This document shows, piece after piece, positions 1 through 43,602 of a stretch of DNA of 43,602 nucleotides. The translations under genes were made by a program, and so were the position numbers. The notes below the pieces were generated by a model. That model was not told the DNA's origin. It searched no databases and worked only from the letters and a program-made list of their open reading frames with translations. Within the stretch, counting starts at the first letter, position 1, and the number at the start of each line of letters is the position of its first letter. Source of the DNA: Longimicrobium sp. (lineage in GTDB: Bacteria > Gemmatimonadota > Gemmatimonadetes > Longimicrobiales > Longimicrobiaceae); contig DASVTZ010000083.1 of the NCBI GenBank assembly GCA_036387335.1, positions 1 through 43,602 of the forward strand, in the 5' to 3' direction.

Positions 1-60
1 GGGGGGGGTGGGGGGTGGGGGGCGGGGGCCCTCTGCGTAACCCCTTACCCCGCAACGGGA
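1..60. other. G-rich tract at window edge
   Basis: The first 22 bases are almost all G, followed by a G/C-rich stretch. No gene or signal is recognised before the tmRNA promoter. It may be a low-complexity intergenic tract or an assembly-edge artefact. Confidence 0.4.
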
Positions 61-89
61 TTGACACCCTCCGCCAGGCCGGTTAGATT
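61..89 (+). promoter_or_regulatory. sigma-70-type promoter of the tmRNA gene
   Basis: TTGACA (61-66), a 17-nt spacer and TAGATT (84-89) give a near-consensus promoter. Transcription would start near 96-98, leaving a leader of about 16 nt that RNase P would remove to form the tmRNA 5' end at 113. Confidence 0.8.
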
Positions 90-112
90 ACCTGCGTTGA
101 CAATTCGGGTCT

Positions 113-485
113 GGGGATGACTGGCTTCGACGTGTGTGGTGAAGCCATGGCTGCGTGCCGAGGTCTCCGAGTGCCTCGTTAAATAAGCGGTAAAACCTGT
201 AATTGCGAACGATAACTTCGCCCTGGCTGCGTAAGTAGAGTTCCCCTCGGGGAAATCCTTACCGCCCTTCTGCTGATCAGACCCGCTTGAGCCGGGTCAG
301 CAGTTGTCGCAAATTCAAGCTGGCTTGCCTGAGCGTCGTGGTAGGGTAAGCGAGATCGCACGACTGGTCTGGGATGGGCCTTCCACTGGCCGATGACCGG
401 GCGAGGAGAAAAGAACAGTGGAATACGCACGTAGAAGTCGTGGGGGATCTGCAGGCGGACCCGGGTTCGATTCCCGGCATCTCCA
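113..485 (+). ncRNA. ssrA: tmRNA (transfer-messenger RNA, one-piece)
   Basis: This RNA rescues stalled ribosomes by acting first as an alanyl-tRNA mimic and then as a short mRNA encoding a degradation tag. The 5' end GGGGATG pairs with CATCTCC near the 3' end (478-484) to form the 7-bp acceptor stem. The T-arm GGACCCGGGTTCGATTCCC precedes it, and 485 is the discriminator A. CCA is not encoded. The tag frame is 205-234: GCG AAC GAT AAC TTC GCC CTG GCT GCG TAA, i.e. ANDNFALAA. The length of about 373 nt is normal, with pseudoknot-rich sequence between tag and T-arm. The TIR-like AAC-rich start and the LAA end of the tag match the pattern recognised by ClpXP and its adaptors. The 5' and 3' ends are inferred from the stem and may be off by a base. 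Confidence 0.95.
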
Positions 486-500
486 CTGAAAATCAGTAGC

Positions 501-551
501 ACGAAGGCCCGGAATTCCTTGCGGATTCTGGGCCTTCGTCGTTTGTTTTCT
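501..551 (+). terminator. Rho-independent terminator of tmRNA
   Basis: ACGAAGGCCC and GGCCTTCGT form a long hairpin with an AT-rich inner loop. A T-rich tail (GTTTGTTTT) follows. Confidence 0.85.
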
Positions 552-580
552 CCTCCCCAGCCCCCAGCACAACCTCGCCC

Positions 581-1177
581 ATGTTTGCACTGAGCAACTG
601 CGGACCCGTGGCCAGGCGGGCGGCGATGGCCGCGGCCATCAGTCTGACGCTCGCCTGCGCGGGAGGGACAACCGGTTCCCCGACTCCGCGGCGGGGGGTG
701 CTCGATGCGCCGGAGCGCTTCAGCATCCTGTTTCGTCCGAACGGATCGCACTCCAGCGACGTCGTGGCCGCGCCGATCGAGCAGGTCTGGCAGCTTCTGC
801 CGGAGGCGTACCGCGTGATCGGCTTTCCCGGGAGGCCCGCCTCGGCAGGGGGAGGGGAGCAGCTTTTCGCTACGCCCCACATGGAGATCAGCGGCCCGAT
901 GTATCCCGGGGAACGAACCTCCGATTACATCGACTGCGGAGTGTCGCCGACGACGGGGAATCGTTCGGACGAGTACCTGGTCACCTTTGTGATCATCACG
1001 CGCCTCGAACCCGCCGCGCAGGGCGGGACGCGCATCATGACCCTCATCGACGGCCATGCCCGCGATCGCACCCTGGGCGGCAATTCGGTTCCCTGCCACG
1101 GCACGGGGAAGATGGAGGGGCAGATCGCGGAGCTCGTCAAGCGCGGCATCACCGGGGGAGTCGCGGACCGGCCATGA
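581..1177 (+). CDS. putative secreted or lipoprotein, SRPBCC-like region
   Basis: A protein of 198 residues. The N-terminus has a basic stretch (ARR, 11-13), a hydrophobic run and LTLAC ending at Cys26. This resembles a lipoprotein signal, but position -3 is Thr rather than the usual Leu, so simple Sec export is also possible. Residues about 59-80 (VVAAPIEQVWQLLPEAY) resemble the start of SRPBCC/polyketide-cyclase folds, where V-x-A-P-x-x-x-V-W is common; the rest shows no motif I recognise. The first ATG is kept because it includes the basic n-region; a second in-frame ATG lies at 626. It stands alone between the tmRNA terminator and its own terminator, and no promoter of its own was seen. 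Function unknown. Confidence 0.65.
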   Translation: MFALSNCGPVARRAAMAAAISLTLACAGGTTGSPTPRRGVLDAPERFSILFRPNGSHSSDVVAAPIEQVWQLLPEAYRVIGFPGRPASAGGGEQLFATPHMEISGPMYPGERTSDYIDCGVSPTTGNRSDEYLVTFVIITRLEPAAQGGTRIMTLIDGHARDRTLGGNSVPCHGTGKMEGQIAELVKRGITGGVADRP

Positions 1178-1187
1178 CCTCCGCCTG

Positions 1188-1224
1188 AAAAGCCGCTCCG
1201 GCACGTGCCGGGGCGGCTTTTTCG
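1188..1224 (+). terminator. Rho-independent terminator
   Basis: AAAGCCGCTCCGGCACG and TGCCGGGGCGGCTTTTT form a near-perfect hairpin followed by Ts, 10 nt after the stop codon of the upstream gene. It also lies just beyond the 3' end of the convergent minus-strand gene and may serve both. Confidence 0.85.
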
Positions 1225-1241
1225 CGTGGTGCCACCCTCGG

Positions 1242-2273
1242 CTACATGGTGATGGCAGCCAGCAGCATCGTTGCCGCGGCACCGAGGCCCACGCCGAAGA
1301 CGACGTAGGCGAAGCCCAGCGCGAGGAATTTGGTGAAGGTGCGCACGATCCCCTGGCCGTAGACGCGCTTCATCGCCATGAAGACGTACCCGAGCTGCCA
1401 GAGGCCCAGCGTCAGCAGGAGCAGGGGGAACTGGAAGAGCATCCCCACGGTGGAGAGCACGAACGCGAGAGAGTGCACGTGCAGCGCGAAGACGAAGTGC
1501 TCCACGAAGAACCGCTTCTGTCGGAAGTACAGCACCTTGAGGAAGAAGGCGAAGAGCGGCATCATGAGGAACACGCCCTTGGGCGCGTTCTCCTCCATCG
1601 CCGCGATCAGCGTCCGCATCGCCTCGCCGGGAGGCATGCTCTTGAGGCGCTCGCCGGTGCGGGTGAGGCGGCGGTTCAGCGGCTTCAGCCAGGCGGGCAC
1701 CGCCGCCGTGTCCTTGTACGCGATGCTGATGTCCATCCCCTCGCGCGGCCGTTCGGGCGGCGGGGGCGGGGCCGGAAGCCCGCCCGTGTTCGCGGGCGCC
1801 GGGGCGGCCTCGCGCCTCGCCTGTACCGCATTGTCGCGGGCGACCTGGTCCGCGATGATGTTGGCGTCGGCGGCGAGCGGAAGGAGGACGAAGAAGAGGA
1901 CCGAGCTGACCAGGTACAGCCGGAACGGCGGCACGTAGCGCACGATGCGTCCCTTCACGTACTCGGTGGTGAGATGGCCGGGGCGAAAGAGGAGCGCGCC
2001 CACCGTGCGCGGTAGCGTCGCGTTGACGGCGAGCTGGTCCTCGAGCAGCTCGAGGAGCATCCGCCGGAGCGAGACCCTCACCTCCACCTTGCGCTGCCCG
2101 CAGGTGGGGCAGAAGGCGCTCACGGTGGGGTCGCCGCAGTTGAGGCAGGGCCGCGCGGGGGTGCGACGCGTGTCCGACGACCACCAGCGCGCCTTTCGCT
2201 GCGGCGCGATCGGCGGCTCACCGCGCGGGCGATCGGCGACGGCGCTGCCGGAGGGGACGGGTGGATCGGGCAT
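1242..2273 (-). CDS. zinc-ribbon multi-pass membrane protein (DUF3667-like)
   Basis: A protein of 343 residues. After a Pro/Arg-rich N-terminus comes a zinc-ribbon pattern, CLNCGDPTVSAFCPTCGQ (Cys43, 46, 55, 58). Next is a region resembling DUF3667 proteins (about 85-120: RTVGALLFRPGHLTTEYVKG), which precedes the first membrane segment. Hydrophobic helices are visible at about 120-135, 235-255, 270-305 and 320-343. A Pro/Ala-rich segment near 145-175 probably forms a loop. DUF3667 proteins are integral membrane proteins of unknown function, common in Bacteroidota and Gemmatimonadota. No Shine-Dalgarno sequence is evident at this ATG. The gene is monocistronic and convergent with the upstream lipoprotein-like gene. 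Confidence 0.8.
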   Translation of the reverse strand: MPDPPVPSGSAVADRPRGEPPIAPQRKARWWSSDTRRTPARPCLNCGDPTVSAFCPTCGQRKVEVRVSLRRMLLELLEDQLAVNATLPRTVGALLFRPGHLTTEYVKGRIVRYVPPFRLYLVSSVLFFVLLPLAADANIIADQVARDNAVQARREAAPAPANTGGLPAPPPPPERPREGMDISIAYKDTAAVPAWLKPLNRRLTRTGERLKSMPPGEAMRTLIAAMEENAPKGVFLMMPLFAFFLKVLYFRQKRFFVEHFVFALHVHSLAFVLSTVGMLFQFPLLLLTLGLWQLGYVFMAMKRVYGQGIVRTFTKFLALGFAYVVFGVGLGAAATMLLAAITM

Positions 2274-2373
2274 GTGCCGGGGATCGCGAGGGCGGAGGCT
2301 GATCCGTCGACGTTGCTGCTCAGCTCTTCAGGGTACGTCCTGCAAGTATTCCGCCCTTGCGCATCACGCACGA

Positions 2374-2408
2374 AGAGGCCCGGCCAGCAGTGCGCTGGCC
2401 GGGCCTCT
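2374..2408. terminator. strong hairpin, candidate terminator
   Basis: AGAGGCCCGGCCAGC and GCTGGCCGGGCCTCT form a perfect 15-bp stem with a 5-nt loop between two minus-strand genes. The downstream T-run is poor on both strands, so terminator function is probable rather than certain. Confidence 0.6.
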
Positions 2409-2431
2409 CGTTTCCGTGTGCCTGGATCAGC

Positions 2432-2890
2432 TCATGGCGAATAGGAGAACGCGCGATTGCCCAGGATCACGGCGCGCCCCATACACGAGTCGGTCCCCAC
2501 CGGCGAAAAGGTGGTCTGCGTGCCCGTCGTCCTCCAGGTGTACGACGCGGCCACGTTGCAGGCGTACGGCCCCGTTTCGCCCGTCCCGAAGGAGAGCCGG
2601 CCGTCGCTGACCTGGTAGTGCCCCTGCAGCATCTGCGCTCCGTTGCGCATCACGATGAAGTGGTTCCCTTCGTGGAACTGGATCTCCCACGCGCCCGCCA
2701 GCTCGTCCGCCGGCGCACCCGCCGGGAGATTGGCGGCCGTGACGGTCGCGCTGTAGTTGCCCGTTCTCCAGGCGGCGGGCGCCGCGGTCGGGGCCGCGGG
2801 TGCCGGCGCGGGGCTGTCGGTGGTCGTCGTCGTCGCCGCGGGGGCGCACGCGGCGGCGAGGGACAGCAGAAGCACGGAAACGTTTCGCAT
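2432..2890 (-). CDS. small putative lipoprotein
   Basis: Translated from the ATG at 2890, the product has 152 residues and begins MRNVSVLLLSLAAACAPA, a typical lipoprotein signal peptide with the lipidated Cys at position 15. GAGG lies 4 nt upstream of this start. An upstream in-frame ATG at 2983 would place 31 unrelated residues before the signal peptide, so the internal start is preferred. A Thr/Pro/Ala-rich linker (about 18-45) follows. The mature part (about 50-152) has alternating beta-like sequence (GAWEIQFHEGNHFIVMRNGA, GHYQVSDGRLSFGTGETG) and two later Cys. It looks like a small beta-sandwich or lipocalin-like periplasmic domain. No family recognised. Confidence 0.75.
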   Translation of the reverse strand: MRNVSVLLLSLAAACAPAATTTTTDSPAPAPAAPTAAPAAWRTGNYSATVTAANLPAGAPADELAGAWEIQFHEGNHFIVMRNGAQMLQGHYQVSDGRLSFGTGETGPYACNVAASYTWRTTGTQTTFSPVGTDSCMGRAVILGNRAFSYSP

Positions 2891-2990
2891 CGGACCTCGA
2901 GGGGAACGGGTGGGATATCGCATGGCGTACGATGGCCAATCTACCTCGCGCATCCGCATCCACAACAATCTTGTTGCGCGCACCGTCGCG

Positions 2991-3593
2991 CTACAGCCAG
3001 CCCTTCTCCCTCGCCATCCGCGCCGCCTCCACGCGATTGGCCGCTCCCAGCTTGGAGATGGCGTCTGAGAGGTAGTTGCGGACGGTGCCCTCGGAGAGGA
3101 AGAGCTTCGCCGCGATGGCCGCGCCGGTGGCCCCGTCGGCGGCGAGGCGCAGGACCTGGCGCTCGCGGTCGCTGAGCGGGTCGCGCTCGGTCCACGCCTC
3201 GCGGGCGAGCTCGGGGTCGATGGCGCGGCCGCCCGCGTGCACCTGGCGTACCGCGTTCGCCAGCTCCTCCGAGGGGCTGTCCTTGAGCAGGTACCCCGCG
3301 GCGCCGGCGTCGAGCGCCCGGCGCAGGTAGCCCGCGCGGGCGAACGTCGTGAGGATGACGACGCGCGTGGGGAGCTTGCGGCGCGCCACCTCGGCGGCCA
3401 CCTCCAGCCCCGTCATCTCCGGCATCTCGATGTCGGTGAGGAGCACGTCTGGGCGATGCGCCTCCACTTCGTCCAGCGCCTCGCGGCCGTTCTGGGCGCG
3501 GGCCACCACCTGGATGTCGCTCTCGATCTCCAGCAGCGCGGCGAGGGCGCCCAGCACCATGGTCTGGTCCTCCGCGATCACCACGCGGATCAT
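2991..3593 (-). CDS. NarL/LuxR-family response regulator (DesR-like)
   Basis: A DNA-binding response regulator of 200 residues. The receiver domain (about 1-120) has the acidic pair E8/D9, the phospho-acceptor D54 in TDIEMPEMTG, T82/T83 and K104. The LuxR-type helix-turn-helix (about 138-198) carries the family signature LSDRERQVLRLAADGATGAAIAAKLFLSEGTVRNYLSDAISKLGA (in part). The ATG at 3593 overlaps the stop of the histidine kinase gene (shared ATGA), so the two are translationally coupled. It closely resembles DesR, which controls membrane-lipid genes in Bacillus, but the target genes here cannot be told from sequence. Confidence 0.92.
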   Translation of the reverse strand: MIRVVIAEDQTMVLGALAALLEIESDIQVVARAQNGREALDEVEAHRPDVLLTDIEMPEMTGLEVAAEVARRKLPTRVVILTTFARAGYLRRALDAGAAGYLLKDSPSEELANAVRQVHAGGRAIDPELAREAWTERDPLSDRERQVLRLAADGATGAAIAAKLFLSEGTVRNYLSDAISKLGAANRVEAARMAREKGWL

Positions 3594-4708
3594 GGCGCTG
3601 CCTCCGCCGGCTGCCGCGCGGGGACCATCACCTCCAGCCGCGTGCCGCGCCCTTCTGCTCCCCGCGCGCGCAGCATCACGCCGTCCAGCGCCGCCACGCG
3701 CTCGCGCATCCCGCGCAGGCCGCTTCCCTCCGGCGCGCTGCCACCCCGCCCGTCGTCCTCCACCTCCAGGATGCACCATCCGCCCTTGGCGCGCAGCGAC
3801 ACGCGGCACGACTGGGCGCGCGAGTGGCGCACGACGTTGGTGACGGCCTCGCGAAGGGCCAGCGCGAGCGCCTCCTCCGCCGCCCTGTCGAGCTCCGCGG
3901 GCTCGGTATGGAAGGCGGAGCGGATCCCCGCCGCGTCCAGCAGGGTGTGCGACTGCGCCACCTCGTCCGCCAGGGTGGCGCGGTAGCCGCGGATCGTCTC
4001 GCGCACCTGCTGGAGCGCCTTGCGGGAGACCTCTTCCACGTCGCGCATCTCGCGCGCGGCGCGGTCGGCGTCGCGCGGGGCCAGCTTGGCGGCGAGCTCG
4101 GACTTGAGGACGATAAGCGACAGGGTGTGCCCCAGGACGTCGTGGAGGTCGCGGGCGATGCGCTCGCGCTCGGCGACGGCGGCGAGGCGCTGCACCTGGT
4201 CGCGGGCGATGAGGAGGCTCTCGTTGGCGCGCCTCACCTGCGCCTGCTGCAGGTTCGCGGCCCCGATGATGATGGCCAGCCCCGGCCCCGCGATCATGTA
4301 GGCGAGCGGGGCGCCGGAAAGGACCGCCGCCGCGAGCGCGATGCCCGCTATCGCGCCGATGCCGCGAACCGCGGCGCGGTCGCTGCCCAGCCGCGACGCG
4401 AAGCTTGCCGCGTACACGAAGAAGACGAAGGCGCTCGGGTTCAGCGGCATCATCACCGCCCCGAGCAGCACCTGCATCCCGATGACGCGCAGGATCTCGG
4501 GGCCGTTCACCCAGAATCCGCGGAAGTACGACAGGAGGAAGAGCGCCAGCGCCGCCGCGGTCATCAGCGCTTCGGCGAATCCGAGGCGGTCCGTGCGCCA
4601 GCGCATCACCGGCTGGGCCAGGAAGCTGCCCAGGTACACCAGCCACACGTACGGCAGCCAGCCGATCTGTCCATCCGCGGGCAGGAGCCGCCATCGCCGC
4701 ATCTTCAT
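3590..4708 (-). CDS. membrane sensor histidine kinase, DesK-like (HisKA_3)
   Basis: A kinase of 372 residues. The N-terminal half has about five hydrophobic helices (roughly 17-32, 45-62, 73-88, 92-104, 113-150) and no large periplasmic loop, which suggests sensing within the membrane. A short coiled linker leads to the HisKA_3 dimerisation region with His189 in ERERIARDLHDVLGH. The HATPase_c domain follows: N-box around N291 (REAVTNVVRHS), G1 box DDGRGG (318-323) and G2 box SGLRGMRERV (329-338). It autophosphorylates His189 and would pass phosphate to D54 of the coupled regulator. AGAAG precedes the ATG as a weak ribosome-binding site. The start is 111 nt downstream of the amidohydrolase gene, with an inverted repeat between them. 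Confidence 0.9.
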   Translation of the reverse strand: MKMRRWRLLPADGQIGWLPYVWLVYLGSFLAQPVMRWRTDRLGFAEALMTAAALALFLLSYFRGFWVNGPEILRVIGMQVLLGAVMMPLNPSAFVFFVYAASFASRLGSDRAAVRGIGAIAGIALAAAVLSGAPLAYMIAGPGLAIIIGAANLQQAQVRRANESLLIARDQVQRLAAVAERERIARDLHDVLGHTLSLIVLKSELAAKLAPRDADRAAREMRDVEEVSRKALQQVRETIRGYRATLADEVAQSHTLLDAAGIRSAFHTEPAELDRAAEEALALALREAVTNVVRHSRAQSCRVSLRAKGGWCILEVEDDGRGGSAPEGSGLRGMRERVAALDGVMLRARGAEGRGTRLEVMVPARQPAEAAP

Positions 4709-4747
4709 CTTCTACTCTGGAGTGTGTACCGTCATCCGAACCGCGGC

Positions 4748-4818
4748 CTCACGCGGAGACGCGGAGACGCAGAGAGAACTTCGCGTGCTCTCCCCGCGTC
4801 TCCGCGCCTCCGCGTGAG
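4748..4818. repeat. palindromic repeat, family E copy 1
   Basis: CTCACGCGGAGACGCGGAG on the left and CTCCGCGCCTCCGCGTGAG on the right form imperfect inverted arms around a short centre. A related 93-bp copy lies at 16556-16648. The right end abuts the stop codon of the amidohydrolase gene, so it may act as transcript-end structure. The sequence class (CGCAGAG/GGCGCAGAG units) is a dispersed intergenic palindrome. Confidence 0.75.
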
Positions 4819-4819
4819 A

Positions 4820-6625
4820 TCACTTGAGGCGCAGGTCATCGATGAGGAAGCCGAAGGGGCCCGGCTGGGGGCCGCCCGCGATCACCACGCCCATCACGTC
4901 GTGGCCGTCGGTGCCGAAGTCGGACCAGGCGAACGAGACCTCGCTCCACGCGGGGCCGGCCACAAAGGTGCGGATCAGCGGCGCCATCCCCTTGCTGCGC
5001 GCGAACACCATTACGCGGTACGTCTTGCCGTCGCCGCGCGTCTGGAAGGCGATGCCCTGCCTGGCGGAGAGGTCCGCGGGGGCCATGGGCTGCGCGCCTG
5101 GGCTCCACATGGCGCCGTACCAGGGCTGAGGAATCGTGGTGGTGATGGTGCCGGAGATCGACAGCGCGTGTCCCGTGCCGCCCGCGCCGCCCTCCACCAC
5201 CTTGACCTCGCCCGTGGAGGTGCCGCCGCCGAAGCTGTCCGGGGATGGGAACCAGTTCCCGGGCGCGGATGTCATCCCGTTCTCGAAGTCGCTCACCAGC
5301 CCGTTCCCGGCGATGCGCATGGGACGGCCGGCGTTGGCGACCTGGTCGGCCACGGCGCGGGCAAAGGACGCGCGGTCCACCGGCACGCCGCCCTTCCACA
5401 CGCCCGCGATGTCGCGCGTGGCGGTGATGTCGCGCGTAGGGTCGCCGTTCACGAGAAGCAGGTCCGCCCGCTGCCCCGGCGCGATGCGGCCGCGGTCCGC
5501 CAGGCGGAAGGCGCGCGCCGGGCCGGCCGTGGCGGCGGTGAGCGCCTCCAGCGGGCTGAGGCCGGCGCCCACCAGCAGCTCCATCTCGCGGTGCATGGCC
5601 GCGCCATGCGCGGTGCCAGGGTTCCCCGCATCGGTGCCCGCCAGGATCGGGACGCCCGCCGCACGAAGCTGGCGCACGGTGGCCTGCGCCGCGGCGTAGC
5701 TCGTCGCGGGGGTGCCCGCGCGGCGCGGGAAGCCCTGCGCGAGGATCGCGCGCACCGGCGGCGTCAGGTACGGCATCAGACGCGCATCCTGCACCAGCGG
5801 AGCGCCGCCGCCCGTGCCGGTGATGCTCATCAGCACCGTCAGCGTGGGGACGACGAACGCATGCCGCCGCGCCGTCAAAGCCGCGAATCCGGCGTCCGCC
5901 TGCCGGTCCACGAAGAGGTGCGCCAGCCCGTCCGCCCCGGCCGCGATCGCCGTGCGGGCGCCCGCCGCGTCGCCCACGTGCACCACGGCCAGCTTCCCGC
6001 GCCGGTGCGCCGCGGCGATGGCCGCGTGCAGGGTGGCGCTGTCCAGCGTCGCTATCTTGATCCCGTACGTGCGGCCGTCGTCGTACACCAGCTTGATGTA
6101 GTCCGAGCCCTCCGCGATGCGCGCGTCCACGAACGCCTGCGCCGAGTCCGGCGACGACAGCGTGGGGATCGTCATCCCGTACTCGGTGCCGTGCCCGCGC
6201 GGCGCCGTCACCAGCGTGCCGGCGGAGAAGAGGTCCGCGCGCGCGCTGGCCCGTCCGGACGCCTGCTCGGCGCGCGCCGTGGCGGCCATGCGGTGGTCCG
6301 TGAACATGTCCAGCTCGGTGGTCACGCCGAAGACGAGGGCCTCGCGCAGCGCGTCGCCGAAGCTGTGCGTGTGCGCGTCGATCAGGCCGGGGAGGAGCGT
6401 CTTGCCGCTCGCGTCCACCACCGCGGCTCCCGCGGGCGCCGCGAGGCCGCGGCCCACGCGCGTGATGCGCCCGCCCTCAGCCAGCACGTCCGTGCGCTCC
6501 AGCACCCGCGTGCCGTCGAACACGCGCGCGTTGCGGAAAAGCGTGGCCGGCTGCTGCGCCGCCAGCGGGACCGAAAGCGCCGCCAGCAGCGGGATGGTTC
6601 GCAGGGTTTTTCTCAGAATGGACAT
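4820..6625 (-). CDS. secreted amidohydrolase with C-terminal beta-sandwich (CIA30/CBM-like) domain
   Basis: A protein of 601 residues with a signal peptide (about 1-23, cleavage near LAAQQ). The amidohydrolase (imidazolonepropionase/prolidase-like) domain runs about 28-400. It shows the small beta-domain start FRNARVFDG, the metal-binding LIDAHTHSFG (His85, His87), a candidate carbamylated Lys in DYIKLVYDDG, VVHVGD and HLF histidine strands, and the catalytic Asp in ILAGTDAGNPG. The barrel ends with the usual ADLLLVNGDP motif. Residues about 430-601 (SDFENG..., ...FLIDDLRLK) resemble the CIA30/carbohydrate-binding-like beta-sandwich that follows secreted amidohydrolases in several phyla. The substrate is unknown; peptide- or carbamate-type bonds are plausible. 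Export suggests a periplasmic scavenging role. The upstream region holds an octamer array and a MITE-like element. Confidence 0.88.
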   Translation of the reverse strand: MSILRKTLRTIPLLAALSVPLAAQQPATLFRNARVFDGTRVLERTDVLAEGGRITRVGRGLAAPAGAAVVDASGKTLLPGLIDAHTHSFGDALREALVFGVTTELDMFTDHRMAATARAEQASGRASARADLFSAGTLVTAPRGHGTEYGMTIPTLSSPDSAQAFVDARIAEGSDYIKLVYDDGRTYGIKIATLDSATLHAAIAAAHRRGKLAVVHVGDAAGARTAIAAGADGLAHLFVDRQADAGFAALTARRHAFVVPTLTVLMSITGTGGGAPLVQDARLMPYLTPPVRAILAQGFPRRAGTPATSYAAAQATVRQLRAAGVPILAGTDAGNPGTAHGAAMHREMELLVGAGLSPLEALTAATAGPARAFRLADRGRIAPGQRADLLLVNGDPTRDITATRDIAGVWKGGVPVDRASFARAVADQVANAGRPMRIAGNGLVSDFENGMTSAPGNWFPSPDSFGGGTSTGEVKVVEGGAGGTGHALSISGTITTTIPQPWYGAMWSPGAQPMAPADLSARQGIAFQTRGDGKTYRVMVFARSKGMAPLIRTFVAGPAWSEVSFAWSDFGTDGHDVMGVVIAGGPQPGPFGFLIDDLRLK

Positions 6626-6652
6626 GGGATTCCAGGGACGCGTGGTGAAGGG

Positions 6653-6686
6653 AAGTGCGTGAGTGCGTGAGTGCGTGAGTGCGTGG
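6653..6686 (+). repeat. tandem octamer array (GTGCGTGA)x4
   Basis: Four near-perfect copies of GTGCGTGA lie between the start of the minus-strand amidohydrolase gene and the 192-bp element at 6699. Related arrays occur at 14664, 19902 and 20188. Confidence 0.85.
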
Positions 6687-6698
6687 TCACCCCCAATC

Positions 6699-6890
6699 TG
6701 TCATCCTGAGCGACGCGCGGCACCAACCTCCGTACGGCTCCGAACTCTGGCGCGGAGCGAAGGATCTACTGCGCGTGTCGAGGGCTCCGTCGTGGCGCGC
6801 CGGCCTCTTGCCTCGCCGGCTAGATCCTTCGGTCGCCGCAGGAGTACGGCGCACCGTCAACATCCGCCGGGCGGCTCCCTCAGGATGACA
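6699..6890. mobile_element. 192-bp MITE-like element, copy 1
   Basis: Perfect 12-bp terminal inverted repeats: TGTCATCCTGAG at 6699-6710 and CTCAGGATGACA at 6879-6890. Inside are inverted blocks GGATCTACTGCGCG and CGGCTAGATCC. A second copy of exactly the same length, with the same ends and internal blocks, lies at 19974-20165. It has no coding capacity of its own; ORFs running through it are spurious. Size, ends and dispersed copies are MITE-like. No transposase or clear target-site duplication was seen. Confidence 0.8.
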
Positions 6891-7085
6891 AAGTTGGGCC
6901 GTCCCGCGTTCATGCACCGATGCACTAAGGCACTGGTCTGAAGATGCGCCCCGCGCGCGGCGCCGTACAATCCCGCACGTCACCACTTTGGTATGACAGA
7001 CGTCATGTGAGCCCCAGCTCCCTGCCGTCTGGCCCGCAGCGTGCTCAACGTGCCGCGCAATGATTCCGGTCAGCAAGGGGGAGCG
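6891..7085. promoter_or_regulatory. upstream region of the Nudix regulator, with candidate operator
   Basis: This 195-bp region separates the MITE-like element from the regulator gene. TACAAT (6966-6971) is a possible -10 box without a good -35. Downstream lies the inverted repeat ATGAC-AGAC-GTCAT (6993-7006), a candidate autoregulatory operator. A purine-rich ribosome-binding site, AAGGGGGAG, ends 2 nt before the chosen ATG. The operator role is inferred only from symmetry and position. Confidence 0.4.
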
Positions 7086-8261
7086 ATGGGGGATGGTGCG
7101 GAGGTGCGCGGGGTGGACCCGGGGGGCGACCCGCCGGAGTGGGCGCTGGAGTACGATGCGCGCGAATATCCGCGCCACGCCGTCACGGGTGACGCGGTCG
7201 CCCTGGCGCTGGGCCGCGAAGGGGGCGCCACGCAGCTCCAGGCGCTCGTGGTGGTGCGCGGCGGCGAGCCGTTCGCGGGGCTGGATGCGTGGCCCGGCGG
7301 CTTCATGGACTGGGCCGGCGACCGCGACTCGCGCGAGGCCGCCCTTCGCGAGCTGCGCGAGGAGACCGGGTGCCCGGCGCCCGAGCACGTGGAGCCGCTC
7401 GGCAGCTACAGCACCAACGGCCGCGACCCGCGCCAGTTCGCCGGCGCGCGCGATCCCGAGACGGGCGAGTGGGTCTCGCGTGGCTCACGCGTCACCACGA
7501 ACGCCTATCTGATGCTGGTGCGGCGTGACGGCGGCGGCTTCGACCCCCAGCACGGCGACGACGCCACGGACGCGCGCTGGGAGGACGTCTACACGTATTT
7601 CCCCTGGGAAGACCTGCGCTCCGCGGACGGCCGGGCCGCGGCGCAATCCGCGTTGCGCGCGCTCGATGAATGGGCGCGCGGCCAGGGCGGCGACCGGGCG
7701 GAGCGGGTGGAGTTCGCCTGGGGTTTCGGGCTGCGCGAGTGGAACGAGGAGCGCGTCTCCGAGCGCCTCGCCTTGCTGCGGGAGGCGGGGCTGGTGGAGG
7801 AGGCGCATCGCGACACCTGGGGCCGCGTCACTGGTGACGGCGCGAAGGCGTTCGGCCGGCCGATGGCGTTCGACCACCGCGAGATCATGGCCGACGCGCT
7901 GGGTCGTCTGCGCGGCAAGATCAAGTACCTCCCCGCGGCGCTGATGGCGTTGCTGGGCGCCGAGTTCACGCTCGACGAGCTTCAAGCGGGCTGCGAAGTC
8001 ATCGCGGGCCGTCCGCTGCACCGAGCCAACTTCCGGCGCGCCGTGGCCGCCGCCAAGGATGACCGCGCCACGCGCGCCCCGCGCATTGTACAGGGCACGG
8101 GAAAGCGGCGCACGCGCGACACGGGCGGTCCCGGCGTCCCGCCCGAGCTCTTCCGCTTCCGCGAAGACACGCTGCGCGCGCGCCTGGAGACCTCGATCCG
8201 CTTCCCCTGGCTGCCTCTGGAGGGCGGGGAAGACTCATCCGCCGCGACCGGGGAAGCTTGA
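7086..8261 (+). CDS. nrtR: NrtR-like transcriptional regulator (Nudix domain + winged helix)
   Basis: A protein of 391 residues from the ATG at 7086, chosen for its strong purine-rich ribosome-binding site over the ATG at 7041. The N-terminal Nudix domain keeps the core RELREETG, but the Glu normally placed seven residues before that core appears replaced. This fits NrtR proteins, which bind ADP-ribose rather than hydrolyse it. The C-terminal part has the hallmark NrtR winged helix: DALGRLRGKIKYLPAALMAL, then FTLDELQ...AGRPLHRANFRR, and a PPELFRF tail. NrtR represses NAD biosynthesis genes and is released by ADP-ribose. The position directly before pncB-nadE-pncA strongly supports this role. 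The protein is longer than typical NrtR (about 220-320 residues), with extra sequence in the N-terminus and near 330-350. Confidence 0.88.
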   Translation: MGDGAEVRGVDPGGDPPEWALEYDAREYPRHAVTGDAVALALGREGGATQLQALVVVRGGEPFAGLDAWPGGFMDWAGDRDSREAALRELREETGCPAPEHVEPLGSYSTNGRDPRQFAGARDPETGEWVSRGSRVTTNAYLMLVRRDGGGFDPQHGDDATDARWEDVYTYFPWEDLRSADGRAAAQSALRALDEWARGQGGDRAERVEFAWGFGLREWNEERVSERLALLREAGLVEEAHRDTWGRVTGDGAKAFGRPMAFDHREIMADALGRLRGKIKYLPAALMALLGAEFTLDELQAGCEVIAGRPLHRANFRRAVAAAKDDRATRAPRIVQGTGKRRTRDTGGPGVPPELFRFREDTLRARLETSIRFPWLPLEGGEDSSAATGEA

Positions 8262-8310
8262 CAGTGCGTAGCGGGAGCATTATTCTCGTTTTCAGAACGT
8301 TGCGGCGTTC
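8258..8310 (+). promoter_or_regulatory. promoter and candidate operator of the NAD salvage genes
   Basis: TTGACA (8258-8263), a 17-nt spacer and TATTCT (8281-8286) form a strong promoter whose -35 contains the stop codon of the regulator gene. Just past the expected start site lies GAACG-TTGCGG-CGTTC (8295-8310), a perfect 5-bp inverted repeat, well placed for repression. Assignment to the Nudix regulator is inference. Confidence 0.65.
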
Positions 8311-8358
8311 GCTTTTTCGGGTGCATTCGTTCTCGTCACGAGACACACGGCCGATATC

Positions 8359-9561
8359 ATGACATCGCAATCACCCGCGGCGGAGCTCGATCGCCAGGCG
8401 GAGCTTCACGAGGGCCTCGCGCGCTTCCCGGCCGGGCTCTTCCAGTTCGACCCGCGCATGGCTTCGGGATGGCTCTCGGACCGCTACTTCGTGCGCACCA
8501 CGGCCACGCTGCGCCACGCCGGGATCGATCCGGAGGTCACGCTCCAGGTCTTCGCCAAGAAGGGCGGCGTGCTGGCCGGCGTCTACGAGGCGCTCCGCCT
8601 GCTCCAGACGCAGCTCGCGGAGGGGTGCGACTACACCCGCCTCACCGTCGACACGCTCCTGGAAGGCGATTCGATCAACGCCGAAGGCTCGGAGTCGTGG
8701 GAGACGGTGATGCACATCACCGGGCCGTACCGCGCGTTCGGGCACCTGGAGACGCCGCTGCTGGGGGTGCTGGCGCGGCGATCGCTCGTGGCCACCAACA
8801 CGCGCGCCGTGGTGGAGGCGGCGGCGGGAAAGCCGGTCATCTTCATGGCCCCGCGCCACGACGACTGGCGCGTGCAGACGCCGGACGGCTACGCGGCGCA
8901 GATCGGCGGCGCGCGCAGCGTGTCCAGCGACGCGGCCGGCTCGTGGTGGGGCTCTCCGGGGGTGGGGACGATGCCGCACGCCATGATCGCCACCTTTGGC
9001 GGCGACACCGTGGCCGCCACGCTCGCCTTCGCTCGCTACCTGCGCGCGGAGGAGCCGGAGGTGCAGGTGATGAGCCTTGTGGACTACGAGAACAACTCCG
9101 TCCGCACCGCGCTGGAGGTGGCGCGGGCGATGCGCGCCGAGTTCGGCCCGGGCTCGCTGGCAGCCGTTCGCGTGGACACCAGCGAGCGGCTGATCGACGA
9201 TTCGCTGATCGGCGATCCGGAAGTGTGGGGGCGCGCGTCCCTAACCGGCGTCAACGCGCACCTCGTTCGAAAGATGCGCGCGGCGCTCGACGTGGAGGGC
9301 TTCCCCGAGGTCGGAATCGTGGTGAGCGGCGGCTTCAAACCGAACAAGATCCGCCAGTTCGAGGCGCAGCAGGTTCCCGTCGCGGCGTACGGCGTGGGGA
9401 GCAGCCTGCTGGGCCACAGCGACGGCACCGGAGGGCTCCTCAGCGACTTCGACTTCACCGCGGACGTGGTGCGGCTGGACGGCGCGGAGGCGGGGAAGGT
9501 GGGGCGGAGCTTCCGCCCGAATCCGAGGTTGGTGAGGCTGGATTGGGGGCGGGCGGGGTGA
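8359..9561 (+). CDS. pncB: nicotinate phosphoribosyltransferase
   Basis: A protein of 400 residues catalysing nicotinate + PRPP (+ ATP) to nicotinate mononucleotide, the entry step of the Preiss-Handler salvage pathway. Family features seen: N-terminal DLYQLT-like region replaced by FQFDPRMASGWLSDRYFVRT; ALLE-like core ITGPYRAFGHLETPLLGVLARRS (in part); GTMPHAMIATFGGDTVAA; LVDYENNSVRTALEVA; RVDTSERL; and the phosphate-binding VVSGGFKPNKIRQFE with YGVGSSLLG. The N-terminus begins MTSQSPAAELD and is close to the class found in Actinobacteria and Gemmatimonadota. The promoter at 8258 starts the unit. About 100 nt with short AGTGCC repeats separate it from nadE. Confidence 0.92.
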   Translation: MTSQSPAAELDRQAELHEGLARFPAGLFQFDPRMASGWLSDRYFVRTTATLRHAGIDPEVTLQVFAKKGGVLAGVYEALRLLQTQLAEGCDYTRLTVDTLLEGDSINAEGSESWETVMHITGPYRAFGHLETPLLGVLARRSLVATNTRAVVEAAAGKPVIFMAPRHDDWRVQTPDGYAAQIGGARSVSSDAAGSWWGSPGVGTMPHAMIATFGGDTVAATLAFARYLRAEEPEVQVMSLVDYENNSVRTALEVARAMRAEFGPGSLAAVRVDTSERLIDDSLIGDPEVWGRASLTGVNAHLVRKMRAALDVEGFPEVGIVVSGGFKPNKIRQFEAQQVPVAAYGVGSSLLGHSDGTGGLLSDFDFTADVVRLDGAEAGKVGRSFRPNPRLVRLDWGRAG

Positions 9562-9565
9562 ACCG

Positions 9566-9605
9566 AAGTGCCAAGTGCCTAGTGCCAAGTGCCTAGTACT
9601 AAAAG
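9566..9605 (+). repeat. short tandem repeat (AAGTGCC/AAGTGCCT)
   Basis: AAGTGCC, AAGTGCCT, AGTGCC, AAGTGCCT follow in tandem 5 nt after the pncB stop. The unit is related to the AAGTGCT array at 43110. Confidence 0.75.
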
Positions 9606-9664
9606 ATGTGCGAGATGCAGTTCACAACGATGATGAACATCCCCCTGGACCATGGGAGATCGAT

Positions 9665-10552
9665 ATGACCGCAACGAACGCAGACTCCGCTACCCGTCGC
9701 GAGGTCCCCGCCACGCTCCGCATCGATGCGGAGGCGGAGCTGGCGGCGATGGCGGAGTGGCTGGCCGGCGTGGTGCGAGGGGCGGGGATGCGGCGGGTGG
9801 TGATGGGGCTCTCGGGGGGTGTGGACAGCGCCGTTGCGGCCATGGTGGCGGCGCGCGCGCTCGGCCCGGAGAACGTCGTGCTGCTGTCGATGCCGTACGG
9901 CAGCGGACGCCATGCGGCATCGGCGCCGGCGTCGCTCAACGATGCGCGCGCCGTGGCCGAGCGCCTGCCGGAGGCGGAGTGGCGGACGATCGACATCGCT
10001 GCGGCGGTGGATGCGTCGGCGGCGGCGTCGGGGCTGCACGAGGTGCTCGCGGCCGATCCGGCCAACGTGCGCGCGGTGCTGGCGCTGGGAAACCTCAAGG
10101 CCCGCCATCGCGCCGTCACGCTCTACACCTTCGCCAACATGGCAGGCGACACGCTCGTCCTGGGCACCGAGAACCGCACCGAGAACCTCCTGGGCTACTT
10201 CACCATCCACGGCGACGCGGCGAGTGACATCGAGGTCCTCTCGCCGTTCCTGAAGACGGAGGTGTGGCAGCTCGCGGAGGCGTCCGGCGTCCCATCCGTC
10301 GTAGTCAACAAGGCGCCCTCCGCCGACCTGTGGCCGGGGCAGACCGACGAGAGCGAGCTCGGCTTCACCTACGCAGAGGCGGACCAGGTGCTCGCGCACT
10401 ACTGGCCGGCCTTCGGCGCCGCCCGCGCGCGCGGCGAGAGCACTCCCGAGGGCATCCCCGAGTCCGTCGTCGCGGCGGTGCTGGCGCGCGTGGACGCCAC
10501 CGCGTGGAAGCGCGCCGCGAAGCCCGTGTACCCGGGCCGGAGCGCGCGATGA
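9665..10552 (+). CDS. nadE: NH3-dependent NAD+ synthetase
   Basis: A protein of 295 residues that amidates nicotinate adenine dinucleotide to NAD+, using ATP and ammonia. The PP-loop [17 protein letters not shown] binds ATP. Later diagnostic motifs are [18 protein letters not shown] and [16 protein letters not shown], both characteristic of NadE. There is no nitrilase-type glutaminase domain, so free ammonia is the expected nitrogen donor. The ATG at 9665 is preferred because GGGAG lies 7 nt upstream; an upstream in-frame ATG at 9575 falls in the tandem repeat. The gene overlaps pncA by 4 nt (ATGA). Confidence 0.94.
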
Positions 10553-11271
10553 AGGCGCGCATCGGCTGGGTGGTGGACGCGCAGAACGACTTCCTTCTGC
10601 CGCCGGAGCAGGGAGGGCGCCTGTACGTCCACGACCTCTTCGACAACGGCCAGGACGCGGGCGCCACGCAGGCGATCCCCGCCATCGAGCGCGCGGTGGA
10701 GTGGATGCGCGCCCGCTGCGACGTCATGGTCTTCACGGGCGACTGGCACTCGTACGCGGACGAGGAGATCGACGCCGTCGCGCCCGATCCGTCGCGCGGC
10801 ACCTATCCGCCGCACTGCATGGGCCTCTCCGACGACGCGGCCGAGCGGGAAGGCGCGCAGATCCTCGCCTCCATCCATCCCGAGGACCCGATCGTCCTCT
10901 CCCGCGCCGCCACCCCCGAAGACGCCAGGGCCGCGGCGCGCCGCGCGGTGGCGACGCGCAGGCCCATCTTCATCCACAAGAGCAAGTTCGACGTGTTCGA
11001 GGGGAACCGCGCCACCGACGACCTCATCCGCGCCCTTCGCGAGGAGCTGAAGAAGCCGGTGGAGGTGTTCGTGGCCGGCGTGGCGCGCGACGTGTGCGTC
11101 AAGCAGGCGGTGGAGGGGATGCTGGCGCCTCAGCGAGCCCTCCCCGTGACCCTGATCACCGACGCGACGTGGGGGCTGGGGATCGAAAAGGAAGAGGAGA
11201 GCCTGGCGCGATGGCTCGCGTCCGGAGCGGCCCTCATGACCACGGCGGGACTTGCCATGCGCGACTCATGA
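10549..11271 (+). CDS. pncA: nicotinamidase (isochorismatase-like cysteine hydrolase)
   Basis: A protein of 240 residues converting nicotinamide to nicotinate, the substrate of the pncB product. The catalytic triad is visible as Asp10 (VVDAQNDF), a Lys in IHKSKFDVF (144 or 146) and Cys183 ([11 protein letters not shown]). Metal ligands are probably Asp65 and His67 (GDWHS) and His89 (YPPHC). The gene is coupled at both ends: it overlaps nadE and the macro-domain gene by 4 nt each. Context and motifs support nicotinamidase over other isochorismatase-like hydrolases. Confidence 0.9.
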
Positions 11272-11789
11272 CGCCCAAGGAGCGCATCCGCATCACAAAC
11301 GGCGACATCACGAAGGTGGATGTGGACGCCATCGTGAACGCCGCCAACACCTCGCTGCTCGGTGGCGGCGGCGTGGACGGCGCCATTCATCGCGCGGCGG
11401 GACCGGAACTGGTCGCCGAGTGCCGCATGCTGCGCGGCTGCCGCACGGGGGAGGCCAAGATCACGCGCGGCTACAGGTTGCCCGCGCGCTGGGTGATCCA
11501 CACCGTCGGGCCGGTATGGCAGGACGGGAGTCATGGTGAGGATGAATTATTGGCCTCCGCGTGGCGCAATTCTCTGGCGCTCGCCACGGAGCGGGGGCTG
11601 CGCACCATTGCATTCCCGTCGATCAGCACCGGCGCATATCGCTTCCCGCTGGCGCGAGCGGCGCGCATCGCAATGGCCACCGTGCTCACACATCTGCGCG
11701 AAAACGAGCTTCCGGAGGAGGTCACGGTGGTGTGCTTCGGCGACGAGGCATACCAGCACTACTTGACGGCACTGGCCGCCGCGGATTAA
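11268..11789 (+). CDS. macro-domain protein, probable O-acetyl-ADP-ribose/ADP-ribosyl hydrolase
   Basis: A stand-alone macro domain of 173 residues (MacroD/YmdB type). Ligand-binding motifs are in order: [20 protein letters not shown] (about 10-29), [14 protein letters not shown], the [14 protein letters not shown] segment, IHTVGP and [12 protein letters not shown]. Enzymes of this class remove ADP-ribose from proteins or deacetylate O-acetyl-ADP-ribose. The gene is the last of a coupled nadE-pncA-macro set, so its product probably recycles an ADP-ribose derivative of NAD consumption. Since NrtR regulators respond to ADP-ribose, it may also influence the inducer pool; that link is inference. 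Confidence 0.9.
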
Positions 11790-11809
11790 ATGTTGCGTAC
11801 CGGCAACAT
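11788..11809 (+). terminator. inverted repeat after the NAD operon
   Basis: AATGTTGC and GCAACATT form a perfect 8-bp stem around GTACCG, overlapping the stop codon of the macro-domain gene. No T-run follows. It could be a weak transcript-end hairpin or a protein-binding site for the next gene. Confidence 0.4.
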
Positions 11810-11897
11810 TGCGCGTCCACAGGACCGCAACCCGGCCCGCAACGTGGTGCTCCGCCCGCACGACCGTGCGCGCGAAAGCCCCAGAACATGACACCCT

Positions 11898-12479
11898 ATG
11901 ACCGACCTGCGTGAAGTCAGAGCGCTGCTCGACGAGATCAACGCGGCGATTTCCAGCTACGACCCCGTGCTCAAGGAGCACGCGCGCGACATCCTCCTGC
12001 AGCGCGCCTTCCAGGGCGGTGGCCGCTCGTCCGGCTCCTCCGCGGGCGCATCCTCCGAGGAAAGCACGGCCACCGAAGAGCCCGTCAAGCGACGTCCGGG
12101 CCGTCCCAAGGGCTCGGGAACGGGCCCGCGGCGGCCTGTCGCGCAGGTGGGCGCGCTGGTGGAACAGTGGCGTCCGGAGACGATGGCGGAGCGCGCGCTT
12201 CTGGGCGCCTACGTGCTCTCCAAGGGCCGCCCGGACCGCACCGTCACCAGCCAGGCGATCAACGCCGAGTTGAAGCGCAACGGCCTGCCGGTCCCCAACA
12301 TCACGCGCGCCATCGAATCGAACCTGCGCTCGCGCCCGCCGCTGATGACGCAGAAGAAGAAGATGGGCACCACGCGTCAGGCGCGGAAGCAATACGCCAT
12401 AACGCAGGAAGGCGTGGAGCACGTGCAGTCGCGCCTCGGTTCCTCGGGCGGCTCCAACGGCGCGGGCGACGAGGAATAG
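11898..12479 (+). CDS. AT-hook protein with winged-helix-like C-terminal domain
   Basis: A protein of 193 residues, family not recognised. A helical N-terminus (1-38) is followed by a Ser/Gly/Glu linker and then an AT-hook core, KRRPGRPKGSG (64-74), which binds the minor groove of AT-rich DNA. Residues about 92-180 (MAERALLGAYVLSKGRPDRTVTSQAINAELKRNGL..., ARKQYAITQEGVEHVQSRL) look like a winged helix with a basic wing (TQKKKMGTTRQARKQ). Its likely roles are nucleoid organisation or gene regulation. AT-hooks are uncommon in such a GC-rich genome. The gene stands alone before a strong terminator. Confidence 0.78.
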   Translation: MTDLREVRALLDEINAAISSYDPVLKEHARDILLQRAFQGGGRSSGSSAGASSEESTATEEPVKRRPGRPKGSGTGPRRPVAQVGALVEQWRPETMAERALLGAYVLSKGRPDRTVTSQAINAELKRNGLPVPNITRAIESNLRSRPPLMTQKKKMGTTRQARKQYAITQEGVEHVQSRLGSSGGSNGAGDEE

Positions 12480-12499
12480 CGCCGCGCATGCACATCAAC

Positions 12500-12538
12500 G
12501 CGCTCCGGCCTCCTCCCTGGCCGGAGCGCGTCTTTTTT
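12500..12538 (+). terminator. Rho-independent terminator
   Basis: GCGCTCCGGCC and GGCCGGAGCGC form a perfect stem, followed after GT by CTTTTTT. Confidence 0.9.
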
Positions 12539-12558
12539 CCCCTGATACCCGCCTCCTG

Positions 12559-12930
12559 ATGAGCAGACGTGTTCTGGTGATCGACGACGAGGACGACATC
12601 CGCGAGGTGGCGCAGCTCGCTCTGGAGGCGGTCGCCGGCTGGGAGGTCTCCAGCGCCAGCTCCGGCGCCGAGGGCCTCCGCCTCGCCGCCGAGCACATGC
12701 CCGACGCGATCCTGCTGGACGTGATGATGCCGGAGATGGACGGCCCCTCCACCTTTCGGGCGTTGCGCGCGCAGCCCGCGACCGCGGAGATCCCCGTGAT
12801 CCTCCTGACCGCCAAGGTGCAGGCCACGGACCGCACGCGGTTTCAGGATCTGGGGGTGAACGGCGTCCTCACCAAGCCGTTCGATCCGATGGAGCTGGCG
12901 CGGCAGATTGAGGAGGTGCTGGGGTGGTGA
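12559..12930 (+). CDS. single-domain response regulator (CheY/Spo0F-like)
   Basis: A stand-alone receiver of 123 residues. Acidic residues D9/D10 and E11, phospho-acceptor D54 (ILLDVMMPEMDG), T84 (ILLTAK) and K106 (LTKPFDP) are all present. There is no output domain, so it must act by protein contact or as a phosphorelay intermediate. No histidine kinase is adjacent. It lies just after a terminator, so it has its own transcript or relies on read-through. Confidence 0.92.
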   Translation: MSRRVLVIDDEDDIREVAQLALEAVAGWEVSSASSGAEGLRLAAEHMPDAILLDVMMPEMDGPSTFRALRAQPATAEIPVILLTAKVQATDRTRFQDLGVNGVLTKPFDPMELARQIEEVLGW

Positions 12931-12962
12931 GAGGGGCCCCCTCCCCCGCTCGTTCCTCGCGG

Positions 12963-12992
12963 CCCCTCCCCCAAAACAACCTGGGGGAGGGG
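12963..12992 (+). terminator. C/G-rich hairpin, probable terminator
   Basis: CCCCTCCCCCA and TGGGGGAGGGG pair around AAACAACC, 32 nt after the stop codon. Similar CCCTCCCCCA/TGGGGGAGGG hairpins end fabF (28829) and the SMR gene (31450). Confidence 0.6.
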
Positions 12993-13670
12993 CGGTGGCG
13001 TGCATCTGGCCGCGTTGCGCACGCGGCCGTGCACGACGCTGCCCCGCGCCTGACCGCCGGCAGATGCCGTATGGGCGCGATTCATCGCGCCCGTGGCCGG
13101 CGCCGCACCGCCTCCCGTCCGTGCACACAGATGTCGTAGGCCCCCCGCACGTGTCTGCCCGCGTTCTGGACCTGCTCCCACCCGCGTGACGGCCGCCCGC
13201 CTCTCCGCGCGCCACCTGGATGACCGCCGCCCTGTGCAGATCCCGCCCGCGAGTCCGCGCAGGCGGACTTTGTGCTGTTGTTGCCGCGAGTTTACTCGCC
13301 CGGGCACAATGGCCGCAGGCATCGGTGGGCACCAGCAGGCCACGGCCCAGCACGGGGCACGGGCAGCCACGCGGGGCTGCCCCTACGAGGGTTCCGGCGC
13401 GCAACGCGTGAATTGGGGCGGGGGAGAGGGCGGGCAGACACGCAGGTCTGCCCCTACGGGTTCGGTGTGATATGGCGACGGTCAGGCCAGCGAGGCCAGG
13501 CGGTGGGGCCGCGTCGGGCACGGGCGCGATGAATCGCGCCCCTACGAGGCGTGGGTCCCCCATTCCCCATTCCCCATTCCCCGTCTTGTCTCCCCCCCAC
13601 CGCCCGCCTACATTGGCGCTCCTTTTCCCGGCCCCGGGGCCCGGAAGCGTGCACTGAACGTCTGGGGCGG
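12993..13670. repeat. cluster of short palindromic repeats (families A and B); no gene seen
   Basis: This 680-bp gap has no credible gene. It contains GGGCGCGA/TCGCGCCC at 13071-13095; a family B half element at 13251-13303 (GAGTCCGC..GGCGGACT, then TTGTTGCCGCGAG); and three family A palindromes ending in CCCCTACG: GGGCAGCC/GGCTGCCC (13355-13390), GGGCAGAC/GTCTGCCC (13432-13460) and GGGCGCGA/TCGCGCCC (13516-13549). Each A unit is a 20-30-bp hairpin with the same CCTACG tail and the same orientation, like REP elements. The tail before 13671 has a CCCATTC triplet and no recognised promoter. Confidence 0.8.
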
Positions 13671-14666
13671 ATGGAGCGGCTCACGCGGGCGCGGCTGGAC
13701 GAGATCCTGGAGCGCGGGCGCGGCCTTCGCGTGGCGGTGGTCGGCGACCTGATGCTGGACGTGTACCTCGTAGGCGCCGTCAGCCGCATCTCGCCCGAGG
13801 CGCCGGTGCCGGTGGTGCACGTCACGGAGGAGCGGACGGCGCTGGGCGGGGCCGCCAACGTGGCCGCCAACGTGGCCGCGCTGGGCGCCGCGTGCGAGGT
13901 GGTGGGCTACGTGGGGATGGATGCCGCCGGGGCGCAGATCCGCCGCGAGCTGGCGGAGCTGGACGGCGGCAAGGTGCACGCGCGGCTCGTGGAGCGCCCC
14001 GACCGCCCCACCACCACCAAGACGCGCGTGGTGGCGCGGCAGCAGCAGGTGGTGCGCTTCGACCGCGAGCGCGACGACGACCTCCCGGACGAGTGCGCCG
14101 CCGAGCTGTGCGAGCACGTCCGCGCCGCCGTCGCCGCGTGCGACGCGCTGGTGCTGGAGGACTACAACAAGGGGGTCCTGGTGCCCTCCGTGATTCGCAC
14201 GGCGCTCGACGCGGCGGAGGCGGCGGGGATCCCCAGCGTGGTGGACCCCAAGTTCCGCAACTTCTTCGCATTCGGCGGCGCCACCGTCTTCAAGCCCAAC
14301 GCGGTCGAGCTGGGCACCGCCATGGCCACGCCCGTCCGCGCAGGCGACGACGACTGGCTGGAGAACGCTCGCACCCGGAGCGGCGCCCGCCACCTCCTCT
14401 TGACGCTGGGCGAGGACGGGATGGCGTTGCGCTCGGAGGGCGGCAGCTCGTTCCGCATCCCCACGCAGGCGCGGGAGGTCTACGACGTCTCCGGCGCGGG
14501 CGACACGGTGACGGCGTTCCTGGCCGTAGCCCTGGCCGCCGGCGCGACCATCGAGGAGGCCGCCGTCCTCGCCAATCTCGCCGCGGGGATCGAGGTGGGC
14601 AAACCCGGCGTCGCCACCGTCTCGCCGGACGAGCTACGCGCGATGCTCGACCCGCAGGCGCACTAA
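13671..14666 (+). CDS. rfaE1: D-glycero-beta-D-manno-heptose-7-phosphate kinase (PfkB family)
   Basis: A kinase of 331 residues forming heptose 1,7-bisphosphate in ADP-heptose (LPS core) synthesis. Seen: GDLMLDVYLVG and SRISPEAPVPVVHV, typical of HldE/RfaE1; the PfkB signature GGAANVAANVAALG; LVLEDYNKGVL; FKPNAVEL; and the catalytic anion hole/Asp in DVSGAGDTVTAFLA. It lacks the C-terminal nucleotidyltransferase domain of bifunctional HldE, so a separate adenylyltransferase is expected elsewhere. The ATG at 13671 is used; the open frame extends upstream into repeat sequence without family similarity. The stop codon TAA is the first unit of an octamer array. Confidence 0.9.
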   Translation: MERLTRARLDEILERGRGLRVAVVGDLMLDVYLVGAVSRISPEAPVPVVHVTEERTALGGAANVAANVAALGAACEVVGYVGMDAAGAQIRRELAELDGGKVHARLVERPDRPTTTKTRVVARQQQVVRFDRERDDDLPDECAAELCEHVRAAVAACDALVLEDYNKGVLVPSVIRTALDAAEAAGIPSVVDPKFRNFFAFGGATVFKPNAVELGTAMATPVRAGDDDWLENARTRSGARHLLLTLGEDGMALRSEGGSSFRIPTQAREVYDVSGAGDTVTAFLAVALAAGATIEEAAVLANLAAGIEVGKPGVATVSPDELRAMLDPQAH

Positions 14667-14689
14667 CGCACTCACGCACTCACGCACTT
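14664..14689 (+). repeat. tandem octamer array (TAACGCAC, TCACGCAC)
   Basis: Three units, the first including the stop codon of the kinase gene. It is the reverse-complement sense of the arrays at 6653 and 19902. The flank ACTTCCAA is shared with the array at 20188. Confidence 0.75.
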
Positions 14690-14700
14690 CCAAGGCAGCC

Positions 14701-15093
14701 ATGACGTCTCTCCAAAAGGTCCACACCGACCAGGCGCCCGCCGCCATCGGCCCGTACAGCCAGGCCATCGTGGCCCGCGGCTTCGTCTTCACCGCCGGGC
14801 AGATCGCGCTCGACCCCGTGAGCATGCAGCTCATCGAGGGCGACGTGGTGGCGCAGACGGAGCAGGTGATGAAGAACCTGGCCGCCGTGCTGCGGGAGGC
14901 CGGCTCCGACCTGTCGGCGGTGGTCAAGACGACGGTGTTCCTGCGCGACATGAACGACTTCACGGCCATGAACGAGGTGTACGGGCGCCACTTCGGCGAC
15001 CACGCCCCGGCGCGGTCCACCGTGCAGGCCGCCGGCCTCCCGCGCAACTGCGCGGTGGAGATCGAGTGCGTGGCGCTGGTGCTCACCGCCTGA
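14701..15093 (+). CDS. ridA: RidA family reactive-intermediate deaminase
   Basis: A protein of 130 residues. RidA enzymes hydrolyse the reactive enamine/imine products of PLP enzymes such as threonine dehydratase to keto acids and ammonia. Family signatures seen: AIGPYSQAIVARGFVFTAGQ near the N-terminus, VKTTVFLRDMNDFTAMNEVY in the middle, and ARSTVQAAGLPRNCAVEIE at the C-terminus, which includes the substrate-binding Arg. The length is typical. The gene sits between two sugar-phosphate genes, 8 nt before the mutase start, so the two are probably co-transcribed. Confidence 0.95.
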   Translation: MTSLQKVHTDQAPAAIGPYSQAIVARGFVFTAGQIALDPVSMQLIEGDVVAQTEQVMKNLAAVLREAGSDLSAVVKTTVFLRDMNDFTAMNEVYGRHFGDHAPARSTVQAAGLPRNCAVEIECVALVLTA

Positions 15094-15101
15094 GGAGAGA
15101 C

Positions 15102-16487
15102 ATGGCCAATCCGCACATCTTCCGTCAGTACGACATCCGCGGCGTCGTAGGTCCCGACGTTACCGTGGAGGTGGCCGAGCAGATCGGCCGCGCCTTCGCC
15201 AGCCTCGCCATCCGCCGCCTGGGCAAGCCCCGGCCGACGCTGGCGCTGGGGCGCGACAACCGCCTCACCTCCGAAGACCTCGCCGCCGGCGTGCGCCGCG
15301 GGATGGTGGCCGCCGGCGTGCACGTGGTAGACGTGGGCCTGGTGCCCACCCCCGTGCACTCCTTCGCGGTCTACCACGGCGAGCTGGACGGCGGGCTGCA
15401 GGTGACGGGGTCGCACAACCCGCCTCAGTACAACGGCTTCAAGATGACGCTCGGCGGCTCCATCTACGGCGACTCCATCCAGGAGGTGCGCCGCATGATC
15501 GAGGAGAGCGACTACGAGAGCGGGGAAGGGAGCGTGGAGAACCGCGACGTGATGGACGACTACGTCCGCTACATCGCGGAGCGCTTCACCATCGGGCGCA
15601 AGCTCAAGGTGGTGGTGGACTGCGGCAACGGCACCGGCTCCATCGTGGCCGAGCGCCTGCTGACGGCGCTGGGCGGCAACGTGGAGGTGATCCCCATCTT
15701 CTGCGAGTCGGACGGAACCTTCCCCAACCACCACCCTGACCCGGTGGTGGACAAGAACCTGGTGGACATCATCGCCCGCGTGAAGGCGGAGGGCGCGGAC
15801 CTGGGCGTGGCCTTCGACGGCGACGCGGACCGCATCGGCGCCATCGACGACCGCGGCGAGATCGTGCGCGGCGACACGCTCCTCCTGCTCTACGGCCTGG
15901 ACCTGATCCAGCGCCGCGGGCCGGGGCAGAAGGTGGTGTTCGACGTGAAGTGCTCGCAACTCCTTCCCGAGATGCTGGAAAAGGTGGGCGGCGTGCCGGT
16001 GATGAACGCCACCGGCCACTCGCTGATCAAGAAGCGGATGAAGGAGGAGGGGTCGCTGCTCTCGGGCGAGCTTTCGGGCCACATCATGTTCGGCGACAAC
16101 TACTTCGGCTACGACGACGCCCTCTACGGCGCCGTCCTGCTGATCGACATCGTCGCCCGTCAGGGTCGCCCGCTGAGCGAGTGGATCGCCGAGTTCCCGG
16201 TCTTCGTTTCCACCGCCGAGCTGCGCTACCCGGCCACCGAGGAGACCAAGTTCGCCATCGTAGCGCGCGCCACCGCGCACTTCCGCGCGAACCACGAGGT
16301 GATCGACGTGGACGGCGCCCGCGTCCTCTTCGGCGACGGGTGGGGGCTGATCCGCGCCTCCAACACGGAGCCGGTGCTGGTGGCCCGTTACGAGGCCAAG
16401 ACCCCCGAGCGCCTCGAGCAGATCCGCTCCGAGATGGAAGGCTGGCTCGCCGGCGAGGGCATCGGCGGCCCCTCCGTCGGCCACTGA
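15102..16487 (+). CDS. manB: phosphomannomutase/phosphoglucomutase
   Basis: A protein of 461 residues interconverting hexose 6- and 1-phosphates through an enzyme phosphoserine. All four domain landmarks are present: FRQYDIRGVVG at the N-terminus; the active-site serine in VTGSHNPPQYNGFK; the Mg2+ loop AFDGDADRIGAID; the sugar-specificity segment SGELSGHIMF; and the C-terminal phosphate loop RASNTEPVLVARYEA. The length and the GELSGH motif match AlgC/ManB-type enzymes. GGAGAG lies 5 nt upstream of the ATG. With the heptose kinase nearby it fits supply of sugar nucleotides for LPS or exopolysaccharide. Confidence 0.94.
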   Translation: MANPHIFRQYDIRGVVGPDVTVEVAEQIGRAFASLAIRRLGKPRPTLALGRDNRLTSEDLAAGVRRGMVAAGVHVVDVGLVPTPVHSFAVYHGELDGGLQVTGSHNPPQYNGFKMTLGGSIYGDSIQEVRRMIEESDYESGEGSVENRDVMDDYVRYIAERFTIGRKLKVVVDCGNGTGSIVAERLLTALGGNVEVIPIFCESDGTFPNHHPDPVVDKNLVDIIARVKAEGADLGVAFDGDADRIGAIDDRGEIVRGDTLLLLYGLDLIQRRGPGQKVVFDVKCSQLLPEMLEKVGGVPVMNATGHSLIKKRMKEEGSLLSGELSGHIMFGDNYFGYDDALYGAVLLIDIVARQGRPLSEWIAEFPVFVSTAELRYPATEETKFAIVARATAHFRANHEVIDVDGARVLFGDGWGLIRASNTEPVLVARYEAKTPERLEQIRSEMEGWLAGEGIGGPSVGH

Positions 16488-16511
16488 CCGCCCGCCTGAA
16501 CCGCTCCAACG

Positions 16512-16541
16512 CACGCGCCGTCCCACAAAGGGCGGCGCGTG
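16512..16541 (+). terminator. GC-rich hairpin after the mutase gene
   Basis: CACGCGCCGTCCC and GGGCGGCGCGTG pair around ACAAA. There is no T-run, so termination is uncertain. Confidence 0.5.
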
Positions 16542-16555
16542 AGAGAACCAATGGC

Positions 16556-16648
16556 CTCACGCAGAGGCGCAGAGGCGCAGGAAGAGAAAAGAAGAGACAT
16601 TTTTCCCTCGTTGTTATCCTCTCCTGCGTCTCTGCGCCTCTGCGTGAG
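16556..16648. repeat. palindromic repeat, family E copy 2
   Basis: CTCACGCAGAGGCGCAGAG at the left and CTCTGCGCCTCTGCGTGAG at the right are near-perfect inverted arms extending about 26 bp around an AT-richer centre. It is related to the copy at 4748-4818. Confidence 0.8.
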
Positions 16649-16677
16649 ATTCCGTTGAGGGCCTTGGCGAACGCTCG

Positions 16678-16857
16678 ATGACTCCACTCCGCATCCTGCT
16701 CGCGCTCGTGCTGCTGATTGCCGGCGGCGCGGTGGTGGCGTTTGGGGTGATGACGGTGATGTACGGCGACCCGGTCGTGACGAGTGCGCTCGTTCTCGCG
16801 ATCGGGTTGCTGCTGCTGGGGGCGGGGGCGTGGCTGATGCGGAGGCGGTCCGCGTAA
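16678..16857 (+). CDS. 59-residue two-helix membrane protein
   Basis: A small ORF beginning MTPLRILLALVLLIAGGAVV and ending WLMRRRSA. It has two hydrophobic helices (about 5-27 and 34-53) joined by MYGDPVVTSA, with a basic C-terminus that should face the cytoplasm. The codon use (GC-rich third positions) fits its neighbours, and no overlapping gene competes. It lies between a palindromic repeat and sucC. Function unknown; no ribosome-binding site is obvious, so the call is moderate. Confidence 0.55.
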   Translation: MTPLRILLALVLLIAGGAVVAFGVMTVMYGDPVVTSALVLAIGLLLLGAGAWLMRRRSA

Positions 16858-16981
16858 GAGCCCGCGCGCGCAAGACGTTGCCGCGAATAGATCCGCCCGC
16901 TATCATGCTGCGCCTTTTCGGCGGAAGTCCGGAGTGCGCGGCACGGCACTCTTTTTCATCACCCGAACCGGAACTGTCCCG

Positions 16982-18124
16982 GTGAACATCCACGAATACC
17001 AGGCCAAAGAGCTCCTGGCCGCGCAGGGGATCCCCGTCCCCATAGGCGAGGTGGCGACCACGCCGGAGCAGGCCGAAGAGATCGCGCGCCGCCTGGGCGG
17101 GGCCGTGGTGATCAAGGCCCAGGTGCACGCCGGCGGGCGCGGCAAGGCCGGCGGCGTAAAGCTCGCCAACACGCCCGAAGAGGCGCGCGAGAAGGCCGAG
17201 GCCATCCTCAAGCTGACCATCAAGGACCTCCCGGTGCAAAAGGTGCTCGTCGCGCCGGCCGAGGACATCGCGAGCGAGGCGTACGTCGGCATCATCCTGG
17301 ACCGCGCCAGCCATGCGCCCGTCTTCATGGTGTCGGCGGCGGGCGGGGTGGACATCGAAGAGGTGGCGCACACCAACCCCGAAGCCATCATCAAGCTGCC
17401 GATCGACCCGCGCTACGGGCTCCTTCCGCACCAGGCGTACGAGCTTGCCACCAAACTGTACACCGACGTGAAGCAGCAGCGCGCCGCGGCCAAGATCCTC
17501 CAGCAGCTCTACAAGGCGTTCATGGAGGCGGGCGGCTCGCTGGCCGAGATCAACCCGCTGATCACTACGCCCTCGGGCGAGGTCAAGGCGATCGACGCCA
17601 AGTTCAACATCGACGACAACGAGCTCTTCCGCCTGCCGGCCATCGAGGCGCTGCGCGACGAGAGCTCCGAGGCGCCGGCCGAGGTGCAGGCGCGCGAGGC
17701 GGGGCTGACCTTCATCAAGCTGGACGGCAACGTCGGCTGCTGCGTGAACGGCGCCGGGCTGGCGATGGCCACCATGGACCTGGTGAAGTACTACGGCGGC
17801 GACCCGGCCAACTTCCTCGACATCGGCGGCTCGTCGAACCCGGAGAAGGTGGTGAACGCGTTGCGCATCATCACCAGCGACCCGGCGGTCAAGGTGATCC
17901 TGTTCAACATCTTCGGCGGCATCACGCGCACCGACGACGTGGCGAACGGCATCGTGACGGCCACGCGCCAGCTGGACATGCAGATCCCCATCGTGATCCG
18001 CCTGACCGGCACCAACGAAGAGATCGCGGTCAAGATCCTGAACGAAGCGGGATTCACCGCGCTGACCGACATGGACGAGGCCGTGCAGAAGGCGGTCGCT
18101 TTGGCCAACGGGGAGGCCCAGTGA
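16982..18124 (+). CDS. sucC: succinate-CoA ligase (ADP-forming), beta subunit
   Basis: A protein of 380 residues, the nucleotide-grasp subunit of the TCA-cycle enzyme that makes ATP from succinyl-CoA. It begins (GTG start) [20 protein letters not shown], the canonical N-terminus, so the GTG at 16982 is preferred over an upstream in-frame ATG at 16934 that would add 16 unrelated residues. ATP-grasp features are [20 protein letters not shown], and the C-terminal CoA-ligase domain has [18 protein letters not shown] and FLDIGG, with NIFGGITR near the end. It overlaps sucD by 4 nt (GTGA), as expected for an equimolar heteromer. Confidence 0.96.
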
Positions 18125-18990
18125 GCATCTTCATCGACAACGACACGCGCCTGGTGGTGCAGGGGATCACGGGCCGCGACGGCTCGTTCCACACCAAGCA
18201 GATGATGGAGTACGGCACGAAAGTCGTGGCCGGCGTGACGCCCGGTAAGGGCGGGCAGAAGTTCGAGGGGCAGGTGCCCATCTTCAACACCGTCGCCGAG
18301 GCGGTGAAGGAAGGCGGCGCCAACACCTCCGTCATCTACGTGCCCCCGGCTTTCGCCGCGGACGCGATGTTCGAGGCCGCCGACGCAGGGATCGACTTCA
18401 TCGTCTGCATCACCGAGGGCGTGCCGGTGCTGGACATGACCCGCGTGCGGCCCTACGTCCTCGAACAGGGCGCGCGGCTCCTGGGCCCCAACTGCCCCGG
18501 CCTCCTTTCGGCCGGCAAGAGCAAGGTGGGGATCATCCCGGGCCACATCACGCAGCCGGGTCCGGTCGGCCTCGTCTCCAAGAGCGGGACGCTGACCTAC
18601 GAGGTCGTGTACAAGCTCAAGGGCGCGGGGATCGGCACCACGACGTGCGTGGGAATCGGCGGCGACCCGATCAACGGCACTTCGTTCATCGACTGCATCG
18701 CGGCGTTCGAGGCGGACCCGGAGACGAAGGCGATCGTGATGCTGGGCGAGATCGGCGGGACGGACGAGCAGGAAGCCGCCGCCTACATCAAAGCCAACGT
18801 CACCAAGCCGGTGGTGGGCTTCATCGCCGGGCAGACGGCGCCTCCGGGGCGGCGCATGGGGCACGCCGGGGCCATCATCAGCGGCTCGGCAGGGACCGCC
18901 GAGGAGAAGATCCAGGCGTTCCGCGACAACGGCATCGGCGTGGCGAAGCGCCCCGTGGACGTCGTGGGGCTCATCCAGGAGGTACTCTGA
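18121..18990 (+). CDS. sucD: succinate-CoA ligase (ADP-forming), alpha subunit
   Basis: A protein of 289 residues, GTG start overlapping the sucC stop. The CoA-binding Rossmann domain shows [20 protein letters not shown]. The ligase domain has [20 protein letters not shown] and [16 protein letters not shown]. The phospho-histidine loop near the C-terminus is [20 protein letters not shown], where His is phosphorylated. Length and motifs are complete. It ends 5 nt before the EIIA-CBS gene, so the three may be one operon. Confidence 0.96.
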
Positions 18991-18995
18991 GCCCC

Positions 18996-19895
18996 ATGGC
19001 TCGTGAAGGGGGGCGCGAGGTGCGGCTGACGGAGATCCTCCGCCCCGCGCACGTCGTCGCCCCCCTTGCGGCCTCAACGGTGCACGAGGCGGTATCCCAG
19101 CTCGCGCGCCGCCTGATCGAAACGGGGGACGTGGCGCAGCCGGAGCGATTGGAGCGCCTCTTCACCGACCAGCACGTGCGGGACCTGATCCACATCGGCG
19201 GGCGGGTGCTGCTGCCGCACCTGCGCACGGAGGCGGTGGAGCGGCTGGTGGTGGCGCTGGGGGTGACTCCGACGCCGCTCCGCATCAGCGCCGACGATCC
19301 CAGCGGCGACGCGCAGGTGATGGTGCTGGTGCTCGCCCCGCCCGCCGCCGCGGACCCGTACCTCCAGACGGTGGCCTCGCTGGCCCGCGCCCTTCGCGAC
19401 GACGCCACGGTGGACCACCTGGTGGCGGCGCGCAGCGCGGAGGAGGTGCTGGCGATTCCGGAGATCCTCGCCATCACCATCCAGCCGCGCCTGACGGTCA
19501 AGGACGTGATGACGCAGCGCGTCTACCGCGTCTCGCCGGACGACAGCGTGCAGGAGGTGCTGGCCCTGGTCCGCGAGCACCACCTCAGCGCGATCCCGGT
19601 GGTGGGGGAGGGCAGGGAAGTGCTGGGGATGGTCACCGACCGCGACCTCCTGCGCCACTTCCTCCCCGGCGTGCAGAGCCGCGCCGTGAGCCCCTCTCCC
19701 GAGGAGATCCGCACCCTCCGCGTGCGCGACGTGATGTCGCGCTCCGTGATCTGCGTCTCCGAGGACCAGGCCCTCGCCGAGGTCACCTCCATCATGGTCT
19801 CCAAGGACCTGGAGCGACTGCCGGTTACGAACGAGGGCAAGCTGACGGGGTTTCTGACGCGGGGGGATATACTTCGCAAGTTGTTTGCATTCTGA
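18996..19895 (+). CDS. PTS EIIA-like domain fused to two CBS domains
   Basis: A protein of 299 residues. Residues about 11-160 resemble the fructose/nitrogen-type PTS EIIA domain: LTEILRPAHVV at the start and a candidate phospho-acceptor His75 in GGRVLLPHLRTEA, corresponding to the A-I-P-H-G site of EIIA-Ntr. Two CBS domains follow (166-222, VKDVMTQRVYRVSPDDSVQE..., and 244-298, VRDVMSRSVICVSEDQALAE...), which usually bind adenylates. The fusion suggests a sensor that joins phosphotransfer state with energy charge. The start 5 nt after sucD implies a link with the TCA cycle. Target unknown; the phosphorylation role rests on one conserved His. Confidence 0.8.
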   Translation: MAREGGREVRLTEILRPAHVVAPLAASTVHEAVSQLARRLIETGDVAQPERLERLFTDQHVRDLIHIGGRVLLPHLRTEAVERLVVALGVTPTPLRISADDPSGDAQVMVLVLAPPAAADPYLQTVASLARALRDDATVDHLVAARSAEEVLAIPEILAITIQPRLTVKDVMTQRVYRVSPDDSVQEVLALVREHHLSAIPVVGEGREVLGMVTDRDLLRHFLPGVQSRAVSPSPEEIRTLRVRDVMSRSVICVSEDQALAEVTSIMVSKDLERLPVTNEGKLTGFLTRGDILRKLFAF

Positions 19896-19901
19896 AAAGC
19901 A

Positions 19902-19949
19902 GTGCGTTAGTGCGTTAGTGCGTAAGTGCGTAAGTGCGTAAGTGCGCTG
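19902..19949 (+). repeat. tandem octamer array (GTGCGTTA/GTGCGTAA)x6
   Basis: Six octamers: two GTGCGTTA, three GTGCGTAA and one GTGCGCTG, starting 7 nt after the stop of the EIIA-CBS gene. It is the left flank of the 192-bp element. An inverted-sense array forms its right flank at 20188. Confidence 0.9.
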
Positions 19950-19973
19950 ATGGAATCCGTCTGATATGCCCCT

Positions 19974-20165
19974 TGTCATCCTGAGCGACGCGCCGCGCCG
20001 ATGCAGCCCTTGCTCCATCCTTTGGCGCGGAGCGAAGGATCTACTGCGCGTGCCGAGGGGACCGCGGATACCCGCCGACCTCTTGCCCCGCCGGCTAGAT
20101 CCTTCGATCGCCGCCGGAGTTCGGGGCTCGGCGGAGATCGGCGAGGCGGCTCTCTCAGGATGACA
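19974..20165. mobile_element. 192-bp MITE-like element, copy 2
   Basis: TGTCATCCTGAG (19974-19985) and CTCAGGATGACA (20154-20165) are perfect 12-bp terminal inverted repeats. Internal GCGCGGAGCGAAGGATCTAC and CCGGCTAGATCCTTCG blocks are shared with copy 1 at 6699-6890, and the total length is identical. Sequence between these blocks differs, so the copies are not recent duplicates. Confidence 0.82.
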
Positions 20166-20187
20166 AAATGAAAGACGCGGCACGCAC

Positions 20188-20229
20188 CAACGCACTAACG
20201 CACTAACGCACTAACGCACTAACGCACTT
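20188..20229 (+). repeat. tandem octamer array (TAACGCAC)x5
   Basis: CAACGCAC followed by four TAACGCAC units, the reverse complement of the GTGCGTTA units at 19902. The two arrays are inverted around the MITE-like element. The array ends 35 nt before ndk. Confidence 0.9.
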
Positions 20230-20263
20230 CCAAACCGACCTTTCACCTTCACGGATACCCGCC

Positions 20264-20680
20264 ATGCCCCGTACCTTCGCCATGATCAAGCCCGACGCCG
20301 TGCAGGCCGGCAACGTCGGGAACATCGTCGCACACATCCAGACGGCCGGGTTCCGGATCGTGGGGATGAAGCTCGTGCAGATCAGCCTGCAGCAGGCGCA
20401 GCGCTTCTACGAGGTCCACGCCGCGCGCCCGTTCTACGGCGAGCTGGTGGAGTTCATGAGCAGCGGCCCCTCCGTCGTCCTCGCGCTCGATGCCGAGAAC
20501 GCGGTGCAGAAGTGGCGCGACACCATCGGCTCCACCGACCCCGCCGAGGCCGCGGACGGCACCATCCGCAAGCTCTACGCGGAGAGCAAGGGCCGCAACG
20601 CCGTCCACGGCTCCGACGCCGACGACACCGCCGCCGCCGAGATCGCCTTCTTCTTCGCGGGCACCGAGCTGGTCGGCTGA
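20264..20680 (+). CDS. ndk: nucleoside diphosphate kinase
   Basis: A protein of 138 residues exchanging gamma-phosphate between nucleoside tri- and diphosphates through a phosphohistidine. It starts with [19 protein letters not shown]. The catalytic His115 is in [20 protein letters not shown]. The Kpn-loop region ([20 protein letters not shown]) and the [12 protein letters not shown] segment are typical. Length is normal. It is preceded by the octamer array, with no recognised promoter, and followed by a terminator. Confidence 0.97.
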
Positions 20681-20700
20681 GCCACGCCGCCGTGCCCCGC

Positions 20701-20738
20701 GGATGTGCCCCTTGCGCCAGCGGGGGGCACATCCGCAT
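20701..20738 (+). terminator. Rho-independent terminator of ndk
   Basis: GGATGTGCCCC and GGGGCACATCC form a perfect stem around a short loop, followed by GCATTTAG. The T-run is short. Confidence 0.7.
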
Positions 20739-20785
20739 TTAGGGGGTACTGGGCACCGCACGCCATCCTTCACCGGCACCGATCG

Positions 20786-21145
20786 ATGAACCTCCTCCTG
20801 CGCTGGATCGCGTCCGCACTGGCAGTGGCGGCCGCGGCGTATTTCGTCCCGGGGATCCGCGTGACCGGCGGGCTCCAGACGTACTTCGTGGTGGCCCTGA
20901 TCCTGGGCATCGCCAACGCCGTCGCGCGCCCCATCGTCAAGGGGCTGGCGTGCGGGCTGATCGTGCTCACGCTGGGCCTCTTCCTGTTCGTCATCAACGC
21001 CGCCATGCTCTGGCTCACCTCGCTCGCGGCGCAGCACTTCGGCTACGGCTTCTACGTCGACGGCTTCGTCCCCGCCGTCGTGGGCTCAATCGTCATCAGC
21101 CTGGTGAGCTGGGTCCTCTCCATGTTCCTGACGGACGACGACTGA
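20786..21145 (+). CDS. phage-holin-superfamily-IV-like four-helix membrane protein
   Basis: A protein of 119 residues with four hydrophobic helices (about 3-22, 30-47, 50-74, 85-112). PGIRVTGGLQTYFVVALILGIANAV and the following RPIVKGLACGLIVLTLGLFLFVINAAMLWL (in part) are the signature of the 'Mycobacterial 4 TMS phage holin, superfamily IV' family, also annotated YvlD-like. These are widespread housekeeping-type membrane proteins, not necessarily of phage origin; function unknown. The ATG at 20786 is preferred because residues upstream are encoded by the terminator region. Confidence 0.88.
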   Translation: MNLLLRWIASALAVAAAAYFVPGIRVTGGLQTYFVVALILGIANAVARPIVKGLACGLIVLTLGLFLFVINAAMLWLTSLAAQHFGYGFYVDGFVPAVVGSIVISLVSWVLSMFLTDDD

Positions 21146-21169
21146 CCGCGCCTTACCCGCTCAAACCCA

Positions 21170-21210
21170 TGAGGGCTGGGACACGTCTACGTGGCCCAGC
21201 CCTCTTGTTT
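21170..21210 (+). terminator. Rho-independent terminator
   Basis: GAGGGCTGGG and CCCAGCCCTC form a perfect 10-bp stem, followed by TTGTTT. Confidence 0.88.
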
Positions 21211-21303
21211 GCCACTCCGAAGGCGCAGTGGTATAGTAGTTGTAGGGTAGTTGTGTGTTGCTTGTAGGTATTAGGCCCTGTGATTGCCGGTCCACTACAA
21301 CTA
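21209..21303 (+). promoter_or_regulatory. promoter and inverted-repeat operator of the antitoxin-like gene
   Basis: TTGCCA (21209-21214), a 17-nt spacer and TATAGT (21232-21237) make a good promoter directly after a terminator. TAGTTGTAG (21237-21245) overlaps the -10 and start site; its perfect reverse complement CTACAACTA lies at 21295-21303, and another TAGTTGTG half-site lies at 21249. This is the layout of an autoregulated toxin-antitoxin promoter. Operator function is inference from symmetry. Confidence 0.65.
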
Positions 21304-21314
21304 TGGTGTGCTTT

Positions 21315-22301
21315 ATGTCCGCTTCAGCCGTCTACGAGCTCCCGGTGGTGGGTCATCGAACGCCAGAGATCGAGGAGCTCGTAAGCGAGATTCGGCTACG
21401 GATGGCAGGCACATCTGCCCCGCCGGTGCGCAGGCCGAGGGCAAACCGGTCGCCGCAAGCACACAGCGACTTCGATCGGGGCGCTTCGCCATCGCATCCA
21501 CGGGTGGAGCCTGGATTCGACCTCGACCTGGTCGTACTCGTGAACACTCTGAAGGAAGAGGGAAGCTCCACGCCCGGCGAGGTGACGCGGCTGGTCCACA
21601 AAGCCCGCACCCAGAAGCCGGAGCGAAGCGTGGTGGTGCTGCTCGACGAAGAGGATGCGGAGGCAGTGCGCGCCGCTCGCATAGCGGGAGCATTCGACTT
21701 CCTGGGGGCGGACGAGATCAGGAACGTCGAGGCTGTTTTCTGGCGCTTGCACAACGCGACGCTCCTGGCGCGCGTGTTTGCCTCGGACGAGGCTTCGGCA
21801 CCAGAGACGCCGAAGACGGTTCGCCCCCTGACGGTGCGCAGATCGGTGCGACTGAGCGCGGCCCGGATCCGCGAGGCGGACGCGGCGATCGAGGCGGCGG
21901 TTGCTTCTCTGCCGGCCGCGGAAGAGCGGCGCGCCCGTTCCGCGGACCTGCTGAAGGTGATCACCCCCGAGTTCCGCGACGCGCAGTCTGGCAGGTTGGA
22001 CGCCCGCAGAATCGCTGAAGACATGGAGATGTCCATCGCCGCGCTGGCGCGCGCGGCAGGCGTATCGCAGCAGGCGCTGTCGTCGAAGCCGGACTCGCCC
22101 GCCGCACAGGCGGGCCTGCTGCCGGTCGCGCGGCTCTCGAGCGTCCTGAATCAGCTGTTCGTGCCCGAGCACAAACGCGTCTGGCTGCAGACCCCGCATC
22201 CTCGCTTTGGAGACCGGAGCCCGATTCAGGCCATCGAAGCCGGTGAGGCGGAGCTGGTGCTCCTCAGCGTGGAGAGTGCGCAGGACGGGAGCCCTGACTG
22301 A
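21315..22301 (+). CDS. antitoxin-like protein: receiver-like + Xre HTH + MbcA/ParS domain
   Basis: A protein of 328 residues from the ATG at 21315; GTG 21255 and ATG 21303 are alternatives and none has a ribosome-binding site. After a Pro/Arg-rich N-terminus, residues about 68-153 have the strand pattern of a response-regulator receiver: DLDLVVLVNTLKEEG, SVVVLLDEEDAEAVRAARIAGAFDFLGADEI. The Asp expected at the phosphosite appears as N or L, so it looks like a pseudo-receiver. A helical stretch (180-225) follows. Then come an Xre-type helix-turn-helix (about 225-260, IAEDMEMSIAALARAAGVSQ) and the C-terminal toxin-binding domain typical of MbcA/ParS/Xre antitoxins (LSSVLNQLFVPEHKRVWLQT..., SPIQAIEAGEAELVLLSVE). 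The stop overlaps the next start (TGATG). The receiver-like N-terminus is not part of the usual architecture. Confidence 0.78.
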   Translation: MSASAVYELPVVGHRTPEIEELVSEIRLRMAGTSAPPVRRPRANRSPQAHSDFDRGASPSHPRVEPGFDLDLVVLVNTLKEEGSSTPGEVTRLVHKARTQKPERSVVVLLDEEDAEAVRAARIAGAFDFLGADEIRNVEAVFWRLHNATLLARVFASDEASAPETPKTVRPLTVRRSVRLSAARIREADAAIEAAVASLPAAEERRARSADLLKVITPEFRDAQSGRLDARRIAEDMEMSIAALARAAGVSQQALSSKPDSPAAQAGLLPVARLSSVLNQLFVPEHKRVWLQTPHPRFGDRSPIQAIEAGEAELVLLSVESAQDGSPD

Positions 22302-22542
22302 TGCCTCCAGCCGGACCGCTGACGCCGGAGCAGCGAGCGCAGCGGAGCCTGGCCCGCAAGATCGCACGCGCCCCGCTTGAAGAGATCGAGGCGACGCTGT
22401 GCCGCGCCATTCGCGAGGCCCATCTCCGAAGTGATCCTCCCCAGCCCCTGTACTACGACGGCACGTGGGGGTGGACGATCGCGTCCAGGCATACGACACC
22501 ACGGGGAAGCTCTCGCAGCGGCTCGGCCCCTCTGCGCGGTAG
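22301..22542 (+). pseudogene. small coupled ORF with apparent frameshift (unknown partner protein)
   Basis: The ATG at 22301 overlaps the stop of the antitoxin-like gene, so the frame should be translated with it. It reads MPPAGPLTPEQRAQRSLARK... to ...PLYYDGTWGW at 22474, then turns into Ser/Arg/Pro-rich noise that would run into the next promoter and gene. A one-base shift near 22472-22475 (in GGGGGTGG) restores a protein-like end, DDRVQAYDTTGKLSQRLGPSAR, stopping at 22540-22542. The intact product would have about 80 residues. It shows no RES-domain motif and no family I know. Possible explanations are a sequencing error, a genuine mutation or programmed frameshifting. Confidence 0.55.
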
Positions 22543-22645
22543 CGCTTCGGCGCGCGGCCGTGTCTCCGTGAGATGCGCCGTTGGTGTCTCGGAACCGGTG
22601 CCCAACTTGCACACCGGGCGCCGACGCGAAAAACCCGGCCGTTGC

Positions 22646-22674
22646 TTGACACATCACGGCCTTTGGCATACTTT
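22646..22674 (+). promoter_or_regulatory. strong promoter of the yceD-rpmF-plsX-fab operon
   Basis: TTGACA (22646-22651), 17-nt spacer, TACTTT (22669-22674). Transcription should begin near 22680-22682, and the yceD ATG is at 22683, so the mRNA would be leaderless or nearly so. Confidence 0.8.
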
Positions 22675-22682
22675 TACGGTTT

Positions 22683-23192
22683 ATGTTGAAGCTGAACCTG
22701 GCGGCGATGGACCGCGAAGAAGTGGAGATCCACGAGCAGGTGGCGGCCGACGATCCCATGTGGGAAGGGTCGGACGTGCGGCTGGTGGAGCCTCTGCGAG
22801 TGGACCTTACCGCCCGCTCCGTGGGCGACGACGGCGTTCTGCTCCGCGGCCGCATCCAGGCGGTGGTGGAGCGCGAGTGCCGCCGCTGCCTCACTGCCGT
22901 CCGCCAGCCGGTGGACGACACGGTGGACCTGTTCTTCGCTCCCATCGGCGAGGACGAAGACGAGCTGGGGGGTGAAGTCTACCCCATGCCGGCGCGCGGG
23001 CAGGAGCTGGACGTGACCGAAGCGGTCCGCGAGCAGCTCCTCCTGCGTGCCCCACAGTACGTCGTGTGCGACGAGGCGTGCCGCGGGCTCTGCCCGCAGT
23101 GCGGCACCAACCTCAACGAAGCGGCGTGCGACTGCGTTTCCGAAGTGGCCCCGAGCCCGTGGGACGCGTTGAAGCAGGTAAAGTTCGACTAA
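22683..23192 (+). CDS. yceD: YceD/DUF177 family protein (23S rRNA accumulation-type)
   Basis: A protein of 169 residues. It starts MLKLNLAAMDREEVEIHEQ, the usual N-terminus of this family, which supports the ATG at 22683 despite the lack of a leader; ATG 22707 is an alternative. The central motif VVERECRRCLTAVRQPVDD has the conserved Cys pair (66, 69). The C-terminal cysteine cluster (129, 133, 137, 140, 149, 151; CDEACRGLCPQCGTNLNEA) is the family signature. YceD proteins are encoded immediately before rpmF in most bacteria and are linked to ribosome/23S rRNA homeostasis. The same arrangement occurs here, 24 nt before rpmF. Confidence 0.9.
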   Translation: MLKLNLAAMDREEVEIHEQVAADDPMWEGSDVRLVEPLRVDLTARSVGDDGVLLRGRIQAVVERECRRCLTAVRQPVDDTVDLFFAPIGEDEDELGGEVYPMPARGQELDVTEAVREQLLLRAPQYVVCDEACRGLCPQCGTNLNEAACDCVSEVAPSPWDALKQVKFD

Positions 23193-23216
23193 ACCCAGCA
23201 CTCCGAGAGGGCTCCG

Positions 23217-23399
23217 ATGGCCGTACCCAAGAGGCGCCAGTCCAAGCAGCGCCAGCGCAAGCGCCGCACCCACGTGAAGGCCAGCATGCCTTCCATCAAC
23301 GCATGCCCGCAGTGCGGCGACCCGCACCTGCCGCACCGCGTCTGCTCGAACTGCGGCTACTACCGCAACGAGCAGCGAATCGAAGTGGAAGAGTTCTAG
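23217..23399 (+). CDS. rpmF: 50S ribosomal protein L32
   Basis: A protein of 60 residues with the L32 start AVPKRRQSKQRQRKRRTHVK and a zinc ribbon formed by Cys30/Cys33 and Cys43/Cys46 (ACPQCG, VCSNCG). It is the zinc-binding form rather than the Cys-less paralogue. GAGAGG lies upstream of the ATG. It sits between yceD and plsX, the classical arrangement linking ribosome and membrane synthesis. Confidence 0.97.
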   Translation: MAVPKRRQSKQRQRKRRTHVKASMPSINACPQCGDPHLPHRVCSNCGYYRNEQRIEVEEF

Positions 23400-23424
23400 G
23401 CCCCGCCCGAGAGCTCCGACATAT

Positions 23425-24420
23425 ATGCGGATCGCGCTGGACGCGATGGGCTCCGATCGTGCCCCGGCCGTAGAGGTCGAGGGCGCGGTCGGAGCTTTGC
23501 TTGAGCGTACCGACCTGCACGTGGTGCTCGTGGGCGACCGCGGGCTCATAGAGGCCGAGCTCGCGCGCCACCCGGACGCCCCGCGCGACCGGGTGTCCGT
23601 CGTGCACACCACCGAAGTCATCGAGATGGGGGACTCGCCCGCGCAGGCCGTGCGGCGCAAGCAGGACTCCTCCATCGTGGTGGGCACGCGGCTGCACAAG
23701 GACGGCGAGGTGGACGCCTTCGTCAGCGCCGGCTCCACGGGCGCGGTGATGGCGGCCTCGCTCTTCATCCTGCGCCCTCTTTCCGGCGTGGACCGCCCTG
23801 CCATCGGCGCGGACCTGCCGTCCACCAGCGGGCGCTTCCTGCTGCTGGACATGGGCGCCAACGTGGACGTGAAGCCGCAGCACCTGCTGCAGTTCGCCCA
23901 CCTGGGGCACATCTACGCGCAGGACCTGATGGGGATCGCCAGCCCGCGCGTGGGGCTGCTCAACATCGGCGAGGAAGAGGAGAAGGGGAACGAGCAGACG
24001 GTGGAGGCCTTCCAATTGCTCAAGGGCGACCCCAACCTGGACTTCGTGGGGAACATCGAGGGGCGCGACATCATCCGCGGCAAATGCGACGTGCTGGTGT
24101 GCGACGGCTTCGTGGGGAACGTGCTCCTCAAGTTCTACGAGTCGATGTCGGGGTTCATGAGCGGCTTCCTGCGCTCGGCGATCCAGGAGCAGGGGGTGCA
24201 GCTCGACCTGGAGCTGCTCTTCCGCACCCTGGACTACACCCAGTGGGGGGGAGCTCCCCTGCTGGGCGTCAACGGCGTCACCATCATCTGCCACGGCGGG
24301 TCGCCGCCCATCGCGCTTCGCAACGCGCTCCGCGCCGCCGCCTCCTGCGTGGAGAGCGGAATGGTGGAGCACATCGCGGGGCGCCTCAACCGTCTGGCGG
24401 AGACCACACCTGCACAATGA
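23425..24420 (+). CDS. plsX: phosphate acyltransferase PlsX
   Basis: A protein of 331 residues converting acyl-ACP and phosphate to acyl-phosphate, the first step of glycerophospholipid synthesis in the PlsX/PlsY route. It begins MRIALDAMGSDRAPAVEVEG and contains SAGSTGAVMAASLFIL, RPAIGADLPSTSGRFLLLDMG, GLLNIGEEEEKGNEQT, and VCDGFVGNVLLKFYES, all conserved in the family. It is a cytosolic, peripherally membrane-bound enzyme. The stop overlaps the fabH start by 4 nt. Confidence 0.96.
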   Translation: MRIALDAMGSDRAPAVEVEGAVGALLERTDLHVVLVGDRGLIEAELARHPDAPRDRVSVVHTTEVIEMGDSPAQAVRRKQDSSIVVGTRLHKDGEVDAFVSAGSTGAVMAASLFILRPLSGVDRPAIGADLPSTSGRFLLLDMGANVDVKPQHLLQFAHLGHIYAQDLMGIASPRVGLLNIGEEEEKGNEQTVEAFQLLKGDPNLDFVGNIEGRDIIRGKCDVLVCDGFVGNVLLKFYESMSGFMSGFLRSAIQEQGVQLDLELLFRTLDYTQWGGAPLLGVNGVTIICHGGSPPIALRNALRAAASCVESGMVEHIAGRLNRLAETTPAQ

Positions 24421-25412
24421 CAGAAACCAAGCCGCGTTCGCGCCTGGTCTCCACGGGACGGTTCAACCCCGACCGCGTGATGACCAACCAGGAGATGGAG
24501 ACGCTCGTAGAGACGAACGACGAGTGGATCCGCTCCCGCACCGGAATCCGTGAGCGGCGCATCGCCGACAAGGAGACCCACGCCTCCACCATGGCCGCGG
24601 CCGCGGGGCGCGTGGCCCTGGAGCGCGCCGGGCTGGCGGCGACGGACGTGGACCTGATCCTCCTCTCCACCGCCACCCCGGACCGGCTCCTCCCCTCCAC
24701 CGCGTGCGACGTGCAGGCGCTGCTGGGAGCGCGCAACGCCGGCTCGTACGACTTCGCCACGGCGTGCAGCGGCTTCCTGTACGGGCTCTCCATGGCCGAC
24801 GCGCACATCACCGCCGGGCAGGCGGAGACGGTGCTGGTGCTGGCCACGGAGAAGATGTCGTCCATCATCGACTGGACGGACCGCACCACCTGCGTGCTAT
24901 TCGGCGACGGCGCCGGGGCGGCCGTGGTGCGGCGCGCGAGCGATGACGGGCGAGGTATCCTCAGCGGCTACATGAAGAGCGACGGCACGCTGGCCGAGCT
25001 GCTGTGGCGCCCGGGCGGCGGCTCGCGCGTGCCGCTGGACGTGATGGTGCTGGACGAGCGCTCGCACTACGTGAAGATGGCGGGGCCGGAGGTGTTCAAG
25101 TCCGCCGTGCGCGCCATGTGCGAAGCCGCCGAGACGGCGCTGAAGCGCGCCGGGGTCACGGCCGAGGAGATCGACCTCATGGTCCCGCACCAGGCGAACA
25201 TGCGGATCATCGAGGCGACGGCCAAGTACGCCGGCATCCCGATGGACAAGGTGTTCGTGAACGTGGACCGCTACGGCAACATGAGCTCCGCGTCGATCCC
25301 GGTCGCGCTGGACGAGGCGGTGGAGCAGGGGCGCGCGGGTCCCGGGTCGCTGGTGCTGATGGTGGCGTTCGGCGCCGGCTTCACCTGGGCCGCCAACGTG
25401 GTGCGCCTGTGA
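24417..25412 (+). CDS. fabH: beta-ketoacyl-ACP synthase III
   Basis: A protein of 331 residues that starts fatty-acid chains by condensing acetyl-CoA (or another primer) with malonyl-ACP. The catalytic triad is Cys117 (FATACSGF), His258 (MVPHQANMRI) and Asn288 (VDRYGNMSS). DEWIRSRTGIRERRI and LFGDGAGAAVV are also typical. The ATG at 24417 is within the plsX stop (ATGA), giving coupled translation. Primer choice (straight or branched) cannot be read from sequence with confidence. Confidence 0.96.
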   Translation: MTETKPRSRLVSTGRFNPDRVMTNQEMETLVETNDEWIRSRTGIRERRIADKETHASTMAAAAGRVALERAGLAATDVDLILLSTATPDRLLPSTACDVQALLGARNAGSYDFATACSGFLYGLSMADAHITAGQAETVLVLATEKMSSIIDWTDRTTCVLFGDGAGAAVVRRASDDGRGILSGYMKSDGTLAELLWRPGGGSRVPLDVMVLDERSHYVKMAGPEVFKSAVRAMCEAAETALKRAGVTAEEIDLMVPHQANMRIIEATAKYAGIPMDKVFVNVDRYGNMSSASIPVALDEAVEQGRAGPGSLVLMVAFGAGFTWAANVVRL

Positions 25413-26356
25413 CGGGCGAGCGCATCGGCCTCCTCTTCCCGGGACAGGGGTCGCAGGCGGTCGGAATGGGGCGCGACCTGGCGGAGCGCTTTCCCGAGGC
25501 GCGCGCCGTCTTCCAGGAAGCGGACGAGGCGCTGGGCTTCGCGCTGACGCAGGTGATGTGGGAAGGGCCGGACGACGAGCTGACCCTCACGCGCAACACG
25601 CAGCCCGCCCTCCTCACGCACAGTGCGGCCGTGTGGGCCGTGCTCCGCGCGCAGGGCGTGGAGGCGGTGTGCGCCGCCGGCCACTCGCTGGGCGAGTTCA
25701 GCGCGTACCACGCCGCGGGCTCGCTCTCCTTCGCCGATGCCGTGCGCTCCGTGCGCAGGCGCGGCGAGCTGATGTACGAGGCCGGGCAGGCGCGGCCCGG
25801 GACGATGGCCGCCGTGCTGGGGCTGGATGACGACATCGTGGAAGGGGTCTGCCGCGAGGCGAGCAGCGAGGGCAGCGTAGTTGTCGCCGCCAACTTCAAC
25901 GCGCCGGGCCAGGTGGTGGTATCGGGCGACGTGTCGGCGGTGGAGCGCGTGTCGCCGATGCTGGTGGCTGCCGGGGCGAAGAAGGTGGCCGCGCTCAACG
26001 TGAGCGGAGCCTTCCACTCGCCGCTCATGGCGCCGGCTGAGGCGGGGCTCACCGAGCAGCTGGAGGCCGCGGAGTTCGGCGCCCCGGCCTTTCCGGTGGC
26101 CTCCAACGTCGATGCCACGCCGGTGACCGACCCCGTGGAGGCGCGGTCGCTGCTGGTGAGGCAGCTGACCTCTTCGGTGCGCTGGACGCAGTGCGTGCGC
26201 ACCATGCTGGGGCTGGGCGTGACGCAGTTCCTGGAGGTGGGCACCGGCAAGGTGCTCACCGGGATGCTGAAGCGGATCGATCCGGCGGCGTCGGGGCGGG
26301 GGACCGCCCTGGGGACCGCCGAGCAGATTGAGGCTTACCTGGGTACGGGGGCGTGA
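25409..26356 (+). CDS. fabD: malonyl-CoA:ACP transacylase
   Basis: A protein of 315 residues loading malonyl groups on ACP. GTG start inside the fabH stop (GTGA). The oxyanion motif [14 protein letters not shown] is N-terminal; nucleophile Ser93 is in GHSLGEFSA; catalytic His203 is in [19 protein letters not shown] is near the end. The order fabH-fabD-fabG-acpP-fabF is the standard one. Confidence 0.96.
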
Positions 26357-27093
26357 TGGCGGAGCTTCAGGGACAGGTGGCGCTGGTCACCGGCGGGTCG
26401 CGCGGGATCGGGCTGGCGATCGCGCGCTCGCTGGCGGATGCCGGCGCGCGGGTGGCGGTGGTGGCGCGCGACGGCTCGCGTGCCGAGGCGGTGGCGGCCG
26501 AGCTGCCGGGCGAGGGACACCGCGGCTATGGCTGCGACGTGGCCGATCCGGAGGCGACCGCCGCGCTCATCAAGCGCGTGGAAGAGGAGCTGGGGTCGCT
26601 GGACGTGCTGGTGAACAACGCCGGCGTCACGCGCGACAACCTCCTGATGCGCATCAAGGACGACGACTGGACCGCCGTGCTGGACACCAACCTGCGGGGC
26701 GCCTTCAACCTCATCCGCGCCGCGTCGCGCGGGATGATGAAGCGCCGCGCCGGGCGGATCATCAACATCACCAGCGTGGTGGGGATCACGGGGAACAAGG
26801 GGCAGGCGAACTACGCCGCCTCCAAGGCCGGGCTCATCGGGCTCACCAAGTCGGTGGCCAAGGAGCTCGGATCGCGCGGGGTTCTGGTCAACGCCGTCGC
26901 GCCGGGGTACATTGAGACGGACATGACCTCCGACCTCCCCGAAGCGGCGCGCACCGCGCTCTCGTCGCAGATCGCGCTGGAGCGGCTGGGCCGGCCCGAG
27001 GACATCGCGCCGGTGGTACGCTTCCTGGCGGGGCCGGGCGCATCGTACATCACCGGGCAGGTGGTGGTGGTGGACGGCGGGATGGTGATGTAG
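26356..27093 (+). CDS. fabG: 3-oxoacyl-ACP reductase
   Basis: A short-chain dehydrogenase of 245 residues reducing 3-oxoacyl-ACP with NADPH. Cofactor motif TGGSRGIG (12-19), NNAG (87-90), and catalytic Asn112, Ser140, Tyr153 and Lys157 ([14 protein letters not shown]) are present. [14 protein letters not shown] and the C-terminal [14 protein letters not shown] are typical of FabG. ATG 26356 overlaps the fabD stop by one base; the GTG at 26353 is equally possible and would add one residue. Confidence 0.96.
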
Positions 27094-27174
27094 GACCGGC
27101 GGGGTGGCGCCGACGCGCGCGGCCCGCGCGCCCGCCGCCCCAGATCGTGGAAACCCAACCTGGAGAGCCGAGCA

Positions 27175-27414
27175 ATGGCCGACGTCGAACAGAAGGTCAA
27201 GGACATCATCATCAACGAGCTGGGTGTGGAGGCCGAGAAGGTCACCCCCGAGGCCCGGTTCGTGGACGATCTGGGCGCGGACTCGCTGGACACCGTCGAG
27301 CTCGTCATGGCGTTCGAGGAAGAGTTCGGGATGGAGATCCCGGACGAAGACGCCGAGAAGCTGCAGACCGTCGGCGACGCGATCAGCTACATCCAGAACA
27401 ACAATCCGTCCTGA
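27175..27414 (+). CDS. acpP: acyl carrier protein
   Basis: A protein of 79 residues, acidic, with the phosphopantetheine-attachment Ser37 in [19 protein letters not shown]. The N-terminal helix [15 protein letters not shown] and the end [11 protein letters not shown] are standard. GGAGAG is upstream of the ATG. It carries acyl chains for the enzymes encoded around it. Confidence 0.98.
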
Positions 27415-27424
27415 CCGCTGTTCC

Positions 27425-27468
27425 GGAGCGCCGCGGGCCCCTCGCCGGGCCTGCGGCGCTCCCTTTCC
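27425..27468 (+). terminator. hairpin after acpP, possible attenuator
   Basis: GGAGCGCCGCGGGCCC and GGGCCTGCGGCGCTCC form a long stem followed by CTTTCC. Lying between acpP and fabF, it may allow higher acpP than fabF transcript levels. Confidence 0.7.
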
Positions 27469-27553
27469 GCCCGCGCGGCGGAGCTGACTTTCCGAGCGGC
27501 GGGCGCCCCGCGGGTGTCCGCCCTTCCACTATCCCAGTATGACCGGAGCGGTG

Positions 27554-28795
27554 ATGAATCGCCGAGTCGTGATCACGGGGGCGGGGCTCGTCACGCCCGT
27601 GGGGCTGGACCTCCAGGAGAGCTGGGCGGGACTGCTCGCGGGGCGCAGCGGCGCCGGCCCGATCACCCAATTCGACGCCTCCAACCACGCCGTGCGCTTT
27701 GCCTGCGAGGTGAAGGGGTTCGACCCCACGCTGTACATCGACCGCAAGGAGGTGAAGCGCACCGACCGCTTCTCCCACTTCGCCATCGCGTCCGCCGTGC
27801 AGGCCATGCGGCACGCGGGCCTGGACGAGGACCGCGACGGGATCGACCACGAGCGCTTCGGCGTGGTGATCGGCAGCGGCATCGGCGGCATCCACACCTT
27901 CGAGGAGCAGCACGCCAAGCTGATCCAGCGCGGGCCGGACCGCGTGTCGCCCTTCTTCGTCCCGATGTTCATCTCGGACATCGCGGCGGGACTGGTGTCG
28001 ATCCGCTACGGCGCCAAGGGCCCCAACTACTGCACCGTCTCCGCCTGCGCGTCGAGCGCGCACGCGCTGGGGAACGCCTTCCGCAGCATCAAGTGGGACG
28101 AGGCGGACCTGATGATCGCAGGCGGCACGGAGGCGACCGTTTCCGCGCAGACGGTGGCCGGCTTCGCGGCGATGAAGGCGCTCTCGGAGCGCAACGACTC
28201 CCCGGAGACCGCCAGCCGCCCCTTCGACGCCACGCGCGACGGCTTCGTGCTGGGCGAGGGCTCGGGGATGGTGGTGCTGGAGGAGCTGGAGCACGCCCGC
28301 GCGCGCGGCGCCACCATCATCGCCGAGATCGTCGGCTTCGGCCAGACGGCGGACGCCTACCACATCACCGCGCCGTCGGAAGGTGGCGAGGGCGCCGTGC
28401 GCGCGATGAAGCTGGCCCTCAAGGAAGCCGGCGCCGACGCGTCCCAAGTGGACTACGTCAACGCGCACGGCACCTCCACCCCCGCGAACGACAAGAACGA
28501 GTCGGCCGCCATTCGCACGCTGCTGGGCGAGCGCGCGCATGAGGTCATCGTCGGCTCCACCAAGAGCATGACGGGCCACACGCTGGGCGCGGCGGGTGCC
28601 ATCGAGGGCGTCATCTGCGCGCTGGCGTGCCGGGAGGGGAAGATCCCGCCCACCATCAACTACACCACCCCCGACCCCGACTGCGACCTGAACTACGGCA
28701 CGGGCGGCGTGACGGAGCGGCCGGTGGGGCTAGCGCTGAGCAACTCGTTCGGCTTCGGCGGCCACAACGTGTGCCTGGCGGTGCGGCGGTACTGA
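27554..28795 (+). CDS. fabF: beta-ketoacyl-ACP synthase II
   Basis: A protein of 413 residues, the main elongating condensing enzyme. The catalytic Cys165 is in TVSACASSAHALG; the two His are in VNAHGTSTPANDKNE and SMTGHTLGAAGA. VITGAGLVTPVG at the start and NSFGFGGHNVCL at the end are diagnostic. The ATG at 27554 has GGAG 5 nt upstream and gives the usual length; an in-frame ATG at 27539 has no such site. Confidence 0.96.
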   Translation: MNRRVVITGAGLVTPVGLDLQESWAGLLAGRSGAGPITQFDASNHAVRFACEVKGFDPTLYIDRKEVKRTDRFSHFAIASAVQAMRHAGLDEDRDGIDHERFGVVIGSGIGGIHTFEEQHAKLIQRGPDRVSPFFVPMFISDIAAGLVSIRYGAKGPNYCTVSACASSAHALGNAFRSIKWDEADLMIAGGTEATVSAQTVAGFAAMKALSERNDSPETASRPFDATRDGFVLGEGSGMVVLEELEHARARGATIIAEIVGFGQTADAYHITAPSEGGEGAVRAMKLALKEAGADASQVDYVNAHGTSTPANDKNESAAIRTLLGERAHEVIVGSTKSMTGHTLGAAGAIEGVICALACREGKIPPTINYTTPDPDCDLNYGTGGVTERPVGLALSNSFGFGGHNVCLAVRRY

Positions 28796-29224
28796 GGGCC
28801 CCACCCCCAGCGTCGCTCCGCGACGCATCCCCCTCCCCCATAACTGCCTGGGGGAGGGGGTTTGCGTGTTCCCGTGTTATGCGCCCGTGCTCGCCGCCCA
28901 ACGGCACCGCACCGTCACCCGTCCGTGGTAGGGGCAGACCTGCGTGTCTGCCCACCCTCGCCGCCGCCCGATCCCTCCGCCTCCGGACCAGATCCTCGTA
29001 GGGGCAGCCCCGCGTGGCTGCCCGTGTCTCGCGCAACGCCGTCCTCCGCCACCCGGTCGAGATCCGCGCCACACGAGCCCCTTCAGTGGGCTTCCCGTAG
29101 TTCCAGCGGGGGGCTTTAGCCCCTCGCGCGCCGCTCAGATCTTCGCCCACCCCGTTTGTATCCACACCGCCCCACCGCTATTGTGTCAGCCTGACACCAC
29201 GCGAGCACCTGAACTGAGGCGCGG
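28796..29224. repeat. intergenic terminator-like hairpin and palindromic repeats; no gene seen
   Basis: GTCGCTCCGCGACGC is followed by CCCCCTCCCCCA/TGGGGGAGGGGG (28829-28860), which is the terminator-like end of fabF and has an inverted counterpart at 31450-31512. Family A palindromes lie at 28926-28953 (TAGGGGCAGAC/GTCTGCCC) and 28997-29028 (TAGGGGCAGCC/GGCTGCCC), here in the opposite orientation to those at 13355-13549. GGGGGCTTTAGCCCC is another small palindrome near 29115. No promoter for ispF was identified with confidence. Confidence 0.75.
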
Positions 29225-29746
29225 ATGAGGATTGGGCACGGGTACGACTCCCACCGTTTTGCGGAGGGGCGCAGGCTGATCCTCGGCGGGGTGGAGATCC
29301 CCTTCGAGCGCGGACTGACCGGGCACTCCGACGCGGACGCCGTGGCGCACGCCATCACCGACGCCATCCTCGGCGCGGCGGGGCTGGGGGACATCGGGAG
29401 GCACTTTCCGCCATCAGATCCGCAGTGGAAAGACGCGGACTCGCTGGGACTGCTGGCGCACGCGGTGCGGCTGCTGGCGGGGCGCAACTACCAAATCGTC
29501 AACGTGGACGTGACGGTCATCGCCGAGGCGCCCAGGATCGGGCCGCACGTGCCGGCGATGCAGGAGCGGCTGGCGTCGGTGCTGGGGATCGCGCCGGACC
29601 ACATCTCGATCAAGGGAAAGACCAACGAGGGGATGGGGTGGATCGGGCGCGGCGAGGGGATCGCCACATTCGCCGTGGCGCTGATCGACGACCTGGAGGG
29701 GATCGACTCGCTCCATGCGCGCCACCGGCGCGACAGCCACCTGTAG
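29225..29746 (+). CDS. ispF: 2-C-methyl-D-erythritol 2,4-cyclodiphosphate synthase
   Basis: A protein of 173 residues forming the cyclic diphosphate of the MEP isoprenoid pathway. Metal ligands Asp8, His10 (GYDSHRF) and His42 (DADAVAHA) are present, with His34 in the GHSDAD signature, DIGRHFPPSD, and Glu135 in KTNEGMGWIGRGEGI. Slightly longer than typical (about 157-160) owing to a C-terminal tail, LEGIDSLHARHRRDSHL. The other MEP genes are not in the window. Confidence 0.96.
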   Translation: MRIGHGYDSHRFAEGRRLILGGVEIPFERGLTGHSDADAVAHAITDAILGAAGLGDIGRHFPPSDPQWKDADSLGLLAHAVRLLAGRNYQIVNVDVTVIAEAPRIGPHVPAMQERLASVLGIAPDHISIKGKTNEGMGWIGRGEGIATFAVALIDDLEGIDSLHARHRRDSHL

Positions 29747-29758
29747 AGCGGAGGACGC

Positions 29759-30379
29759 ATGGCGGGGCTGATCGACCGGCTGATCGAGTGGATGCAGGGG
29801 CTCCCCGGGCCGCTGGTGTACGTGGTGATCGGCGCCTTCGCCGGGCTGGAGAACATCTTCCCCCCCGTGCCGGCGGACGTGATCGCGCTCACGGGCGGCT
29901 TCCTGGCGGGGCGCGGTACCATCTCGCCGGTCGGGGCGTTCCTGGTGGTCTGGGGCGCCAACGTGGGAACGGCGCTGCTGACGTACTGGATCGGCCGGCG
30001 CTACGGCGTGTCGTTCTTTCAGGGCCGCATCGGGCGGATGATCCTGCAGCCGCACCAGATGACGCGGCTCTCGGGGCTGTACGCGAAGCACGGCGCCAAG
30101 GTGATCTTCTTCAGCCGCTTCCTCCCCGGCTTCCGCGCGGTGGTGCCGGTGTTCGCGGGGACGAGCGGGATGGGATGGCTGCGCACCGCCACGCCCATCG
30201 CGCTAGCGTCGGGGCTGTGGTACGGGATGATCGTGTACCTGGGCGCCACCGCCGGGCGCAACTGGGAGCAGATCCGCGTGGCCGTGGAGGCGTCGGGGCG
30301 CTGGCTCGGGATCGCGGCTGCCATCCTCTTTGGGGTGGTGGCGTGGTGGTGGTGGCGCAGCCGCGGGGAGGCCGCCTGA
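29759..30379 (+). CDS. DedA family membrane protein
   Basis: A protein of 206 residues with GGAGG just upstream of the ATG. The family core [25 protein letters not shown] (in part) and the re-entrant [22 protein letters not shown] are present, and hydrophobic helices occur at about 18-40, 50-75, 135-160 and 175-203. DedA proteins are proposed to flip undecaprenyl phosphate or phospholipids and to support membrane-potential homeostasis. The stop overlaps the candidate CTG start of the recombinase gene. Confidence 0.9.
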
Positions 30380-31311
30380 GCACCGCCGATGCGCCGACTC
30401 CCGAGGAGTTGGACCGCACGGCGCGGCAGTTCGGGGTGGAGGGGTTCATCGACCACCTGCGTTTCGAGCGCAACCTGAGCGAGCAGACCATCGACGCCTA
30501 CCGTCGCGACGTGGTCCGCATGTGCTCGCACGCGCGGACGCTGGGGCGCGCCCGCCCGTCCGAGGTCACCACCGACGACCTGCGCCGCTTCGTCCTCCTC
30601 CTCAAGGACCTGGGACTCGCGCCGGCCTCCATCGCGCGCAACATCTCCGCGTTGCGCACCTACTTCCGCTTCCTGCTGGGCGAGAACGAGGTGGTGGCGG
30701 ACCCCAGCGAGGCCATCGACACCCCGACCGCCTGGAAGACGCTCCCGGGCGTGCTCACGGTGGCGGAGATCGAGCGCCTGCTCGAGGCGCCGGACATCAT
30801 GCACCCGCTCGCCTGGCGCGACCGCGCGATGCTGGAGTTCGCGTACGCGAGCGGCGTGCGCGTGTCCGAGCTCACCGGCATCCGCGTGCGCGACCTGCAC
30901 CTGGACGACGAGTTCGCCTCCGTCTTCGGCAAGGGCGCCAAGGAGCGGATGGTGCCGGTGGGGCGCCGGGCGATCGGCGCGCTCTCCATCTACCTGCGCG
31001 AGACGAGGCCGCGGCTGGAGCGCGGGAAGGGGGAGGGGCGCGTCTTCCTCAACGCGCGCGGCGGCCCGCTGACGCGCATGGGCGTGTGGAAGATCCTCCG
31101 GCAGCACGTGGAGACCGCGGGCATCGAGAAGACGGTGACGCCCCACACCCTGCGCCATTCGTTCGCGACGCACCTGCTCGAAGGCGGCGCCGATCTGGTG
31201 GCCGTGCAGGAGATGCTGGGCCACGCGGACATTTCCACGACGCAGATCTACACGCACGTGGACCGCACGTACCTGTCGCAGATTCACCGGCAGTTCCATC
31301 CGCGTGCGTGA
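30376..31311 (+). CDS. xerD: tyrosine recombinase XerC/XerD
   Basis: A recombinase of 311 residues if it starts at the CTG at 30376, which lies 4 nt after GGGGAGG and overlaps the DedA stop; there is no in-frame ATG near the N-terminus, and a TTG at 30409 or upstream GTGs are alternatives. The N-terminal core-binding domain (about 20-105) shows [22 protein letters not shown]. The catalytic domain has Arg162 (SGVRVSEL), Lys186 (GKGAKER), His257/Arg260 ([15 protein letters not shown]), His283 ([15 protein letters not shown]) and the nucleophile Tyr292. It would resolve chromosome dimers at dif. No dif-like site was found here. XerC and XerD cannot be separated from one sequence; D is provisional. 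Confidence 0.88.
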
Positions 31312-31517
31312 TGGGATCGTGGCGCGGCGGGGGAGGGCAGACACGCAGGTCTGCCCCTACGGGTTTCCGTGTGCGAACAACGGGGCGGCGGTGCCCGGGC
31401 GGGCACGGGCAGCCACGTGGGGCGGCCCCTACGAGATCGGTGCGCGGTCTCCCCCTCCCCCAGGCGGTTGTGGGGGAGGGGGATGCGTCGCGGAGCGACG
31501 CTGGGGGAGGGGGCCTC
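31312..31517. repeat. palindromic repeat cluster (family A) and G/C hairpin
   Basis: GGGCAGAC/GTCTGCCC with CCTACGGG tail lies at 31335-31363 and GGGCAGCC/GGCGGCCC with CCTACGAG tail at 31400-31434. The hairpin CCCCCTCCCCCA/TGGGGGAGGGGG plus GCGTCGCGGAGCGACGC (31450-31512) is the reverse complement of the block at 28803-28860. It can terminate the minus-strand SMR gene from one side and the recombinase gene from the other. Confidence 0.75.
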
Positions 31518-31829
31518 TCACGCCACCCGCAGCACCACGATCCCGCACACGATCAGCGCCACGCCCAGCAGGCGCCCGGCATCGCGCGGCTCGCCGAGGA
31601 TGAGCATGCCGAGGAGGCTCGCCCCAACCGCGCCGATGCCGGTCCACACGGCGTAGCCGGTGCCGACAGGGATGGTGCGCAGGGAAGTGGCGAGCAGGTA
31701 GAAGCTCGCGCCCATCGCGCCCAGCGTCCCCACGCTCGGCCACAGGCGCGTGAAGCCCTCCGTGTACTTGAGGCCGATCGCCCACACCACCTCCAGCAGC
31801 CCCGCGACGAACAGGTACGCCCATGCCAT
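31518..31829 (-). CDS. small multidrug resistance (SMR) transporter, SugE/EmrE-like
   Basis: A protein of 103 residues with four membrane helices. The essential Glu13 lies in the first helix ([20 protein letters not shown]), as Glu14 in EmrE. W-A-I-G-L-K and the loop [17 protein letters not shown] are family signatures, and the substrate/proton antiport function follows from these. The [11 protein letters not shown] segment resembles the SugE (Gdx, guanidinium exporter) group more than EmrE. The ATG at 31829 follows GGAGAG; a longer reading from 32015 is not supported. No guanidine riboswitch was recognised in the leader. Confidence 0.92.
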
Positions 31830-32024
31830 TCCGCTCTCCGTTTTCTGCTCTGCTCCAGGCGCTCTACGACGTGCGGAGCGCGGGCCAAAGTTAGCACGGG
31901 GGCGGGCGCGGGGCACCGGCGACCGTTGCAAAGAGGGGCCGCCTGCGCCATCGTTCATCGGCCGTCGCCGATGCAGACTCGTGAGCCGCGGCGCGGAAGC
32001 AAGCGAGATCATCACACGGAAGTC
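31830..32024. other. divergent promoter region between the SMR gene and trpG
   Basis: A 195-bp region separates two divergent genes. No convincing -35/-10 pair, operator or riboswitch was seen on either strand by eye. Confidence 0.4.
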
Positions 32025-32603
32025 ATGATCCTGGTTATCGATAACTACGACAGCTTCACGTACAATCTAGTCCAGTATCTCGGCGAGCTGGGGGCGGAGA
32101 TGGAGGTCGTGCGCAACGACCAGCTCACCGTGGACGAGATCGCGGAGCGCGCTCCGGAGCGCATCGTCATCTCCCCCGGCCCGTGCACGCCGACGGAGGC
32201 GGGGGTGTCGGTGGAGACGATCCGCGAGCTTGGTCCGAAGATCCCGATCCTCGGCGTCTGCCTGGGACACCAGTCGATCGGGCAGGCGTACGGCGGCGAA
32301 GTGGTGCGCGCCGCCAAGCCGATGCACGGCAAGACTTCGCCGATCCGCCACACGGGGGAGGGGATCTTTCGCGGCATCCCCGCGCCGTTCACCGTGGCGC
32401 GCTACCATTCGCTGGTGATCGAGCCGTCGTCGCTGCCGGCCGAACTGGAGGCGGTGGCGTGGACGGACGAGCCCGGGTCCGAGACGGAGATCCAGGCCGT
32501 TCGCCACCGCGAGCACCCGGTGTGGGGCGTCCAGTTCCACCCGGAATCCATCGCCAGCGAGCACGGGCACGCGCTGCTGCGCAACTTCCTGGAGCTCGGA
32601 TGA
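32025..32603 (+). CDS. trpG: anthranilate/aminodeoxychorismate synthase glutaminase subunit
   Basis: A class-I glutamine amidotransferase of 192 residues that supplies ammonia to TrpE or PabB. The N-terminus [20 protein letters not shown] is canonical. The nucleophile Cys79 is in [15 protein letters not shown], and His172/Glu174 lie in [18 protein letters not shown] is another family signature. No trpE or pabB is in the window; a shared TrpG/PabA role is likely. The stop overlaps the next start by one base (ATGA arrangement). Confidence 0.93.
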
Positions 32604-34090
32604 AGCTTCGCCCCGCACTTCTCGCGGCACTCCTCCTCCTGGCCTTCGCGCTCCCCGCTGCCGCGCAGGGGGTGACGGTGCGCGGCGACGATCGGAGCCG
32701 CGCCGCCGAGATCGCGCGCGAGGTGCTCGCCCGCGGCAACTACCTGCGCATCGACCGCGACACCATCCTCCCGGCGACGTTCGCGGCGCCTGGAGACCTG
32801 GTGATCTACGATGCGGACGTGCGGCTCGAAGGCTCCGTCGCGGGTGCGGTGGCGGTGCTCGGCGGGCACTTCTACCTGCGACCCGGCTCGCGCGTCGGCG
32901 GCGAGATCGCGGTCATCGATGGCGGCGTCTACCGCTCCGCGAAGGCGCAGCACGGCGCGATCTCGGAATCCCATCCGTCGACCGTGATCGTGCGCGGCGA
33001 TTCTACTGGCAGGGCGGGGGATTCGACGCTGGTCGCGACCGTGATCGGTCCGCCGCTGCCGAAATCCTTTCGCCCCCTCTTCCTGACGCCGACGTACGAC
33101 CGGGTGAACGGGGCCACGGTGGCCGGGGGCGCGCAGTTCCGCTTCTCGCCGGATCCGGGTTCGGGGCTGGTGAGCGCGTTCCTGGCGTACCGGCACAAGC
33201 AGGACGACCACCTGGGCGGCCAGTTGCGGCTGGAGTACCCGCTGCGCATCCAGTCGCTGCGCGTGGAGGCGGAGCTGTCGCGCCAGACGCGCACCAACGA
33301 CGCCTGGCACCATGGCGACATCGTCAACTCGGTGACCGCGGCGGTGGTGGGGCGCGACTACCGCGACTACTACGACGCGGACCGCGCGTCCGTGTTCGTG
33401 ACGCGCCCCGTCGGGAAGCCGATTATCGCGGGGGAGTCGTGGCTCGGCCCGCGCGTCGGTGTGCAGGTGGAGCGCGCCCGCTCGCTGGAGACGGAGCCGG
33501 ACCTCCCTTCGCTCCTGGGGAACGGCCTGGAGCGCGAGAACCCGCCGGTGCTGGAGGGGACGATCGTCTCCGCGATCGCGGGCGCCACGCTGCGCTGGCG
33601 CGGGCAGACGGTGCAGCTCGAGGGCCTGGCTCAGGTGGAGCAGGGCTTCGGCGATGCGACGTTCACGCAGGCGCTGGCATGGGCCGACTTCTACACCCTG
33701 ACCTTCCGCCTGCAGTCGGTGCACGTCTACGCGCGCGCGATGCTCCCCATCGCCTCCGACGCGCCGCCGCAGCGGTTCGGCAACCTCGGCGGCCCGGGGA
33801 CGCTGCCCACCACCGCGATCGCTGCTTTCCGTGGCGACCACCTGGTGTACGTGGGATCGGAGTACCTGATCCCGCTGTCGCCGAAGCTGAAGATCCCGTA
33901 CCTGGGGCAGCCCTCGATCGAGTTGGTGCATTCGTCCGGTGCCGCGTGGACGGGGTCCGCGCCTGCGTTCGTGCAGAACGTGGGCGGCGGCGTCCGGTTC
34001 TTTCTGGCGCGCGCGGGTGTCGTCGTGAACCCTGCGGCGGATGATCTGGATCCGGCGGTGTACTGGTCGTTCTCGCTGCCGCGGTTCTGA
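32600..34090 (+). CDS. predicted outer-membrane beta-barrel protein with polymer-forming-like N-terminus
   Basis: A protein of 496 residues with a Sec signal peptide (1-22, LPAAAQG). Residues about 55-120 ([20 protein letters not shown]..., [18 protein letters not shown]) have the short repeating strands of a bactofilin-like right-handed beta-helix. After a linker, residues about 155-496 show alternating amphipathic strands typical of an outer-membrane barrel ([41 protein letters not shown]), ending in Phe as BAM substrates usually do. [14 protein letters not shown] recalls the surface-antigen barrel. Its coupled start with trpG is probably incidental. Function unknown. Confidence 0.75.
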
Positions 34091-34482
34091 TTCGTCGGGG
34101 TTCGGAGCGGCGGCGGGCACGGGCAGCCACGTGGGGCTGCCCCTACGGGATCCGTGCGGAGGGGCGGGGGCGGGGGCATGGCGGGCGGTGGGCAGACACG
34201 CAGGTCTGCCCCTACGGGTATCGGTGTCAAAGGCGGGCGGCGGAGCAGCGGCGGGCACGGGCGCGATGAATCGCGCCCCTACCAGTCATCTGCGAGGGGT
34301 GGGCGAAGTTCTCCCCCTCACCCGCCCTGCGCCCCCGCAGGCGGGGGAGGGGGCCGGGGGGAGGGGGCCCTCCGCGACCCAAGCCCCCTCTCTCGATGAC
34401 AGGAGGGCGCAGCCCTCTCCTGTTATCGGGAGAGGGGGCAGGCGAGTGTAACGAGCCGGGGGTGAGGGCTCCATTAGCCGCT
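34091..34482. repeat. palindromic repeat cluster; no gene seen
   Basis: Family A palindromes lie at 34115-34149 (GGGCAGCC/GGCTGCCC), 34190-34218 (GGGCAGAC/GTCTGCCC) and 34253-34284 (GGGCGCGA/TCGCGCCC), each with the CCCCTAC tail and in the same orientation as at 13355-13549, even in the same order. A long imperfect hairpin, CCCTCTCTCGAT..ACAGGAGGGC with GCCCTCTCCTGT..GGGAGAGGG, lies at 34385-34437. No reading frame in the gap resembles a protein. Confidence 0.8.
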
Positions 34483-34511
34483 TTGACAAACCGCCGCGCG
34501 GGCGCTAAGTT
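34483..34511 (+). promoter_or_regulatory. candidate promoter of the KDO/Lpt operon
   Basis: TTGACA (34483-34488), a 17-nt spacer and TAAGTT (34506-34511). It would drive kdsB and the coupled genes that follow, with a leader of about 48 nt. Confidence 0.65.
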
Positions 34512-34565
34512 GAGTGGCGTGATTATTGCAAATGCGCGCGGCATCCCCGCACATTTTTCGGTTCG

Positions 34566-37844
<3,279 letters not shown>

Positions 37845-37848
<4 letters not shown>

Positions 37849-38429
37849 TGACGCCCGTGCGGGACCCGCCCGCCGCCATCCCGCGCGACGATGCGCGCCG
37901 CATCCGCCTCGTCATCCTGGACGTGGACGGCGTGATGACGGACGGCGGCATCTACCTGGGCGCGACGTCGAGCGGCGAGCGGGTGGAGCTGAAGCGCTTC
38001 GAGATCCAGGACGGCATCGGCACCCGGCTCCTGCACGAGGGCGGGATCAGGGTCGCCATCGTCACCGGGCGCGTGTCGAAGGCGGTGGCGATGCGCGCGG
38101 AGGAGCTGATGATCCTCGAGGTGCACCAGGACCGCACCGCCTCCAAGCTGCGCATCGTAACAACGATGCTGGAGCGGCTGGGGATCGGCTGGGAGGAGAC
38201 CGCCTTCCTGGGCGACGACCTCCCCGACCTCCCCGTGATGCGGCGCGTGGGGCTCCCCGCGGCGGTGGGGAACGCGGCGAGCGACGTCCGCGCGGCGGCG
38301 CGGTGGCAGGGGACGCGGCACGGCGGCTACGGGGCCGTGCGCGAGTTCGCGGAGGCGCTGCTGGTGGCGCGCGGGCAGTGGAGCGCCCTTGTGGAAGCAT
38401 ACGTCCGCCAGCGCGAGGCGGGGCTGTGA
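37845..38429 (+). CDS. kdsC: KDO-8-phosphate phosphatase
   Basis: A HAD-family phosphatase of 194 residues releasing KDO. The nucleophile motif is LVILDVDGVMTDGGIY; the second motif is AIVTGRVSKAV; the acidic motif is AFLGDDLPDLPVM. Small C0-type cap-less enzymes of this family act as tetramers. The ATG overlaps the kdsA stop (ATGA). Confidence 0.94.
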
Positions 38430-38431
38430 CG

Positions 38432-39412
38432 ATGGCGGCGCCGGCGGGGATCGGCACGGACGAGATGCTGGAGCGTGCGCGCCACGTGATCCGCACCGAG
38501 GCCGCGTCGGTCGCCGCGCTGGAGGGCCGCATCGGCGCCGAGTTCGCGGCGGCGGTGGACGCGGTGCTGGAGGCGACGGGGCGCGTCATCGTGGCCGGGG
38601 TGGGGAAGAGCGGCATCGTGGGCCGCAAGCTCGCCGCCACCCTCACCTCCACCGGCACCCCGGCCGTCTTCCTCCACCCCGTCGAGGCGCTGCACGGCGA
38701 TCTGGGCCTGGTGGGGAGCGGCGACGTCGCCATCCTCCTCTCCAAGAGCGGCGAGAGCGAGGAGCTGCGCGGCCTGCTGGAGTACCTGAAGCGGATGGAT
38801 GTCGGCGTGGTCGCCCTCACCGGGCGCCGCGAGTCCGCGCTGGCGCGCCAGGCGGACTGGGTGCTGGACTGCTCGGTGGCCGAAGAGGCGTGCCCGCACG
38901 ACCTCGCCCCCACCTCGTCCACCGCCGCCGCCATGGCGATGGGCGATGCGCTGGCGGTCGCCCTCCTCCTGCGCCGCGGCTTCGGGCGCGACGACTTCGC
39001 CCGCTTCCACCCCGGCGGTGCGCTCGGACGCCGGCTGCTGCTGCGCGTGCAGGACGTGATGGAGACGAGCGACCTGCCGCTGCTCCCCACCGGCGCCACC
39101 ATGCGCCAGGCCCTCGTGCCCCTCGCCGAGCGCCGCGGAACGGTGGCGGTGGTGGATGACGAGGGGCGCCTGCTGGGCGTCGTCACCTCGGGGGATCTCA
39201 CGCGGCTGATGGAGCGCGAGGAACACTTCTACGGAATCGCCGTATCCGAAGTCATGACTCGCGATCCCAAAACCGTAGAGCCGGGCGAGCTCGCCGCCGC
39301 GGCCGTGGGCGTCATGGAGCGTCACGGCGTCATGGCGCTCCCCGTGGTGGATGAGGGGCGCGTCGTGGGGATGGTGCACCTCCACGACCTGATGCGGGCG
39401 GGGGCGGTATGA
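38432..39412 (+). CDS. kdsD: arabinose-5-phosphate isomerase
   Basis: A protein of 326 residues from ATG 38432, or 328 from GTG 38426, which overlaps kdsC and has GAGG 7 nt upstream; both are plausible. The SIS domain (about 38-180) contains VAGVGKSGIVGRKLA, HGDLGLVGSGDVAILLSKSG and SSTAAAMAMGDALAVALL. DFARFHPGGALGRRL is the family marker. Two CBS domains follow (about 207-260 and 270-326). It converts ribulose 5-phosphate to arabinose 5-phosphate, the KdsA substrate. Its stop overlaps the ATG of lptC. Confidence 0.95.
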   Translation: MAAPAGIGTDEMLERARHVIRTEAASVAALEGRIGAEFAAAVDAVLEATGRVIVAGVGKSGIVGRKLAATLTSTGTPAVFLHPVEALHGDLGLVGSGDVAILLSKSGESEELRGLLEYLKRMDVGVVALTGRRESALARQADWVLDCSVAEEACPHDLAPTSSTAAAMAMGDALAVALLLRRGFGRDDFARFHPGGALGRRLLLRVQDVMETSDLPLLPTGATMRQALVPLAERRGTVAVVDDEGRLLGVVTSGDLTRLMEREEHFYGIAVSEVMTRDPKTVEPGELAAAAVGVMERHGVMALPVVDEGRVVGMVHLHDLMRAGAV

Positions 39413-40083
39413 GGATTTGGGGTCATTCTACCCGGGCGAGTGAACTCGCGGCAACAAAAGCACAAAGTCCGCCTTCGCGGACTCCGGGGCGGGCGTCGGT
39501 GTCAGCCCGGCGAGTCCCCGCAGGGGGACTTTGTGCGGTTGTTGCCGCGACTTTAGTCGCCGGGCTGATTGCCGGGTGCGGGAGGACCACCACCCCCATC
39601 GGCACGGCGGCGTTCGAGGCGGACGCGAACCAGGTGACGATCGGGATGAAGATGAAGATGACGGAGGAAGGCACCACCAAGGCCGACATCTTCGCCGACA
39701 CCGCCATCACCATGCCCGGCCAGACGCGCACGAATCTCAAGGGGGTGCGGCTCCTCTTCACCACCCCGTCGGGCCAGCAGGGTACCCTCACGTCCAAGAC
39801 GGGCGAGTACGACCCGGCGTCGCAGGTGATGGTGGCGCGGGGGAGCGTGGTGCTCATCATCCCCGGCGAGCAGGGGAAGGGGAAGCGCACCATCAAGAGC
39901 GAGGAGCTCCACTGGGACCAGCGCGGCGACCGCGTGTGGAGCGAAAAGGCGACGAGCCTCCTCGAGGACGGCAAGACGCTGTACACGCAGGGCTTCACCG
40001 CGGACAGCCGGTTCACGAACGTCCAGGGCACCAACGCCCGGACCGGCTCCGTGCAGGTGGGTGACGGAGGGATACGATTCTGA
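39409..40083 (+). CDS. lptC: LPS export ABC transporter periplasmic protein LptC
   Basis: The open frame encodes 224 residues from the ATG that overlaps the kdsD stop. Residues about 8-52 are encoded by a palindromic repeat (39431-39563). The likely signal peptide is VSARRVPAGGLCAVVAATLV... ending in the lipobox LIAGC (Cys57); a GTG at 39499 could be the real start. The mature region has LptC/OstA-like repeats: FEADANQVTIGMKMKMTEEG, LKGVRLLFTTPSGQQGTLTS and SEELHWDQRGDRVWSEKATS. LptC normally forms the inner-membrane anchor of the Lpt bridge; here it appears to be a lipoprotein. Confidence 0.85.
   Translation: MRIWGHSTRASELAATKAQSPPSRTPGRASVSARRVPAGGLCAVVAATLVAGLIAGCGRTTTPIGTAAFEADANQVTIGMKMKMTEEGTTKADIFADTAITMPGQTRTNLKGVRLLFTTPSGQQGTLTSKTGEYDPASQVMVARGSVVLIIPGEQGKGKRTIKSEELHWDQRGDRVWSEKATSLLEDGKTLYTQGFTADSRFTNVQGTNARTGSVQVGDGGIRF
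39429..39565. repeat. family B palindromic repeat inside lptC 5' end
   Basis: The left arm 39431-39484 (CCCGGGCGAGT, GCGGCAACA, GCACAAAGTCC, GCGGACTC) and right arm 39511-39563 (GAGTCCC, GGACTTTGTGC, TGTTGCCGC, GTCGCCGGG) form a long inverted repeat around 26 nt. The right arm is closely similar to 13251-13303, in a gene-free region, so this is an interspersed element. Confidence 0.8.
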
Positions 40084-41714
40084 TGCGCTACTTCATACTC
40101 GCGATCGCGGCGGCGCTTGCCGCCACGCCGGCGGCCCTGGCCGCGCAGGCGAATTCCTGCCTCCTGGAATACCAGAACGGGCCGTGGACCGCCGTGGGCG
40201 ACCCCGCCAGCCGCGTCATCTCCGCGGACGGTCCGCTGCTGGTGAAGTGCGCCGGCGGCGAGGAGCTACGCGCGGACAGCGCCGTGATCTACCAGGCGAT
40301 GAACGAGGTGCACCTCTTCGGGCAGGTGGACTTCCAGGATCCAACGCGCACGCTGACCGCCGACCGCGCCATCTACAACTCCGGCACCGGGCGGCTCTTC
40401 GCGCAGGGGAACGTCATCTTCACGGACAAGCAGCGCGGCTCCACCCTGCGCGGGCCGGAGCTGGAGTACTTCAAGGCGATGCCGGGGCGGCCGGACGCGC
40501 AGGCCATCGCCACGCAGCGCCCGCACCTGACGCTGGTGCCGCGCGGGAACAGCGGCCAGCGGCGCGACCCCATGGAGATCGACGGCGACCGCATCACGAG
40601 CACCGGCGACAAGTTCATGACCGCCGAGGGGAACGTGGTGATCGTCAGCAAGGACGTGAGATCCACGGCCGCCACCGCCTTCTACGACGCCACCGCCGAG
40701 CGGATGGAGCTGCGCACCGCCGCCCGCGTCCGTAATCCGAAGTACGAGCTGCAGGGCGAGTACATCGAGAGCAACCTGCGCGACGGCAAGCTGGCCCGCG
40801 TCCTGGCCCGCACCAACGCACGGCTGGACAGCGAGCGGCTGGACATCGACGGGCCGCAGCTCCTGATGTTCTTTGAGAACGACAAGCTGCAGCGCGTCGT
40901 CAGCGGCCGTGAGCCGCAGGCGGCGGCGCCGCGCGACAGCACGAAGGCCCTTCCGCGCTCGGTGGCGCTTGCGAGCGGGTTCCGGCTGGAGGCAGATTCG
41001 CTGGAGGCGATCATGCCTGGCCAGGAGCTGCGCGAGGTGCACGCGGTCGGCTCGGCACACGGGGTGGCGTGGGACACGGTGGCGGCGGCCGTGCCGGGCG
41101 ACACCGCCGCGCGCCAGCGGGTGACCGCCCCGCCCGTGGCGCTGGAAGACCGCGACCTGATCCTGGCGGACACCATCATCGGCTACTTCACGCGCGACAC
41201 CACGGCCCGCCGCCCCGCCCGCGACAGCGCGGACGCAAAGGTGAAGATCGAGCGGATGGTGGCCATCGGCAACGCGCGCTCCATTTACCGCGTGCGCAAC
41301 GACAACGCGCCGGCGGGGCAGAAGCCCGCCATCAACTACCTGAACGCCGACCACGTGGACCTGGCGTTCCACGACGGCCAGGTGGACAACGCCCGCGCCC
41401 GGGGCGTGCACCGCGGCGTCTACCTGGACCCCGGCCAGCCCAAGGCGCCGGCGGACAGCGCGTCGGCAGGCACGCCGGCCGGTACGGCTGGAGCACGGCC
41501 GGCCCCGGGGAACACCGCCGCCCGCACGCCGACTCCCGGCCGCACCCCCGCGCCGGGCACACCGGCGGCAGCTACGGGAACGGCCGCGCAGACCCCCCGT
41601 CCCGCGCCCACGGGTGCGCCGGGCCGCGGCACGCGCATCCCCACCGCGCGTCCGGTTGCGCCCGCAATGCCGACGCCCGCCGCGCCCGCACCGCAGGGGG
41701 GGACGCGCCCGTGA
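40083..41714 (+). CDS. lptA: OstA-like LPS transport protein (LptA-like), Pro/Ala-rich tail
   Basis: A protein of 543 residues, much longer than LptA of enterobacteria (about 185). Signal peptide 1-22 (ALAAQA). OstA-type beta-jellyroll repeats are visible: [79 protein letters not shown] (in part) and [20 protein letters not shown]. Residues about 455-543 are low-complexity Pro/Ala/Thr/Gly. It would extend the periplasmic LPS bridge from LptC toward LptD. The ATG overlaps the lptC stop by one base (TGATG). Confidence 0.87.
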
Positions 41715-43105
41715 TGCAAGGCCGTCTGGCGCGGATGGTGGCGGAAGTACCCCCCACCGACGTATCTACCCTGATCGCGCTGCGCGCGCTGGTGGCGCGC
41801 GACGACGGCGGGCACGAGGTCGCCCGGCCCGAGTGGCACACGCGCATGCGCGAGGAGTACCGCCGCTGGTACGGCCCGCCCAGCGGCCACACGGAGGCGC
41901 ACGGCGAGCTCGGCTCCTTTCAGGACGCGGAGACGGAGCACTACCTGGACGAGCAGGTGCTGGCACGCCTGCGCGCGGACGAGGTGGTGGAGCTGCTGGG
42001 CGGGGAAGGGGAGCCGCACGAGAACGGCGCCGGGTGGAGCACGATCCGCCTCTCCCCCTGGGTGCTGGCAGAGGTAGGGAACGGTCGCGACGAGGCGCTG
42101 GCCCTGCTCGACCACCACATCGGCGCCATCCTCACCCGCCAGGACGACGACTCCGCCGCCGTGCAGGCCGAAGCCACCGGAGCCGTACAGGACGAGGCCG
42201 CGCACGACGAGGAGTACTACGACTACCCGCGCGTACAGATCGTCGCCATGCCGGAGCCCGAGCCCGTGGCGGCGCCGGTGCGGCGGGGCCCCATCGTCGG
42301 CGGGATGACGCTGCGCGCGAAGGGGCTGGTCAAGAGCTACCGCAAGCGGCGCGTCGTCAACGAGGTGGACGTCGAGGTCACGCAAGGCGAGATCGTGGGG
42401 CTGCTGGGGCCCAACGGGGCGGGGAAGACCACCTCGTTCTACATGATGGTCGGTCTCATCAGCCCGGACAAAGGCGACGTCTACATCGGCGACCGGAAGC
42501 TCACGGGTGTCCCCATGTACCGCCGCGCGCGGGCGGGGATCGGGTACCTGGCGCAGGAGCCCTCCATCTTCCGCAAGCTGACGGTGGAGCAAAACGTCAT
42601 GGCGATCCTGCAGACGCTCGGCATCCCCCGCGCGGAGCAGAAGCGCCGGCTGGAGGCGCTGCTGGACGAGCTGAGCATCAAGCACGTGCGGAAGTCGTAC
42701 GCGTACTCCCTTTCCGGCGGCGAGCGGCGCCGGCTGGAGATCACGCGGGCGCTGGTGGGAAACCCCAAGTTCATGCTGCTGGACGAGCCGTTCGCGGGCG
42801 TGGACCCCATCGCCGTGCACGACATCCAGCAGATCGTGGCGGACCTGCGCCGCCGCGGGATCGGGGTGCTGATCTCCGACCACAACGTGGAGCAGACGCT
42901 GGACATCGTGGACCGCGCCTACATCATGTACGAAGGGCGCGTGCGCGTCTCCGGCACCGTGAGCGAGCTGGTGTGGAGCGACGAAGTGGCAGACCTTTAC
43001 CTGGGACCCACGCTGGCGGCGCGCATGCGCGAGCGCTATCCCAACCCGTACGAAGCGCGCGCGGACGAGCCGGGCGAGCTGGACGCCCAGGAGCCGATGG
43101 CGTGA
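41714..43105 (+). CDS. lptB: LPS export ATPase LptB with an N-terminal extension domain
   Basis: A protein of 463 residues. Residues 198-443 are a complete LptB: Walker A GPNGAGKT (232-239), [16 protein letters not shown], signature LSGGE (333-337), Walker B FMLLDEP (353-359), D-loop [10 protein letters not shown] and H-loop His390. Residues 1-197 are unlike any ABC protein I know: helical and acidic, with [36 protein letters not shown]-like strand/helix sequence and [15 protein letters not shown], then a flexible Glu/Pro-rich linker (150-195). No stop codon separates the parts. The start overlaps the lptA stop (TGATG); an internal ATG at 42305 would give normal LptB, but its ribosome-binding site is weak. 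Confidence 0.9.
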
Positions 43106-43108
43106 AAA

Positions 43109-43189
43109 GAAGTGCTAAGTGCTAAGTGCTAAGTGCTCAAGAGCTGTTTAGGACTTAGGACTTAGCACTTAGGACTCAAGCACTTAGGC
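43109..43189. repeat. heptamer tandem array with inverted right half
   Basis: Four AAGTGCT units (43110-43137) are followed by TTAGGAC, TTAGGAC, TTAGCAC, TTAGGAC and CACTTAGG, giving an overall inverted structure between lptB and rpoN. It is related to the AAGTGCC array at 9566. Confidence 0.8.
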
Positions 43190-43254
43190 TCCAGCGCCAG
43201 TTCGACGGTAAAGCGCGTTCCACGCGAACGTAATCCCCAACAGGACGAAGCGGC

Positions 43255-43602
43255 ATGAAGACCGGTCTCTACCAGGGAACGACCCTCAAGCAGGAGATGA
43301 AGATCAACCCTCGCCTGTACCAGGCGATGGATCTTCTCTACATGCCGCTCCTGGACCTCCAGCAGCACCTCAAGCAGGAGCTGCTCAACAACCCGTTCCT
43401 GGACCTCGTGGAGAGCGACGTCGAGGACCAGGTGGAGCCCGAGCCGGAGGCCGAGAAGAAGACGGAGGACGACGAGATCGACTGGGAGGAGATCCTCCTG
43501 AACGGCTTCGAGACCGGCGGCCGCCGCGAGGAGTACGAGGAGCGGGAGTACTACGAGCCCGTGTCGGTGGACACCAAGGACCTGGGCGACCACCTGCACG
43601 AC
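43255..43602 (+). CDS. rpoN: RNA polymerase sigma-54 factor, N-terminal fragment
   Basis: The first 116 residues of a gene that runs past the window end. The start MKTGLYQGTTLKQEMKINPR and the hydrophobic/glutamine region I (RLYQAMDLLYMPLLDLQQHL, KQELLNNPFLDL) are diagnostic of sigma-54; region I contacts the activator ATPase and core RNA polymerase. An acidic region II (DDEIDWEE..., EEYEEREYYEP) follows. AGGA lies 10 nt upstream of the ATG. lptB-rpoN adjacency is conserved in many Gram-negative bacteria and supports both calls. Confidence 0.93.
   Translation, partial: MKTGLYQGTTLKQEMKINPRLYQAMDLLYMPLLDLQQHLKQELLNNPFLDLVESDVEDQVEPEPEAEKKTEDDEIDWEEILLNGFETGGRREEYEEREYYEPVSVDTKDLGDHLHD

Follow-up and report, generated by a model that had tools for sequence, protein, structure and literature searches.

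We have identified in Longimicrobium sp. what is very probably the remnant of a RES/Xre type II toxin-antitoxin module, akin to ParST, MbcTA and NatRT, in which a receiver-like (CheY-fold) domain forms the N-terminal part of the antitoxin. The module lies in the window (the whole 43,602-nucleotide stretch of DNA that was analyzed), where a 406-bp deletion appears to have removed the catalytic core of the toxin, thus leaving an orphan and probably autorepressing antitoxin. The locus is a case of a toxin lost and its antitoxin kept. Its features are as follows, with the basis of each assignment in brackets.

21209..21237 (+): sigma-70-like promoter, TTGCCA-17-TATAGT (10 of 12 pattern matches; kept in the sister genome G013)
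21227..21268 (+): three imperfect direct repeats, candidate operator (repeat search; analogy with other xre-res loci)
21237..21303 (no strand): perfect 9-bp inverted repeat, TAGTTGTAG / CTACAACTA (repeat search)
21315..22301 (+): receiver-like/Xre/ParS antitoxin gene, 328 aa (ORF, Pfam, comparison with G013)
21330..21788 (+): degenerate receiver-like domain, residues ~6-158, moderate confidence, with Asn77 (AF2, VIA-align, profile-profile comparison)
21960..22298 (+): HTH and MbcA/ParS toxin-binding domain, residues ~216-328 (Pfam, profile matches, structure)
22301..22461 (+): 5' remnant of the RES toxin gene, its start overlapping the antitoxin stop (collinear with the G013 RES region)
22461..22462 (+): junction of the 406-bp deletion relative to G013, with R, E and S removed (breakpoint +/- a few bases)
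22462..22542 (+): 3' remnant of the RES gene in a different frame, reading VDDRVQAYDTTGKLSQRLGPSAR and then a stop (comparison with G013)

The promoter is the single sigma-70-like site within 1.6 kb, for which shuffled sequences lead one to expect 0.1, and G013 retains it as TTGGCA-17-TATATT. The arms of the inverted repeat occupy 21237-21245 and 21295-21303, and the direct copies, with 11-bp spacing, lie over and just past the -10 element, so that both kinds of repeat surround the expected transcription start of the antitoxin gene. The promoter with inverted operator-like repeats that the first-pass annotation described is therefore present. The direct repeats are the candidate operator, as other xre-res loci are autoregulated by an HTH that represses its own promoter (PMC12204516). 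The ATG at 21315 was preferred as the start codon because an upstream in-frame ATG at 21303 is absent from G013. The stop codon (TGA, 22299-22301) overlaps the following ATG, at 22301, as TGATG.

The C-terminal half of the protein is an Xre/MbcA/ParS antitoxin, with a toxin-binding domain and an Xre-type helix-turn-helix. The Pfam family Xre_MbcA_ParS_C (PF09722, COG5642) matches residues 285-315 (3.7e-5); the protein-level score of 24.1 bits falls just short of the 24.5-bit cut-off, and the same locus scores 26.7 bits, above that cut-off, in the genome-wide search. The NCBIfam Xre_ParS match is below its cut-off. A ten-member family profile recovers the solved antitoxin chains MbcA (2.8e-5), NatR, Xre and ParS. 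The AF2 model has pLDDT > 90 across residues ~221-320, and VIA-align matches residues 223-328 to NatR (Z 12.3, rmsd 2.6) and to MbcA (Z 10.1). The helix-turn-helix is seen in structure, nearly the whole NatR chain aligning from residue 223; the match to HTH_3 by sequence only is weak (0.05). The assignment of this C-terminus to the MbcA/ParS/Xre domain made at first reading thus stands.

The N-terminal half has the alternating beta-alpha order of a CheY fold, which we assign with moderate confidence on the strength of the relatives and the AF2 model. The predicted elements are b1 (residues 11-13), a1 (17-31), b3 (72-76), a3 (87-100), b4 (105-109), a4 (115-123), b5 (128-130) and a5 (134-158); residues ~32-70 are of low confidence and strand 2 is not formed. 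The model, built on a 10-sequence alignment, is itself moderate in this domain (pLDDT ~54-83, pTM 0.40). VIA-align places receivers on residues 6-159, the top match being the CheY-like domain of TadZ (4lda, Z 9.4), closely followed by CosR and KdpE, and the rows shown, antitoxin chains aside, are all receivers or receiver-like domains. As a test independent of the AF2 model, six family members were compared by profile, over their N-terminal regions, with receivers of the same genome (an alignment that excludes L114, an off-frame row); the two profiles align end to end with a probability of 95.6% (E 1e-8), while 100 column shuffles give at most 1.4% and the C-terminal block gives 0.1%. The window sequence alone yields a probability of just 2-4%, yet it is aligned in register; by itself it is too degenerate to score as a receiver, and the window protein has no match to Pfam Response_reg up to E 10. 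The first-pass annotation had placed a receiver without its phosphosite Asp at residues about 68-153. A receiver fold is indeed predicted, the stretch is real and the Asp is absent, but the domain begins earlier, with strand 1 and helix 1 at residues 11-31.

Asn77 occupies the phosphosite position, right after strand 3, and the conserved Lys after strand 5 is missing as read from the sequence. Judged by these two residues, the window member is not a phosphorylatable receiver; lacking the Asp, it is unlikely to be phosphorylated. Among relatives, the phosphosite position holds Asn in L053 and Asp in L063, G198 and L057. The conserved Lys was not found in the family members read, none of which has all the canonical receiver residues. 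The Acidobacteriota member L057 combines a Pfam Response_reg match (5.6e-9) with ParS_C in one protein; its Asp is kept and its receiver is cut short after strand 4.

The combination of domains recurs. Scans of 395 phylum genomes and the GTDB contig set, combined with a family search, gave eight loci with a receiver-like domain and a ParS_C antitoxin domain in Gemmatimonadota, Acidobacteriota and Verrucomicrobiota: the window, G013, G009 (= L058), G046 (= L053), G264 (= L063), G198, L057 (Acidobacteriota) and L062 (Verrucomicrobiota). The two domains are kept together in these homologues, and a RES gene or its remnant lies directly 3' of the antitoxin in all eight full receiver-like loci. The RES domain is uninterrupted in five (G013, L053, L057, L062 and L063; the L057 neighbor matches at 1.6e-15) and broken in three (by the deletion in the window, a frameshift in G009 and an in-frame stop in G198), so antitoxins of the receiver-like group have often outlasted a decaying toxin. 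The two other broken genes are at L003:842-1473 (-) (G009) and L038:698-1450 (-) (G198). With the window protein alone as query, no close relative was found in the genome contig set; a six-member alignment as query retrieved twelve loci there. Viral contigs gave no relatives, and plasmid relatives covered the C-terminal domain alone. The Polyangia locus L064 has a receiver fragment alone, with no RES seen.

It is possible, although we consider it rather unlikely, that the antitoxin is of the ordinary RES/Xre kind and its N-terminal region the dead, neutral relic of a receiver, without a regulatory role. Asn77, the missing Lys, the low-confidence strand 2 region and the incomplete canonical residues throughout the members read are what a relic would look like, and five relatives (L054, L056, L059, L060 and L061) share the HTH/ParS domain and do without a receiver. 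Against this, the domain recurs in three phyla, with its Asp sometimes kept (L057, L063 and G198), and it is conserved: between the window and G013, whose antitoxins are 89% identical, the receiver-like domain has a dN/dS of 0.08-0.13 and the HTH and ParS region one of 0.09, versus 0.6 for residues 1-66, an estimate from two genomes that is blind to whether constraint outlasted toxin loss. The recurring architecture and the purifying selection together make a function for the domain likely. A tree of the short HTH/ParS domain has weak supports and fits either one or several gains of the receiver.

We regard the receiver-fused antitoxin as a variant of the RES/Xre systems and not a new kind of system. 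It shares the HTH and MbcA/ParS antitoxin fold with ParST, MbcTA, NatRT, Xre-RES of P. putida, VPA0770-0769 and GndRX. As in those systems, the relatives have a RES partner bearing R, E and S immediately downstream, and promoter repeats are present here too. It differs in its extra receiver-like domain, which makes the receiver-like antitoxins longer (229-399 aa) than the solved chains (72-149 aa), and, in the window, in a toxin without its catalytic core. The CheY-like domain of TadZ/CpaE and CosR are atypical receivers without the canonical phosphorylation residues. These are among the best structural matches of residues 6-159, and the window domain likewise misses such residues; unlike them, it does not form strand 2 in the model, and its fusion partner is a ParS toxin-binding domain, whereas theirs is an ATPase or a DNA-binding domain of the OmpR type. 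There is also similarity to canonical response regulators (Pfam Response_reg): receivers from the same genome align with the family profile over its whole length, and L057 matches the Pfam family. The window member differs in its phosphosite Asn and in lacking the conserved Lys. We found no report of a receiver-fused ParS antitoxin in the open-access literature on receivers and antitoxins or in key RES-Xre papers. No histidine kinase was identified adjoining the loci, whose neighbors were viewed unsystematically, and two antitoxins and two RES partners scanned with PADLOC matched none of its anti-phage models.

RES toxins degrade NAD+, and the C-terminal helix of the antitoxin occludes the RES active site (PMC11535050); by analogy with these solved relatives, members of the present module would neutralize and release an NAD+-degrading toxin. 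In intact members the adjacent genes, in which the toxin start overlaps or abuts the antitoxin stop, are probably co-transcribed. The antitoxin HTH would bind the repeats at its own promoter and repress it, as its solved relatives suggest (PMC12204516), and the C-terminal helix, by filling the RES active site, would prevent NAD+ breakdown (PMC11535050). The receiver-like domain might add a surface for dimerization or for sensing a ligand or partner, and an altered oligomeric state could then shift repression and toxin release. We infer that the domain may in this way sense a signal and gate the antitoxin and its toxin. For the window member, binding of a ligand or protein is more plausible than phosphorylation, as in other atypical receivers. 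More broadly, we tentatively suggest, as an idea somewhat less probable than its contrary, that these loci form a RES subtype in which release of an NAD+-destroying toxin is tied directly, through the antitoxin receiver, to a cytoplasmic signal (phosphorylation in members with the Asp, a ligand or partner in degenerate ones). The activating signals and purpose of RES toxins have been described as unresolved in recent work (PMC11535050). A receiver-like domain within the antitoxin offers a concrete entry point for a signal and hints at how RES toxins might be switched on, and complete members such as L057 (Acidobacteriota), L053 and L063 (both Gemmatimonadota) make signal entry directly testable.

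The evidence for toxin loss comes from comparison with G013, in which the next gene, at the equivalent position, encodes a RES-domain protein (1.1e-17). Aligned to it, the window lacks 406 bp between the codons for ...LYYDG and ...VDDRV, and the frame is shifted. The RES domain is named after its arginine, glutamate and serine (PMC2701414); the corresponding R38, E60 and S153 do not vary among seven partner toxins, and the window deletion takes out all of them, which makes the small downstream partner a dead toxin gene. No intact RES toxin adjoins the antitoxin in the window, where RES remnants comprise just 22301 to ~22461 plus an out-of-frame tail to 22542. The second ORF noted earlier does overlap the antitoxin stop at TGATG; it is not a gene, as its frame leaves the RES remnant and runs on to 22975 through a DUF177/YceD-like gene (22683-23192), a continuation that is accidental. 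The partner without a RES motif proposed earlier is thus an ordinary RES gene that has suffered an internal deletion here, while the receiver fusion survives. G013 itself has a C run one base longer that breaks the RES frame after the overlapping ATG and ahead of the domain, so that copy may also be impaired, and the domain is open from an internal GTG. A phmmer search of the G013 RES protein against the PDB gave no match at E 1.

Deprived of an active toxin, the orphan antitoxin may serve in autoregulation, may protect in trans from related RES toxins, or may have no role. An anti-addiction function, directed at neutralizing or repressing RES modules elsewhere in its genome, seems to us improbable: there are at least seven such RES-domain loci and a fragment at a contig end, but the loci mostly have their own antitoxins, five of them lying beside a ParS-type antitoxin above the Pfam cut-off. 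The loci and the fragment are on contigs C105, C186, C203, C153, C81, C41, C253 and C4 (L011-L018). Long putative antitoxins of 249-290 aa precede three RES or RES-like genes elsewhere in this genome (L028:1920-3262, L030:1816-3260 and L031:895-2321), and the N-terminal regions of these antitoxins are perhaps further sensor-like fusions.

Slightly less probable still is an assembly artefact, with an intact receiver/ParS-RES module in the actual genome. The assembly comprises 265 contigs, the deletion is known from it alone, and the RES domain is uninterrupted in the sister genome; on the other side, the sequences on either side of the junction run collinear with G013 and share no obvious repeat, and the broken RES genes of G009 and G198 make decay plausible in the receiver-like group. 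That the short ORF instead encodes a functional small protein of a new two-gene signaling or toxin-antitoxin module is highly improbable, since its TGATG overlap and 53 open initial codons belong to a frame that is collinear with the RES gene minus 406 bp and then passes out of register into the next gene, while its tail, read in a different frame, corresponds to the RES C-terminus. A novel small partner was accordingly ruled out, and a DUF6285 match of this ORF is at chance level (0.02).

Returning to the remnant RES/Xre module, its setting bears on its history. The same-genus genomes G010 (DUF177 95% identical) and G016 lack the module at this position, ndk and a membrane-protein gene adjoining DUF177-rpmF-plsX there, which implies that it came or went in one piece. 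Elsewhere in the window, an ORF at 18645-19895 resembles a fusion of a PTS IIA-type domain with two CBS domains. A plasmid of Opitutaceae bacterium TAV5 (CP007054.1; L102:1105-2480) encodes a 265-aa ParS-like antitoxin relative and a RES protein (OPIT5_00340/00335), both annotated as hypothetical proteins. Two antitoxin relatives that have neither a receiver nor a recognizable RES neighbor (L041:1165-1836 and L042:1342-1863) are followed by a possible secreted-type protein and are possibly domesticated orphan antitoxins.
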